This document shows positions 1 to 54,492 of a stretch of DNA of 54,492 bases, one piece after another. Made by a program: the position numbers and the translations under genes. Location of the stretch: the NCBI GenBank assembly GCA_021442595.1, contig JABUST010000182.1, forward strand, positions 1 to 54,492, given 5' to 3'. Numbering within the stretch: the first letter of the stretch is position 1; the number at the start of each line of letters is the position of its first letter. The notes beneath the pieces are model-generated. The model had not been told where the DNA came from, did not search any database, and saw nothing but the letters and a program-made list of their open reading frames with translations. The stretch comes from Lachnospiraceae bacterium (GTDB lineage Bacteria; Bacillota; Clostridia; Lachnospirales; Bianqueaceae).

Positions 1-77
1 ATCTGGTTCCTTGCTTTGGAACTGTTTATCTCTTGGATGGTCTTATGATACCGCAGGTCCACAGAATCCGCAAGCAT
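1..77 (-). CDS. possible 5' end of an unrecognised gene running off the window
   Basis: An ATG at 77 opens a frame with no stop for 25 codons to the window edge. A GGAAAG stretch lies about 9 nt upstream, so a start is plausible. The peptide begins MLADSVDLRYHK and I do not recognise it. It lies downstream of the recombinase gene on the same strand, so it could be the next gene of that operon. With so little sequence, chance cannot be excluded. Confidence 0.25.
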   Translation of the reverse strand, partial: MLADSVDLRYHKTIQEINSSKARNQ

Positions 78-168
78 GCTCCGTCACTTTCCATAATATT
101 TATATCAAAATTTGCATTTCGCTGTGTATTATGCACAATATTTCGTTCGTTTCACTCAAAATCAGGAT

Positions 169-1281
169 TCATACCTTCTTTTGAATGACTACGTCCTCAT
201 GACTCTCTTCCTTTCCGCCGGCCTCTTCCGGCTGGCTTCCGTACAGATACAGTTCTCCCGTTTTGGCCCGGTGTTCTTCTTCAATGGCCGCATAGTGCTG
301 CTGGGTGGTGTTGACGCTCTTGTGTCCCAGGGCATCTGCTACCAGGCGAATGTCGCCTGTGGCATTATACAGGGCAGTTCCGTAGGTCCTGCGAAGGGTG
401 TGGGGGTGCAAAGTCTGTCCTCCCTGAAGCTCCAGGTTGGCATCTCCGTACTTCCTGAGCATTTCTTCCACAGACCTTACCGCCATGCGTTTCTTTCTGT
501 TAGACAGGAACAGGGCAGGCTCCTCCTTACCTTTTTCCAGATAATTGGGCCGCTCTAAAGAGATATAGTCCGACAGAGCCTTCCGCACATCTTCGTTAAA
601 GTACACCTGCTCCACATTTCCTCCCTTGCGGACCACGGTGATGTTGCCTACCTTGAAATCAATATCCTGTATATCCAGGCCCACCAGCTCCGACACGCGG
701 ATGCCGGTACCCAGAAAAAGGGTCACAATGGCGGTGTCTCTCAGCTGGGAACGAACGGTGAAAGCATTGGACCGGTCGGATCCTGAATTGCTCACCTCCA
801 CGCCATGGAGCAGATCGGACACATCGTCCTTATTCAGCCGCTTGATGCCCTTTTCCTTAATGGAGGGCTTCTCTGCGGCTTCCACCGGGTTGGCCTTCAG
901 AGCCTTGGTAATGGTCACTTCATACTTAAAATAACTGGACAGGGCGCTGAGGGTCCGCTTGCGGGCGGCGGCGCCAGCCCCCTTCTTTTCCACCAGATGG
1001 GCCTGATACTCATCGATGTCCATGTATGTCAGATTCTCAATGCAGGAAAAAGGAATATCCTGCTCCTGCATATCCTTGTACAGAGGATTGGCGCTGCGAA
1101 TATATTTCATGAAATTCAGCAGCTCTCCGGTATAGGCCAGGCAGGTCCGGATGGCCTTACTGTTGACGATGCGGTTGATGTAGGCCCGCATGTACCGGGG
1201 CAGCAGGACCTTCTGGCTCTCCAGCTTCTCCCGATATTGCCGGTTGGTTTCTTTATAGTAATCCGATTTAAATTCAGCCAT
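169..1281 (-). CDS. tyrosine recombinase (XerC/XerD family)
   Basis: A 370-residue site-specific recombinase that would cut and rejoin DNA through a phosphotyrosine. The N-terminal SAM-like core-binding region covers about residues 25-135 and the catalytic domain about 150-340. The catalytic set is visible: Arg195 (TGIRVSEL), Lys219 (VVRKGGN), His294 and Arg297 (HTLRRTYG), His320 (LGHKS) and nucleophile Tyr330 (QQHYAAI). It is longer than the roughly 300 residues of typical XerC/D because of extra residues at both ends. The ATG overlaps the 3' end of the phosphatase gene by 8 bp, so the two are co-translated. No phage or transposon genes flank it, so a house-keeping or orphan recombinase is likelier than an active element; its target site is unknown. 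Confidence 0.88.
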   Translation of the reverse strand: MAEFKSDYYKETNRQYREKLESQKVLLPRYMRAYINRIVNSKAIRTCLAYTGELLNFMKYIRSANPLYKDMQEQDIPFSCIENLTYMDIDEYQAHLVEKKGAGAAARKRTLSALSSYFKYEVTITKALKANPVEAAEKPSIKEKGIKRLNKDDVSDLLHGVEVSNSGSDRSNAFTVRSQLRDTAIVTLFLGTGIRVSELVGLDIQDIDFKVGNITVVRKGGNVEQVYFNEDVRKALSDYISLERPNYLEKGKEEPALFLSNRKKRMAVRSVEEMLRKYGDANLELQGGQTLHPHTLRRTYGTALYNATGDIRLVADALGHKSVNTTQQHYAAIEEEHRAKTGELYLYGSQPEEAGGKEESHEDVVIQKKV

Positions 1282-1873
1282 GCTCTTCCTTCCCGTTCTT
1301 CAGCAGTCTTTGTACATCCTTCGTCAGTTCCGTCACCACGCAATTTCCCGTCAGGTTGCTCCAGTGTTCCTTCAGGGGGGTCCCCCGAATGAGGCTCATG
1401 AGGGCGCAGTTCATGCACCCGTGCCCGGACACCAGAACGCTTTTCCCCTCCTCCAGAGCCGGGAGAAGCTCTTCCCTGAGAAAGCTCTCGCAGCGGGCAT
1501 AGAGCTCCTCAAAGCTTTCGCCCCCTTCCAGCCTGGTGTAATGGACCGGATCCTGAAACAGAGGCGTGACCGGGTGATCCTGCACCGTAAAATAATCCTT
1601 CATGCCTTCATAAATGCCAAAGCTCATCTCCATGAGCCGCTCGTCCGAGACGATGGGGACCCGGTCCTCTCCCAGATACAGCTCCGCGGTCTCCAGGGCA
1701 CGCCGCAGAGGAGAGCTGTAGCACAGGTCAATATTGACCCGGCTGTTTTTTCCTGCTTTCCGGGCCATGTCCCGGCCGGCGTTGCTCAGAGGAATGTCCG
1801 TCTGCCCCTGCAATTTGTGTTCTATATTCCAGTCGGTCTGACCGTGGCGGATAATATACAGCTTTCCCGTCAT
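1274..1873 (-). CDS. histidine phosphatase family protein (phosphoglycerate mutase-like)
   Basis: About 199 residues of the histidine phosphatase superfamily. The phospho-accepting RHG motif is at residues 9-11 (IIRHGQTDWN). The downstream acid region (EMSFGIYEG) and the second catalytic His (VSGHGC) are present. Small members of this family hydrolyse phosphate esters (cobalamin phosphatase, sugar-phosphate or general phosphatases); the sequence does not decide the substrate. The start at 1873 was chosen over an in-frame ATG at 1918 because it makes an ATGA overlap with the stop of the MFS gene and places RHG near the N-terminus as usual. Confidence 0.85.
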   Translation of the reverse strand: MTGKLYIIRHGQTDWNIEHKLQGQTDIPLSNAGRDMARKAGKNSRVNIDLCYSSPLRRALETAELYLGEDRVPIVSDERLMEMSFGIYEGMKDYFTVQDHPVTPLFQDPVHYTRLEGGESFEELYARCESFLREELLPALEEGKSVLVSGHGCMNCALMSLIRGTPLKEHWSNLTGNCVVTELTKDVQRLLKNGKEEHG

Positions 1874-3006
1874 GCTGTCTTCTTTCTGTCCTTGAATAAA
1901 AGTGCAGCCGCAAAGCACACCATACCCAGACAGGGAATGGTGATCATACCCATGCCTGCTCTCAGGCTGACATTTTCTGATACCGCGCCAATGATGACCT
2001 GCATGATGATGTTGGCCAAACTGGCCACCGGCAGCATCACTCCCATGCCGGCGGGCGTCATCATGTTGCCCGCATCGGAGACGGCGGTGGGGTTCAGTCC
2101 CGCTATGCTCAATGCAAAGGCAAAGAGCAGCAGGGGCGATAGAATCTGTCCGCTGAACAGCATCATACCTGTGTAAAATACAAAGCAGCCAATACTCATC
2201 AACAAAAGGACCCGGTGTTTGTTCTTAACGGGGAACACAAAGGCAAGCAGGAAACGGACTGCCAGCATGGTGCCCCACATGATGCTGACGGTAAAGGGGC
2301 TGACAGCGGGACTGATAAGTCCTGTGTCCTTGAAATAGGTGACCACCCATCCGCTGACACTGGATTCGGTACCGTTCTGACAGAAAATCAGACCTGTAAG
2401 CAGCCAGAAATGTCTGTTCTTAAGAAAGCTCCAGTCGATGGCTTTTCGTTTTTCCTTCTTGCTGTCCTCCAGGGGAACGAAAGCAAACAAAAGCCACAGG
2501 ACAAGACCCAAAGTGGCCAGCACGAAGATGCCCGCCATGGAGGAGATCCTTCCTGCCAGCTGCAAAATGAAAGGGGACAGGAAGGCGCCGCAGGCAAAGC
2601 AGCCATGCATGAGGTTCATGCCCTTTGTTCTGTCCGGGACATGGTCCCCCACCAGAATGGTGCAGGTGTTGATGGCGCAGCCCTTGGCCAGACCCACCAT
2701 GAGGAAGCCTCCCAGAAGGGCCGCCACAGCGCCGGTGAGCCCCATAAGGGCGTAGCCTACGGCATAACCTGCTCCCAGAAGGAGAATGGTGGCCCGGGTG
2801 CCCAGGGCCGCAGGAAGAAGGCCCGTGAGAAATCCGGCGGCCAGATTTCCGATATTGAACAGTGACAGCAGGGTCCCCATGAGTTCATAGGAGAAGCCGT
2901 ATTCGGCTTGCAGCTGCGCCACCACGATTCCGGTAGAAACGGAGCAGAGTCCGCTGAGAAAGAAGGATCCCATTCCTGCCTGGCTGCAAAATTTGTTTTG
3001 TTCCAT
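1870..3006 (-). CDS. MFS transporter
   Basis: A 378-residue, strongly hydrophobic protein with about 12 predicted membrane segments split by a charged cytoplasmic loop near residue 185 (PLEDSKKEKRK), the usual 6+6 layout of the major facilitator superfamily. The loop after segment 2 (LPAALGTRATIL) matches the position of the family's signature A, but in weakened form. The substrate cannot be inferred. It is the first gene of a three-gene overlapping operon with a phosphatase and a recombinase. The site before the ATG is weak (AGAG), which may keep expression low. Confidence 0.82.
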   Translation of the reverse strand: MEQNKFCSQAGMGSFFLSGLCSVSTGIVVAQLQAEYGFSYELMGTLLSLFNIGNLAAGFLTGLLPAALGTRATILLLGAGYAVGYALMGLTGAVAALLGGFLMVGLAKGCAINTCTILVGDHVPDRTKGMNLMHGCFACGAFLSPFILQLAGRISSMAGIFVLATLGLVLWLLFAFVPLEDSKKEKRKAIDWSFLKNRHFWLLTGLIFCQNGTESSVSGWVVTYFKDTGLISPAVSPFTVSIMWGTMLAVRFLLAFVFPVKNKHRVLLLMSIGCFVFYTGMMLFSGQILSPLLLFAFALSIAGLNPTAVSDAGNMMTPAGMGVMLPVASLANIIMQVIIGAVSENVSLRAGMGMITIPCLGMVCFAAALLFKDRKKTA

Positions 3007-3142
3007 AATGTGCTCTGTGTACTTTGATCTCAGGTCGATATTCCGGTGATGGGAATCTGATGTTCATGACCTTTCGATAGTTGCATAACAGACATCGTCA
3101 TGATCGCCATCGGTCAATGGCCGCGCCATCCCCATCAAAGGA

Positions 3143-3151
3143 ATTATAGCA
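3143..3151 (-). promoter_or_regulatory. extended -10 promoter for the MFS operon
   Basis: On the minus strand the sequence reads TGC-TATAAT, an extended -10 box with a perfect hexamer, directly after the terminator of the PspC operon. No good -35 is seen 16-18 bp upstream, which extended -10 promoters tolerate. The transcript would carry a leader of about 130 nt before the MFS ATG. Confidence 0.55.
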
Positions 3152-3182
3152 CAAAAAAGAACGGCAGGGTTTTCTCTGCCGT
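3152..3182 (-). terminator. intrinsic terminator of the PspC operon
   Basis: Perfect 7-bp stem ACGGCAG/CTGCCGT (3161-3167 with 3176-3182) and 8-nt loop. On the minus strand it is followed by TCTTTTTTG. It lies about 150 nt after the pspC stop. Confidence 0.82.
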
Positions 3183-3329
3183 CCAAATTACACTCTCAAT
3201 CTTTTTAGGAGGATCTGTCCTCTGCGTGGGTACCACCATAAGATGATATCCTCAACAACAGACATCATCCATAAGATGACGCCATCAAATGATGATGCCG
3301 CCGATCGATGACATCATCCGTAACCTTCC
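3183..3329. repeat. non-coding spacer with short direct repeats
   Basis: Between the pspC stop and its terminator there is no ORF I can support. It holds two near-identical copies of GACATCATCC-TAA (3261-3274 and 3310-3323) and two of CCATAAGATGA (about 3237 and 3269). They give the region a repetitive TGATGAT texture. The role is unknown; it would form the 3' untranslated end of the pspC mRNA. Confidence 0.4.
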
Positions 3330-3527
3330 TTATCCCTCGATAATATTATCTTCGGGGATGATGAACCAGGCCAGCAGATAGGCCAGAATGCCGGCTCCGG
3401 CGAACAGGGAAACCACAGCCCACAGCAGACGGACCACTGTCACATCCACATTGAGGTAGTTGGCAACCCCTGCGCATACACCTGCGATCATCTTGTTGCC
3501 GGTAGAGCGGTACAATTTCTTATCCAT
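3330..3527 (-). CDS. PspC domain-containing small membrane protein
   Basis: 65 residues that are essentially one PspC domain: basic N-terminus (KKLYRSTGN), the conserved glycine-rich turn (MIAGVCAGVANYL), then a hydrophobic segment (about residues 33-56) ending in IIPE. PspC proteins sit in the cytoplasmic membrane and take part in envelope-stress responses; stand-alone short versions are common in Clostridia. AAAGGAG lies 10 nt before the ATG. It follows a second small membrane gene by 21 nt, so the two form one operon ending at the terminator at 3161-3182. Confidence 0.85.
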   Translation of the reverse strand: MDKKLYRSTGNKMIAGVCAGVANYLNVDVTVVRLLWAVVSLFAGAGILAYLLAWFIIPEDNIIEG

Positions 3528-3548
3528 AGTTTTTTTCTCCTTTCAAAA

Positions 3549-3761
3549 TTACCAGATGATAAAGCTGAGGACACCCAGCACCGCCAGTATGACCAGAGCC
3601 GGAATAATCAGCCCTGCAACCACCATAACCACAAGTGCGATGGGCAGGAAGATCAGACGGAAGCAGATTTTGACTGCGCCCCAGGCCATCTTCAGACAAA
3701 TCCTGATCAATCGGCCGAAGATACCGATCATCAGAAATACAAAGAGCAGATACAGTATCAT
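3549..3761 (-). CDS. small two-helix membrane protein, unknown function
   Basis: 70 residues, nearly all hydrophobic. Two membrane helices (about 2-16 and 40-68) are separated by an amphipathic basic stretch (RLIRICLKMAW...KICFR). A strong GGAGGTGG site precedes the ATG. I do not recognise a named family. Its place directly upstream of pspC in one transcript suggests a partner in the same membrane or stress function, which is inference only. Confidence 0.7.
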   Translation of the reverse strand: MILYLLFVFLMIGIFGRLIRICLKMAWGAVKICFRLIFLPIALVVMVVAGLIIPALVILAVLGVLSFIIW

Positions 3762-3827
3762 GTCGCCACCTCCATTCTTCAGAGTTCAAACCCACAGCCT
3801 TATTCATAAGCTTCTGTTTCGTTTGTT

Positions 3828-3846
3828 GGTGACATTATACGTCACC
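3828..3846 (-). promoter_or_regulatory. promoter -10 box inside a palindromic operator-like site
   Basis: The perfect inverted repeat GGTGAC-N7-GTCACC spans 3828-3846. The minus-strand TATAAT (3839-3834) fills its centre, about 70 bp upstream of the 70-residue gene. The -35 region is A-rich and far from consensus. A protein bound here would cover the -10, so repression is the simplest reading. Confidence 0.55.
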
Positions 3847-3901
3847 GACTTCATTGTTTTTACCTTCTGCAGAGGAAAATAAAAAACTTATTTCCCTCCT
3901 T

Positions 3902-3950
3902 TGGGAAAAGGAAAAGCTCCTCAGGTCGTAATTCCCGCCTGATGAAGGAG
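3902..3950 (-). terminator. probable terminator after the topoisomerase A-subunit gene
   Basis: Minus strand: CTCC and CAGG pair with CCTG and GGAG (3938-3950 with 3917-3925) with a bulge, followed by CTTTTCCTTTTCCC. The stem is imperfect and the tract mixed, so efficiency is uncertain. Confidence 0.45.
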
Positions 3951-4051
3951 AATAGTCCTCTTGATAGATCGGCTTTCATCCCGGGCTATGAGCACAGGCC
4001 GGAAACCCAAGCTTATAACCGAGGTTATGATCTTGTGCTTGCGGCGCAAAA

Positions 4052-6331
4052 TCATAGCCTTGCTTTCACACCTTTGGTCTTCCTTTTCAGCAGCTTGATC
4101 CTGTCAGCGGAATATTCCTTTCCTCCATATTCAAAGGGAGAGGATGCGCCGGACACAGGTACGGCCATATCCAGCTCATCCCCGTCGTTCAAAGTTATGA
4201 GGATCGCTCCCATGGTATTTCTGAGCTTGGGAGTGATCTCTGCCTGGTCCAGCCGGGCGAAGAAGCCTGCTGCGGTGTGCAGGATCACCTGGGCCTTCTC
4301 ATTGAAAACAAAGACGCTGAGGACCCTTGCCCCCTCCTTCAATTTAGTGGCATCGCTGATTTTCCGGCTGATGTCAAATTCACTGAAGGGGACAGCCTTG
4401 GCCAGACCATCTGTGGTGATGAATACCAGATGACCTTCCCCGCTGACCGGGAACAGTCCCACCAGATTCTCGCTGCGGCTGTCGTAGCCGGAGATATTAT
4501 CCAGAGGCTGCCCTTTATCCCGCAGCTTACCTGCGGGAATCTCCGAGGTCTTAATGCTGTACATATGACCCGTATCCGTGAAAGCCACCACCTTACTGCG
4601 GTTGGTGGTATGAATGACGGACTTGAATTCCGTATCGCAGGCCTCTTTGTTTTTCTCATAGACAGCTGCATCAATAGAATGAACATAGGCGAAGCGATCC
4701 ATAAGGACCACCACCTCCGTCTCCGGCTCCTCCACCACCTCGATTTGGGCAGGTGCCTCCGTGGTGATCAGGGTCTTTCTGTCTGTACCGTAGGTATCCC
4801 GGATGCGGAGCAGCTCATCCGCAATGGATTTGAACATGACCCCATCATCCGACAGCATCAACTCCAGATGATCGATCTTCTTTTTCAATTCCTTCTGCTC
4901 GCTCATGAGGGCTTTGATCTCCAGACCGATGAGCTTGGACAGACGCATTTCCAGAATAGCGGTAGCCTGAGCTTCACTGAAACGGAACTTTTCTGCCTGG
5001 CTTCTGGCAATCTTGGTCTTGATGTTGATGCCTTCCGTATTGCCGGTCATGAGGCATTTCTTTGCTTGGGCCACGTTGGAGGAGCCTCTGAGTACGGCGA
5101 TGATGGTGTCGATGACATCCACCGCCAGGATCAGGCCGTCCACCACTTCGGCTCTGGCCCTGGCCTTTCCAAGCAGATGCCTGGTCCGACGGGTGGTTAC
5201 CTCGTACTGGAAATTCCAGAAGGCATCCAGCATATCCTTCAGGGACATGATGGCGGGCTTCCCGTCGGAGATGACCAGGTTGGAAACCGGGAAGGTGTCC
5301 TCCAGCTTGGTCTTCTTGTACAGAATATTCTTGATGCGCTCTGCGTCCTCATCGGCTCCGTGCTTCAGCTCCAGGACCAGACGGATCCCCTCCCGGGAGG
5401 ATTGGTTGGAGATATCGGAGATCTGGGTGAGGATCTTGCTCTCCACCAGAGAAGCCACATCCAGAAGAAACTTCTCGATGCCCTGCCCCACCATAGTATA
5501 GGGAATCTCCGTGATGACCAAGGCGCTTTTTCCGCCCTTCATTTTTTCGATCTCTACCTTGCCCCGGATGCGGATCCTGCCTTCACCGGTTTCATAGATG
5601 TCCGCCAGTTCCTCCCGGTTGGCCACAACGCCTCCTGTGGGGAAGTCGGGCCCCTTGAGTATCTCCAGCAATTCCTCGGTGGAAGCCCCCCTGTGCTGTT
5701 CAAAATACAGTGCGGCATCAATGGTTTCCCTCAGGTTGTGGGGGGGGATACTGGTGGTCATGCCCACGGCAATACCCTCGCTGCCGTTGATGAGGGCCAT
5801 AGGCAGCTTGCAGGGCAGCACAGAGGCTTCATTCTCCGTGGCATCAAAGTTGGGGATCAGATCAATGGTATCTTCCTTCAGCCCCTCCAGATACACATCC
5901 TCGGTAAATCTGGTCAGACGGGCCTCCGTATATCGCATGGCGGCGGCTCCGTCTCCTTCTATGGAACCGAAGTTTCCGTGGCCGTCCACCAGGGGCACAT
6001 TCCCCTTGAAATCCTGAGCCATGACCGTCATGGCGCCGTAAATGGAGGAGTCTCCGTGGGGGTGATACTTACCCATGGTGTCTCCCACGATGCGGGCCGA
6101 CTTTCTGTAAGGCTTATCGGAAGCAGTCCCCAGCTCGCTCATGTCGTAGAGGATTCTGCGCTGGACCGGCTTCAGACCATCCCGGACATCCGGTACGGCC
6201 CTGGACACGATGACGCTCATGGAATAGTCCAGGTAATTTTTGCGCATGGTCTCCACAAAATCCGCCTCGATGATCCTCTCCCGGGTCTGCTCCAGGTCCA
6301 GCTGCAGCTGTTCGTTCTTTTTCTTGGCCAT
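4052..6331 (-). CDS. parC: type IIA DNA topoisomerase subunit A (ParC-like)
   Basis: 759 residues. The breakage-reunion domain shows SRAVPDVRDGLKPVQRR, GKYHPHGDSS and the active-site tyrosine in AAMRYTEARL, followed by a coiled-coil tail and a partial beta-pinwheel. It cuts and passes duplex DNA with subunit B. The canonical GyrA box (QRRGGKG-type, needed for wrapping and negative supercoiling) is not found in the C-terminal domain. It is also not beside dnaA/recF, so a topoisomerase IV-like decatenase is favoured over gyrase. Only 16 nt separate its ATG from the B-subunit stop, with AGGATAGG as binding site. A second gyrase A annotation remains possible. Confidence 0.85.
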   Translation of the reverse strand: MAKKKNEQLQLDLEQTRERIIEADFVETMRKNYLDYSMSVIVSRAVPDVRDGLKPVQRRILYDMSELGTASDKPYRKSARIVGDTMGKYHPHGDSSIYGAMTVMAQDFKGNVPLVDGHGNFGSIEGDGAAAMRYTEARLTRFTEDVYLEGLKEDTIDLIPNFDATENEASVLPCKLPMALINGSEGIAVGMTTSIPPHNLRETIDAALYFEQHRGASTEELLEILKGPDFPTGGVVANREELADIYETGEGRIRIRGKVEIEKMKGGKSALVITEIPYTMVGQGIEKFLLDVASLVESKILTQISDISNQSSREGIRLVLELKHGADEDAERIKNILYKKTKLEDTFPVSNLVISDGKPAIMSLKDMLDAFWNFQYEVTTRRTRHLLGKARARAEVVDGLILAVDVIDTIIAVLRGSSNVAQAKKCLMTGNTEGINIKTKIARSQAEKFRFSEAQATAILEMRLSKLIGLEIKALMSEQKELKKKIDHLELMLSDDGVMFKSIADELLRIRDTYGTDRKTLITTEAPAQIEVVEEPETEVVVLMDRFAYVHSIDAAVYEKNKEACDTEFKSVIHTTNRSKVVAFTDTGHMYSIKTSEIPAGKLRDKGQPLDNISGYDSRSENLVGLFPVSGEGHLVFITTDGLAKAVPFSEFDISRKISDATKLKEGARVLSVFVFNEKAQVILHTAAGFFARLDQAEITPKLRNTMGAILITLNDGDELDMAVPVSGASSPFEYGGKEYSADRIKLLKRKTKGVKARL

Positions 6332-6347
6332 TCTATGTTCCTATCCT

Positions 6348-8309
6348 TTACACATCCAGCGTAGCTTCCAGGGCGCTCCCGAAGATGAAGTCTCGGCGGG
6401 GCCCCACCTCGCTGCCCATGAGGAGCCCTGTGGTCTCGGAGGCCAGCCGGGCATCATTGATGGAAATCCGCTGCAGCACTCTGGTCCGGGGATCCATGGT
6501 GGTCTCCCTCAGCTGTTCTGCATCCATCTCTCCCAGACCTTTGTAGCGCTGGAGAGTAAAGTTCTTGTGGTTCTTTCTGTATTTCTCCAAAGCGGCGTCA
6601 TCATAAAGATATTCTCCCTCGTCGCCACCGGAAAGATTGCTTTCTTTGCCGCGGCTGCTTCCTTTGGCCGGGATGACCTTGTACAGGGGCGGCATGGCCA
6701 GATAGACATGTCCCGTGGTGATCAGTTCCGGGAAGAAGCGGTAGAACAGGGTCAGGCAGAGAGTGGAAATGTGAGCACCATCCACGTCTGCATCGGCCAT
6801 GATGATGATCTTGTCATAGCGCAGCTTGGAGATGTCAAAGTCATTGCCGTAGCCCTCGCTGAAGCCGCAGCCGAAGGCGTAGATCATGGTCTTGATCTCC
6901 GCATTGGCCAGGATCTTGTCCATGGAAGCCTTCTCCACATTCAGGATCTTGCCCCGGATGGGCAGGATGGCCTGGTACATTCTGTCTCTGGCCATCTTGG
7001 CGCTGCCCCCGGCGGAATCTCCCTCTACGATGAAGATCTCGCACTTAGAGGCGTCCTTGGATTCGCAGTTGGCCAGCTTGCCGTTGGAGTCAAAGGAGAA
7101 CTTGCTCTTGGTCTGGAGGACGGAGCTTCTGGCTTTTTCCTCAGCCTTTCGGACCTTGGCGGCCTTCTCGGCACAGGACAGCACAGCCTTCAGGTCCCCC
7201 AGATTTTTATCAAAGTGGAGCTGGATCTTGTCTCCGGTGACCTTAGCCACGGCCTTGGCCACCTCCGGGTTATCCAGCTTGGTCTTGGTCTGCCCCTCGA
7301 AGCGGGGATCATGGACCTTGACAGAGATGACGGCGGTCATGCCGCTGCGGATCTCGTTTCCTGTGAAGCTCTGGTCCTTCTCCTTCAGCATACCGATCTG
7401 CCGGGCATAGGAGTTCATGACCTGGGTATAGGCGGTCTTGAAGCCGGTGAGATGTGTGCCACCCTCGGGGTTGGATATGTTGTTGGTAAAGCCCAGGACA
7501 GTCTCGTGGAACTCGGTGGTGTACTGGAAGGCCACATTCACCTCTGTGCCCTCAAAGCTGCCGCTGAACTCCACAATATCTCCGATCTTCTCCTCGTTTT
7601 TAGTCAGATCACGGATGAAGCCCGTGAGACCCTCCGGTTCGTGGAAGGTGACCGTTTCCGATGCGCCCTTGCGCAGGTCGCTGAATACGATGGTGAGAGC
7701 AGGATTCAGATAGCAGGTCTCATGGAGCCGGGACTTAATGTCCTCCGCTCCGAATTTGGTCTTCTCGAAGATCTCCGGATCCGGGGCAAAGGTAATTCTG
7801 GTACCGGTGACGGCGGCGGGGATCTTTTTGCGCTTGGGCAAAAGTCCATCCACCAGCTCCTCCACAGGGATGCCCCTCTCATACCGGTCATGCCAGATAT
7901 ATCCGTCCCGGGAAATCTCTACGTCAAAATAGGCGCTGAGGGCATTGACCACAGAGGAACCTACGCCGTGAAGACCGCCGGCCACTTTATATACATCGTT
8001 GTCGAACTTGCCTCCGGCATGGAGGGTGGTGAACACCAGACGGGCGGCGCTCATGCCCTTGGCATGCATGCCTACGGGAATGCCCCGTCCTTCGTCCTCC
8101 ACGGTGCATCCTTCGTCATGAAGGGTGACCCGGATGGTGCTGCCGAAACCCGCCAGATGTTCGTCCACGGAGTTGTCCACGATCTCGTAGACCAGGTGGT
8201 TCAGTCCCCGGGTCCCGGTGGATCCGATGTACATACCGGGTCTCACCCTGACCGCCTCCAGCCCCTCCAGGACGGCGATGGCTTTTTCGTCGTACTTTTT
8301 ATTAGCCAT
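6348..8309 (-). CDS. parE: type IIA DNA topoisomerase subunit B (ParE-like)
   Basis: 653 residues. It has a GHKL ATPase domain ([27 protein letters not shown]), a transducer domain with QTKTKL, and a Toprim domain (IVEGDSAGG, then ADADVDGAH for metal binding). The C-terminal tail contains QRYKGLGEM and ends in an RRDFI-type motif. It supplies ATP-driven strand passage to the A subunit encoded next. The ATG overlaps the stop of the upstream acetyltransferase gene (TAATG), so synthesis is coupled. ParE versus GyrB cannot be settled from B alone; the call rests on the A-subunit tail and the locus. Confidence 0.85.
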
Positions 8310-8884
8310 TAGTTCATCTCTTTCTTCAAAAATCTCACGGTTGGCTGATCATCCACATGATCGCCGATGATCTTCTCCATCCAGATCATGTGATACCAGC
8401 GGCCGAACTTATACCCGCAGTTGGAAAATCTCCCCACCAAGGTGAAGCCCATGTGTTCATGAAATTCCGCGCTGGTCCGGGTAAGGTACTCATCCTCCTG
8501 CTCCGGATATCCGATGCAGGCATACATGTTGACGATGCCCATGTCCCTGAGGGCAGCTTCCAGAGCCTCGTACAGCTGTCTCCCGGCTCCCCGTCCCCGG
8601 AGCTCCCGGTCTATATATACGGTGGTCTCCACGGCCCAGTCATAGGCTGCCCGGGTCTTGAAGGTCCCGGCGTAGGCATATCCCACAGGCCTTCCCTCCA
8701 GCTCCGCCACCAGATAGGGATATTTCTCCATGATCTTTGCCATACGGTCTCTGAATTCCTTTACGGTAGGCACCTCATATTCGAAGGTGATGACCGTATG
8801 CTCCACATAATAGGCATAGATTCTTTGCAGCGCTTTTGCGTCCTCCAGAGAGGCAGGACGAATGATGACGGAAGTTTGTTCCAT
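8309..8884 (-). CDS. GNAT N-acetyltransferase (phosphinothricin acetyltransferase-like)
   Basis: 191 residues with the GNAT fold. The N-terminal part (RPASLEDAKALQRIY) is followed by the acetyl-CoA loop ELRGRGAGRQLYEAL and a C-terminal half (HEHMGFTLVGRF...GYKFGRWYHMIWM) that is diagnostic of the Pat/Bar subfamily. Chromosomal members acetylate methionine sulfoximine, methionine sulfone or similar amino-acid analogues. The stop shares one base with the topoisomerase B start. The functional link to topology genes is probably only genomic, unless coupling is used to set ParE dosage. Confidence 0.85.
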   Translation of the reverse strand: MEQTSVIIRPASLEDAKALQRIYAYYVEHTVITFEYEVPTVKEFRDRMAKIMEKYPYLVAELEGRPVGYAYAGTFKTRAAYDWAVETTVYIDRELRGRGAGRQLYEALEAALRDMGIVNMYACIGYPEQEDEYLTRTSAEFHEHMGFTLVGRFSNCGYKFGRWYHMIWMEKIIGDHVDDQPTVRFLKKEMN

Positions 8885-8968
8885 TATTTATTCTCCATAG
8901 AGCCCGTAGGCCCGGTCATGTTGAGCAGATCTTCCATGCTGCCGGCATGCTGTCAGGTTACGGCAGGT

Positions 8969-9760
8969 CTATTGCAGCGCCCAGTACAGCTGCAGGATCC
9001 CGTATAGGACCAGGATATGAGCCGGATAGAAGCCGTAGCAGAACCTGCGGAACCAGGGAGCATCATACCCTTTCCGGCCCTTGTAAAGCCAGATGGGGAT
9101 TAGGGCAAACACCGCTAGGGTCTGGCGGGCGAAATAGATGTCCAGCCCGAAAACAGTCACCTGATAGGTGTAGCCGGAAATGCCCTCTTCGCAGATGAGA
9201 TACAGCAAAACCAGCTGACCCAGAAAAACAAAAATGTTTTTGGTTCCCCCCTCCGGGTCTCTCCGAAGGAAATAAAACACGAATACCATCAGCACCCCGA
9301 AGCCGTAGTAATCCACCATGGTCACCATGCCCAGGATCCAGCCCAGAGCGATGGCCAGCAGGGACACCAGGGCCGTGAGCCAGATGCGGTTCAGACTCCG
9401 GGCCTTCTCTATGCCCATCATGAGAAGCAGAGCCAGCACAAAGGTCCATAGCACATTCTGGTCCATGGGATAGAAGACCGTTCCTCCCATCATGAGATTG
9501 AAGGGGATCTCGGATATGATGGCGCAGGTCACCAGCCGCAGCAGATATTTCCAGCGGTTTCGGGTATAGTAGAAGCCCTCGGCAATCATAAAGGCAAAGA
9601 TGGGAAATGCCAGCCGGCCGATGCAGGTCAGCCATTCCCACTGAGGGAAGAGAGTGGCCCAGCTGTGGTCACAGAGCATAAAGACCATGGCCAGCACATG
9701 GAGTCCAAAGGAACTGAGGCCTCCGACCTTCTCCTTAACAGGTGCAGTCGGCCTCATCAT
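8969..9760 (-). CDS. TraX family membrane protein
   Basis: 263 residues with eight or more hydrophobic segments. TraX hallmarks are visible: the N-terminal LHVLAMVFMLCDH, GRLAFPIFAFMIAEGF, and a C-terminal FYPAHILVLY. F-plasmid TraX acetylates pilin N-termini; chromosomal copies in Clostridia are usually acyltransferase-like membrane proteins of unknown substrate. The start overlaps the cyuA stop in an ATGATGA arrangement, so both are made from one mRNA. I see no conjugation genes nearby. Confidence 0.85.
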   Translation of the reverse strand: MMRPTAPVKEKVGGLSSFGLHVLAMVFMLCDHSWATLFPQWEWLTCIGRLAFPIFAFMIAEGFYYTRNRWKYLLRLVTCAIISEIPFNLMMGGTVFYPMDQNVLWTFVLALLLMMGIEKARSLNRIWLTALVSLLAIALGWILGMVTMVDYYGFGVLMVFVFYFLRRDPEGGTKNIFVFLGQLVLLYLICEEGISGYTYQVTVFGLDIYFARQTLAVFALIPIWLYKGRKGYDAPWFRRFCYGFYPAHILVLYGILQLYWALQ

Positions 9761-11040
9761 GCTTCCTCGCTGTGGACCATCAAATGGATGATCTCATCAT
9801 CCGTGGCCCGCATGCCGTCTCTGGCCACCATGCTGACGGCCTTGATGGTGTTCTCCACACCCTTGACAATGATGCCGTCGCCGCCATAGAACTGGCTGTC
9901 ATGAGCATACATCTGCCATCCCAGCAGACCGGCCTCCACCGCAGAGGCGATTTTGGCGGCGCAGCTGGCTTTGGCTCCGTCACAAATCATGCCGGAATTG
10001 ATGGCAAGGGCGTTCACGATGGTATGGGAAATTTCCTTTACACCGCCTCCGTAAAGGAAGCAGATGCCGGCTCCGGCTCCCACCCCGGCGCTGGTGGCGC
10101 CGCAGTAAGCGGAAAGGCTGCCGATACCGGTCTTTAAGTGGATGGTCACCAGATTGGACACCACAAGAGCCCTAAGCAGCAGATCCTCGGAGACATTGCA
10201 TTCCTTGGCATAAATAATAACGGGAATGGAAGCGGTCATGCCCTGGTTTCCGCTGCCGGAATTGATGACCACCGGCAGCTCGCAGCCGTTCATACGGGCA
10301 TCGGAGCCTGCAGCAGCCCAGGCCTTGGCCCGGTTCTGCACGCTGTTTCCGTAGGAGCGCAGCAGGATCTTGCCCACGCTGGCACCGTACTTTTCCTCCA
10401 GTCCCACAGAGGCAATGTGCATGTTGTAGTCGATCTGTCTCTGCAGGGTCTCCCGCACATCCACCAAATCAACTTCCTGCGCGAACTCCACAATCCCTTC
10501 TACGCTCAGCAGCTTCCGGTTCTCCGGAGGCTGCACAGCCTCATCGGAGAAGGCGATGCTCCGCAGCACCTCCCCGTTCTTCTCAATGCGCACCACGTTG
10601 GTGTGGTGGGCCACGATGCGCACAAAGGCAGACTCATCCCCCCTGCCGAACACTCTGACCTGCAGATCGAAGGGACACTTGGCAGTGGATTCCGCAATGG
10701 TAATGTTCTTTCTTTCCAGATATTCCTTAAGATCAATAAGCTGGGCATCCGTCACCTTGGCGATGACCTCCAGCTCCGCATCCGCATCACCGCAAGTGAT
10801 GCCGGCTGCCACAGCTGTTGCCAGCCCCTTGCGTCCTCCGGTGTTAGGCACGATGACACTCTTCACATTCTTGATAATGTTGCCGCTGACTGTCAGCTCC
10901 ACCCTTTCAGGCAGAGAACCCAGCACCTTCCTGGCAAGGGCTCCGGCGTAAGCCACGGCAATAGGCTCTGTGCATCCCATGGCGGGAACCAGTTCCTCTT
11001 TCAGAATGTCAACATAAGCATCATAAATCTGTCTGTCCAT
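9757..11040 (-). CDS. cyuA: L-cysteine desulfidase / UPF0597 family (CyuA, YhaM-like)
   Basis: 427 residues matching the serine dehydratase alpha-chain-like UPF0597 family along its length. Visible features are VPAMGCTEPIA with Cys23, VSGNIIKNVKSV, the glycine-rich CGATSAGVGAG and MICDGAKASC. Characterised members break L-cysteine into pyruvate, ammonia and sulfide using a labile iron-sulfur cluster, and the conserved cysteines fit this. GAGAGGT precedes the ATG. It leads an operon with traX from a good promoter at 11132-11160, divergent from the NifX/SlyD fusion gene. Confidence 0.85.
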   Translation of the reverse strand: MDRQIYDAYVDILKEELVPAMGCTEPIAVAYAGALARKVLGSLPERVELTVSGNIIKNVKSVIVPNTGGRKGLATAVAAGITCGDADAELEVIAKVTDAQLIDLKEYLERKNITIAESTAKCPFDLQVRVFGRGDESAFVRIVAHHTNVVRIEKNGEVLRSIAFSDEAVQPPENRKLLSVEGIVEFAQEVDLVDVRETLQRQIDYNMHIASVGLEEKYGASVGKILLRSYGNSVQNRAKAWAAAGSDARMNGCELPVVINSGSGNQGMTASIPVIIYAKECNVSEDLLLRALVVSNLVTIHLKTGIGSLSAYCGATSAGVGAGAGICFLYGGGVKEISHTIVNALAINSGMICDGAKASCAAKIASAVEAGLLGWQMYAHDSQFYGGDGIIVKGVENTIKAVSMVARDGMRATDDEIIHLMVHSEEA

Positions 11041-11131
11041 GACGACCTCTCTTCTTTACACAATTTCTATGTTTGCCCCGCCCTTCCGGGCCCCGGAGCG
11101 TTCATTTGCGAAACCATAGTATATCTAGTGT

Positions 11132-11160
11132 ATTATGCTACTTTTGGCCTTTTTTTTCAA
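11132..11160 (-). promoter_or_regulatory. promoter of cyuA-traX
   Basis: Minus strand TTGAAA (11160-11155), 17-bp spacer, CATAAT (11137-11132). The predicted mRNA leader is about 85 nt and contains a GC-rich CCGGGGCCCGG stretch. Confidence 0.72.
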
Positions 11161-11184
11161 CCTGAACTCCTATGTTCTTCCTCA

Positions 11185-11213
11185 TTCCTAACCTGGAGAA
11201 AAGGTGGTATAAT
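11185..11213 (+). promoter_or_regulatory. extended -10 promoter of the NifX/SlyD fusion gene
   Basis: TGG-TATAAT at 11205-11213 is an extended -10 with a perfect hexamer; the -35 equivalent TTCCTA (11185-11190) is poor. It faces away from the cyuA promoter only 25-30 bp distant, so one regulator could act on both. Confidence 0.65.
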
Positions 11214-11227
11214 AGCATGATTAAAAT

Positions 11228-11271
11228 AAAGGAGCGTATCCCGCCTTCCCCGGGCGGGTCACAACAAGCAT
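11228..11271 (+). promoter_or_regulatory. leader with a GC-rich hairpin between Shine-Dalgarno and ATG
   Basis: AAAGGAG lies at 11228-11234 but the ATG is at 11272, 37 nt away. The gap holds a 6-bp stem CCCGCC/GGCGGG (11240-11245 with 11253-11258). Folding shortens the effective spacing to about 18 nt. No closer binding site and no in-frame upstream start is visible. Confidence 0.55.
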
Positions 11272-12150
11272 ATGAAAATCGCAGTTACTTATGAAAACGG
11301 TTCCGTCTTTCAGCATTTCGGAAAGACCCGGGAATTCAAGCTGTATGAAGTAGAAAACAATGCCATTGTATCCACTGAGATCACCGGAAACAACGGCGCA
11401 GGCCACGAGGCCCTGGCAGAGCTGCTGGCAGATCTGGGCGTGGAGGTCCTTATCTGCGGCGGACTGGGACAGGGTGCCCGGGATGCTCTGACAGATGCAG
11501 GCATTCAGGTCTTTTCCGGCGCCGCAGGCGATGCAGACGAAGCTGTTGCCTGCTATCTCAGCGGTGCACTGGAGTCCTCCGGCGTAAACTGTGACCATCA
11601 CGATCACGAAGAGGAAGCCGATGATGACGAAATCCCCGAGGAAGAGGGCTGCGGCGGATGCGGCAGCTGCGGCGGCGGATGCGGCGGATGCTCCGGCTGC
11701 GGGGAGCCCGAGATCATCCTGGAGGGCAAAAATGCCGGCAAGCTGGTAAGTGTCCATTACCGGGGCACCCTGAACGACGGCACCCAGTTCGACTCTTCCT
11801 ATGACCGGGGAGAGACCCTGGACTTCCTCTGCGGCGCAGGCATGATGATCGCAGGCTTTGACAAGGCCGTTGTGGACATGGAGGTGGGTCAGGAGGTAGA
11901 CATCCATCTGTCTCCCGAGGAGGCCTACGGCCCTGTTAATCCCGCTGCCATCTTCACAGTTCCCCTGGCTGCTTTGGCCGGGGCCGAGAAGCTGGAGGTA
12001 GGCGCTCAGATTCACCTTTCCACCGGCGGCCGTCCCTTCCCCTGCAAGGTCACGGATAAAACCGAGGAGTCCATCACCTTTGACGCCAACCACGAGCTGG
12101 CCGGTCAGGAGCTGAACTTCCACATCCTTCTGGTGGAGGTACAGGAGTAA
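11272..12150 (+). CDS. fusion of NifX-type (FeMo-co family) domain and SlyD-type FKBP prolyl isomerase
   Basis: 292 residues in three parts. Residues 1-100 match the dinitrogenase iron-molybdenum cofactor (NifX/NifB C-terminal) fold: MKIAVTYENG, QHFGKTREF, GAGHEALAELL, then ICGGLGQGARDAL. Residues 105-145 are a linker with a His/Asp/Glu cluster (DHHDHEEEADDD) and six cysteines at 127, 130, 133, 137, 140 and 143. Residues 150-292 are a SlyD-like FKBP: VHYRGTLNDGTQFD, the EAYG motif, the insert-in-flap region and NHELAGQEL. Known SlyD proteins fold proteins and bind nickel with a C-terminal His/Cys tail; here the metal-rich part joins two domains. A metallochaperone or metallocluster foldase is inferred. 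A strong terminator follows. Confidence 0.85.
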   Translation: MKIAVTYENGSVFQHFGKTREFKLYEVENNAIVSTEITGNNGAGHEALAELLADLGVEVLICGGLGQGARDALTDAGIQVFSGAAGDADEAVACYLSGALESSGVNCDHHDHEEEADDDEIPEEEGCGGCGSCGGGCGGCSGCGEPEIILEGKNAGKLVSVHYRGTLNDGTQFDSSYDRGETLDFLCGAGMMIAGFDKAVVDMEVGQEVDIHLSPEEAYGPVNPAAIFTVPLAALAGAEKLEVGAQIHLSTGGRPFPCKVTDKTEESITFDANHELAGQELNFHILLVEVQE

Positions 12151-12245
12151 GCTATCTCCCCTGCCCTCTCCTCATAATAAGCTGCTCCGTTCAAACCAAA
12201 GGGAGACTTAAGCTCTTCCGGAGACTATACTTTTCCGGCCATAGC

Positions 12246-12282
12246 AAAATCCCCGAAGCCTTTTCAAGGCTTCGGGGATTTT
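12246..12282. terminator. bidirectional intrinsic terminator
   Basis: Perfect 17-bp stem (12246-12262 with 12266-12282) with a TTC loop and T-runs on both strands. It separates the fusion gene from the convergent wall-hydrolase gene. Confidence 0.92.
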
Positions 12283-12358
12283 CTGTATATTCATTTGTCT
12301 TCCGTTTATCTGCTCCGTTTACCATTCACGGGTTCTCTCTGCTTATATTCCTCTGACC

Positions 12359-13816
12359 TCATCTCGGCCAGCGCAGAGGATCGCCGTCGGCAGCCCCTCT
12401 GTACAGGTCGGAATCGTCGGAGTACACCAGTCTGAATTGATAGTAGGGTACATACTGTGGAGGATTAAACCAGGTTCCGGTTTCTGTGTCGATATTTTCC
12501 GCATATCCACCCAGGGTCTCAATGCAAAACCCGAAGTCCTGACCCAGCATGGGAGACCACTTCATATACGCGGCGCTGGCACAATCGGCTCCGGCAGGGA
12601 AAAAGTTCTCACCGTAAATAGCCCGGATGGCCTCCTGACCCACATACATCCAGATGTGGCCCACATTGCCTACCACCACGAAGATATCCCCGGGCTTCAG
12701 ATTGTCCCGGCTGATTTCAGAACCAACGGCAATCAACTCCCATTGGTCGGAATTTTTCATATAGTTGTACTGGGTGATTACATTCCCCATGGGGAAATCA
12801 TCGTCTGTGCCGGACCAACGGACAGCAGTACCTACGCCTCTATCGCAGGATTGATAGATAACGCCGAAGTCTCCGATATTATCTCTGACAGTGCGGTACA
12901 GCTCGGTTCCGTTATTGTTCAGACCCATTCCCTCCACAGGGTAAGAGATGGACACCATGGCCAGCTCCAAGGTGGAATTATCATATGTGAATTCCCGGAT
13001 GACCCGGTGGTGATCCAGACGCTTAATGAGAAGCTCCATTTCCGAAGCCTCCCCGCTGTCATACTCCCAGGCAGAAAACCGCACCATCCAGGAACGGGCT
13101 GCCTGCACATAGGAATCAAGCTCAGCATCCGGTTCCAGCCCCATCCATTGGGTGCAGAACAGAGTCACCGCCTCCTCCAGGGTCAGGTTCTTTCCGGACC
13201 ATTCCCCCAGAACTTTGCCAAAGACCGTGCTTCCCGTGGGCGCCGGGCTTCCCAGCAGAAAAACAGCATTAAACTCCGGAAGATACCACTGCCCATCCAC
13301 CATGTAATCGGCGGCTTCCAGAAATTCCTGAGCCCGGAGTCCCCGCCACCGGCCGATGCCCAAACCGGGATACAGCCCGTCAGTGCCTTTGTACGGCTCC
13401 TCGGGATGCAACTCGTTCATGGCCCTCAGCAGGCCAATGATGACGTTCTCCGTATAGGCGTTCAGATCCTCCAGAGCAGCAGTTTTTCTCTCCCCTTCCG
13501 GATTCATGGTCTCACCCGTAATCATTTCAACAGCAGAAGGATCCAGGCCGGTCCATTCTGTAAGACCTCCCAGTACCGCGGCAATGGCCTCCGGGCTCAT
13601 CCCGCGGCTCTTGCCTGTATTCCAGATGATGCGGGCCATCTTTTCTGCGCATTCCCTGTCGTCGCTGTCCTTAGCATATTCTGATGCGATCTTTGAATCT
13701 GCACTGACCGGCATACTCCCCGGAACAGCCATGGTCAGGACCAGACAGAATATCAGGAAACAGCGCCCTGCTTTGTGAAACAGCCAATGATGCGGCAAAT
13801 CCATATTTTTCCCCAT
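12359..13816 (-). CDS. secreted two-domain protein, likely cell-wall hydrolase (lysozyme-like plus NlpC/P60- or CHAP-like)
   Basis: 485 residues. Basic N-terminus, hydrophobic core (FLIFCLVLTMAV) and a PVSADS site suggest a signal peptide cut near residue 40. Residues 50-250 resemble the tail-lysozyme/transglycosylase fold (MARIIWNTGKSRGMSPEAIAAVLGGL, later GIGRWRG). Residues 310-430 look like a papain-like amidase, with a Cys (QSCDRGVGTAV), LKPGDIFV and a His (GHIWMYVG). This pairing resembles CwlT-type hydrolases. Neither domain is a textbook match, so the exact cleavage is unknown. GGGGA lies 5 nt before a second in-frame ATG at 13804, which may be the true start. No operon partner. Confidence 0.62.
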   Translation of the reverse strand: MGKNMDLPHHWLFHKAGRCFLIFCLVLTMAVPGSMPVSADSKIASEYAKDSDDRECAEKMARIIWNTGKSRGMSPEAIAAVLGGLTEWTGLDPSAVEMITGETMNPEGERKTAALEDLNAYTENVIIGLLRAMNELHPEEPYKGTDGLYPGLGIGRWRGLRAQEFLEAADYMVDGQWYLPEFNAVFLLGSPAPTGSTVFGKVLGEWSGKNLTLEEAVTLFCTQWMGLEPDAELDSYVQAARSWMVRFSAWEYDSGEASEMELLIKRLDHHRVIREFTYDNSTLELAMVSISYPVEGMGLNNNGTELYRTVRDNIGDFGVIYQSCDRGVGTAVRWSGTDDDFPMGNVITQYNYMKNSDQWELIAVGSEISRDNLKPGDIFVVVGNVGHIWMYVGQEAIRAIYGENFFPAGADCASAAYMKWSPMLGQDFGFCIETLGGYAENIDTETGTWFNPPQYVPYYQFRLVYSDDSDLYRGAADGDPLRWPR

Positions 13817-13869
13817 TTCCCTTGAAAAGTTACCGCGATTGTATCACAGTATCCATAGGAAAAACAGAG

Positions 13870-13896
13870 AAAAACTACACAAACCGTCTGTTTTGT
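13870..13896 (-). terminator. probable terminator of the glycine cleavage operon
   Basis: Minus strand stem ACAAAAC/GGTTTGT with AGAC loop (six of seven pairs) then GTAGTTTTTCTC. It lies just after the PAS gene stop. Confidence 0.5.
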
Positions 13897-13906
13897 CTAA
13901 AAAAGA

Positions 13907-14311
13907 TTACTTTTGAAGGTTCCTCTCAAACCGCTCAAAATATCCTACCAGCTCTCCCTTTTCATTGCGCACGGGATTCAGATACTTCCGCTCGTTCTCC
14001 ACGGAAACACCCAGATAGATCTCATTTCCGTGATTCTTGATCTTTTCCAGTGCCTTCAGCATCATGGCCTTCGTCTCCGGGGAATGGCAGTCGAAAATGC
14101 TCTTACCCACCAGCTCCTCATAACCTCTGACCTCGTAGTAATGATACCGGGCCTCCTTGTTCAGATAACGAATGATATTATCCGTGTCGCAGAAAACGAT
14201 GCGGTAGGGAATGCTGTCCAGGATTAATTTATAAGTTTCTTCGTTGGTCATGGTGATAACAGCCTTGGGGCTATCCTCTCTTTCAAGTAATCTACTGCGC
14301 TGAAAAGTCAT
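13907..14311 (-). CDS. small PAS-domain protein at the end of the glycine cleavage operon
   Basis: About 134 residues. One PAS domain is recognisable: YKLILDSIPYRIVFCDTDNIIRYLN, then GKSIFDCHSPETK, then YLNPVRNEKGELVGY. PAS domains bind haem, flavin or small molecules and sense redox state or ligand; no output domain is attached, so it may work as a stand-alone sensor. The start at 14311 was chosen because it makes an ATGA overlap with the lpd stop, with GGAAGGG just upstream. An upstream in-frame ATG (14356) is rejected and one at 14251 is possible. Its stable place in this operon hints at a link to glycine or lipoyl redox state. Confidence 0.72.
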   Translation of the reverse strand: MTFQRSRLLEREDSPKAVITMTNEETYKLILDSIPYRIVFCDTDNIIRYLNKEARYHYYEVRGYEELVGKSIFDCHSPETKAMMLKALEKIKNHGNEIYLGVSVENERKYLNPVRNEKGELVGYFERFERNLQK

Positions 14312-15714
14312 CGACCCTTCCGCACCCGGGGCACCGTATGGATGGCCCCTCCGCAAAGCTCCTCCAGAGCTTCGCCAACGCCTTCATTATAGGTGGGATG
14401 GGCCCGCATTCCCTTCAGCAGCTGCTCCACGCTCATGTGGTTGGCAATGGCCGTCACGAATTCACCGATCATATCCGTAGCCCGGGCGCACATCATCTGG
14501 GCTCCCAGGATCTCATGGCTGCCCTCCCGGGCCACCACCTTAATGAAGCCACGCTCCTCGTGGGTGATCAGGGACTTGCCGTTGGCGCTCATGATAAACT
14601 TGCCCACCTGTACCGGAATGCCTGCCTCGGCAGCCTCATCCTCCGTCATGCCCACGGAAGCGATCTCCGGATCCGTGTATACGCAGCCCGGGACCGTATT
14701 CAGCGAAATGCCGGGTTCCTCCCCTGCCAGGATCTCCGCTGCCGCTATTCCCTGAGCGCTGGCCAGATGGGCCAGCTGCATGCCGAAGATCAGATCTCCG
14801 ATGGCATACACGCCCTCCATATTCGTGCGGAAATGGTCGTCCACCACCACTCTGCCCCGCTCCATCTGAATGGAAACATCCGGGGCGAAAAGGCCTTCCG
14901 TGTTGGGCTTTCTGCCTACAGCGCAGAGTACGTACTGCCCTGCAGCCTCGCATTCCTTCTCCTTCTCCATGTAGCGGCACACATAACCGCCGTCCCTTGC
15001 TTCCACTCCCTGCACGGCAGCGGAGGTATGGATATCCACTCCCCGCTTCTTCATAATCATCTTCAGATTCTGGGAGATCTCCTTATCCATGTTGGGAATC
15101 AAACGGGGCTGTGCCTCCAGCACCGTCACCCTGCATCCCAGATCCGCATATACCTGAGCAAACTCACAGCTGATGACACCACCGCCTATGATGACCAGGC
15201 TTTCCGGCATTTCTTCCAGGGCAAAGAGTCCGTCGCTGGTAAGAACTCCCGGCAGATCCATGCCGGGCAGAGGCAGCATGATGGGCTGAGAGCCGGAGGC
15301 CAGAAGAACATTCTTGGCCTCATAGACCTCTTCGCCGACTTCGTTTTTCACATGAACGGTTCGGTCTGCATGCAAGGTTCCTTTTCCCTTCAGGACGGTG
15401 ATCCCTCCTGCCTTCAAAAGCTGCTCGATGCCGCTCACCAGTTTTTCCGTAGTCTCTGCCTTGTAAACTGTAATCTCCGAATAGTCAAAAGAAACATCAC
15501 CCACGTGGATGCCACAGCGTCCGGCCTCTTCCCTGGCTTCTCTGTACAGAGAGGCCGCATGGATCATGGCCTTGGCGGGAATGCATCCTCTGTTCAGGCA
15601 GGTGCCGCCTACCCGGATCTCTTCCACGATGGCCGTCTTAAGGCCCAGCTTGGCAGCCTTGATGGCAGCCACATAACCTCCGGGGCCTGCCCCGATGACG
15701 ATCAGATCAAACAT
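14308..15714 (-). CDS. lpdA: dihydrolipoamide dehydrogenase (glycine cleavage L-protein)
   Basis: 468 residues. FAD-binding IGAGPGGYVAAIKAA at the N-terminus, redox disulfide GTCLNRGCIPAK, NAD-binding GGGVISCEFAQVY and the C-terminal HPTYNEGVGEAL with the catalytic His-Glu pair. It reoxidises the dihydrolipoyl arm of GcvH with NAD+. The ATG follows the lplA stop by 10 nt, with a GAGGT site overlapping that stop. Placement inside the gcv operon shows it serves glycine cleavage, though it could be shared with other 2-oxoacid complexes. Confidence 0.95.
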   Translation of the reverse strand: MFDLIVIGAGPGGYVAAIKAAKLGLKTAIVEEIRVGGTCLNRGCIPAKAMIHAASLYREAREEAGRCGIHVGDVSFDYSEITVYKAETTEKLVSGIEQLLKAGGITVLKGKGTLHADRTVHVKNEVGEEVYEAKNVLLASGSQPIMLPLPGMDLPGVLTSDGLFALEEMPESLVIIGGGVISCEFAQVYADLGCRVTVLEAQPRLIPNMDKEISQNLKMIMKKRGVDIHTSAAVQGVEARDGGYVCRYMEKEKECEAAGQYVLCAVGRKPNTEGLFAPDVSIQMERGRVVVDDHFRTNMEGVYAIGDLIFGMQLAHLASAQGIAAAEILAGEEPGISLNTVPGCVYTDPEIASVGMTEDEAAEAGIPVQVGKFIMSANGKSLITHEERGFIKVVAREGSHEILGAQMMCARATDMIGEFVTAIANHMSVEQLLKGMRAHPTYNEGVGEALEELCGGAIHTVPRVRKGR

Positions 15715-15724
15715 GATATGTACC

Positions 15725-16738
15725 TCACAACTCTATGGAATTCAGATACTGAAGTATGTCAGAAAGCATGATGCTCTCTTTCTCCCCCTCGGGATGGATC
15801 CGGCGCAGTGCTTCTGCCATGACTTCTTTCTCATAGGAAACACCCTTAAGGACCGGAGGGATCTTCTCCTCCAGCCGCCCGAAGAGAGCATCGGAATACA
15901 TGGCAGCGTCACAGATGACGCCTCCATTAACCTGCAAGAGGAGCTGAATCTCTCCCCAGGGAAAGCGGGTGCCGATTTCGCTTTCAAAGGATATCTTCCT
16001 GCCGAAGACCCATTCCCGGGACGCGTATTTCTCCGCCAGCGCGTGGATGACGTCCTCATCGGCTTCGGAAATGGAAATGGTTTGAAGGGGGAGAGCCTCT
16101 TCCGAGGAAGCCCCCAGACAAGAGAAGGCCTCCCGCAGGGCCTCCTTCAGACCTTCTATGGTCATATCCGGAGAAAGATTCCCCAGGTTCACCACCCGGG
16201 AACGCACGGAGGCCACACCCTTGGAGCGCAGCTTATCTCCGGATACGTTCAGATATTCCGACAGCTTTGACAGGTCTACCTGTACCATGAGGGTACCGTG
16301 GTGGCAGCAGTTCTCCGTTCCCTTATGGAAGGCATTCCCGGAAAACTTCTGCCCTTCTGCCTCCAGATCATTGCGGCCGGTGATGCGGGCCTCAATGCCA
16401 AAACGGGAAACAGCCCGGCAAATGACCTTTAGATTTCGGGTCACGTCATAGTCCTGCTTTCCCGTAATAAATGTAAAATTCAGATTTCCGGTGTCGTGGT
16501 AAACCGCCCCTCCGCCGGAAAGCCGGCGGGCAATATACCCGCCGGCCTTTTGAATTGCCTCTATTCGGCATTCTTTCCATGCGTTCTGGTTTTTTCCGAT
16601 CACCACGGTATTCCGGTTTTGCCAGAGATACAGAATGCTCTGACCCTCCCCGCACCGGTTCAGGAGAAATTCCTCCATGGCCAGATTATAGTAAGGGTCC
16701 GTCACTCTGCTCTCTGCGTACAGCAGCTCCCGGATCAT
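15725..16738 (-). CDS. lplA: lipoate-protein ligase A
   Basis: 337 residues of the biotin/lipoate ligase fold. Motifs are WQNRNTVVIGKNQN, RRLSGGGAVYHDTGN, and KFSGNAF followed by HHGTLMV. It activates lipoate with ATP and attaches it to the lysine of GcvH. The C-terminal accessory domain (about residues 250-337) is present, so it should do both half reactions. Only 3 nt separate it from the gcvPB stop and no strong binding site is seen, so it depends on coupled translation. Confidence 0.93.
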   Translation of the reverse strand: MIRELLYAESRVTDPYYNLAMEEFLLNRCGEGQSILYLWQNRNTVVIGKNQNAWKECRIEAIQKAGGYIARRLSGGGAVYHDTGNLNFTFITGKQDYDVTRNLKVICRAVSRFGIEARITGRNDLEAEGQKFSGNAFHKGTENCCHHGTLMVQVDLSKLSEYLNVSGDKLRSKGVASVRSRVVNLGNLSPDMTIEGLKEALREAFSCLGASSEEALPLQTISISEADEDVIHALAEKYASREWVFGRKISFESEIGTRFPWGEIQLLLQVNGGVICDAAMYSDALFGRLEEKIPPVLKGVSYEKEVMAEALRRIHPEGEKESIMLSDILQYLNSIEL

Positions 16739-16741
16739 GAA

Positions 16742-18169
16742 TCAATCAAATTTGTAGCGAAGCACAGGATTTCTGGCAGCTCCCACCTCGTCCATACGGG
16801 TCACGGGAGTTGTCACGGGAGCCATGTGCAGAGCTTCCGGATCTTGGTGAGCCTTCTCATAGAGATCCCGGAATACGCTGATGGCATAGTCCATGGTTTC
16901 CTTGGACTCGGTCTCGGTGGGCTCCACCATGAGCGCCTCGTGAACGATGAGGGGGAAGTACATGGTAGGCGGATGGATCCCGAAGTCCAGCAGTCCCTTG
17001 GCAATGTCCATGGCGGAGATGCCGGTCTCGTTCTTCAGAGGATCCAACGTCATGACGAACTCATGCATGCAGACTTCGTCATAAGCCATGGTGTACAGAT
17101 CCTTCAGCTGATTCATCATGTAGTTGGCGTTCAGTACCGCATTCTTGCTGGCCTCAGGAATACCCTCCTTGCCCAAGGTCATCATGTAGGTGAGGGCCCG
17201 AACCACCACCAGGAAGTTTCCGTAAAAGCTCTTCACCTCGCCGATGCTGTTTTCAGCCTTGTACAGGCTCAGCTCCTCTCCCTCTGCCACCCGGTAGGAG
17301 GGCAGGAACTGAGCCAGTTCAGCCTTACAGCCCACAGGTCCGCTGCCGGGACCGCCGCCGCCGTGGGGGGTGGAGAAGGTCTTGTGCAGGTTCAGGTGGA
17401 TGACATCAAAGCCCATGTCTCCGGGGCGCACCACGCCCATGACTGCGTTCAGGTTAGCGCCGTCATAATAGCAAAGGCCACCGCAGCTATGGATGATCTC
17501 CGTGATCTCCAGAATATTCTTGTCAAAGAGACCTACGGTGTTGGGATTGGTCAGCATGAGGCCGGCAGTGTCCGGTCCCACAGCTTCTCTCAGCTTGTCC
17601 AGGTCTACGCAGCCATCCTCCCGGGAGGGGATGCTGACCACGGAATAACCGGCCATGGCCGCGCTGGCAGGGTTGGTGCCGTGGGCGGAGTCAGGAACGA
17701 TGATCTTGGTGCGGGCCTTGTCGCCTCTGCTCTCATGGTAAGCCTTGATGAGCAAAAGTCCGGTGAACTCACCGTGGGCGCCGGCTGCAGGCTGCAGAGT
17801 CATGGCGTCCATGCCGGTGATCTCGCACAGATACCTTTCTGCAGTCTTCAGAACCTCCAGACAGCCCTGGACCGTATGGGCAGGCTGCAGAGGATGGATC
17901 TCCGTGAACTGGGGAAGTCCTGCCATCTCCTCGTTGATGCGGGGATTGTATTTCATGGTGCAGGAGCCCAGAGGATAGAATCCATCGTTCACACCGTGGG
18001 ATTTCTTGGCCAGCTCCGTATAGTGCCGGCTCAGCTCCACTTCAGACAGTTCCGGCAGGTGCAGCTTGGTCTCCCGCAGGTCCTTCTGAGAAGGAAGGAC
18101 AGCAGGCACATCGTTTCCGGGAAGTGCGCAGATGCCTCTGCCGGGTCTGCTCTTTTCAAAAATCAACAT
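16742..18169 (-). CDS. gcvPB: glycine dehydrogenase (decarboxylating) subunit 2
   Basis: 475 residues. C-terminal half of the P-protein, with [18 protein letters not shown], the PLP-lysine motif [16 protein letters not shown] and the conserved NPNTVG. With GcvPA it decarboxylates glycine using PLP and passes the aminomethyl group to lipoyl-GcvH. Split P-protein is the form usual in Clostridia and Bacilli. AAGGAGGTG lies inside the end of gcvPA, 4 nt before the next start, so the subunits are made in step. Confidence 0.96.
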
Positions 18170-18173
18170 ACCA

Positions 18174-19481
18174 TCACACCTCCTTCAGAATGCGGACCAC
18201 TGCATCCATCTCGTCCTTGGTGTTGACCTCGGTGCAGCACCAGAGGATCCGCTTCTCGTCCAGGGCAAGGCCGCCCAGGATGCCTTCTGCCTCCAGGGCC
18301 TCCAGCACCTTGCTGCTGTCCTTATCAGATATCGTCACGAACTCGTGGAAGAAGTTTTCATATTCAAGGGCAAAGCCGATGCTCTTCAGTCCCTCGGCCA
18401 GATAATGAGCCTTGGAAGTACACTGGGTGGCCACTTCCTTCAGTCCTTCACTGCCCACGGAGGCCATGTAGACCCCGGCAGCCAGGGCACACAGGGCCTG
18501 GTTGGAGCAGATGTTGGAGGAAGCCTTTTCCCGGCGGATATGCTGCTCACGGGCCTGCAGGGTCAGCACATAGCCCACCTTGCCGTTATGGTCCCTGGTC
18601 TGGCCCACGATACGTCCGGGGAGCTTGCGTACAAGCTTCTCTGTGCAGGTCATGAAGCCCAGATAAGGGCCGCCGAAGCCCAGAGACAGGCCTAAGGGCT
18701 GTCCTTCGCCCACGGCGATGTCTGCTCCGTACTCTCTGGGAGATTTCAGCACGCCCAGAGTGATGGGATTCACGCACATAACATATCTGGCGCCGGCTCC
18801 ATGGGTGATCTCACCGATGGCAGCCGCGTCTTCCAGATTTCCGTAATAGTTGGGATGCTGGATCAGCACACCGGCAGTGGTGTCATCGATGTTCGCAGCC
18901 AGAAATTCCAGATCTGTCACTCCGTTCTTCTCGGGGATCTCTACGATCTCCACTCCATTGCCGAAGCAGTAGGTCCTGATGACCGCCATGACATCCGGAT
19001 GGACCGTGGCGGACACGAAGGTCTTGGAGCGCTTTCTCTCCTGGCACATGACCACGGCCTCTGCAGCTGCAGTGGCTCCGTCATATACGCAGGCGTTGGA
19101 AACATCCATGCCCGTAAGGTCGGAGATCATGGTCTGATACTCAAAGATAGACTGCAGGATGCCCTGGCTGATCTCTGCCTGGTAGGGGGTATAGGCTGTC
19201 AGCAGATTCTCCTTAGAGATGACGGTCTTCACGATGGCGGGAATGTAGTGCCTGTAGGCACCGGCGCCACGGAAGATGGTCTCAAAGACCCGGTTCTTTC
19301 CGGCGATCTTCTTCATCCTTCTGCTGACTTCCAGCTCGGACATTCCCTCAGGAATGTCCAGGCCGTTTTTGATCTTTACTTCCTCAGGAATATGCTTGAA
19401 CAGGTCATCCATGGACTGAAAGCCCATACCCTCCAGCATTGCCTGACGTTCTTCTAAGGTATTGGGAACATAGCTTCCCAT
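18174..19481 (-). CDS. gcvPA: glycine dehydrogenase (decarboxylating) subunit 1
   Basis: 435 residues. N-terminal half of the P-protein: [35 protein letters not shown] and ATAAAEA, as in split glycine decarboxylases. It forms the heterotetramer with GcvPB. The AAAGGCGGTG site is 10 nt upstream of ATG. It follows gcvH by 48 nt. Confidence 0.96.
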
Positions 19482-19529
19482 ACTTGTACACCGCCTTTCT
19501 GAATGGATTAGGTCCTTTGCCTCTTTGCC

Positions 19530-19901
19530 TTACTTGGCGCAGAAAGCCTCGTACTCTTCAGCATTCATCAGCTCATCGTACTCGGTAACGTCCTTGACCT
19601 TGATGAACCATGCATCAAAAGCAGCCTCGTTGATGCTCTCGGGAGCGTCCAGAATCTCTTCGTTGATCTCGCAGACAACGCCGGTAACAGGGGAAAGGAC
19701 CTCGGACACGGCCTTAACGGACTCCACGTCGCCGAAGGACTCGCCTACGACCACTTCATCTCCTACTTCGGGAAGGTTCACATAGACCAGGTCTCCCAGC
19801 TGAGACTGAGCAAAATCGGAGATGCCGATGGTCACAACGCCATCCTCTTCCTTTACCCACTCGTGATCCTGACTGTACTTAAGCTCTGCTCTGAATTCCA
19901 T
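19530..19901 (-). CDS. gcvH: glycine cleavage system H protein
   Basis: 123 residues, normal length. The lipoyl-lysine is Lys63 in GDVESVKAVSEV, in the usual hairpin turn; DHEWV and LGDLVYVNLPEVG are typical. It shuttles the aminomethyl group from P- to T-protein and electrons to Lpd. GATCTCCTTT on the plus strand gives an AAAGGAG site. The 158-nt gap to gcvT holds no further ORF that I support. Confidence 0.96.
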   Translation of the reverse strand: MEFRAELKYSQDHEWVKEEDGVVTIGISDFAQSQLGDLVYVNLPEVGDEVVVGESFGDVESVKAVSEVLSPVTGVVCEINEEILDAPESINEAAFDAWFIKVKDVTEYDELMNAEEYEAFCAK

Positions 19902-20059
19902 GATTTTGATCTCCTTTTATTGATAAATATTGGATTCTGATAGTTATTGAAGCCGATGCGGACCGGCTTCCTGCCTTGCCGGATAGAACCGGAGACCCCG
20001 GAGTGCTTTCACCCGCCGAGCCTCCGCTTGCCTAAATTCCGGATGCTTTGATAATATGC

Positions 20060-21145
20060 TCATCCTCTCTTATAGAAGGGAAGAGCAACGACCTCCGCCT
20101 CGATCATGCGGCCTCTGACTTCCACCTCCAGGATGGTGCCCGGGTCTGCATAGTTCTTGTCGATGAGGGCCATGGCAATGGGATAGCCCAGGTAAGGACA
20201 ATGGGTTCCGGAGGTGGTATGTCCGATCTCCTGTCCCTGATAGAAAACGGTTTCATGCTCACGGATGATGCCCCGCTTCACCACTTTCAATCCCACGCGG
20301 CAGATGGTGGGCTCGCCCTTCTCTTCCATGGCCTTCTTGCCGATGAAATCGCTCTTCTTCATCTTGACGGCAAAGTTCAGTCCTGTCTCCAGAGGAGAAA
20401 TTTCATCATCCATCTCATGGCCGTACAGCGGCATGGCAGCCTCCATGCGGAGAGTATCTCTGGCGCCCAGACCGCAGGGAATCAGACCCTCTTCTTTTCC
20501 GGCTTCCAGCAGGCTATCCCACATCTTCTCGGCGTAGTCCTTGGGAAGGTAGATCTCCACTCCGTCCTCACCGGTATATCCGGTTTTGGAGAGGATGCAG
20601 GGCATACCGGCCACTTCCGTGTCGAAGGTGGCATAGTAATACTTGGAGGGGATATTCTCTTCAGCGGTAAGCTTCCGGAGGATCTCAATGGCTTTGGGCC
20701 CCTGCAGAGCAATCTGCGCATAGTCAGCAGACACGTCCGTAATCTGTACATCCCCAAACTGATGAGCCTTCATCCAGGCGTAGTCTTTGTCTTTATTGGA
20801 GGCATTGACCACTACGAAGTAGTCGTTATCGGCCTTCTTGTACACGATCAGATCGTCCACGGTGCCGCCCTGCTCGTTGCACATGGGGCTGTATCTGGCC
20901 TGTCCGTCCACCATATTTTTGAAGCTGTTGGTCATCATATGCTGCAGGTTTTCCAGTGCGTCCGGTCCCTGAAAGAGGATCTCTCCCATATGGGATACAT
21001 CGAAGAGACCTGCCTGAGTTCTTACAGCCATGTGCTCCTTGATGATACCGGTCTCGTACTGTACCGGCAGAAGGTATCCGCCGAAGGGTACGATCTTTCC
21101 CCCGGCTTTTACATGCGCGTCATAAAGTGGTGTTTTGAGTTCCAT
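20060..21145 (-). CDS. gcvT: aminomethyltransferase (glycine cleavage T protein)
   Basis: 361 residues. FDVSHMGEI near the N-terminus, [27 protein letters not shown] and [17 protein letters not shown] are the T-protein set, including the catalytic Asp region. It transfers the aminomethyl carbon to tetrahydrofolate, releasing ammonia and methylene-THF. AAGGAGGG precedes the ATG. First gene of the operon, under the glycine riboswitch. Confidence 0.96.
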
Positions 21146-21215
21146 GACTCCCTCCTTATATTGTTGTGCGGTTTCCCGTTTTCACCTCTTTTGCTGTCCA
21201 TGTCCGGACAGCTTT

Positions 21216-21263
21216 GCGAAAAAAGAACAGGGAGATAACCTCAATAACTGTTATCTCCCTGTT
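21216..21263 (-). terminator. riboswitch-controlled intrinsic terminator
   Basis: Minus strand perfect 14-bp stem (21263-21250 with 21239-21226), 10-nt loop, then CTTTTTTCGC. It lies between the glycine aptamer and gcvT, so it is the expression platform: glycine binding should prevent it forming. Confidence 0.9.
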
Positions 21264-21267
21264 GCTT

Positions 21268-21370
21268 CCTTCAGAGCGTCGTCAAAGTCCAATTCTTTTG
21301 CCTGAGAGTTTCGGCAGCGGCCTTGCTCCTTCGGCGTTATATTCGGGATATAATCTCTCTTGGACCCGTC
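21268..21370 (-). promoter_or_regulatory. glycine riboswitch, apparently a single aptamer
   Basis: The minus strand carries the conserved glycine aptamer blocks: GAGAG, a stem TTATAT/ATATAA, GCCGAAGGAGCAA, then AAACTCTCAGGCAAAAG. Outer stem GTCCAA pairs with TTGGAC. Only one full aptamer is seen; the following TTTGACGACGCTCTG resembles the ghost remnant of single-aptamer versions. It follows a consensus promoter and precedes a terminator, so it should switch gcv transcription on with glycine. Confidence 0.9.
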
Positions 21371-21394
21371 ATCCGACTGTATTTATCTGACTTC

Positions 21395-21422
21395 ATTCTA
21401 CCACCCCTCGGGCATATGTCAA
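21395..21422 (-). promoter_or_regulatory. promoter of the glycine cleavage operon
   Basis: Minus strand TTGACA (21422-21417), 16-bp spacer, TAGAAT (21400-21395), preceded by TGG for an extended -10. Transcription would begin about 20 nt before the aptamer. It starts just after the rtcB stop, with no terminator between. Confidence 0.82.
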
Positions 21423-21434
21423 CCGCAAAATCCT

Positions 21435-22661
21435 TCAGGAATGAATCCTTGGTTGGTCTGCTGCTTTGAAGTTAAAAACAGGCTTAATGACTTCCGCAAT
21501 ATCCACAGAATCCCTGATCACCTCCATGATATCCTCCGGGGATTTGTATGCCATGGGCGACTCATCCAGGGTACCCTCGTTGACGGATGTGGTATAGATG
21601 CCTTCCATGGAGGCTTTGTATTCCTCCATGCTCAGAGTCTGCACAGCCGCTGTTCTGGACATGACTCTCCCCGCACCATGGGGTGCAGAATAGTTCCACT
21701 CGGGATTTCCTTTCCCAATGGCAATAATCGATCCGTCCCGCATGTTGATGGGAATCAATACCTTTTCTCCTGCATGAGCTGCAATGGCCCCCTTCCGAAG
21801 GATCCTCTCGTTGGTATCGATATAGTTATGGATCGTATGAAATGCTTCTGCCGCCTCCATACCGGTCCTCTCCAGAATGATTTCCGCCATGATCTCCCTG
21901 CTTCTGCAGGCAAATCTCTGGCAGATCTCCACATCGTGAAGATAGTCCTCCAGAAATTGTCCATAGAGCCAGCACAGATCTTCAGGCACATCAGGCTCCC
22001 CGGAAGCATATTCTTTTTGCAGCTTCTTCAGGGCATCCTTGATTTCGGTCCTTCTTCCTGCAGCTTTGTAGGTGCGAATGAGTTCATCTCTTTTAAAAAA
22101 ATACTCCTCTTTTCCCGCATGCAGGTCGATGGCCAGCTGCTGATAGATCTGAGCCACCTGCTTCCCCAGGTTGCGGCTTCCGGAATGGATCACCAGATAG
22201 CAGGTCCCATCAGAGGCCTTATCTATCTCAATGAAGTGGTTGCCGCCTCCCAGAGTCCCCAGAGAGCGCTCCAGATGCTTAGTGTCCTTCAGAGACCGGT
22301 AGCACCGAAGATCTGTCAGATCAAAATGCTCTATTCTTCCTTTCCACGCATTCCTTCCTGAGGGAATATAGTGACAGGCTTCATCTGCTTTTTCAAAATC
22401 CGGATTCCTTTCCTCCAGTTTGACCGTATACATGCCGCACCCGATGTCCACCCCCACGATGTTGGGACAGACCTTGTCTGTTACTGTCATGGTGGTGCCG
22501 ATGGTGCACCCTTTACCTGCGTGAACGTCAGGCATAATCCTGACCCTGCATCCCTCCGTCAAAGCATAGTCGCACATTCTGCGGATCTGCTCGATGGCTC
22601 CCTCCTCTACGACCTTTGCATAGCAAAGGGCAGTATTCATGTTTCCGTGTATCTCTAACAT
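21435..22661 (-). CDS. rtcB: RtcB family RNA ligase
   Basis: 408 residues. Family motifs in order: PDVHAGKGCTIGTT, NIVGVDIGCGM (metal Cys), GTLGGGNHFIEI, HSGSRNLG, HNYID, RKGAIAA and SAPHGAGR (the region holding the guanylylated His). It joins 2',3'-cyclic phosphate or 3'-phosphate to 5'-OH RNA ends using GTP and Mn. It is slightly shorter than E. coli RtcB. No archease or rtcR/rtcA neighbour is seen. Its GGAGG site lies within the end of the truncated upstream gene, overlapping it by 7 bp. Confidence 0.92.
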   Translation of the reverse strand: MLEIHGNMNTALCYAKVVEEGAIEQIRRMCDYALTEGCRVRIMPDVHAGKGCTIGTTMTVTDKVCPNIVGVDIGCGMYTVKLEERNPDFEKADEACHYIPSGRNAWKGRIEHFDLTDLRCYRSLKDTKHLERSLGTLGGGNHFIEIDKASDGTCYLVIHSGSRNLGKQVAQIYQQLAIDLHAGKEEYFFKRDELIRTYKAAGRRTEIKDALKKLQKEYASGEPDVPEDLCWLYGQFLEDYLHDVEICQRFACRSREIMAEIILERTGMEAAEAFHTIHNYIDTNERILRKGAIAAHAGEKVLIPINMRDGSIIAIGKGNPEWNYSAPHGAGRVMSRTAAVQTLSMEEYKASMEGIYTTSVNEGTLDESPMAYKSPEDIMEVIRDSVDIAEVIKPVFNFKAADQPRIHS

Positions 22662-22981
22662 GCCGTCCTCCTTCCTCGCTTTCTGTATCCTGTATGTCTT
22701 CTTACAATTCTGATTCTAAAGCTTTTTGTTTTCCATGCTTTGTATAAAGGATTGTGCCGGGATATGCGGCTGTCTATGGATAAGAACATCGTCTTACCAT
22801 CTGCCGATTTGCGAAACTGCATATAGTCTCCCAGCCAGCTCTCCAGTCTTCTCCGCTCGTCATCATAGGAACGGGCGCTCTTTTGAGTGTATTCGTCCCT
22901 GCTCTTAAATCCATAGACATAGAAATCCCGCATGTACTCCCGGATGCGGTTAAAATTTTTAACAAGCTCACTGTATGCCAT
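22655..22981 (-). pseudogene. N-terminal fragment of a predicted WYL-type or similar regulator, cut before rtcB
   Basis: 108 residues beginning MAYSELVKNFNRIR with a winged-helix-like basic pattern (FKSRDEYTQKSARSYDDERRRLESWLG...SRISRHNPLYKAW). From memory, this resembles the start of long Clostridial regulator-like proteins of several hundred residues, probably with WYL domains; I cannot verify this. After LYKAWKTKSF the sequence becomes an arginine-rich unrelated tail and ends inside the rtcB start. An excellent AAGGAGGTGATT site suggests the fragment is still translated. It could be a real short protein; truncation by deletion is my preferred reading. Confidence 0.5.
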
Positions 22982-23140
22982 GGCAGAATCACCTCCTTCA
23001 AGGCGGGATTACTTTAATACATTTTCGCTTGATTATCAAGAAATAAAAGCGGTTTGTTTCATGCAGAGCCGCCAGTTCACGAGGAGTTTCTTTTCTGTAT
23101 GTTGCACTGCTCGTAGCAAACATAAAATTTACACTTGCTA
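22982..23140. other. AT-rich spacer, no gene seen
   Basis: Left part of a 394-bp stretch without a supported gene (to 23375). It holds a palindrome CTTGAT-T-ATCAAG (23028-23040) upstream of the truncated regulator, which may be an operator, and otherwise nothing I can name. Base composition turns visibly AT-richer than the flanking genes. Confidence 0.4.
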
Positions 23141-23220
23141 AACTGAGTCTGCTTCTGAAAGCTTATAACGAAATCGGATTGGTTTTGCTTTTTCCGTCCA
23201 AGTATTGGTTAATGTCCCCA
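23141..23220. repeat. direct repeat copy A upstream of the small-peptide operon
   Basis: Matches 24041-24120 (copy B) at 67 of 80 positions by direct comparison, at an exact 900-bp offset. Its core holds CCAA-GTA-TTGG (23198-23208), the imperfect counterpart of a perfect palindrome in copy B. It ends about 155 bp before the 41-residue ORF. The 155 bp between holds no supported gene, only AT-rich promoter-like sequence. Confidence 0.85.
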
Positions 23221-23375
23221 TTATTATCTACCCGTAAACGGACAATTGGAGAAACATGTGAGAAAACAGTTATTAAAACAATTTTAAAAATGATAAGATA
23301 CTTGCATGTCTTGAGGTGAATCAATATAATGAAGTTGTCCAAAGCTCTATCTTTTTCAAACAAGGAGGTACAATT

Positions 23376-23501
23376 ATGTTTCGTAAATTAACAAGTTTTC
23401 TTTGCGTAGTAGGAATCCTTCTGTTATCTGAAGGAGTTTCAGCAAGTCAGATCAATTATACATATGGTGGCGTTGCATCAGGAAAACTTCTAATGAGGTG
23501 A
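23376..23501 (+). CDS. 41-residue secreted-peptide-like ORF
   Basis: Starts at an ATG with a strong AAGGAGGT site 7 nt upstream, so translation is likely. The 41 residues have a basic start (MFRK), a hydrophobic core (LCVVGILLLSEG) and a VSASQ cleavage-like site, leaving a tail of about 17-18 residues rich in Gly, Tyr and Ser. No precursor family is recognised. The stop is 4 nt before the next gene, so they form an operon. It could be a secreted peptide or signal, or the remnant of a longer secreted protein. Confidence 0.6.
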   Translation: MFRKLTSFLCVVGILLLSEGVSASQINYTYGGVASGKLLMR

Positions 23502-23505
23502 GAAT

Positions 23506-23943
23506 ATGAAGAAACCCATTGTATTTATTATTGTATCTGCGATTATCTTGGTCTTGGTGGCCTTTGCACCCTATCCCTCGAAAACTACCAAAACTATGTC
23601 GGGTGTGGTCACTTATTCAGATGGAAACGCAGAAGAATTTACAGCCTCAGTTACAATTCAAGAAAATCGATTCCTGTTTTTTAGTAACCGGTATGTAGTG
23701 AAAGTTGAGATGCCCAGCCTTTTTATTCATAATAGCACTATCAAACTTTCCTTTAAGGGAGGTGAAAAGTATAGCCCGGAAGGAAACATAATTGCGACAG
23801 GTGAGGCGGTATTTGACAGTTCTCAAAATGGATATGTAAGCGGAGGCACTCTATTTATCAGTAAAAATTTTGAGATGCTGGAGATAGACTCTTTGGGGAT
23901 TACGGGATTCAAGAATGCCAAAATAACATTGAAGGGAGAGTAA
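23506..23943 (+). CDS. membrane-anchored protein of unknown function
   Basis: 145 residues: an N-terminal anchor or uncleaved signal (KKPIVFIIVSAIILVLVAF), then a polar region with alternating hydrophobic residues typical of beta strands (SGVVTYSDGNAEEFTASV, RYVVKVEMP). No cysteines or known catalytic motif. GAGGTGAG lies before the ATG and overlaps the end of the 41-residue ORF. The gene is AT-richer than the ribosomal and gcv genes, suggesting recent acquisition. A terminator follows closely. Confidence 0.6.
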   Translation: MKKPIVFIIVSAIILVLVAFAPYPSKTTKTMSGVVTYSDGNAEEFTASVTIQENRFLFFSNRYVVKVEMPSLFIHNSTIKLSFKGGEKYSPEGNIIATGEAVFDSSQNGYVSGGTLFISKNFEMLEIDSLGITGFKNAKITLKGE

Positions 23944-23975
23944 GAATAGATTTTACCTACTTCGACTAATTAAAA

Positions 23976-24009
23976 AATACCCCGGAAAGCACAAACTTTC
24001 CGGGGTATT
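23976..24009. terminator. bidirectional intrinsic terminator resembling that of rpsI
   Basis: Perfect 14-bp stem (23976-23989 with 23996-24009), 6-nt loop, T/A runs on both sides. The CCCCGGAAAG/CTTTCCGGGG core is identical to the terminator at 28391-28422, and similarity continues beyond the stem. Confidence 0.9.
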
Positions 24010-24040
24010 TTAATATATTTTGAAATGAGAATGCCTGTTG

Positions 24041-24120
24041 AACTGAACCTGCTTCTGAAAGCATATAATGAAATCGGATTGATTTTGCGTTATCCGTCCA
24101 ATTATTGGATAAAATCCGCC
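24041..24120. repeat. direct repeat copy B upstream of the ABC exporter operon
   Basis: Second copy of the 80-bp element (84% identical to 23141-23220 by my count). It contains the perfect palindrome TCCAAT-T-ATTGGA (24097-24109) and an inverted CGGAT/ATCCG pair at 24075-24096. It also contains a possible 36-codon ORF that I do not call. Confidence 0.85.
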
Positions 24121-24136
24121 ATTTTGATGTTATAAT
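24097..24136 (+). promoter_or_regulatory. probable promoter and operator of the ABC exporter operon
   Basis: TATAAT at 24131-24136 is a perfect -10; the -35 region is non-consensus and partly covered by the 13-bp palindrome at 24097-24109. That placement suits an activator or repressor acting at -35. The ATG follows 45 bp downstream. Confidence 0.5.
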
Positions 24137-24181
24137 TCAATTGAGTTATCGCACTCCCTCGGACAAATTGTAAGGTTAATT

Positions 24182-26020
24182 ATGCACAGAAGGATGGTGG
24201 TTCCATTGAACCGAGAAAACATAGAAAAGCCGAAGTATAGCACCCTCAAAAATGTTGAATGGATGATCGGAATCGCATGGAAAACGAGAAAGCGGGTGCT
24301 GGGCTTCTGTCTGCTGACCGCCGTGCTGGAGGTGCTGCTGAATGTTACGCAACTCTATGTCACGCCCGGAATTCTGTCAAAAGTAGAGCAAAAAGCACCT
24401 ATGGGCGCACTGCTTGGAACCATCGGACTGTTTACGGCGGCACTCTTCGTCATCAGTGGTGTAAAGGAATACGTCAGGCAGAATACCCTGTTTCCGAGAA
24501 TCGACGTGCGGACGGCCATCATCGCCAAGCTCGCTGAGAAGTGTAATCTGACCTCCTACCCCAACACCTTAAAAACAGATTTTATCAAACTGCGTGAAAA
24601 GGCGCACATGACCTGCAAGGGAAATGATCAAGCTGCAGAGCACATCTGGGAAACGCTCACAGTGCTTTTGAAAAATCTCGGCGGCTTCGCCGTTTACCTG
24701 ACCATTCTATCCCGCATGAGCGCCGTTCTTCTGCTGGTGGTAATCGGAACCTGTATTGCGGGCTTCCTTGTGACCCGGGCTGTCAGTAACTGGCGGTACG
24801 CCCACAGGGACGAGGAGGAGCGCTATTATCAGAAAAAATCCTATCTGCGGGGAAAGGCCGAATCCGTCACCCTGGCCAAGGATATCCGGATATTCGGACT
24901 GCAGAACTGGCTGAACGAGCTTATCGATCAGATACATGATCTCTATCTGGATTTCAGTCTACGCTGTGAACGGGTGGAGCTTTTGTCCGATTTGGCGGAG
25001 GCGATCCTCACCATGGCTCGAAACGGCATTGCTTATGTATATCTCATCAGCCTGACCTTGCGTGAAGGGCTGAGCGTTTCTGAATTTCTTCTGTATTTCA
25101 CGGCTGTAACCACCTTCACCACTTGGATCATGGGGATCCTGCAGGAGCTGAGTACGCTTCGCAAAGAATGTCTGGACATCTCCCTGGTCCGCACTTTTTT
25201 GGAATATCCCGAGCCCTTCCGGTTTGAAGAAGGGGAGAACATCCCTGCGGCAGATGCCTATGAGCTGAGAATGGAGCATGTGTCCTACCGCTATCCCGGT
25301 GCCGGGCAGGATACCCTCCACGATCTGACCCTGACCATACGGCCCGGCGAGAAGCTCGCCATTGTGGGACTGAACGGTGCCGGAAAGACCACACTGGTCA
25401 AGCTCTTGTGCGGGTTGTTAGACCCGACAGAGGGCTGTGTTCTGCTGAACGGACAGGATATTCGCACTTTTAACCGCAGAAGCTATTATGATCTCTTCAG
25501 CGCGGTATTTCAGGAGTTCTCTGTGCTGGATGTAACGGTGGCTGAGGAGATTGCCCCGCAGACGGAGGGCATCGACTACGGGAGAATTGCAGATTGCGTG
25601 GAAAAGGCCGGACTGACCGCCCTGATTGAGAAGCTTCCCAGGGGCTTGCAGACCCATGTGGGCAGAGAGGTGTATCTGGACGGTGTACTGTTTTCCGGCG
25701 GCGAGACCCAGAGGCTGATGCTGGCAAGGGCGGTATATAAGAACGGCCCGATCCTTCTTCTCGATGAGCCTACGGCAGCCCTGGATCCCATTGCAGAAAA
25801 CGATATTTACTTGAAATACAATGAGATGACCCGGGGAAAGACCTCCCTGTTTATCTCCCACCGGCTGGCCTCCACACGCTTTTGCGACCGCATCCTTTTC
25901 GTAGCGGAGGGAGGCATCAGGGAGGAAGGTACCCACGAGACGCTGCTGGCAGCAGGTGGTGAATATGCCGGGCTTTTTGAAGTGCAGAGCCGGTATTATC
26001 AGGAAGGAAAGGAGTTCTGA
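24182..26020 (+). CDS. ABC exporter half-transporter (fused membrane and ATPase domains), first subunit
   Basis: 612 residues. Membrane domain with about six helices in residues 30-320, then an ATPase domain from about 355: Walker A GLNGAGKTT, Q-loop VFQEF, signature FSGGETQRL, Walker B ILLLDEPTAALDP and switch His (ISHRLAS). All catalytic residues are present. AAGG lies 7 nt before the ATG. It pairs with the next gene 2 nt away to make a heterodimeric exporter of the type used for peptides or drugs. Substrate unknown; the adjacent secreted-peptide-like ORF is a candidate only by position. Confidence 0.88.
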   Translation: MHRRMVVPLNRENIEKPKYSTLKNVEWMIGIAWKTRKRVLGFCLLTAVLEVLLNVTQLYVTPGILSKVEQKAPMGALLGTIGLFTAALFVISGVKEYVRQNTLFPRIDVRTAIIAKLAEKCNLTSYPNTLKTDFIKLREKAHMTCKGNDQAAEHIWETLTVLLKNLGGFAVYLTILSRMSAVLLLVVIGTCIAGFLVTRAVSNWRYAHRDEEERYYQKKSYLRGKAESVTLAKDIRIFGLQNWLNELIDQIHDLYLDFSLRCERVELLSDLAEAILTMARNGIAYVYLISLTLREGLSVSEFLLYFTAVTTFTTWIMGILQELSTLRKECLDISLVRTFLEYPEPFRFEEGENIPAADAYELRMEHVSYRYPGAGQDTLHDLTLTIRPGEKLAIVGLNGAGKTTLVKLLCGLLDPTEGCVLLNGQDIRTFNRRSYYDLFSAVFQEFSVLDVTVAEEIAPQTEGIDYGRIADCVEKAGLTALIEKLPRGLQTHVGREVYLDGVLFSGGETQRLMLARAVYKNGPILLLDEPTAALDPIAENDIYLKYNEMTRGKTSLFISHRLASTRFCDRILFVAEGGIREEGTHETLLAAGGEYAGLFEVQSRYYQEGKEF

Positions 26021-26022
26021 AC

Positions 26023-27900
26023 ATGGAAGATAAAGTTATGTTCCGTCACAGCGTATCGCTGCATCTCAGAGGCATACGAGAACTCCATAAGGTCTCTGCC
26101 GGATTCTTTCCGATCCTGACGCTGTACTGTGTTTTTAACGCGGTCATTCCTTATGTAACGGTGTTTTTCTCCGCACAGATTCTGAAGGAGCTGGCGACCG
26201 GGCGGCAAGCAGAAGTGCTCTGGAAATGGGTCATCATCAGCGTTCTCGGTATCGGCGCAGCGGCAATCGGGAAAGCGTTTTTGTATCGCAGATACCAGAC
26301 CCTTCTGAGTGACCTGTACGGCAGAAAAGAGATTCTTTTCATCCGTAAAATGTTCAGCTTGGACTTCTCCGAACTGGATAAGCAGGAAACCCACGACCTT
26401 CGGTCACAGATTCAACAAGACGAGAACTGGGGCTCTTGGGGTCTGATGAAATTGGATGAAATATACATGAGCTTTGTCACCGGCGTGATTGGACTCATCT
26501 GCGGAATTTCTTTGACAGTAAGCCTGTTTACATCCCCGGTTCCGGAGGGTTCCGGATGGCTGACGGTGCTGAATCATCCGGGGTTTGCTCTGGTGTTTGC
26601 CGGGCTGATAGCAGCAGGCAGCATACTTGCCGGGAAGCTGACCGCTGTATCCATGAAGGGCTGGGGACAATGCGCAGAGGATGCCACTTTCGGAAACCGG
26701 CTCTTCAGTCACTTCGGCTTTATCTGTATGGATACTGCGCGGAGCGTGGATATCCGGATGAGCGATCAGCACGCACTTGCCGCCTCCTACTTTCGCCTGA
26801 ACAACGCGTTCGGCGCAGATAGTGCCCTCGGCAAAATCTTTCGCGGAAGGATAGGTATTGTTTCCAGCCTCGGAGCCTGTGTGATTCCCTTGGTGACAGG
26901 ACTGATCTACCTGTTTACCTGCCTGAAGGCCCGGGGCGGCGCTTTCGATGTGGGAAGCATCACCCAGTATGTCGGCGCGGCCACTGCCATGACAAACAAT
27001 ATCCATGCGCTGACCGAGCTAACGGGACTTCTGAAAACCAACGCCCCCTATCTGGAAAACACCTTTGCCTTTCTGGACATTCGAAGCGCCATGTATCAAG
27101 GCAGCCTGACCACAGAGAAACGGGCAGATCGCAATTACAATGTGGAATTCAGGGATGTATCCTTCCGGTATCCCGGCAGTGACCGCTGGGCGCTGCGCCA
27201 TTTCAGCATGAAGCTTCAGGTTGGCAAGCGGCTGGCCATCGTGGGGGAAAACGGCAGCGGAAAGACAACCTTTATCAAGCTGCTGTGCCGCCTTTATGAT
27301 CCCCAGGAAGGGCAGATCCTGCTGAACGGCATCGACATCCGCAAATACAATTATCGGGACTATATGGACATCTTCTCCGTCGTGTTTCAGGATTTCCAGC
27401 TCGTCAGTCAGCCCCTGGGGAACAATGTGGCAGGCAGCATGAACTACGACCGGGAGCGCGCGCAGAAAGCCCTTGCGGATGCAGGCTTCGGCGATCGGCT
27501 TTCTGCGATGGAAAAAGGGCTGAATACCATGCTCTACAAGAATCTTGATGAGGATGGAGTAGAGATCTCCGGCGGCGAGGCGCAGAAAATTGCCCTCGCA
27601 AGAGCCCTCTATAAGGATGCGCCCTTCATCATCCTGGACGAACCCACCGCCGCCCTTGACCCCATCGCCGAGGCAGAAATTTACGCCAAGTTCAACGATA
27701 TCGCCGGTGACAAAACCGCTGTCTACATCAGTCACCGCCTGTCCTCCTGTAAGTTCTGTGACGAAATTGCCGTCTTCCACGAGGGTCAGATCATCCAGCA
27801 GGGCACCCACGAGGAGCTGGTTGCTATTGAGGGCGGCAAATATCACGAACTCTGGACCGCCCAGGCTCAATATTATGCCGGACACTTCCGGATACAATAG
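26023..27900 (+). CDS. ABC exporter half-transporter (fused membrane and ATPase domains), second subunit
   Basis: 625 residues. Membrane domain in residues 20-330, ATPase domain from about 370: Walker A GENGSGKTT, Q-loop VFQDF, signature ISGGEAQKI, Walker [14 protein letters not shown] and ISHRLSS. Both ATP sites of the heterodimer look competent, unlike exporters with one degenerate site. GGAAAGGAG lies at the end of the preceding gene, so the two are coupled. Codon usage and GC look like the core genome, in contrast to the small genes to the left. Confidence 0.88.
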   Translation: MEDKVMFRHSVSLHLRGIRELHKVSAGFFPILTLYCVFNAVIPYVTVFFSAQILKELATGRQAEVLWKWVIISVLGIGAAAIGKAFLYRRYQTLLSDLYGRKEILFIRKMFSLDFSELDKQETHDLRSQIQQDENWGSWGLMKLDEIYMSFVTGVIGLICGISLTVSLFTSPVPEGSGWLTVLNHPGFALVFAGLIAAGSILAGKLTAVSMKGWGQCAEDATFGNRLFSHFGFICMDTARSVDIRMSDQHALAASYFRLNNAFGADSALGKIFRGRIGIVSSLGACVIPLVTGLIYLFTCLKARGGAFDVGSITQYVGAATAMTNNIHALTELTGLLKTNAPYLENTFAFLDIRSAMYQGSLTTEKRADRNYNVEFRDVSFRYPGSDRWALRHFSMKLQVGKRLAIVGENGSGKTTFIKLLCRLYDPQEGQILLNGIDIRKYNYRDYMDIFSVVFQDFQLVSQPLGNNVAGSMNYDRERAQKALADAGFGDRLSAMEKGLNTMLYKNLDEDGVEISGGEAQKIALARALYKDAPFIILDEPTAALDPIAEAEIYAKFNDIAGDKTAVYISHRLSSCKFCDEIAVFHEGQIIQQGTHEELVAIEGGKYHELWTAQAQYYAGHFRIQ

Positions 27901-27920
27901 ATCCGGACAGCGTTTTGTAA

Positions 27921-28361
27921 CTGCGGTCTTACTTCAATAATCCGCTGAAGAGAACGGTAAAGACGCCTAAGATGTACTTTTTTGATACGGGCTTGGTGAC
28001 CTATCTGACCCGATACTCTTCGCCGGAGATTCTTGCCAATGGCGCAATCAACGGTACGATTTTGGAGAATTATGTGGTTTCTGAAGTTATGAAATCCTAC
28101 CACAACAATGCCAAGGAGTGTCTGCTCTGGTATTACCGGGACAGCAACAGCAATGAAATCGACTTGGTCATTGAGAGCGACGGCAAACTTCATCCGCTGA
28201 AGATCAAACGGTCTGTGAATCCCGGCAATGAGCCGATCAGCGCCTTCACGCATTTGGACAAAGCATCTGTTCCCCGCGGAAACGGCGCGATACTGTGTAT
28301 GCGTCAGAAGCTTTCCGCAATCGACAGTGAAAATTACATCGTCCCGATTTGGATGATTTGA
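27921..28361 (+). pseudogene. C-terminal fragment of a DUF4143 ATP-binding protein
   Basis: From 27921 the open frame reads YFNNPLKRTVKTPKMYFFDTG and continues to a natural C-terminus. It matches the DUF4143 nuclease-like half of AAA+ proteins, including LENYVVSEVM and WYYRDSNSNEIDLVIE. The ATPase domain that should precede it is gone; a stop lies just upstream and the ABC operon ends 20 bp before. No ribosome binding site is seen. A start at 27972 would give 129 residues. I read this as a remnant left when the ABC operon was inserted or the gene was deleted. Confidence 0.75.
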
Positions 28362-28390
28362 GCCACAAGTAAAGAGAAGTTGAAACGTCA

Positions 28391-28422
28391 AAACCCCGGA
28401 AAGCATCAACTTTCCGGGGTTT
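28391..28422. terminator. terminator of rplM-rpsI (bidirectional)
   Basis: Perfect 13-bp stem AAACCCCGGAAAG/CTTTCCGGGGTTT with a CATCAA loop. T-run on plus, GTTTTGAC on minus. It also stops transcription arriving from the accessory patch. Confidence 0.92.
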
Positions 28423-28443
28423 TTGAGCATTTTGAATTGAAAA

Positions 28444-28839
28444 TCAGCGCTTGCTGAACTGAGGTGCTCTACGAGCAGCCTTGAGACCGTACTTCTTTCT
28501 TTCCTTCATACGAGGATCACGAGTCAGGAAGCCTGCCTTCTTGAGAGCTGCACGGTACTCGTCATCTACATTCAGCAGAGCACGAGCGATACCGTGACGG
28601 ATGGCTCCTGCCTGACCGGACAGTCCGCCGCCGTTGACGTTTACATATACATCAAACTTCTCCAGAGTCTCGGTGGTGGTCAGAGGCTGCTTGATGATAA
28701 CCTTCAGGATCTCATTTCCGCCAAAGTACTCATTGATATCTTTCTTGTTAACGGTAATCACACCGGTACCGGGTCTAAGATAGACACGAGCAACGCTGGA
28801 CTTTCTTCTACCGGTTCCGTAATACTGAGTTACAGCCAT
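28444..28839 (-). CDS. rpsI: 30S ribosomal protein S9
   Basis: 131 residues: [16 protein letters not shown] at the N-terminus, [20 protein letters not shown] in the middle and the basic tail ending FSKR that reaches the P-site tRNA. It follows rplM by 20 nt and is the last gene of its operon, ending 20 bp before the terminator. The 3' end of rpsI is a known integration site for mobile elements in streptococci, which matters for the patch beginning beyond it. Confidence 0.97.
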
Positions 28840-28859
28840 GGTTTATGCTCCTCCCTTTC

Positions 28860-29294
28860 TTAGTCCTTGATAGTAAGCTCGATGGGCTGCTGAGCCTGAT
28901 GATTGTGCTCAGGACCTGCATAGACCTTCAGCTTCTTCATCATGTCACGACCGAGGGTGTTCTTGGGAAGCATTCCCTTGACAGCAGTCTTGACAGCAAG
29001 CTCGGGCTTGGTGGCAAGCAGCTGGTTGTAAGGAATCTCGCGAAGACCACCGGGCTGACCGGTATGAGTGGAGTAGATCTTATCAGTAAGCTTCTTTCCG
29101 GTAAGCTTGATCTTCTCAGCATTGATCACGATGACATAATCTCCCATATCCAGGAAGGGAGTGAACTCGGGCTTGTTCTTTCCGCGGAGAACAGCAGCTA
29201 CCTGAGAAGCAAGGCGACCAAGGGTCTGGCCTTCTGCATCTACAACGTACCACTTTCTCTCGATATTCTTGCCGCTAGGCATATAAGTTCTCAT
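28860..29294 (-). CDS. rplM: 50S ribosomal protein L13
   Basis: 144 residues: [19 protein letters not shown], the conserved [18 protein letters not shown], and [21 protein letters not shown]. Early-assembly protein of the large subunit. AAGGAG lies 11 nt before the ATG. It has its own consensus promoter and a leader of about 100 nt with a small hairpin. Confidence 0.97.
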
Positions 29295-29373
29295 GTAACT
29301 TTACACTCCTTATTCGTTGGTCACTGTGTGGATCAAGACCCGGGGCTAGTGGATCAAATTCCATAGTAACAAA

Positions 29374-29390
29374 GCGATTCGAGAAATCGC
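29374..29390 (-). promoter_or_regulatory. small hairpin in the rplM-rpsI leader
   Basis: GCGATT/AATCGC stem (6 bp, 5-nt loop), followed on the minus strand by TTTGTT, about 10 nt after the expected transcription start. It could be an attenuator or protein-binding site; the T-run is short. Confidence 0.35.
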
Positions 29391-29399
29391 GCAAAAGGT

Positions 29400-29428
29400 A
29401 TTATACGATGGTTTTCGGAGTCTGTCAA
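29400..29428 (-). promoter_or_regulatory. consensus promoter of rplM-rpsI
   Basis: Minus strand TTGACA (29428-29423), exactly 17-bp spacer, TATAAT (29405-29400): a perfect housekeeping-sigma promoter, as expected for a ribosomal operon. Confidence 0.93.
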
Positions 29429-29527
29429 CACAAACTTCGGGATTCCCGACCCATATTTCTGTATGTATACCGGCTCCCCGATATTACACAATGAAAGCTC
29501 AGATTCGGCTTTTGAAACGTTGGTATT

Positions 29528-30325
29528 TTACTGCATGCTTGCAGACACCGGTTCCGCTTCATCCTGCCCTGTATATTCCACCCGGTCCAAAGTCAATCCG
29601 TGAGCCGGAGCTGTAGGCCCAAGAAGCTCCCGGTCTCCTGTCTCCAGTGCACGTTTCACATCCTCGGGGCTGATCTTTCCTCTTCCAGCTTCCACCACAG
29701 TCCCTGCAATAATGCGGACCATGTTGTACAGAAACCCGTTTCCGGTCACCGAGAGTTCGTACAGCGTTCCCCCTGGCTCCCGTTCTTCGGAGATGACCCT
29801 TAATGTGGCTTCATAAACGGTCCTCACCGTGGACGCATTCACCGCTTTACTGCTGCGGAAGGCATGGAAGTCGTGCTCTCCCTCCAGCATTTTGAGGACC
29901 TCCCTCATGGGAGCCTCCTCCAGCCCATCCGTCACCAGCCAGGTAGTGTTCCTCCACTGGGGAAGCAGCACCTTTCCGTTGAAAATGCGGTAGACATAGG
30001 TCTTTCTTTTGGCGTCAAATTGGGGATGAAAGTCAGGATCTGCCTCCCGGCAGTTAAGTATGCGGATATCCTCCGGCAGGTTGGCATTTAAGGCCAGCAG
30101 AAGCTTATCCGCCGGAATGGGATGTTCCAGAGAGAAGGCCGCTACCTGTCCCCGGGCGTGGACTCCTGCATCCGTTCTCCCGGAGCCCTGCAGGTGGACT
30201 TTTTCATGGAACTGACCTTCAATGACATCCTCGATGACTGCCTGCACTGCGGTTCCGTTCTCCTGCCTCTGCCAGCCGGCATAGGCAGTTCCGTCATAGG
30301 CAATGGTCAACTTGATTCTGCGCAT
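29528..30325 (-). CDS. truA: tRNA pseudouridine synthase A
   Basis: 265 residues. IAYDGTAYAGWQRQ, the catalytic Asp in GSGRTDAGVHARGQVA, and the C-terminal NGFLYNMVRIIAG. It makes pseudouridine at positions 38-40 of the tRNA anticodon arm. It follows ecfT by 4 nt, the usual ECF-truA arrangement in Firmicutes. The binding site is within the end of ecfT. No strong terminator is seen before the rplM promoter. Confidence 0.95.
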   Translation of the reverse strand: MRRIKLTIAYDGTAYAGWQRQENGTAVQAVIEDVIEGQFHEKVHLQGSGRTDAGVHARGQVAAFSLEHPIPADKLLLALNANLPEDIRILNCREADPDFHPQFDAKRKTYVYRIFNGKVLLPQWRNTTWLVTDGLEEAPMREVLKMLEGEHDFHAFRSSKAVNASTVRTVYEATLRVISEEREPGGTLYELSVTGNGFLYNMVRIIAGTVVEAGRGKISPEDVKRALETGDRELLGPTAPAHGLTLDRVEYTGQDEAEPVSASMQ

Positions 30326-30329
30326 GACC

Positions 30330-31178
30330 TCATCCTCTGCCTAAGATCTTTCCTATGGCCTGAATCGTACTCAGCACACCCGGCAGATACCTGGTGCAGA
30401 ACAACCCTGCAGCCAGCGCCGTCATGATGAGCTTAGCCACATGATCCTTGACCGTATATTTCAGCTCTTTCATCTTGGTGCGCCCTTCATCGCCCCGATA
30501 GCATCTGGCTTCCATGGCAGTAGCCAGCTCGTCGGCCCGCCGGAAGGCGGATATAAACAGGGGCACCAGCACCGGAATCAGGGACTTTGCCTTCTGAATC
30601 AGCCCGCCGCTCTCAAAATCTGCGCCTCTGGCGGACTGCGCTTTCATGATCTTGTCCGTCTCCTCCATGAGGATGGGAATGAACCGGAGAGCGATGCTCA
30701 TCATCATGGCGATGTCGTGCACCGGCACATGAATCTTTTTCAATGGCCTGAGCAGTCTCTCCAGGGCATCTGTCAGCTGCAGGGGTGTGGTGGTGAGGGT
30801 CATCAGGGAGCAGCCGATCATCAGCATAACAAGCCGCCCTGCCATAAACACGGCCATATACATACCCTGAAAGGTAATATGCAAAGGACCTATGGCCACA
30901 AGCACATCTCCTGCCACCATAAACATATTCAGAACCACGGTAAACAGAAGCAGCATGGCGATGGCCTTCTGTCCCCTCAGAATAAAACTCAATGGAATCT
31001 TCGTGATCCGGATGATGATCAGCAATGAAAGAGCCGCTGCCACCAACCCGAAAATACTCTTAACCAAAAACAGTCCGATGATGAACAGAAAGGTTCCCAC
31101 CACCTTGGTGCGGGGGTCCAGTCTGTGGATCAGGGAATCCGTATCATAATACTGTCCGATGGTGATGTCTCTCAGCAT
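30330..31178 (-). CDS. ecfT: energy-coupling factor transporter transmembrane protein
   Basis: 282 residues with about five to six hydrophobic segments. The coupling helices carry the Ala-Arg-Gly motifs QSARGADF and EARCYRG, which dock into the two ATPases. IHRLDPRTKV at the N-terminus is typical. It links ATP hydrolysis by EcfA1/A2 to exchangeable substrate-binding S-components that import vitamins and metals. The start overlaps the ecfA2 end by 7 bp. Confidence 0.95.
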   Translation of the reverse strand: MLRDITIGQYYDTDSLIHRLDPRTKVVGTFLFIIGLFLVKSIFGLVAAALSLLIIIRITKIPLSFILRGQKAIAMLLLFTVVLNMFMVAGDVLVAIGPLHITFQGMYMAVFMAGRLVMLMIGCSLMTLTTTPLQLTDALERLLRPLKKIHVPVHDIAMMMSIALRFIPILMEETDKIMKAQSARGADFESGGLIQKAKSLIPVLVPLFISAFRRADELATAMEARCYRGDEGRTKMKELKYTVKDHVAKLIMTALAAGLFCTRYLPGVLSTIQAIGKILGRG

Positions 31179-32131
31179 GTTCTCTTCACCTCACCCATCA
31201 GATAAGCTTCCATGTGGGGAATATCCAGAATGGTCTCCGGGAACACATATCCCAGCTTCTCCAATTGCAGCTGCAGCTCCGTGACCTGAGGTATATTCAG
31301 TCCCATGGCCTTCAGTTCCTCCCCGTGGGAGAACACCTGCGCCGGCGTGCCCACATACCTCACATGGCCGTTGTCCATGGCCACGATGCGGTCCGCATAA
31401 TTGGCTACATCCTCCATGCTGTGGGATACCAGGATCACCGTAATACCGGTCTCCTTCTGGAGCTGCTTCATTTTGCCCAGGATCTCGTCCCGTCCCCGGG
31501 GGTCCAGACCCGCCGTAGGTTCATCCAGAATCAAAAACTCCGGTTCCATGGCCAGTACCCCGGCAATGGCGACCCGGCGCTTCTGGCCTCCGGATAGCTC
31601 AAAGGGAGACTTCTGTAAATAGCTTTCGTCCAGTCCCACCATTTCCAGACTGCGAAGCACCCGGCGCCTGATTTCATCTTCCTCCAGGCCCAGATTCCCG
31701 GGACCGAAGGCAATATCCTTCTCAATGGTCATTTCAAAGAGCTGATGCTCGGGATATTGAAAGACCAGACCAACCTTTCTGCGGACCTGGAGCATGAAGA
31801 ATGCTTTTGCCGCCTTTCTGTCTTTGCCGGTCAGCTTTTTCTTCAGGAATTCCCTGCTGTCCTCCCCGAATCTGGTCTTCAGATACTCCCTGACCTGCTC
31901 ATCCTCCGGCTCCTTGAAAATATCAGTGCCGTTCAGAATAACGGTTCCCTCCGTGGGCCGGATAAGTCCGTTCAGCATCTGGATCATGGTAGATTTACCG
32001 GAGCCTGTGTGCCCGATAATGCCGATGAACTCACCGTCAGGGAATGTCAGGTCCACATGGTCCAGGGCCCGCTTTTCCCCGGGAGTTCCCCGGTCATAAA
32101 TATAACTGATATCTTTTAGTTGGATGGGCAT
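31172..32131 (-). CDS. ecfA2: energy-coupling factor ATPase 2, with internal insertion
   Basis: 319 residues, longer than the roughly 285 usual. Walker [10 protein letters not shown] at about 40-48, [10 protein letters not shown], signature ELSGGQKRR, Walker [14 protein letters not shown], then VSHSMED. Between the strand ending NGTDIF and the Q-loop lies an extra charged, helical-looking stretch at about residues 73-114 ([16 protein letters not shown]...). It would sit near the coupling surface and its role is unknown. The start overlaps ecfA1 by 16 bp. Confidence 0.94.
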
Positions 32132-33141
32132 AGTGCGTTCACCATTTCCTCTACGGTCAGGATGGCAGGGTCCAGGTTCATACCCTGTCGGTTCAGTCTC
32201 CAGGCCAGCTCCGTCATGGCGGGCACATCCAGTCCCACCTGCTTCATGAGCTCAACCTGAAAGAAGATCTCCCGGGGCGTACCCTCCATGACCACCTGCC
32301 CCCGGTCCATGACGACCACCCGGTCCGCCAGCACGGCTTCCTCCATGTAATGGGTGATGTAGACCACGGTCATATGTTCTTCTTGATTCAGTTTCTGCAG
32401 AGTCTTTACCACTTCTGTTCTTCCCCGGGGGTCCAGCATGGCGGTGGGCTCATCCAGGATGATGCACTCCGGCCGCATGGCCAGGATGCCGGCAATGGCA
32501 ATGCGCTGCTTCTGTCCGCCGGATAACTTGGAAGGGGTGGCATTTCGGAAGGCGCTCATCTCCACTGCCTCCAGAGCTTCCTTAACATTCATACGGATCT
32601 TTTCCGGCTCCATACCCAGATTCTCCGGACCGAAGGCCACGTCTTCCTCTACGATGGAAGCCACCATCTGGTTATCAGGATTCTGGAAGATCATACCGGC
32701 CTTCTGGCGGATCAGCCATACGTTGGCTTCTTCTTTTGTATCCATGCCTTCCACCAGCATAACACCCTCCGTGGGCACATGGAGAGCATTGATATGCCGG
32801 GCAAAGGTGGATTTTCCTGAGCCGTTGGTTCCCAGAACCGCAACGAATTCTCCTTTGGATATGCTGAGGTTGACACCCCTGAGAGCGGTGGTCTCGCCAT
32901 TAGTTTTTCCTGATGTCTCCTGGAACTGACCTTTGAATGTTTCTGCGCTCTGACCTCCGGCTGTTTCGCCGGCATTATCTTCAGATTTTTCGAAGAATCC
33001 TTCTTTTTTCTTTCCGGCCGTCTCTTCCGGCTTCATCTCTTCATCGGCTTCGTCTTTATAGATATACGTCAGATTCCGGGCAAGGATCATGTCCTGCTCG
33101 TTGATAGTATCCGGGATGGAATTACGATTCATAGCTGCCAT
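32116..33141 (-). CDS. ecfA1: energy-coupling factor ATPase 1, with low-complexity insertion
   Basis: 341 residues from the ATG at 33141, preceded by a strong GGAAGGAGG site. An in-frame ATG at 33282 would add 47 residues that merely translate a DNA tandem repeat and lacks support. Walker [10 protein letters not shown] at 104-112, Q-loop [11 protein letters not shown], signature KLSGGQKQR, Walker [14 protein letters not shown]. Residues about 30-84 ([18 protein letters not shown]...) are an acidic/lysine low-complexity insert between the first beta strands, absent from standard EcfA1. It pairs with EcfA2 and EcfT. Confidence 0.92.
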
Positions 33142-33180
33142 GGGCGCCTCCTTCCTAAATGAATGACCTGCTGTTGTCCG

Positions 33181-33264
33181 ATCTGTCTTTCCGTATGGAT
33201 AAACAGCAGTTTTCCGATCTGCCTTTCCGTATGGATAAACAGCAGTTTTCCGATCTGCCTTTCC
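33181..33264. repeat. 36-bp tandem repeat, 2.3 copies
   Basis: Units 33181-33216 and 33217-33252 differ at one base; 33253-33264 starts a third copy. The unit has the form ATCTGCCTTTCC...GCAGTTTTCCG. It lies in the 5' leader region of ecfA1, after the rplQ terminator. Confidence 0.93.
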
Positions 33265-33348
33265 TTTGTGGAGAAATCTCAAACCTGCTTCTCTTGGAGA
33301 AATGATTCTCCTGGAATGTCCTGATTCCTTAACTTGTAAGTCTCTCCA

Positions 33349-33383
33349 TAAAGGAAAAGCAGGTCAGATGAAGTCTGACCTGC
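33349..33383 (-). terminator. terminator after rplQ
   Basis: Perfect 10-bp stem GCAGGTCAGA/TCTGACCTGC (33359-33368 with 33374-33383), 5-nt loop, followed on the minus strand by TTTTCCTTTA. It ends the alpha operon 13 nt after the rplQ stop, so the ECF genes need their own promoter or read-through. Confidence 0.88.
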
Positions 33384-33395
33384 CTGGAAAAATCC

Positions 33396-33932
33396 TTATA
33401 CCAACTCGATGATGGCGACTTCTGCACCGTCGCCCTTACGGGGACCCACCTTGACGATACGGGTGTATCCGCCCTTGCGGTTCTCGTACTTGGGAGCGAT
33501 CTCATCGAACATCTTAGCGACCATGTCAACCTTCTTGCTCAGGCTGCGGACCTTAACGCCGTCAGCGGGAACTTCGGTGATGGGATAGAAGACTCTCAGC
33601 ATCTCGCGTCTTGCATTCAGACGGGAAGCGGAATCCTTCTTGATGGTCTTCTCGACTTCGTCGTATACAGTGACTTTCTTGCCGTCCACAACTTCCTTAA
33701 CGCGCTTGCCGTTCTTGTCCTTGCGGGGAACCTTTACGGTAACGGTAACGGTCTCGTAGTTGTCCTTTTCCTTGATTGCAAGGGTGATCAGCTTCTCTGC
33801 CTCACGGCGGATCTCCTTAGCTTTGGTGGTAGTAGTGGTGATCTTTCCGTAGTAGAGCAGATTGGTGACCTGATTGCGCAGCAGCGCCTTACGCTGGGAA
33901 GAAGTTCTTCCAAGCTTTCTGTACTCAGCCAT
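33396..33932 (-). CDS. rplQ: 50S ribosomal protein L17, enlarged form
   Basis: 178 residues against about 115-130 in most bacteria. Both ends are standard ([35 protein letters not shown]...AIIELV). The extra residues lie at about 55-120 ([19 protein letters not shown]...), before LNARREML, as a lysine-rich insert. I believe Lachnospiraceae often carry such a form. AGGAGG lies 8 nt before the ATG. It is separated from rpoA by 351 bp containing its own promoter. Confidence 0.95.
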
Positions 33933-34153
33933 TTTATATTCCTCCTATGGTGCGCTTCCCTGTTCCCGGCTATGAGACAAATGTCTTTACTGCACCTGCC
34001 TGTATAGTCATGGCGGGAAGGCGAAAACAAAATACTGCCTTCAAAGATTTGACAGTATTCCCGGTCTCTTCCTTTCAGTCTCCGCAGCGGTATCTGCAAA
34101 AGAATATCCATTTGACAGATCTCCGGGGCGGTGGCCTGCATGCTTTGCTATGA

Positions 34154-34207
34154 TATAAGTTCCGGTGCAGCTGCTTGGAGGTTCCTCTGCAGCTGCGCGA
34201 ACTTATA
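34154..34207 (-). promoter_or_regulatory. two-part palindrome at the rplQ transcription start
   Basis: Outer arms TATAAGTTC/GAACTTATA (34154-34162 with 34199-34207) are a perfect 9 bp. Inside them are two copies of GCAGCTGC (34167-34174, 34189-34196), self-complementary and complementary to each other. It starts at or just before the predicted start site (about 34202), so it may act as a DNA operator or as a 5' mRNA hairpin. Confidence 0.55.
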
Positions 34208-34208
34208 C

Positions 34209-34237
34209 AGTATAGCAGAACTTTGCCGAAAGGTCAA
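34209..34237 (-). promoter_or_regulatory. promoter of rplQ
   Basis: Minus strand TTGACC (34237-34232), 17-bp spacer, TATACT (34214-34209). It lies in the 351-bp gap after rpoA and gives rplQ a leader of about 270 nt. The rest of that gap holds no ORF that I support. Confidence 0.8.
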
Positions 34238-34243
34238 AGCCGT

Positions 34244-34272
34244 AACTGAAGATCCGGCTCAGATCCTCAGTT
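34244..34272 (-). terminator. hairpin after rpoA (weak terminator or processing site)
   Basis: 11-bp stem with one G-T pair (34262-34272 with 34244-34254), 12 nt after the rpoA stop. No T-run follows, so it more likely protects the 3' end or slows transcription than ends it. Confidence 0.4.
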
Positions 34273-34283
34273 CAAAGCAAGCT

Positions 34284-35252
34284 TTATTCCTTCTCTTCTT
34301 TGGCGATCTTAAGGGACAGGCCCATATCGGCCAGCTTGCCAAGTACTTCATCCAGGGACTTGCGTCCCAGATTACGGACTTTCATCATTTCTTCTTCGGT
34401 CTTATTGGTAAGATCCTCAACCGTGTTGATGTTGGCTCTCTTGAGGCAGTTGTAAGAACGGACAGAGAGATCCAGCTCTTCGATGGTTGTCTCCAGGGTC
34501 TTTCCTACAGGCTCCTCCTCCTTCTCCACCAGCACATCCGTGGTCTTTCCGGTTTCGGAAAGATCGATGAACAGTGCCAGATGGTCGTTCAGGACTTTGG
34601 CAGCCAGGCTGACTGCATCGTCAGGCTTTGTGGTTCCGTCAGTCCAGACTTCCAGGGTGAGCTTATCGTAGTCAGTGATCTGACCGACACGGGTGTTCTC
34701 TACCTTAAAGTTGACACGTACGACCGGAGAATACAGGCAGTCGATCGGGATCACTCCGATGTGAGTGTTCTCGGTCTTGTTCTTGTCGGCGCCCACATAA
34801 CCGCGGCCCTTGGTAATAGTCATATCGATGGCGAGCTTGGACTCGGGACCACCGCTGAGAGTAGCGATGATCTGGTTGGGGTTCATGACTTCATAGTCAG
34901 AATCCATCTTGATGTCACGTGCGCGTACGATACCTTCACCGTCGAACTCAATATATGCGTCCTTGGGCTCGTTTCTGTCGGTGTGAGACTTGATAGCGAC
35001 TTTCTTGAGGTTCAGGATGATCTCAGATACGTCTTCCTTTACGCCCGGGATCGTAGAAAACTCATGCAGAACACCATCGATCTTGATGGTGGAGATGGCT
35101 GCTCCGGGAAGGGAGGACAGCATGATTCTGCGCAGAGAATTTCCAAGGGTAGTGCCGTATCCTCTCTCGAGGGGCTCTACTACGAACTTTCCGTAAGTAC
35201 CGTCGTCACTGAGGTCCATTACATCAATACGTGGTTTCTCAAATTCAAACAC
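34284..35252 (-). CDS. rpoA: RNA polymerase alpha subunit
   Basis: 322 residues. N-terminal assembly domain ([32 protein letters not shown]) and C-terminal domain from about 240 ([33 protein letters not shown]) that contacts UP elements and activators. It starts with GTG, 6 nt after AAGGAGGTTT. It is the last gene of the run starting at rpsJ that lacks its own visible promoter. Confidence 0.97.
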
Positions 35253-35288
35253 AGGAAACCTCCTTCATTCTCTATGTCTGGGTGTATA

Positions 35289-35882
35289 TTACTTATTGTA
35301 CAACTCGACGATAGCCATTTCATTGACAGGTACATCGATCTGCTCGCGCTTAGGCATAGCATTGACAGTACCTTTCAGGTTCTCTGCATCTGCGGTCAGC
35401 CACTCGGGAACTGCACGACCTGCAACAGCATTCAAGACGTCCTTATAACGCTGTGCGCTCTTGTACTTCTCGCGGATCTCAACAACGTCACCGGCCTTCA
35501 CAAGGTAGGAAGGAATGTTAACGGTCTTGCCGTTCACGCTGACATGCTTATGATCCACGATCTGACGGGCTTCCTTGCGGGTACGGGCAAAGCCCAGACG
35601 GAAGATGACGTTGTCAAGACGGGACTCAAGGATGATGAGCAGGTTCTCACCGCTCTGACCCTTCATACGGCTTGCCTTGTCAAAGTAGTTGCGGAAGGGC
35701 TTCTCGAGCACACCGTAGATGAACTTTGCCTTCTGCTTCTCCTGCAGCTGGATGCCATATTCGGACTTCTTCTTGGTGCCGCGGATCTTCTGACGGGTAG
35801 ACTTCTTGTCAATTCCGAGATAGGTGGGATCCAGGTCAAGGCTTCTGCATCTCTTCAGGATAGGGGTATTATCTCTAGCCAT
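35289..35882 (-). CDS. rpsD: 30S ribosomal protein S4
   Basis: 197 residues: KRCRSLDLDPTYLG at the N-terminus and the S4 RNA-binding domain at about 90-155 (RLDNVIFRLGFARTRKEARQIVDHKHVSVNGK). Assembly initiator of the small subunit. The N-terminal Cys4 zinc site seen in some S4 proteins is absent, so this is the zinc-free form. Sits between rpsK and rpoA. Confidence 0.97.
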   Translation of the reverse strand: MARDNTPILKRCRSLDLDPTYLGIDKKSTRQKIRGTKKKSEYGIQLQEKQKAKFIYGVLEKPFRNYFDKASRMKGQSGENLLIILESRLDNVIFRLGFARTRKEARQIVDHKHVSVNGKTVNIPSYLVKAGDVVEIREKYKSAQRYKDVLNAVAGRAVPEWLTADAENLKGTVNAMPKREQIDVPVNEMAIVELYNK

Positions 35883-35900
35883 TAGTTGTGTAACCTCCTA

Positions 35901-36308
35901 TTAGACTCTTCTGCGCTTGGGCGGGCGGCATCCGTTATGAGGAACGGGAGTTACGTCATGGATGGCGGTAACTTCCAGGCCGGCAGCCTGCAGGGCACGG
36001 ATGGCAGCCTCACGGCCGGCACCGGGACCCTTCACGTTTACTTCTACGGTCTTCAGACCGTGATCCATTGCAGCCTTAGCGGCAGTCTCTGCTGCCATCT
36101 GAGCTGCATAGGGAGTGTTCTTACGAGAACCGCGGAATCCGAGTCCACCTGCACTTGCCCAGCTCAGAGCATTACCCTGAGTATCGGTCATGGTTACGAT
36201 GGTGTTATTGAATGAAGACTGGATATGAGCCACGCCCTTGTCCACATTCTTGCGAGTGCGGCGGCGATTGGCTGCAGTTGCCTTTTTTACAGCTTTCTTA
36301 GGTGCCAC
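35901..36308 (-). CDS. rpsK: 30S ribosomal protein S11
   Basis: 135 residues. [32 protein letters not shown]-type [12 protein letters not shown] and the basic end [10 protein letters not shown]. Lines the mRNA path at the platform. Start codon is GTG with AGGAGG upstream. 18 nt from rpsM. Confidence 0.97.
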
Positions 36309-36325
36309 GTTAAACTCCTCCTAAA

Positions 36326-36694
36326 TTACTTCTTCTTATTAGCGATCGTACGACGAGGACCTTTGCGGGTACGCGCATTGTTCTTCGTATTCTGACCACG
36401 GACAGGAAGACTTCTTCTGTGACGAATTCCTCTGTAGCAGCTGATCTCGGTAAGACGCTTGATGTTCAGAGCGACCTCACGACGAAGGTCACCTTCTACC
36501 AACTGGGTCTCATCGATCACGTTACGGATCTTACCTACTTCTTCGTCAGTCAGATCACGGCAGCGAGTGTCGGGATCTACGCCGGCTTCCTTCAGAATGC
36601 GGACAGCGCTGGTGTGGCCGATGCCATAGATGTAGGTCAGACCATATTCGACTCGCTTTTCATTGGGCAGATCAACGCCTGAAATACGTGCCAT
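36326..36694 (-). CDS. rpsM: 30S ribosomal protein S13
   Basis: 122 residues: [25 protein letters not shown] and the C-terminal [23 protein letters not shown] that reaches tRNA. Head protein contacting L5. TAGGAGG lies before the ATG. Confidence 0.97.
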
Positions 36695-36709
36695 GGTTTA
36701 TCCTCCTAA

Positions 36710-36823
36710 TCAACCTTGTTTCTGCTTATGCTTGGGATTGATGCAGATGACCATCACCTTACCATGGCGACGGATAACCTTGCACTTCTCACACATAGGC
36801 TTTACTGATGAACGAACTTTCAT
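36710..36823 (-). CDS. rpmJ: 50S ribosomal protein L36
   Basis: 37 residues, read from the sequence: [15 protein letters not shown], then [12 protein letters not shown], ending KHKQKQG. The zinc ligands Cys11, Cys14, Cys27 and His32 are all present, so this is the zinc-type L36. GAAAGGAG lies 7 nt before the ATG. Usual place between infA and rpsM. Confidence 0.97.
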
Positions 36824-36853
36824 TTTTCGCTCCTTTCCCGGATCGTCCTGAGC

Positions 36854-37072
36854 TTACTTGGCTCTCCAGACGATACGGCCCTTTGTTAAGTCATAGGGAG
36901 AAAGCTCCATCTTGACCTTATCTCCCGGTAAAATTTTGATGTAGTTCTGTCTCAGTTTACCGCTGATGTGTGCCAGAATCTCAACACCATTGTCCAGCTT
37001 TACGTTGAACATGGCGTTGGGCAGCTTTTCAACAACAGTACCTTCAACTTCAATTACGTCATTCTTGGACAT
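36854..37072 (-). CDS. infA: translation initiation factor IF-1
   Basis: 72 residues forming one OB-fold domain: [38 protein letters not shown] and [11 protein letters not shown]. Binds the A site during initiation. It follows adk directly; the map gene and the KOW-domain gene found here in many relatives are absent. Confidence 0.97.
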
Positions 37073-37094
37073 TCAAACCTCCCGGCAAAGGCGA

Positions 37095-37724
37095 TCACTC
37101 GCCCAGTGCCTGTACGATCGCCTGAGTGACTGCTTCCAGCTCCTGAGTTCCATCCACGCTGACAAGCTTGTTCAGATTGCCGTAGTGTTGAATCAGGGGA
37201 GCGGTCTGGTCATGGTAGACCTCAAGACGCATAAGGACCGTGGCCGGCTCGTCATCCTTGCGGATAATCAGCTCGGAGCCGCATCTGTCGCAAATGCCTT
37301 CCTGAGCAGGGACCTTGTACTTGGTATGATATGGTTCACCGCACTTGGGGCAGACCCTTCTTCCGCTCATGCGCTTCACGATGGTCTCATCGGGAACATC
37401 TACATTTACAGCCGCGTCGACTTCCTCCTTACTATCCAGAGCATCAGCCTGGGCCAAGGTTCTGGGGAAGCCGTCCAAAATGTATCCGTTCGAACAATCA
37501 GCTTCGTGGATGCGGTCCATAAGCATTCCGATGGTAATCTCATCAGGAACAAGCTGACCTTGATCCATATAGCTCTTAGCCTGCATGCCCAGAGGTGTAT
37601 TTCCCTTGATGTTAGCGCGGAAAATATCACCGGTGGAGATGTGCGGGATCTGATAACGTTCTGCCAGGCGGGTTGCCTGGGTGCCTTTTCCGGCGCCGGG
37701 GGCGCCAAGCAGAATAAGCTTCAT
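37095..37724 (-). CDS. adk: adenylate kinase
   Basis: 209 residues. P-loop GAPGAGKGTQA, HISTGDIFR, DGFPRTLAQA, and a LID domain with two Cys-x2-Cys pairs (CPKCGEPYH, ICDRCG), the zinc-binding form common in Gram-positives. Interconverts ATP, AMP and ADP. It sits 13 nt after secY. Confidence 0.97.
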   Translation of the reverse strand: MKLILLGAPGAGKGTQATRLAERYQIPHISTGDIFRANIKGNTPLGMQAKSYMDQGQLVPDEITIGMLMDRIHEADCSNGYILDGFPRTLAQADALDSKEEVDAAVNVDVPDETIVKRMSGRRVCPKCGEPYHTKYKVPAQEGICDRCGSELIIRKDDEPATVLMRLEVYHDQTAPLIQHYGNLNKLVSVDGTQELEAVTQAIVQALGE

Positions 37725-37737
37725 AACTGAGTTCTCC

Positions 37738-39000
37738 TTAGTCAGACAGGAATCCCTTGTAATGACGCATTACCATCTGGCTCTCAATCTGTTTCACAGT
37801 TTCAAGGGCAACACCGATGGCGATCATCATAGAAGATCCGCTGATGGAAAGGTTGTCTACCTGGAAAATAAACTGGAGAATGATGGGGAAGATGGCGATG
37901 ATTGCCAGCATAATGGCACCGATGGTGATGACCGCCTTGCTTCTCTTTTCCAGATACTCGGTAGTGGGAGCGCCCGGTCTGATACCGGGGATGAAGCCGC
38001 CGTTCTTCTTCAGATTGTCAGAGATCTCTCTGGGATTATACGTGATAGACGCGTAGAAATAGGTGAAGAAGATGATCAGGACAACGTAGATCACAGCGCC
38101 CACGGGATGAGAGGTGCTCAAAGCCTTCAGGACGGTTCCCCACCAACCGGTAGGATTGGAGTTGAAGAAACCGGTGATCAGCTGAGGCATACTCATGATG
38201 GAGACTGCAAAGATGATCGGGATGACACCGGCCATGTTGACCTTGATGGGAATGAAAGTGGAACTTCCGCCATACTGCTTTCTTCCCTGCATGCGCTTTG
38301 CATACTGCACGGGGATCTCCAGCTGAGCCAGCTCCAGAACCACAACGAAGGCGGCCACTGCCAGCATCACGACAATGATGACGATGTCCATGAGGATATT
38401 GCCATAGCTGCCGATGGTGGAAATGATGGAAGGTACACGGCTGAGCACGTTGACCATGATGATCAGAGAAATGCCGTTGCCGATGCCCTTCTCGGTGATT
38501 GCCTCGCCGATCCACATGGTGAACATGCTGCCTGCAGTCAGAATGGCCATGGAGCAGATAACGTTCCATGCGGTGCCAAACTGAGTGTTGAAGGCGCTTC
38601 TCAGTCCGAAGGAAATTCCGAAGGACTGAACAAGAGCGAGGATAATCGTCAGATAACGGGTATACTGTGCGATCTTTTTACGACCGGACTCTCCATCCTT
38701 CTGGATCTCTTCCAGCTTGGGAATTGCCACCGTCAACAGACTGATGATAATGGAGCTGTTGATGTAAGGCGTGATGCCCATGGCAAAGAGGTTCATCTGG
38801 CTGAAGGCGCTGCCTGACATGATATCAAACAGAGCCAGCACACCGGTAGCACTACTGAAGTAGTTCTTGATGGCCTCAGCATTCATCAGGGGAGAGGGGA
38901 TCAGTGATCCCAGTCTCACCAGGGCCAGAAGGCCCATGGTGTACAGGATTCTGTTCCGGAGGTCGGAGATCTTAAAAATGTTTTTGATTGTACTGAACAA
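37738..39000 (-). CDS. secY: protein translocase subunit SecY
   Basis: 420 residues with ten hydrophobic segments. Recognisable blocks are LGSLIPSPLMN, FALGITPYI-like FAMGITPYINSSI, RRKIAQYTRY-type RKKIAQYTRYL and the C-terminal GTALETVKQIESQ-like ALETVKQIESQMVMR. Channel of the general secretion system. The start is TTG with GGAGGGAG 7 nt upstream, supported by the conserved N-terminus. In the spc operon between rplO and adk. Confidence 0.97.
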   Translation of the reverse strand: MFSTIKNIFKISDLRNRILYTMGLLALVRLGSLIPSPLMNAEAIKNYFSSATGVLALFDIMSGSAFSQMNLFAMGITPYINSSIIISLLTVAIPKLEEIQKDGESGRKKIAQYTRYLTIILALVQSFGISFGLRSAFNTQFGTAWNVICSMAILTAGSMFTMWIGEAITEKGIGNGISLIIMVNVLSRVPSIISTIGSYGNILMDIVIIVVMLAVAAFVVVLELAQLEIPVQYAKRMQGRKQYGGSSTFIPIKVNMAGVIPIIFAVSIMSMPQLITGFFNSNPTGWWGTVLKALSTSHPVGAVIYVVLIIFFTYFYASITYNPREISDNLKKNGGFIPGIRPGAPTTEYLEKRSKAVITIGAIMLAIIAIFPIILQFIFQVDNLSISGSSMMIAIGVALETVKQIESQMVMRHYKGFLSD

Positions 39001-39061
39001 GTTTTCTCCCTCCAGGTTACTTATTCCTCAGGTGATCTAACTGTGATAGTTAGGTCGTTAC

Positions 39062-39505
39062 TTATTCAGCAGTACCGCCTGCTGCTTCGATCTTAGCCTT
39101 AGCGGACTCGCTGTAGCGGCCGACCTTGACGGTCAGCTTCTTGGTGAGCTCGCCGTTGCCCAGAATCTTAACGCCGTCTCTGGTGTTGCTGACAATGCCG
39201 GCTTCCTTGAGAGCAGCTGCAGTTACGATAGCGCCATCTTCAAAAATGTTAAGACGATCCACATTGATGGAGACGATCTCAACAATCTGACGCTTGTTCT
39301 TCTTGTCGATTCCGCGCTTGGGAAGACGTCTGTACAGAGGCATCTGGCCACCCTCAAAACCGGGGCGGGTGCCGCCGCCGGAGCGGGACTTCTGACCATT
39401 CATGCCGCGTCCTGCAGTCTTGCCATTTCCGGAACCATTACCGCGACCGGGGCGGTAACCGTCTTTCTTTGCGCCTGCATTAGGCTTCAAATCTGTTAAG
39501 TTCAT
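39062..39505 (-). CDS. rplO: 50S ribosomal protein L15
   Basis: 147 residues: NLTDLKPNAGAKK, the glycine/arginine-rich extension (GRGNGSGNGKTAGRGMNGQ), GFEGGQMPLYRRLPKRG and a globular C-terminus. 61 bp separate it from secY, with no clear terminator. Confidence 0.97.
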   Translation of the reverse strand: MNLTDLKPNAGAKKDGYRPGRGNGSGNGKTAGRGMNGQKSRSGGGTRPGFEGGQMPLYRRLPKRGIDKKNKRQIVEIVSINVDRLNIFEDGAIVTAAALKEAGIVSNTRDGVKILGNGELTKKLTVKVGRYSESAKAKIEAAGGTAE

Positions 39506-39516
39506 GCTTAGTCTCC

Positions 39517-39702
39517 TTAGTCCTCAATTTCTTCTACTTTGACCAGGTGGCTGACAGAAGCGATCATACCGCGGATGGCGGCATCGTCATTCTTGATGAC
39601 GCTGCGGCCGGTCTTGGTGAGACCAAGAGCCTGCACGGTCTTGCGATGCTTCGGAACAGCTGCAATGGTGGACTTAGCGAGCGTGATCTTAAGCTTACTC
39701 AT
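39517..39702 (-). CDS. rpmD: 50S ribosomal protein L30
   Basis: 61 residues: LKITLAKSTIAAVPKHRKTV and ALGLTKTGRSV, normal bacterial length. 11 nt before rplO and 14 nt after rpsE. Confidence 0.96.
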   Translation of the reverse strand: MSKLKITLAKSTIAAVPKHRKTVQALGLTKTGRSVIKNDDAAIRGMIASVSHLVKVEEIED

Positions 39703-39716
39703 TTTCGCTTTCCTCC

Positions 39717-40229
39717 TTAACCTAAGATCTCAGCGATGCTCTTGCCGCGCTTGCGGGCGATCTCCTCGGGAGTCTGAATGCCCTTCAGGCCTGCAACGGT
39801 AGCAGCAACAACATTGTTCTTATTGTTGGAGCTCAGAGACTTAGTACGAATATTCTTGATACCTGCCAGCTCCAGAACGGCACGAGCGGGACCGCCGGCG
39901 ATGATACCGGTACCTTCGGCTGCGGTCATGAGCAGGATGGAAGCGCTGCCATGTACGCCCTTGGTGCTGTAGGGAATGGAGTTTGCATCGTTCATAGGAA
40001 CGGATACCATGTTCTTCTTAGCCGCTTCTTCTCCCTTGCGGATAGCTTCGGGAATTTCGCGGGACTTTCCAAGGCCATAACCAACGTGGCCGTTATGGTC
40101 TCCAACGACCACCAGTGCGGTGAACTTCATGTTCTTACCGCCCTTAACGACCTTGGTTACGCGCTTGATGGTAACGACTTTGGATTCAAGCTCCCCAAGG
40201 TTGCCTGCATCGATTCTATTGTTCTTCAT
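39717..40229 (-). CDS. rpsE: 30S ribosomal protein S5
   Basis: 170 residues: [18 protein letters not shown], the decoding-fidelity loop [20 protein letters not shown], and [16 protein letters not shown]. The start [10 protein letters not shown] is preceded by GGAGGCGC. Confidence 0.97.
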
Positions 40230-40245
40230 TCATGCGCCTCCGTGA

Positions 40246-40608
40246 TTAAAACTGTAATCCGGCTTCTCTGGCAGCATCAGCCAACGCCTGGACTTTTCCG
40301 TGATACAGGTAGCCGCCACGATCGAAAACGACGGTGGTGATACCCTTCTCGATGGCACGCTTTGCCACAGCTTCACCGACTGCCTGAGCAGCTTCGATGG
40401 TGTTGGTGAACTCTACCTTAGCAGCAACCTCTTTCTCTACTGTGGAAGCAGCAACAAGGGTGGTAGCGGTAGTGTCGTCAATGATCTGTGCGTAAATGTG
40501 CTTGTCGCTGCGGAAAACGCTAAGGCGAGGACGCTGGGAAGTTCCATTGATGTTCTTGCGCATTCTGTAGTGCTTGGTTGCGCGATTGCTTGCAGCTTTC
40601 TTAACCAT
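40246..40608 (-). CDS. rplR: 50S ribosomal protein L18
   Basis: 120 residues: [31 protein letters not shown] and the C-terminal [25 protein letters not shown]. Binds 5S rRNA with L5. 17 nt from rpsE and 21 nt from rplF. Confidence 0.97.
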
Positions 40609-40629
40609 TTAGAATGTTTCCCCCTAACC

Positions 40630-41166
40630 TTATTTACCGGTCTTACCGACTTTACGACGAATGACTTCGTTCTCGTACTTAACACCCTTGCCGTGATAAG
40701 GTTCGGGAGCACGTTTGATACGGATGTTGGCAGCATGCTGTCCAACCAGCTCCTTATCAATACCGCGAACGATAACATGGGTCTGATCCGGTACTTCGGT
40801 AGTGATTCCTTCCGGATCTTCCATGATCACGGGATGGGAATAGCCAAGAGACAGGGTAAGAGTCTTTCCGGACTTTGCTGCTCTGTAGCCAACGCCGACA
40901 AACTCAAGCTTCTTTTCGTAGCCTGCGGTCACACCGACGACCATATTCTGAAGCAGCGCTCTGGTCAGGCCATGAAGCGCTCTGTTCTTCTTTTCATCAT
41001 TGGGGCGTGTCACATTGATCACGCCGTTTTCCTGTTTGATAGAAATTTCTGCCGGGAAGCTCTTGGTAAGCGTTCCCTTGGGTCCCTTTACGGTTACATT
41101 GTTGCCGTCAATCTTGACTTCAACACCGGCAGGAATTTCAACAGGCATTCTTCCGATTCGAGACAT
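40630..41166 (-). CDS. rplF: 50S ribosomal protein L6
   Basis: 178 residues with the two L6 repeats: [24 protein letters not shown], and the signature [13 protein letters not shown]-like [16 protein letters not shown]. Near the sarcin-ricin loop and factor site. Confidence 0.97.
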
Positions 41167-41194
41167 GCTTGTTACCTCCTATACTCGTGCGACA

Positions 41195-41596
41195 TTACCA
41201 TACGAAGCAGATGACTTCACCGCCGACGCCCTCTTTACGAGCTTCCTTGTCGGTGAGAACACCCTTATTCGTGGAAATGATCGCAGTACCGAAACCGCCA
41301 AGAACCTTGGGCAGTTCATCTTTTCCAGCGTATACTCGAAGACCGGGCTTCGAGATTCTCTTGATACCGGTAATGACCTTATCGTTCTTGTCCTTACCGT
41401 ATTTAAGGGTAATGCGAATGGTCTTAAAATTGCCTTCAGCAACTACTTCCTGCTTCTTGATATAACCTTCCTTCAGAAGGATGTCAACGATTGCTGCTTT
41501 CTCCTTGGAGAAGGGAACATCAACCGTGTCATGCTTAGCGATGTTAGCGTTGCGGATGCGGGTCAGCATATCGGCAATGGGATCACTCATAGCCAT
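41195..41596 (-). CDS. rpsH: 30S ribosomal protein S8
   Basis: 133 residues: [33 protein letters not shown], and the C-terminal [26 protein letters not shown]. In E. coli S8 represses the spc operon; no corresponding site was sought beyond the rplX-rplE spacer. Either ATG of MAM could serve as start. Confidence 0.97.
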
Positions 41597-41634
41597 TTGG
41601 ATTTACCTCCTCATTTACTTAAGATAACCTAGCC

Positions 41635-41820
41635 TTACCAGCTGGCCTTTTTAACGCCCGGAATCTGGCCCTTGTAAGCTAATTCGCGGAAGCAGATACG
41701 GCAGATGCCGTACTTGCGAAGAACGGAATGCGGACGGCCGCAGATCTTGCAGCGGGTGTAAGCTCTGGTGGAGAACTTAGGGGTACGCTGCTGTTTGATC
41801 TTCATGGATGTCTTTGCCAT
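41635..41820 (-). CDS. rpsN: 30S ribosomal protein S14, zinc type
   Basis: 61 residues, the short zinc form: two Cys-x2-Cys pairs (RCKICGRPH and GICRICFRE). [15 protein letters not shown] at the N-terminus is typical of Gram-positives. 38 nt after it comes rpsH. Confidence 0.97.
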
Positions 41821-41847
41821 GTGAACTTATTCCTCCTAGTTGATGCC

Positions 41848-42390
41848 TTACTTTACAAAGGGCATACCCATCTGAGCAAGCAGTTCCTTTGCTTCCTCAT
41901 CAGTGTTTGCGGTGGTAACGAAAATAATGTCCATACCACGAACCTTGTCGATCTTGTCGTAACTGATCTCAGGGAAGATCAGCTGCTCCTTGATGCCAAG
42001 AGCGTAGTTGCCGCGACCGTCGAAGGAGTCAGCGCTGACTCCGCGGAAGTCACGAACACGAGGAAGTGCAAGGGAGATGAGACGATCTGCAAAATCGTAC
42101 ATCTTGTCGCCACGCAGGGTGACCTTGCATCCGATGGACATACCCTCACGCAGCTTGAAGTTTGCGATAGACTTCTTAGCCTTTGTAATGATGGGCTTCT
42201 GTCCGGAGATGATGGTCAGATCATTCACAGCACCTTCCAGAGCCTTGGGATTTTCCTTAGCTTCGCCGACACCCATGTTGATGACGATCTTATCCAGCTT
42301 GGGAACCTCCATGGGGTTCTGATAGTTGAACTTCTTTACAAGTGCAGGAACGATGTTGTTTTTGTAGTTTTCTTTCATTCGGCTACTCAT
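41848..42390 (-). CDS. rplE: 50S ribosomal protein L5
   Basis: 180 residues: [30 protein letters not shown] start region, [18 protein letters not shown] and the end [18 protein letters not shown]. Binds 5S rRNA and forms the bridge to S13. GGAGGAACAACTG precedes the ATG. Confidence 0.97.
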
Positions 42391-42406
42391 CAGTTGTTCC
42401 TCCTAA

Positions 42407-42727
42407 TCAGTCGATCAGATCGCCGCCGTTCTTAGCAAAACGGGTGCGAACGACCTTGCCATCCTTGGTCTCGGTCTTGATACCAACACGGGTGGGCTTT
42501 CCGTCATGAACCAGCATAACGTTTGAAACATGGATCGGAGCTTCCTGATGGATGATACCGCCCTGAGCCATTCCGTTGGGCTTCTGGTGCTTGGTGATCA
42601 TGTTGATGCCTTCAACGATTACACGGCTGGAGGCAGCGTCGGTCACCAGGACCTTTCCTTCTTTGCCTTTGTCCTTGCCGGTGATAACTCTAACAGTGTC
42701 ACCCTTTTTGATCTTCATTGCGCTCAT
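42407..42727 (-). CDS. rplX: 50S ribosomal protein L24
   Basis: 106 residues with the KOW motif [22 protein letters not shown], then [11 protein letters not shown]. Early 23S rRNA binder. An internal ATG (MKIKKG) three codons in is an alternative start. Confidence 0.96.
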
Positions 42728-42741
42728 TGTGACACCTCCTA

Positions 42742-43110
42742 TTACAGTACTTCAGGAGCAAGAGAGAGGATCTTCATGAACTTCTTCTCTCGAAGCTCTC
42801 TGGCTACGGGCCCGAAAATACGGGTTCCGGTGGGATTCAGGTCATCCTTGATGATAACAGCAGCGTTCTCATCGAAACGGATGTAGCTGCCATCCTTACG
42901 GCGAGTGGGTTTCTTGGTACGTACAACGACTGCCTTGACCACATCACCTTTCTTTACAACTCCGCCGGGTGTTGCTTCCTTAACAGAGCAAACTACGATA
43001 TCACCCACGCCGGCATATTTACGAGTGGAGCCGCCGAGAGCACGGATGACAAGGAGTTCCTTGGCACCGGTATTGTCGGCAACGACCATTCTGGATTCAG
43101 TCTGTAACAT
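42742..43110 (-). CDS. rplN: 50S ribosomal protein L14
   Basis: 122 residues: [34 protein letters not shown], and [29 protein letters not shown]. Standard length, forms intersubunit bridges. Confidence 0.98.
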
Positions 43111-43128
43111 GCCTTGTTTCCTCCTAAA

Positions 43129-43383
43129 TTACTTAGCTTTCTCGACGATCTCAACAACACGCCATCTCTTGTCCTTGGACAGGGGGCGGGTCTCCATGAC
43201 CATGACGCGATCGCCAACATGGCACTCATTATTCTCATCATGAGCCTTCAGGGTGTAGGTTCTCTTGATGATCTTTCCGTAGATCGGATGCTTTACATTG
43301 TTGACCACGCTGACAACGACGGTCTTATCCATCTTGTCGCTGGAGACGAGACCAATTAAGGTCTTACGAAGATTTCTTTCCAA
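43129..43383 (-). CDS. rpsQ: 30S ribosomal protein S17
   Basis: 84 residues: [48 protein letters not shown]. Start codon is TTG (TTG GAA AGA AAT) 7 nt after AGGAGG; no ATG fits the family's N-terminus. Confidence 0.96.
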
Positions 43384-43404
43384 AATCTGATCCTCCTGTT
43401 ATCC

Positions 43405-43608
43405 TTACTGGTTAGCTTTCTCAGTCAACAGGGTCTGAATACGAGCAATATTCTTGCGAACCTCGTGGATTCTTGCCGTGTTGTTCAGCTGATTGGTGGC
43501 ATTCTGGAAACGGAGATTGAAAAGCTCTTTCTTAGCAGCGGTCAGTTCCTTCTGCAGTTCTTCAGAGCTCTTAACCTTCATATCGTTAAAGAATTCTGTT
43601 TTCTTCAC
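43405..43608 (-). CDS. rpmC: 50S ribosomal protein L29
   Basis: 67 residues: [28 protein letters not shown] and [15 protein letters not shown], two long helices at the exit tunnel. Start codon is GTG with only a weak GGTGAAC upstream, unusual among its neighbours. Confidence 0.95.
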
Positions 43609-43638
43609 TTGTGTTCACCATCCTCTATATACTAACGA

Positions 43639-44076
43639 TCACATCTTGGCGTCGACAACTGCATCCAGGTCGGCCTTGGACATGATCTTGCACTTGCAGG
43701 GGAGCTTGTGCATAGCGAGACGAAGAGCCTCGCGAGCAACAGCTTCGTCAACACCGGCGATCTCAAAGAGAACACGACCGGGCTTAACAACAGCTACCCA
43801 GTACTCTACACTTCCCTTACCGGAACCCATTCGGGTCTCAGCAGGCTTTGCAGTAACAGGCTTGTCAGGGAAGATCTTGATCCACACCTGACCGCCACGC
43901 TTGACGTAACGGGTCATGGCAACACGGGCTGCCTCAATCTGTTTGGAATTGATCCATGCAGGGGAATTGGCTACAAGGCCATACTCACCGTAAGTGATTC
44001 TGTTGCCGCGCATGACCTTACCGGCCATGGAACCGCGGAACTGCTTACGATGCATAACTCTCTTCGGCATTAACAT
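43639..44076 (-). CDS. rplP: 50S ribosomal protein L16
   Basis: 145 residues: [45 protein letters not shown]. The A of the ATG is shared with the rpsC stop (TAATG), so both are coupled. A second ATG two codons on is possible. Contains the [12 protein letters not shown]-type segment near the A-site tRNA. Confidence 0.96.
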
Positions 44077-44735
44077 TAGTTTTCGCTCCCTTCTTTTCTG
44101 GCGCGGTTGGGAAGGACTTCACCATGGTTGATCCATACCTTTACACCGAGCTTTCCGTAAGCGGTATTGGCTTCTGCAAAACCGTAGTCAATGTTTGCAC
44201 GCAGGGTCTGCAGAGGAAGAACACCTTCGTTGTAGGACTCGTCACGGGCAATTTCTGCGCCGCCGACACGTCCGCCAAGGGAGGTCTTGATGCCCTTAGC
44301 ACCTGCCTTCATAACTCCGCTCATAGCCTTCTTCATAGCGCGGCGGAAGGAAACACGCTCCTCCAGCTGCTTGGCAATATTCTCGGCAACAAGCTGTGCA
44401 TCCTTCTCGGGACGCTTAACTTCAACAATATTCAGGGAAACCTTTGCATCGGTCATGGCCTGAAGCTCTTCCTTCAGAGCCTTGACGCCTGCAGCTTCCT
44501 TACCGATGATGATACCGGGCTTTGCGGTGTTGATGATCACCTTGATGCGGCCGGCAGCACGCTCGATTTCGATCTTAGAGATACCTGCCTGATAGAGCTT
44601 TTCCTTCAGGTAAGTGCGGATCTGATGATCCTCAACCAGGAGATCTCCGAATTCTTTGGAATCGGCATACCACTTGGTATCCCAACCCTTGATAACACCG
44701 ACTCTCAGTCCATGCGGATTTACTTTCTGACCCAT
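44076..44735 (-). CDS. rpsC: 30S ribosomal protein S3
   Basis: 219 residues: [21 protein letters not shown], the KH domain [14 protein letters not shown], and [19 protein letters not shown]. Head protein at the mRNA entry site with helicase role. 11 nt after rplV. Confidence 0.97.
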
Positions 44736-44746
44736 GAGTCTCCTCC

Positions 44747-45148
44747 TTATCTCTCGTTGAGAATGATCGTGATGTGGCTGGTCTTCTTCAGGATGCGGTC
44801 TGCGCGGCCCTGAGAACGGGGACGGATACGCTTCAGAGTGGTGCCCTGGTTAGCGAATGCTTCCTGCACATACAGCTTGGAAGTATCGATGTCCATATCA
44901 CGCTCGGAAGCTGCATACTCAGCGTTAGCTACTGCAGAATCCAGTACCTTGCTGATGATTCTTGCGCCCTCGTTAGGAGTAGCGGCGAGAATAGCAGAAG
45001 CAACTGCAACATCCTTGCCTTTGATGGTGTCCAGCACGATCTTAGCCTTGGTGGGAGAGATGCGGACGAAGGAGACCTTTGCTCTGGGGCGCAGGTCCTT
45101 CTGAGCATTACGCTCTCTCTTGATCTGGCTTCTATGTCCTAATGCCAT
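44747..45148 (-). CDS. rplV: 50S ribosomal protein L22
   Basis: 133 residues: [23 protein letters not shown] and the tunnel hairpin [26 protein letters not shown], site of macrolide-resistance changes. The N-terminus is about 15 residues longer than in E. coli. Confidence 0.97.
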
Positions 45149-45173
45149 TTTAATTCCTCCTTATTCCGAACGA

Positions 45174-45455
45174 TCAACGTACGGAGCCTTTCTTTTCGTC
45201 CTTGCCGTGGCCGCGATAGGTACGGGTCACAACAAATTCGCCAAGCTTATGGCCGACCATGTCCTCGGTCACATATACCGGAACATGCTTTCTTCCATCA
45301 TGTACTGCAAAAGTATGGCCGACGAAAGACGGGAAAATTGTAGAGCGGCGGGACCAGGTCTTGATGACCTGCTTGTCGCCGGATGCGTTCAGTGCATCAA
45401 CCTTCTTTAACAAAGATGCATCCGCGAACGGACCTTTCTTTAAAGAACGGGACAT
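45174..45455 (-). CDS. rpsS: 30S ribosomal protein S19
   Basis: 93 residues: [59 protein letters not shown]. Standard length and start. Confidence 0.97.
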
Positions 45456-45468
45456 TTCTTAACCCTCC

Positions 45469-46305
45469 TTACTTGCTGTTCTTCGCACGGCTGCGAACGA
45501 TGTACTTGTCAGAATGCTTCTTGCCGCGAGTCTTAAGACCCATAGCAGGCTTGCCCCAGGGCGTCATAGGACTGGGACGACCGACGGGTGCCTTACCCTC
45601 ACCACCACCGTGGGGATGGTCATTGGGGTTCATGGCAGAACCGCGGACGGTGGGACGGATACCCATGTTACGGGTACGACCGGCCTTACCGATCTTGATC
45701 AGCTCGTGATCTCCGTTTCCTACGAGACCGATGGTAGCGCGGCAGTCGATGGGAACCATTCTCATTTCACCGGAGGGAAGGCGGAGGGTAGCGAATTTAC
45801 CTTCCTTAGCCATCAGCTGTGCTGCAGTTCCTGCTGCGCGAACCATCTGGCCGCCCTTGCCGGGCTTCATTTCAATGTTGTGGATGTTGGTGCCGGTGGG
45901 GATGTTGCGAAGAGCCAGGCAGTTTCCTACACGGATCTCAACAGCGTCTCCGCTGACAACAGTCTGTCCAACCTTCAGACCCTCAGGAGCGAGGATGTAG
46001 CGCTTCTCACCATCTGCATAGAACAGAAGAGCGATGTTGGCGCTGCGGTTGGGATCGTATTCAATGGCAGCAACCTTAGCGGGGATGTTGTCCTTGTTTC
46101 TCTTGAAATCAATGATTCTGTAGAGCTTCTTGGCACCGCCGCCGTGATGACGAACGGTGATCTTGCCGTAGCTGTTACGGCCGGCAGTGTTCTTAACACG
46201 CACTGTCAGAGACTTCTCAGGGGTGCTCTTGGTGATCTCAGCAAAAGCGGAAGTCGTCATGTTTCTCCGAGAAGCTGTATAAGGCTTATATGTTTTGATA
46301 GCCAT
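45469..46305 (-). CDS. rplB: 50S ribosomal protein L2
   Basis: 278 residues: [35 protein letters not shown], and the peptidyl-transferase-associated [16 protein letters not shown] with the essential His. Primary 23S binder. Confidence 0.98.
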
Positions 46306-46370
46306 TACTTTTTCTCCTTTCGGTACACTTCATTTTAAAAATGGAATTACCGGATCTGTATCCCCTTGGA

Positions 46371-46670
46371 TCAGATACCTTCAAAGAACTCGATGTCCTT
46401 ACTGTCCTCAGTCAGGGTAACGATGGCCTTCTTAACGGCATCGGTACGACCAACAGTGTAACCGCGGCGCTTGTTCTTGCCGCGCTGGTTCATGGTGTTG
46501 ACCTTCTTGACCTTGGCGCCGTCAAACATTTTCTCAACAGCCTCACGGATCATGATCTTGTTGGCATCGGGGTTAACGAGGAAGGTGTATTTCTTCTCAC
46601 TCAGAAGCTCCATGGACTTTTCGGTGATCACGGGCTTGAGGATTACGTCATAATACTTGATATCAGCCAT
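46371..46670 (-). CDS. rplW: 50S ribosomal protein L23
   Basis: 99 residues: [41 protein letters not shown], and the extended loop [20 protein letters not shown]. Docking site for trigger factor and SRP at the tunnel exit. Start overlaps the rplD stop by one base (TAATG). Confidence 0.97.
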
Positions 46671-47290
46671 TACGCAAATACCTCTTCAATCTTCTCGATG
46701 GCAGCCTTGCTTGCTACCAGATTCTCATACTTCAGAACGTCGTACACATTTACCTGCTCAGCGGGGATGGTCTTGACGTCGGGAATGTTGCGAGCGGAGA
46801 GAAATGCGTTGGTGTCTGTGTCAGCCAGAACGATCAGAGCCTTGCTCAGATCAAACTGATCCATAACCTTCTGCATGTTCTTGGTCTTTACTTCTTCAAG
46901 AGCCAGGCTCTCAAGAACCAGAAGCTTGTTCTCCTGTACGCGGGTGGTCAGAGCACTGCGGATAGCGCCGCGGCGAGCCTTCTTGTTCATCTTCTTAGCG
47001 TAGTCGCGGGGTTTGGGTGCGAATACGACACCACCGCCGACCCACTGAGGAGCGCGAATGGAGCCCTGACGGGCACGGCCGGTGCCCTTCTGACGGTAGG
47101 GCTTCTTGCCGCCACCATTTACTTCAGCACGAGTCTTTGCACTCTGAGTTCCCTGTCTGCGGTTAGCAAGATAGGCAACAACAGCCTCATGCATAAGAGC
47201 TACTTTGACTTCTGCACCGAAAACGCTGTCCTTGAGCTCAAGGCTGCCGGTCTCAGTGCCGTCCATCTTATAAACAGCAACTTTTGCCAT
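46670..47290 (-). CDS. rplD: 50S ribosomal protein L4
   Basis: 206 residues: [32 protein letters not shown] with the tunnel loop, then [20 protein letters not shown]. In E. coli L4 also represses the S10 operon through its leader; whether it does so here is unknown, though the leader is long. Confidence 0.97.
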
Positions 47291-47345
47291 GTGTTGATTC
47301 CTCCTTCAGCCGATATCTCATCGGCGAAATGTGATCTCTCGATCG

Positions 47346-47978
47346 TTAAGCCTTTACGCTGTTGATAACGGTAACAACAGCCTTCTTGGGTCCGGGAACA
47401 GAACCCTTGATCAGCAGCAGGTTGCGCTCTGCGTCAACACGTACGACCTCAAGGTTCTGGACAGTAACATGAACATTTCCCATATGTCCGGGAAGTTTCT
47501 TGCCCTTGAATACACGCGCCGGATCAGAGGAAGCTCCCATAGAACCTGCATGGCGGTGATATTTGGAACCGTGCTCCATGGGTCCGCGGCTGAAGCCGAA
47601 CCGATGGATAGCACCCTGGTAACCTTTACCCTTGGAAATGCCGGCGACGTCAACTCTGTCGCCAACCTCGAACACGTCTGCCTTGATTTCAGCAGCTACC
47701 TCGTAGCTCTCTGCATTCTCAATGCGGAACTCGCGAACAGTTCTCTTAACGGCAACGCCTGCCTTCTTGAACTGTCCCTGATCAGGCTTATTGACGAGCT
47801 TCTCGCGAATCTCACCAAAGCCGACCTTGATGGCGCTGTAGCCATCATTCTCTACGGTCTTGACCTGCAGAACACTGCAGGGACCTGCTTCCAGGACCGT
47901 TACGGGGATCATCTCGCCGGTCTCCTGATCGAAGATCTGAGTCATACCGATCTTCTTAGCCAGAATGGCTTTCTTCAT
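47346..47978 (-). CDS. rplC: 50S ribosomal protein L3
   Basis: 210 residues: [55 protein letters not shown]. Nucleates 50S assembly. TAGGAGG precedes the ATG. The 126-bp spacer to rpsJ holds a small hairpin CCGC-GAGA-GCGG (48009-48020) with a GNRA loop. Confidence 0.97.
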
Positions 47979-48104
47979 GGTGGTACCTCCTAATAATCTA
48001 CAGCGGACCCGCTCTCGCGGTTCATCCTAGGTCATTAAGCTGGCATCTATATGTCAACCAATTAACCAACTGTTTCGTTAGAAAACGCTTGTTTGAATAC
48101 CTTA

Positions 48105-48428
48105 TCAGTTCTTAGCAGCGACCTGAATATCTACGCCGGCGGGAAGTTCCAGCTTGCTCAGAGCTTCAAGTACCTTCTTGTTGGGCTCCAGAACATCGAT
48201 CAGTCTCTTGTGAGTTCTCTGCTCGAACTGCTCGCGAGCGTCCTTGTACTTGTGAACAGCACGAAGGATGGTAACGACTTCCTTGTGGGTGGGAAGCGGG
48301 ATAGGACCACTTACCTTTGCTCCGTTGCGTTCTACGGTCTCCACGATCTTCTGTGCAGCCTGGTCGATGACCTGATGGTCATAAGCCTTCAGTGTGATGC
48401 GGATCTTTGTTGCTTTCTTTTCTGCCAT
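48105..48428 (-). CDS. rpsJ: 30S ribosomal protein S10
   Basis: 107 residues from the ATG at 48428: [71 protein letters not shown] lies 10 nt upstream; the in-frame ATG at 48452 lies before that site and is rejected. First gene of the S10 operon; also the contact for NusB/NusG in transcription-translation coupling. Confidence 0.97.
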
Positions 48429-48455
48429 AAAAAAACAGCCTCCTTTGCGCATTTA

Positions 48456-48692
48456 TGCCGTTTCGGAGCTTCTCCGAAGCCGGCGCGTTTGCAGCATTGT
48501 GACTGTACACACACCCGTGCGTTTCCACCCTGTAAACAAGCAAAAGCAGGGCTTCGACCTCACGTTTTTTTAATTGTACAGTGACTTGCCGTCAGTTTCG
48601 TGAACCAGACATTCGCTCCCCGTGAATTACCACCGCAGTCTTTAAGCTCGGTGCAACCTCCCGGATCATCGTTCTCAATGTCACGCCTGAAT
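48456..48692 (-). promoter_or_regulatory. long leader of the S10 operon
   Basis: The transcript from the promoter at 48693-48722 would carry about 255 nt before rpsJ. No ORF is supported here. A 7-bp hairpin TTCGGAG/CTCCGAA lies at about 48464-48480, just before the ribosome binding site. A second promoter-like TACAAT is near 48578. Such a long leader suggests regulation. Confidence 0.4.
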
Positions 48693-48722
48693 ATTCTATC
48701 ACAATCCCCGGATTTCAGGCAA
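48693..48722 (-). promoter_or_regulatory. probable promoter of the S10 operon
   Basis: Minus strand TTGCCT (48722-48717), 18-bp spacer, TAGAAT (48698-48693). The best promoter match in the 356-bp gap between xth and rpsJ. Confidence 0.6.
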
Positions 48723-48728
48723 GAAAAA

Positions 48729-48801
48729 CCTTTTCAACAGGATTTTTCCTGTGTAGAAATTTCAGAGAATTTTGCATATATTTCTTGTGCATTTTGCACA
48801 A
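48729..48801 (-). terminator. two hairpins after the exonuclease gene
   Basis: TTGTGCA-AAA-TGCACAA (48785-48801) lies 8 nt after the xth stop. ACAGGA-AAAA-TCCTGT (48737-48752) follows, with GGTTTTTC a little downstream. Together they probably end the xth transcript; neither has an immediate long T-run. Confidence 0.45.
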
Positions 48802-48808
48802 TTATCTT

Positions 48809-49561
48809 TCAATCTATCCGGAGCTCCACCGGGCAGTGATCGGAGCCCAGGATATCACACAGGATCCCGGCGCTCTTCAACCGTTCCCTCAGTCCTTGGC
48901 TGCAGATGAAATAATCAATGCGCCACCCTGCGTTTCTTGCTCTGGCATTAAACCGGTAACTCCACCAGGAATACTGCTCCACGGCATCCGGGTAGAAATA
49001 CCTGAAGCTGTCTATCCATCCCGTTTCCAGAATGCGGCTGATCTTCCCTCTCTCTTCATCCGTGAAACCGGCATTGTGATGATTGGAGGAAGGATTCTTC
49101 AGATCTACCGGACGGTGAGCCACATTCAGATCTCCGCAGTAAATGACTTCCTTCCGGCTCTTCAGCTCTGTAATATATGAATAGAAGGCATCTTCCCACG
49201 TCATACGATAATCCAGACGCCGAAGATCGTCCTGAGAGTTGGGCACATAGACGGTGATCAGATAGAAATCCTCATACTCCAGAGTGATGACCCTGCCCTC
49301 GTGGTCATGCTCCACTATGCCAAGTCCGTACTTTACGGAGATAGGAAGATGCTTGGTAAAGATAGCGGTTCCGCTGTATCCCTTCTTCTCGGCATAGTTC
49401 CAGTAGCAGTGATAGCCCTCCGGGGCAAAATTGATCTGCCCCTCCTGAAGCTTGGTCTCCTGAAGACAGAAGAAGTCTGCATCGGCTTCTTTAAAGAATT
49501 CCGGGAAACCCTTTGTCATACAGGCACGGAGGCCATTCACGTTCCAGGATATAAATTTCAT
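48809..49561 (-). CDS. xth: exodeoxyribonuclease III (AP endonuclease family)
   Basis: 250 residues from the ATG at 49561 (AAGGAAC upstream). An ORF extension to 49618 runs into the tuf terminator and is rejected. Motifs: FISWNVNGLRA, CLQETKL with the metal-binding Glu, GYSGTAIF, YCGDLNVAH, RIDYFICS, and the catalytic SDHCPV. Repairs abasic sites and 3' blocked ends. Its place between tuf and rpsJ is unusual. Confidence 0.94.
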   Translation of the reverse strand: MKFISWNVNGLRACMTKGFPEFFKEADADFFCLQETKLQEGQINFAPEGYHCYWNYAEKKGYSGTAIFTKHLPISVKYGLGIVEHDHEGRVITLEYEDFYLITVYVPNSQDDLRRLDYRMTWEDAFYSYITELKSRKEVIYCGDLNVAHRPVDLKNPSSNHHNAGFTDEERGKISRILETGWIDSFRYFYPDAVEQYSWWSYRFNARARNAGWRIDYFICSQGLRERLKSAGILCDILGSDHCPVELRID

Positions 49562-49590
49562 GTGTGTTCCTTTTATGTTCCTATTCTTTC

Positions 49591-49621
49591 CAAAATGAAA
49601 GGGTGCCCTTGCGGACACCCT
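49591..49621 (-). terminator. terminator after tuf
   Basis: Stem AGGGTG/CACCCT (49616-49621 with 49600-49605), extended across one mismatch by TCC/GGG-type pairs, followed on the minus strand by TTTCATTTTGG. It ends the tuf transcript 21 nt after its stop. Confidence 0.75.
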
Positions 49622-49641
49622 CTCGGTTATTTGAGCAGAGA

Positions 49642-50850
49642 TTACTCGATGATAGCGGTTACAGAACCGGCGCCTACGGTACGGCCACCCTCACGGATAG
49701 CGAAACGCAGACCGATCTCCATAGCAACGGGGTAGATCAGCTGAACTTCCATCTCAACGTTATCTCCGGGCATGCACATCTCGGTTCCCTCGGGAAGCTT
49801 GATGACACCGGTAACGTCAGTGGTACGGAAGTAGAACTGAGGTCTGTAATCGGTAACGAAGGGAGTATGACGGCCACCCTCTTCCTTCTTCAGAACGTAA
49901 ACCTGTCCCTTGAAGTGAGCATGGGGCTTAACAGAACCGGGCTTGCACAGAACCTGTCCGCGCTGGATCTCGGTACGGGTGATACCACGAAGCAGAGCAC
50001 CGATGTTGTCACCAGCCTGAGCCTGATCCAGCAGCTTGTGGAACATCTCAACACCGGTAACGACATAGGACTTAACCTCAGACTTCAGACCAACCAGCTC
50101 TACGCTGTCGGATACCTTCAGGACGCCACGCTCAACACGACCGGTAGCAACAGTACCGCGACCGGTGATGGTGAATACATCCTCAACGGGCATCAGGAAG
50201 GGCTTGTCAACGTCACGCTCGGGCTCGGGAATATAGGAGTCAACAGCCTCCATCAGTTCCATGATGGCCTTTCTCCAGGTTCCGTCGGGATCGGTGCCTT
50301 CGTCTTCTGCATGCAGAGCGTTGTAAGCGGATCCTCTGATGACAGGAGTGTCATCTCCGGGGAACTCGTACTCGTTCAGCAGATCACGAACGTCCATCTC
50401 AACCAGCTCAAGCAGTTCATCATCATCAACTGCGTCGCACTTGTTCATGAATACTACGATATAGGGAACGCCTACCTGACGAGCAAGCAGAACGTGCTCA
50501 CGGGTCTGAGCCATAACACCATCAGTAGCAGCAACAACGAGGATGGTACCATCCATCTGTGCAGCACCGGTGATCATGTTCTTAACGTAGTCAGCATGGC
50601 CGGGGCAGTCAACATGTGCATAGTGACGGTTAGCGGTCTCATACTCAACGTGTGCGGAGTTGATGGTGATTCCACGTGCTCTCTCTTCGGGAGCCTTATC
50701 GATCTGATCGAATGCAACTGCCTCGCTCAGTCCGGCCTCAGCCAGAGTCTTGGTGATAGCAGCGGTCAGAGTAGTCTTGCCGTGGTCAACGTGGCCGATA
50801 GTACCAATGTTGACATGAGGCTTATTTCTCTCAAATTTCTGTTTTGCCAT
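49642..50850 (-). CDS. tuf: translation elongation factor Tu
   Basis: 402 residues: G1 [10 protein letters not shown]2 [15 protein letters not shown]3 [12 protein letters not shown]4 NKCD, then domains 2 and 3 with [13 protein letters not shown] and the C-terminal [10 protein letters not shown]. Delivers aminoacyl-tRNA. Only one tuf copy lies in this window. It follows fusA by 88 bp and has its own consensus-like promoter, giving extra expression over fusA. Confidence 0.98.
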
Positions 50851-50887
50851 TTGAAATTCCTCCTGGATAGTTTTTGCGGCAACATCG

Positions 50888-50921
50888 TTCCTATTATAGG
50901 AAATGCACCGTTCTTTTTCAA
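50888..50921 (-). promoter_or_regulatory. promoter of tuf with palindromic -10 region
   Basis: Minus strand TTGAAA (50921-50916), 17-bp spacer, TATAAT (50898-50893). The -10 is embedded in a perfect inverted repeat TTCCTA-TAA-TAGGAA (50888-50902). Leader about 35 nt. Confidence 0.8.
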
Positions 50922-50938
50922 GACATTTTTGTTGAATA

Positions 50939-53014
<2,076 letters not shown>

Positions 53015-53030
53015 AACTTACCCTCCTGAA

Positions 53031-53501
53031 TTAGAAACGGAAATGGGCGAAAGCCTTGTTGGCCTCTGCCATTCTGTGGGTATCTTCTCTCTTCTTAACA
53101 GATGCGCCGGTGTTATTGGCAGCATCCATGAGTTCGTTTGCCAGACGCTCTTCCATGGTCTTCTCGTTACGAGCGCGAGAATATTGGGTCAGCCAGCGAA
53201 GGCCAAGGGTCTGACGACGCTCGGGGCGAACTTCCATAGGTACCTGGTAAGTTGCACCACCAACACGTCTTGCTTTGATTTCAAGAACCGGCATGATATT
53301 GTTCATAGCGGTCTCAAAGACTTCTACGGGGTTCTTTCCTGTCTTCTCGGCAATGCGATCGAAGGCACCGTAGACGATCTTCTGAGCAACGCCCTTCTTA
53401 CCATCCAGCATAATGCTGTTTACCAGCTTGGTAACGACCTTTGAGCCGTATACCGGATCCGGTAATACATCGCGATGGGCAATATGTCCTCTTCTAGGCA
53501 C
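53031..53501 (-). CDS. rpsG: 30S ribosomal protein S7
   Basis: 156 residues: [60 protein letters not shown]. Head assembly initiator; in E. coli it represses the str operon by binding the rpsL-rpsG spacer. Start codon is GTG with GGAGGGAAGAATC upstream. The spacer here is long and structured. Confidence 0.97.
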
Positions 53502-53549
53502 GATTCTTCCCTCCTTAATTAATAATAATTAGATCATAGGTACTCACTT

Positions 53550-53619
53550 ATGCAGCACCCTGCTGCATGTCCCTACGTGTCTCGCACCAATCAAAAGGGC
53601 CTGCCCTATATTGATTGGT
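53550..53619 (-). promoter_or_regulatory. two strong hairpins in the rpsL-rpsG spacer
   Basis: Hairpin 1: nine-bp outer stem ACCAATCAA/TTGATTGGT (53586-53594 with 53611-53619) enclosing an inner AGGG/CCCT stem. Hairpin 2: perfect 8-bp ATGCAGCA/TGCTGCAT with a 3-nt loop (53550-53567). Neither has a following T-run, so these look like RNA-structure or protein-binding elements. The position matches the S7 autoregulatory site in E. coli, but sequence homology was not established. Confidence 0.55.
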
Positions 53620-53635
53620 ACCGATTTTCCTACAA

Positions 53636-54049
53636 TTACTTCTTCGGACGCTTTGCGCCGTACTTGGAACGTCCCTGACGGCGGTTTGCAACGCCGGCTG
53701 TATCCAGGACACCACGTACAATGTGGTAACGCACACCGGGCATATCCTTGACACGGCCGCCGCGAATCAGGACCACAGAGTGCTCCTGAAGGTTGTGGCC
53801 TTCGCCGGGGATATAAGCGGTAACTTCGACGCCGTTGCTCAGACGTACACGAGCAATCTTACGAAGAGCGGAGTTAGGCTTCTTAGGTGTGTCAGTCTTT
53901 ACAACAGTGCAGACACCACGCTTCTGGGGAGAAGAAGTATTGGTAGCCTTCTTCTGAAGTGTGTTCCAGCCCTTCTGCAGAGCGGGTGCACCGGACTTCT
54001 TCACGGAATCCTGTCTTCCTTTTCTTACCAACTGATTGAAAGTAGGCAT
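53636..54049 (-). CDS. rpsL: 30S ribosomal protein S12
   Basis: 137 residues: [75 protein letters not shown]. The streptomycin-relevant lysines (KKPNSAL and the GGRVKD region) are wild type. An internal stretch near residues 20-35 ([18 protein letters not shown]) is longer than in E. coli, as in other Firmicutes. AGGAGGTGCC precedes the ATG. Confidence 0.97.
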
Positions 54050-54077
54050 AATGGCACCTCCTATTTAGATTTTTGCG

Positions 54078-54115
54078 CATAAAAGGCGGGCTCCGTGCAT
54101 GCGCACAGGGCCCGC
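54078..54115 (-). terminator. terminator-like hairpin in the str operon leader (possible attenuator)
   Basis: Stem GCGGGC/GCCCGC extended by CTGTGC/GCACGG-type pairs (12 pairs over 54086-54115, one C-A mismatch, GCAT loop), then CTTTTATG. It lies between the str promoter and rpsL, so it could attenuate that transcript and also read-through from rpoC. Confidence 0.7.
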
Positions 54116-54134
54116 GTTTTACGCAGACTTCGGT

Positions 54135-54163
54135 ATTCTATCACCGGAGTTTTTGCATGTCAA
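54135..54163 (-). promoter_or_regulatory. promoter of the str operon
   Basis: Minus strand TTGACA (54163-54158), 17-bp spacer, TAGAAT (54140-54135), in the gap between rpoC and rpsL. Predicted start about 54128, only a few bases before the leader hairpin. Confidence 0.82.
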
Positions 54164-54190
54164 TATTTAATTGTGACGGGACGCAGGATT

Positions 54191-54492
<302 letters not shown>

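Follow-up and report, generated by a model that had tools for sequence, protein, structure and literature searches.

A single gene on the forward strand (11,272–12,150) of the window, the whole stretch of 54,492 nucleotides that we analysed, encodes a NifX-like domain fused to a SlyD-type prolyl isomerase. The gene starts with ATG and specifies 292 amino acids followed by a stop codon. The fusion occurs in many Lachnospiraceae of the gut and rumen and in relatives of theirs. We give about an even chance to the view that the protein is a cytoplasmic metallochaperone, built as three modules on a flexible string, which would couple the loading of a cofactor to the folding of a client. Little is known of how strict anaerobes insert metal cofactors into proteins, and prolyl isomerases (PPIases) have only recently been linked to iron-sulphur biogenesis (PMC10653786). 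With a cofactor-carrier type of domain naturally joined to SlyD in one chain, the fusion, widespread in gut Lachnospiraceae, is a compact and testable system for the coupling of loading and folding. The parts and the general idea are already known, while the combination, the N-terminal position of the metal module and its exchange between Mrp, DUF134 and SlyD are new. Our literature search, in a library with few subscription papers, found no paper on a PF02579–SlyD fusion; the architecture is probably listed in domain databases.

Architecture and distribution of the fusion

The N-terminal PF02579 (Di-Nase/NifX-like) domain comprises residues 1–104 (11,272–11,583, forward strand), as supported by Pfam, the best NCBIfam match, Foldseek and conservation. 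It is followed by a disordered tether rich in metal ligands (residues 105–151; 11,584–11,724) and by a SlyD-type FKBP prolyl isomerase (residues 152–292; 11,725–12,147), all on the same strand. Pfam matched PF02579 to residues 10–96 (E = 4.9e-21, 75.3 bits against a cut-off of 26.3) and PF00254 (FKBP) to residues 154–224 (E = 5.6e-20, 72 bits against a cut-off of 21), both scores being about three times the curated cut-offs. The NCBIfam SlyD model NF008008 (PRK10737) covered residues 158–292, and the FKBP12-IF(SlyD) chimera 5i7p aligned without a break across residues 155–290. The insert-in-flap chaperone domain, with approximate boundaries at residues 222–272 (11,935–12,087, forward strand) taken from 5i7p, is thus complete, and the original prediction of a complete SlyD FKBP was right. 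Among known structures, Foldseek matched the two parts of the protein to SlyD/SlpA structures and to TM1816 (1o13) and PH0822 (2yx6). The SlyD half, which matched PDB entries 5i7p, 4odm and 3cgm, is 25–36% identical to solved SlyD/SlpA-type structures. An AlphaFold model with 60 orthologues as input had a mean pLDDT of 88.8 and two well-defined domains, with tether residues 110–143 disordered (pLDDT below 50). As the pTM was only 0.54, the arrangement of the domains relative to each other is undefined.

With the SlyDs of E. coli, H. pylori and Thermus thermophilus the fusion shares the FKBP core with its insert-in-flap domain, the PPIase residues and a disordered segment rich in metal ligands. 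In contrast to them, its metal segment lies N-terminal of SlyD and belongs to the Di-Nase half, it carries an extra folded domain of cofactor-binding type, and it ends at the FKBP domain without a C-terminal His/Cys tail. Such a nickel-binding tail is present in E. coli SlyD, though not in all SlyDs.

To assess how widespread the fusion is, we scanned genome contigs and confirmed at least 557 relatives. The best 80 of these aligned over nearly the full length with 54–64% identity and included isolates of Coprococcus comes, Blautia hansenii, Lachnospira multipara and Butyrivibrio. Sequence identity between orthologues from many genera is about 60%, and both Pfam families were matched in 60/60 aligned orthologues. 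The fusion is present in most relatives within the window's own GTDB family, in 24 of 120 genera (about 20%, counted from the listing, with two checked) of a second family within the order, and in one genome of another class (G608). The family with these 120 genera (at least 120 in all) is the one that we take to be Lachnospiraceae. Its own genome has no second PF02579 gene, and the SlyD half matched just one further protein there, which with 429 aa has the size of a trigger factor. The suspicion that an assembly, frameshift or annotation artefact merged two genes could draw on the fragmented assembly of the window (223 contigs) and on an internally deleted version in one related assembly, but it is refuted by the uninterrupted reading frame and by hundreds of relatives, the best 80 nearly full length and isolates among them, and its probability is close to nil. 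No frameshift that would split the protein into two genes was seen in related genomes, so the claim of one 292-residue fusion protein holds with two confident domains. In the deleted version (L146, genome G002) residues 43–150 are missing in frame and a short NifX start joins SlyD directly, which reflects either a deletion or an assembly error.

Putative ligands, tether and isomerase site

The best NCBIfam match of the N-terminal domain was the C-terminal domain of MrpORP (E = 1.9e-22, 80 bits against a cut-off of 450). This match is limited to the Di-Nase part and the P-loop ATPase domain is missing, so the protein is not an MrpORP. The nifX model gave E = 0.025 (15 bits against a cut-off of 112), which places the domain outside NifX/NafY proper. 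Of the predicted membership in the FeMo-co family, the PF02579 assignment of the N-terminal residues stands, with the MrpORP C-domain and not NifX as the closest relative. The nitrogenase family PF00148 was found nowhere in the whole genome; a nitrogenase role was rejected on this ground, as had been foreseen.

Several known proteins share features of this domain. TM1816 and PH0822 have the same fold (TM-score by target 0.81–0.85), but they stand alone, without SlyD. NafY, NifX and the NifB C-domain share the PF02579 fold and the HFG histidine, in NafY the key ligand that binds FeMo-co (PMC8496260); the fusion differs from them in its weak nifX score and in a genome without nitrogenase. In MrpORP (Orp9, Desulfovibrio), too, a Di-Nase domain makes up half of a protein with two domains, and HFG and C-D-H motifs are present. 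The fusion, however, has SlyD as its partner in place of a P-loop ATPase, a different fusion order, and no cysteines flanking HFG. On isolation, the MrpORP Di-Nase domain carried a [3Fe-4S] cluster, for which the authors suspect the HFG and CDH motifs as ligands (PMC6345978).

Conservation was calculated from 91 orthologue sequences, one of which duplicates that of the window. F13, H15, F16, G17, G42, H45, C62-G-G, C107 and H110 were 99–100% conserved, and the histidine of the HFG motif (H15-F16-G17) was present in 100% of the orthologues. H15, H45, C62, C107 and H110 are also largely retained in relatives that lack SlyD. On the basis of sequence conservation, H15, H45 and C62 are putative ligands of the N-terminal domain. 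The HFG motif is embedded in FQHFGKTR here versus CxHFGHCE in MrpORP. Because the flanking cysteines are absent, with the HFG histidine and the C-D-H motif kept, the type of cluster is not transferable by homology.

The tether varies between 27 and 72 amino acids among the 91 orthologues, with 3–10 Cys, 3–17 His, many acidic residues and no fixed spacing. Only its metal-ligand composition and the NCDHH start are conserved, while the rest of the order varies freely; tandem HEEGHSCG-like (GHSCG-like) units occur in 28/91 orthologues. It had been described as a metal-rich linker with a six-cysteine motif. The CxxCxxCx3CxxCxxC stretch is indeed found at C127–C143 (11,650–11,700, forward strand), but as the order of the tether changes so freely it is a local form, and we rejected it as a cluster motif since its spacing is not conserved in the 91 orthologues. 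Almost all of 27 N-domain relatives without SlyD end in a similar His/Cys tail, and 26/27 keep the equivalent of C107. Five free SlyDs of the same clade (L133, L134, L135, L151 and L152) lack a metal-rich stretch, and no fusion was seen in their genomes; they may be ancestral or may have lost the NifX half. Together, the tail of the SlyD-less relatives and its absence from the free SlyDs indicate that the putative metal-binding tail came with the N-terminal domain and not with SlyD.

To examine the isomerase site, the active-site positions of FKBP12 were mapped onto the fusion through the 5i7p alignment. Y163, F173, D174, R179, M192, I193, F196, Y219 and F283 are at least 93% conserved, and the prolyl isomerase site of the SlyD half therefore looks intact. 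Inside the FKBP active-site segment FVCGxGMMI, C187 (codon 11,830–11,832) is 95% conserved in the fusions. The corresponding position is Leu (L50) in FKBP12 and His in E. coli SlyD, and C187 may place the isomerase under the control of metal or redox state. An internal start that would yield free SlyD was rejected, as candidates were present in only 6/87 orthologues, at differing places.

Module exchange and candidate functions

The N-terminal domain occurs in four arrangements. In some loci it stands alone, there adjoining genes for an Mrp/NBP35 ATPase and a DUF134 protein. At four loci of the same family of the order (L139, L140, L141 and L142) it is fused behind Mrp in an MrpORP-like protein with a Cys/His tail; L140 scored 402 bits with the MrpORP model, whose cut-off is 450. 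In other relatives it is fused behind a DUF134 DNA-binding domain, a name based on sequence recognition and on a match to NCBIfam PRK04217, and the position in front of SlyD, as in the window, is the fourth arrangement. In a tree of the N-terminal domain the SlyD label required 4 changes versus 25.7 in shuffles, so the label is clustered, with 104 columns too few to settle a single origin. The Mrp profile matched every genome searched in the co-occurrence check, including all controls, so that Mrp co-occurrence carried no information.

The in-frame DUF134–NifX fusions (L113, L115–L117, L120, L122, L125–L128, L148, L149, L153 and L154) have a Shine-Dalgarno sequence and an ATG exactly at the NifX start in 13/14 cases, compared with 7/53 for in-frame ATGs elsewhere inside the genes (Fisher p = 4e-8). 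This suggests that one such gene may yield two products, a long form that binds DNA and a short, free NifX-like form.

For the SlyD fusion, a chaperone that inserts its cargo into a folding client, as first suggested, stays the best hypothesis, with added support from module swapping and the literature. Such a metallochaperone would work as follows. The Di-Nase domain and its His/Cys tail would hold a metal ion or an iron-sulphur-type cluster, and the SlyD half would use its insert-in-flap domain to bind metalloprotein clients that are still unfolded, and would isomerise their prolyl bonds. The tether would keep the cargo beside the folding client, so that loading and folding could be coupled. 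IscU, IscS, SufS and MisSU are interaction partners of SlyD in E. coli and H. pylori, where SlyD also affects Fe-S enzymes, and H. pylori without SlyD has lower aconitase activity and lower amounts of MisSU (PMC10653786). Taken with the likeness of the other half to MrpORP and NafY, a carrier tethered to a foldase is the most economical model. That the same module is joined to Mrp and DUF134 in other relatives, or encoded next to them, also speaks for this view. On the other side, the missing HFG-flanking cysteines mean that the [3Fe-4S] site of MrpORP should not be assumed here, and the cluster of the MrpORP Di-Nase domain was itself passed only poorly to aconitase (PMC6345978). In addition, the fusion is missing from many genera, and the coupling is not obligatory, given that a few genomes have free SlyDs of the clade that lack the metal half. 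A more far-reaching version of the metallochaperone, in which one protein would insert cofactors into many metalloenzymes of strict gut anaerobes while they fold, with a carrier module interchangeable among Mrp, DUF134 and SlyD, is tentative, and we lean against it somewhat.

The variable tether could also be a plain metal buffer. The whole protein would then serve in storage, with the Di-Nase domain and the Cys/His tail sequestering excess metal or iron sulphide and SlyD as a passenger or general folding helper. A sponge-like tether would fit the finding that only its composition is kept, with up to 17 His and 10 Cys and the GHSCG-like repeats. IssA of Pyrococcus furiosus gives a precedent: it is cited in PMC6345978 as a PF02579-family protein with a functional tail, cationic and thioferrate-binding, through which it stores thioferrate. 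The tether of the fusion is, however, acidic and rich in Cys and His. The fixed H15, H45 and C62 in the folded domain suggest a defined site, the PPIase site appears fully retained, and the same module is found on Mrp, a cluster-transfer ATPase. We regard storage as unlikely, at roughly one chance in four.

A nickel-specific metallochaperone, in which the N-terminal Cys/His module would have replaced the C-terminal nickel tail and would serve nickel enzymes, is improbable. The nickel-binding tail of E. coli SlyD resembles the tether in composition, but the tail of the fusion accompanies the Di-Nase half and not SlyD. A nickel role of SlyD is described in PMC11198818 and PMC7840056. Among the 120 genera, LarC, on which alone our nickel survey is based, was somewhat commoner in carriers of the fusion (19/24) than in non-carriers (60/96). 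The difference was not significant (p = 0.15) and 5/24 carriers lacked LarC, so dedication to LarC-dependent nickel was rejected. Similarly, moaA was found in 12/24 carriers and 38/96 non-carriers (p = 0.37, not significant); with half of the carriers lacking moaA above the cut-off, dedication to the molybdenum cofactor was rejected as well. These Fisher tests ignore phylogeny and serve as a screen only.

Equally improbable is a folding switch, in which the cargo of the Di-Nase domain would toggle SlyD activity and the protein would sense metal or redox state instead of delivering a cofactor. Nickel inhibits the PPIase activity of E. coli SlyD, and the fusion of the same module to the DUF134 DNA-binding domain looks sensor-like. 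Against a switch, the long disordered tether and the low pTM of the predicted model point to no fixed interface between the domains.

Gene neighbourhood and range of proposed clients

Clustering of flanking ORFs in about 90 orthologous loci revealed no consistent functional neighbour, and the window's own neighbours, cyuA included, were at none of these loci. Many flanks were short, with more than 2 kb available upstream in 63/91 loci and downstream in 70/91. An operon-based function was rejected for want of a recurring partner in these loci. The divergent neighbour (9,757–11,040) had been named a cysteine desulfidase; it matches SDH_alpha, consistent with a CyuA-type enzyme, but with 0 of about 90 loci sharing this adjacency the link of the fusion to cyuA falls. 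The lack of a consistent neighbour, together with the lack of a significant moaA or LarC association, suggests many clients. Carriage tracks neither molybdenum-cofactor nor LarC nickel genes, a single-client job is unlikely, and the clients of the proposed metallochaperone would probably be several housekeeping metalloproteins.

The fusion gene has its own intrinsic terminator with a 17 bp stem (12,246–12,282, forward strand) and stands as a single transcription unit. Upstream, a candidate -10 box TATAAT preceded by TGG (11,208–11,213, forward strand) was picked by eye and was not listed by the promoter scan. A Shine-Dalgarno-like AAAGGAG (11,228–11,234, forward strand) is placed some 37 nt upstream of the ATG, and a GC hairpin (11,240–11,258) separates the two. 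In 75/88 relatives, by contrast, the Shine-Dalgarno site is at most 20 nt from the start. The distant AAAGGAG and the hairpin possibly reflect translational control or an insertion. The convergent neighbour (12,359–13,816, reverse strand) has a signal-peptide-like start and a sub-threshold match to Phage_lysozyme2 (E = 4.4e-6), and is probably a secreted cell-wall enzyme.
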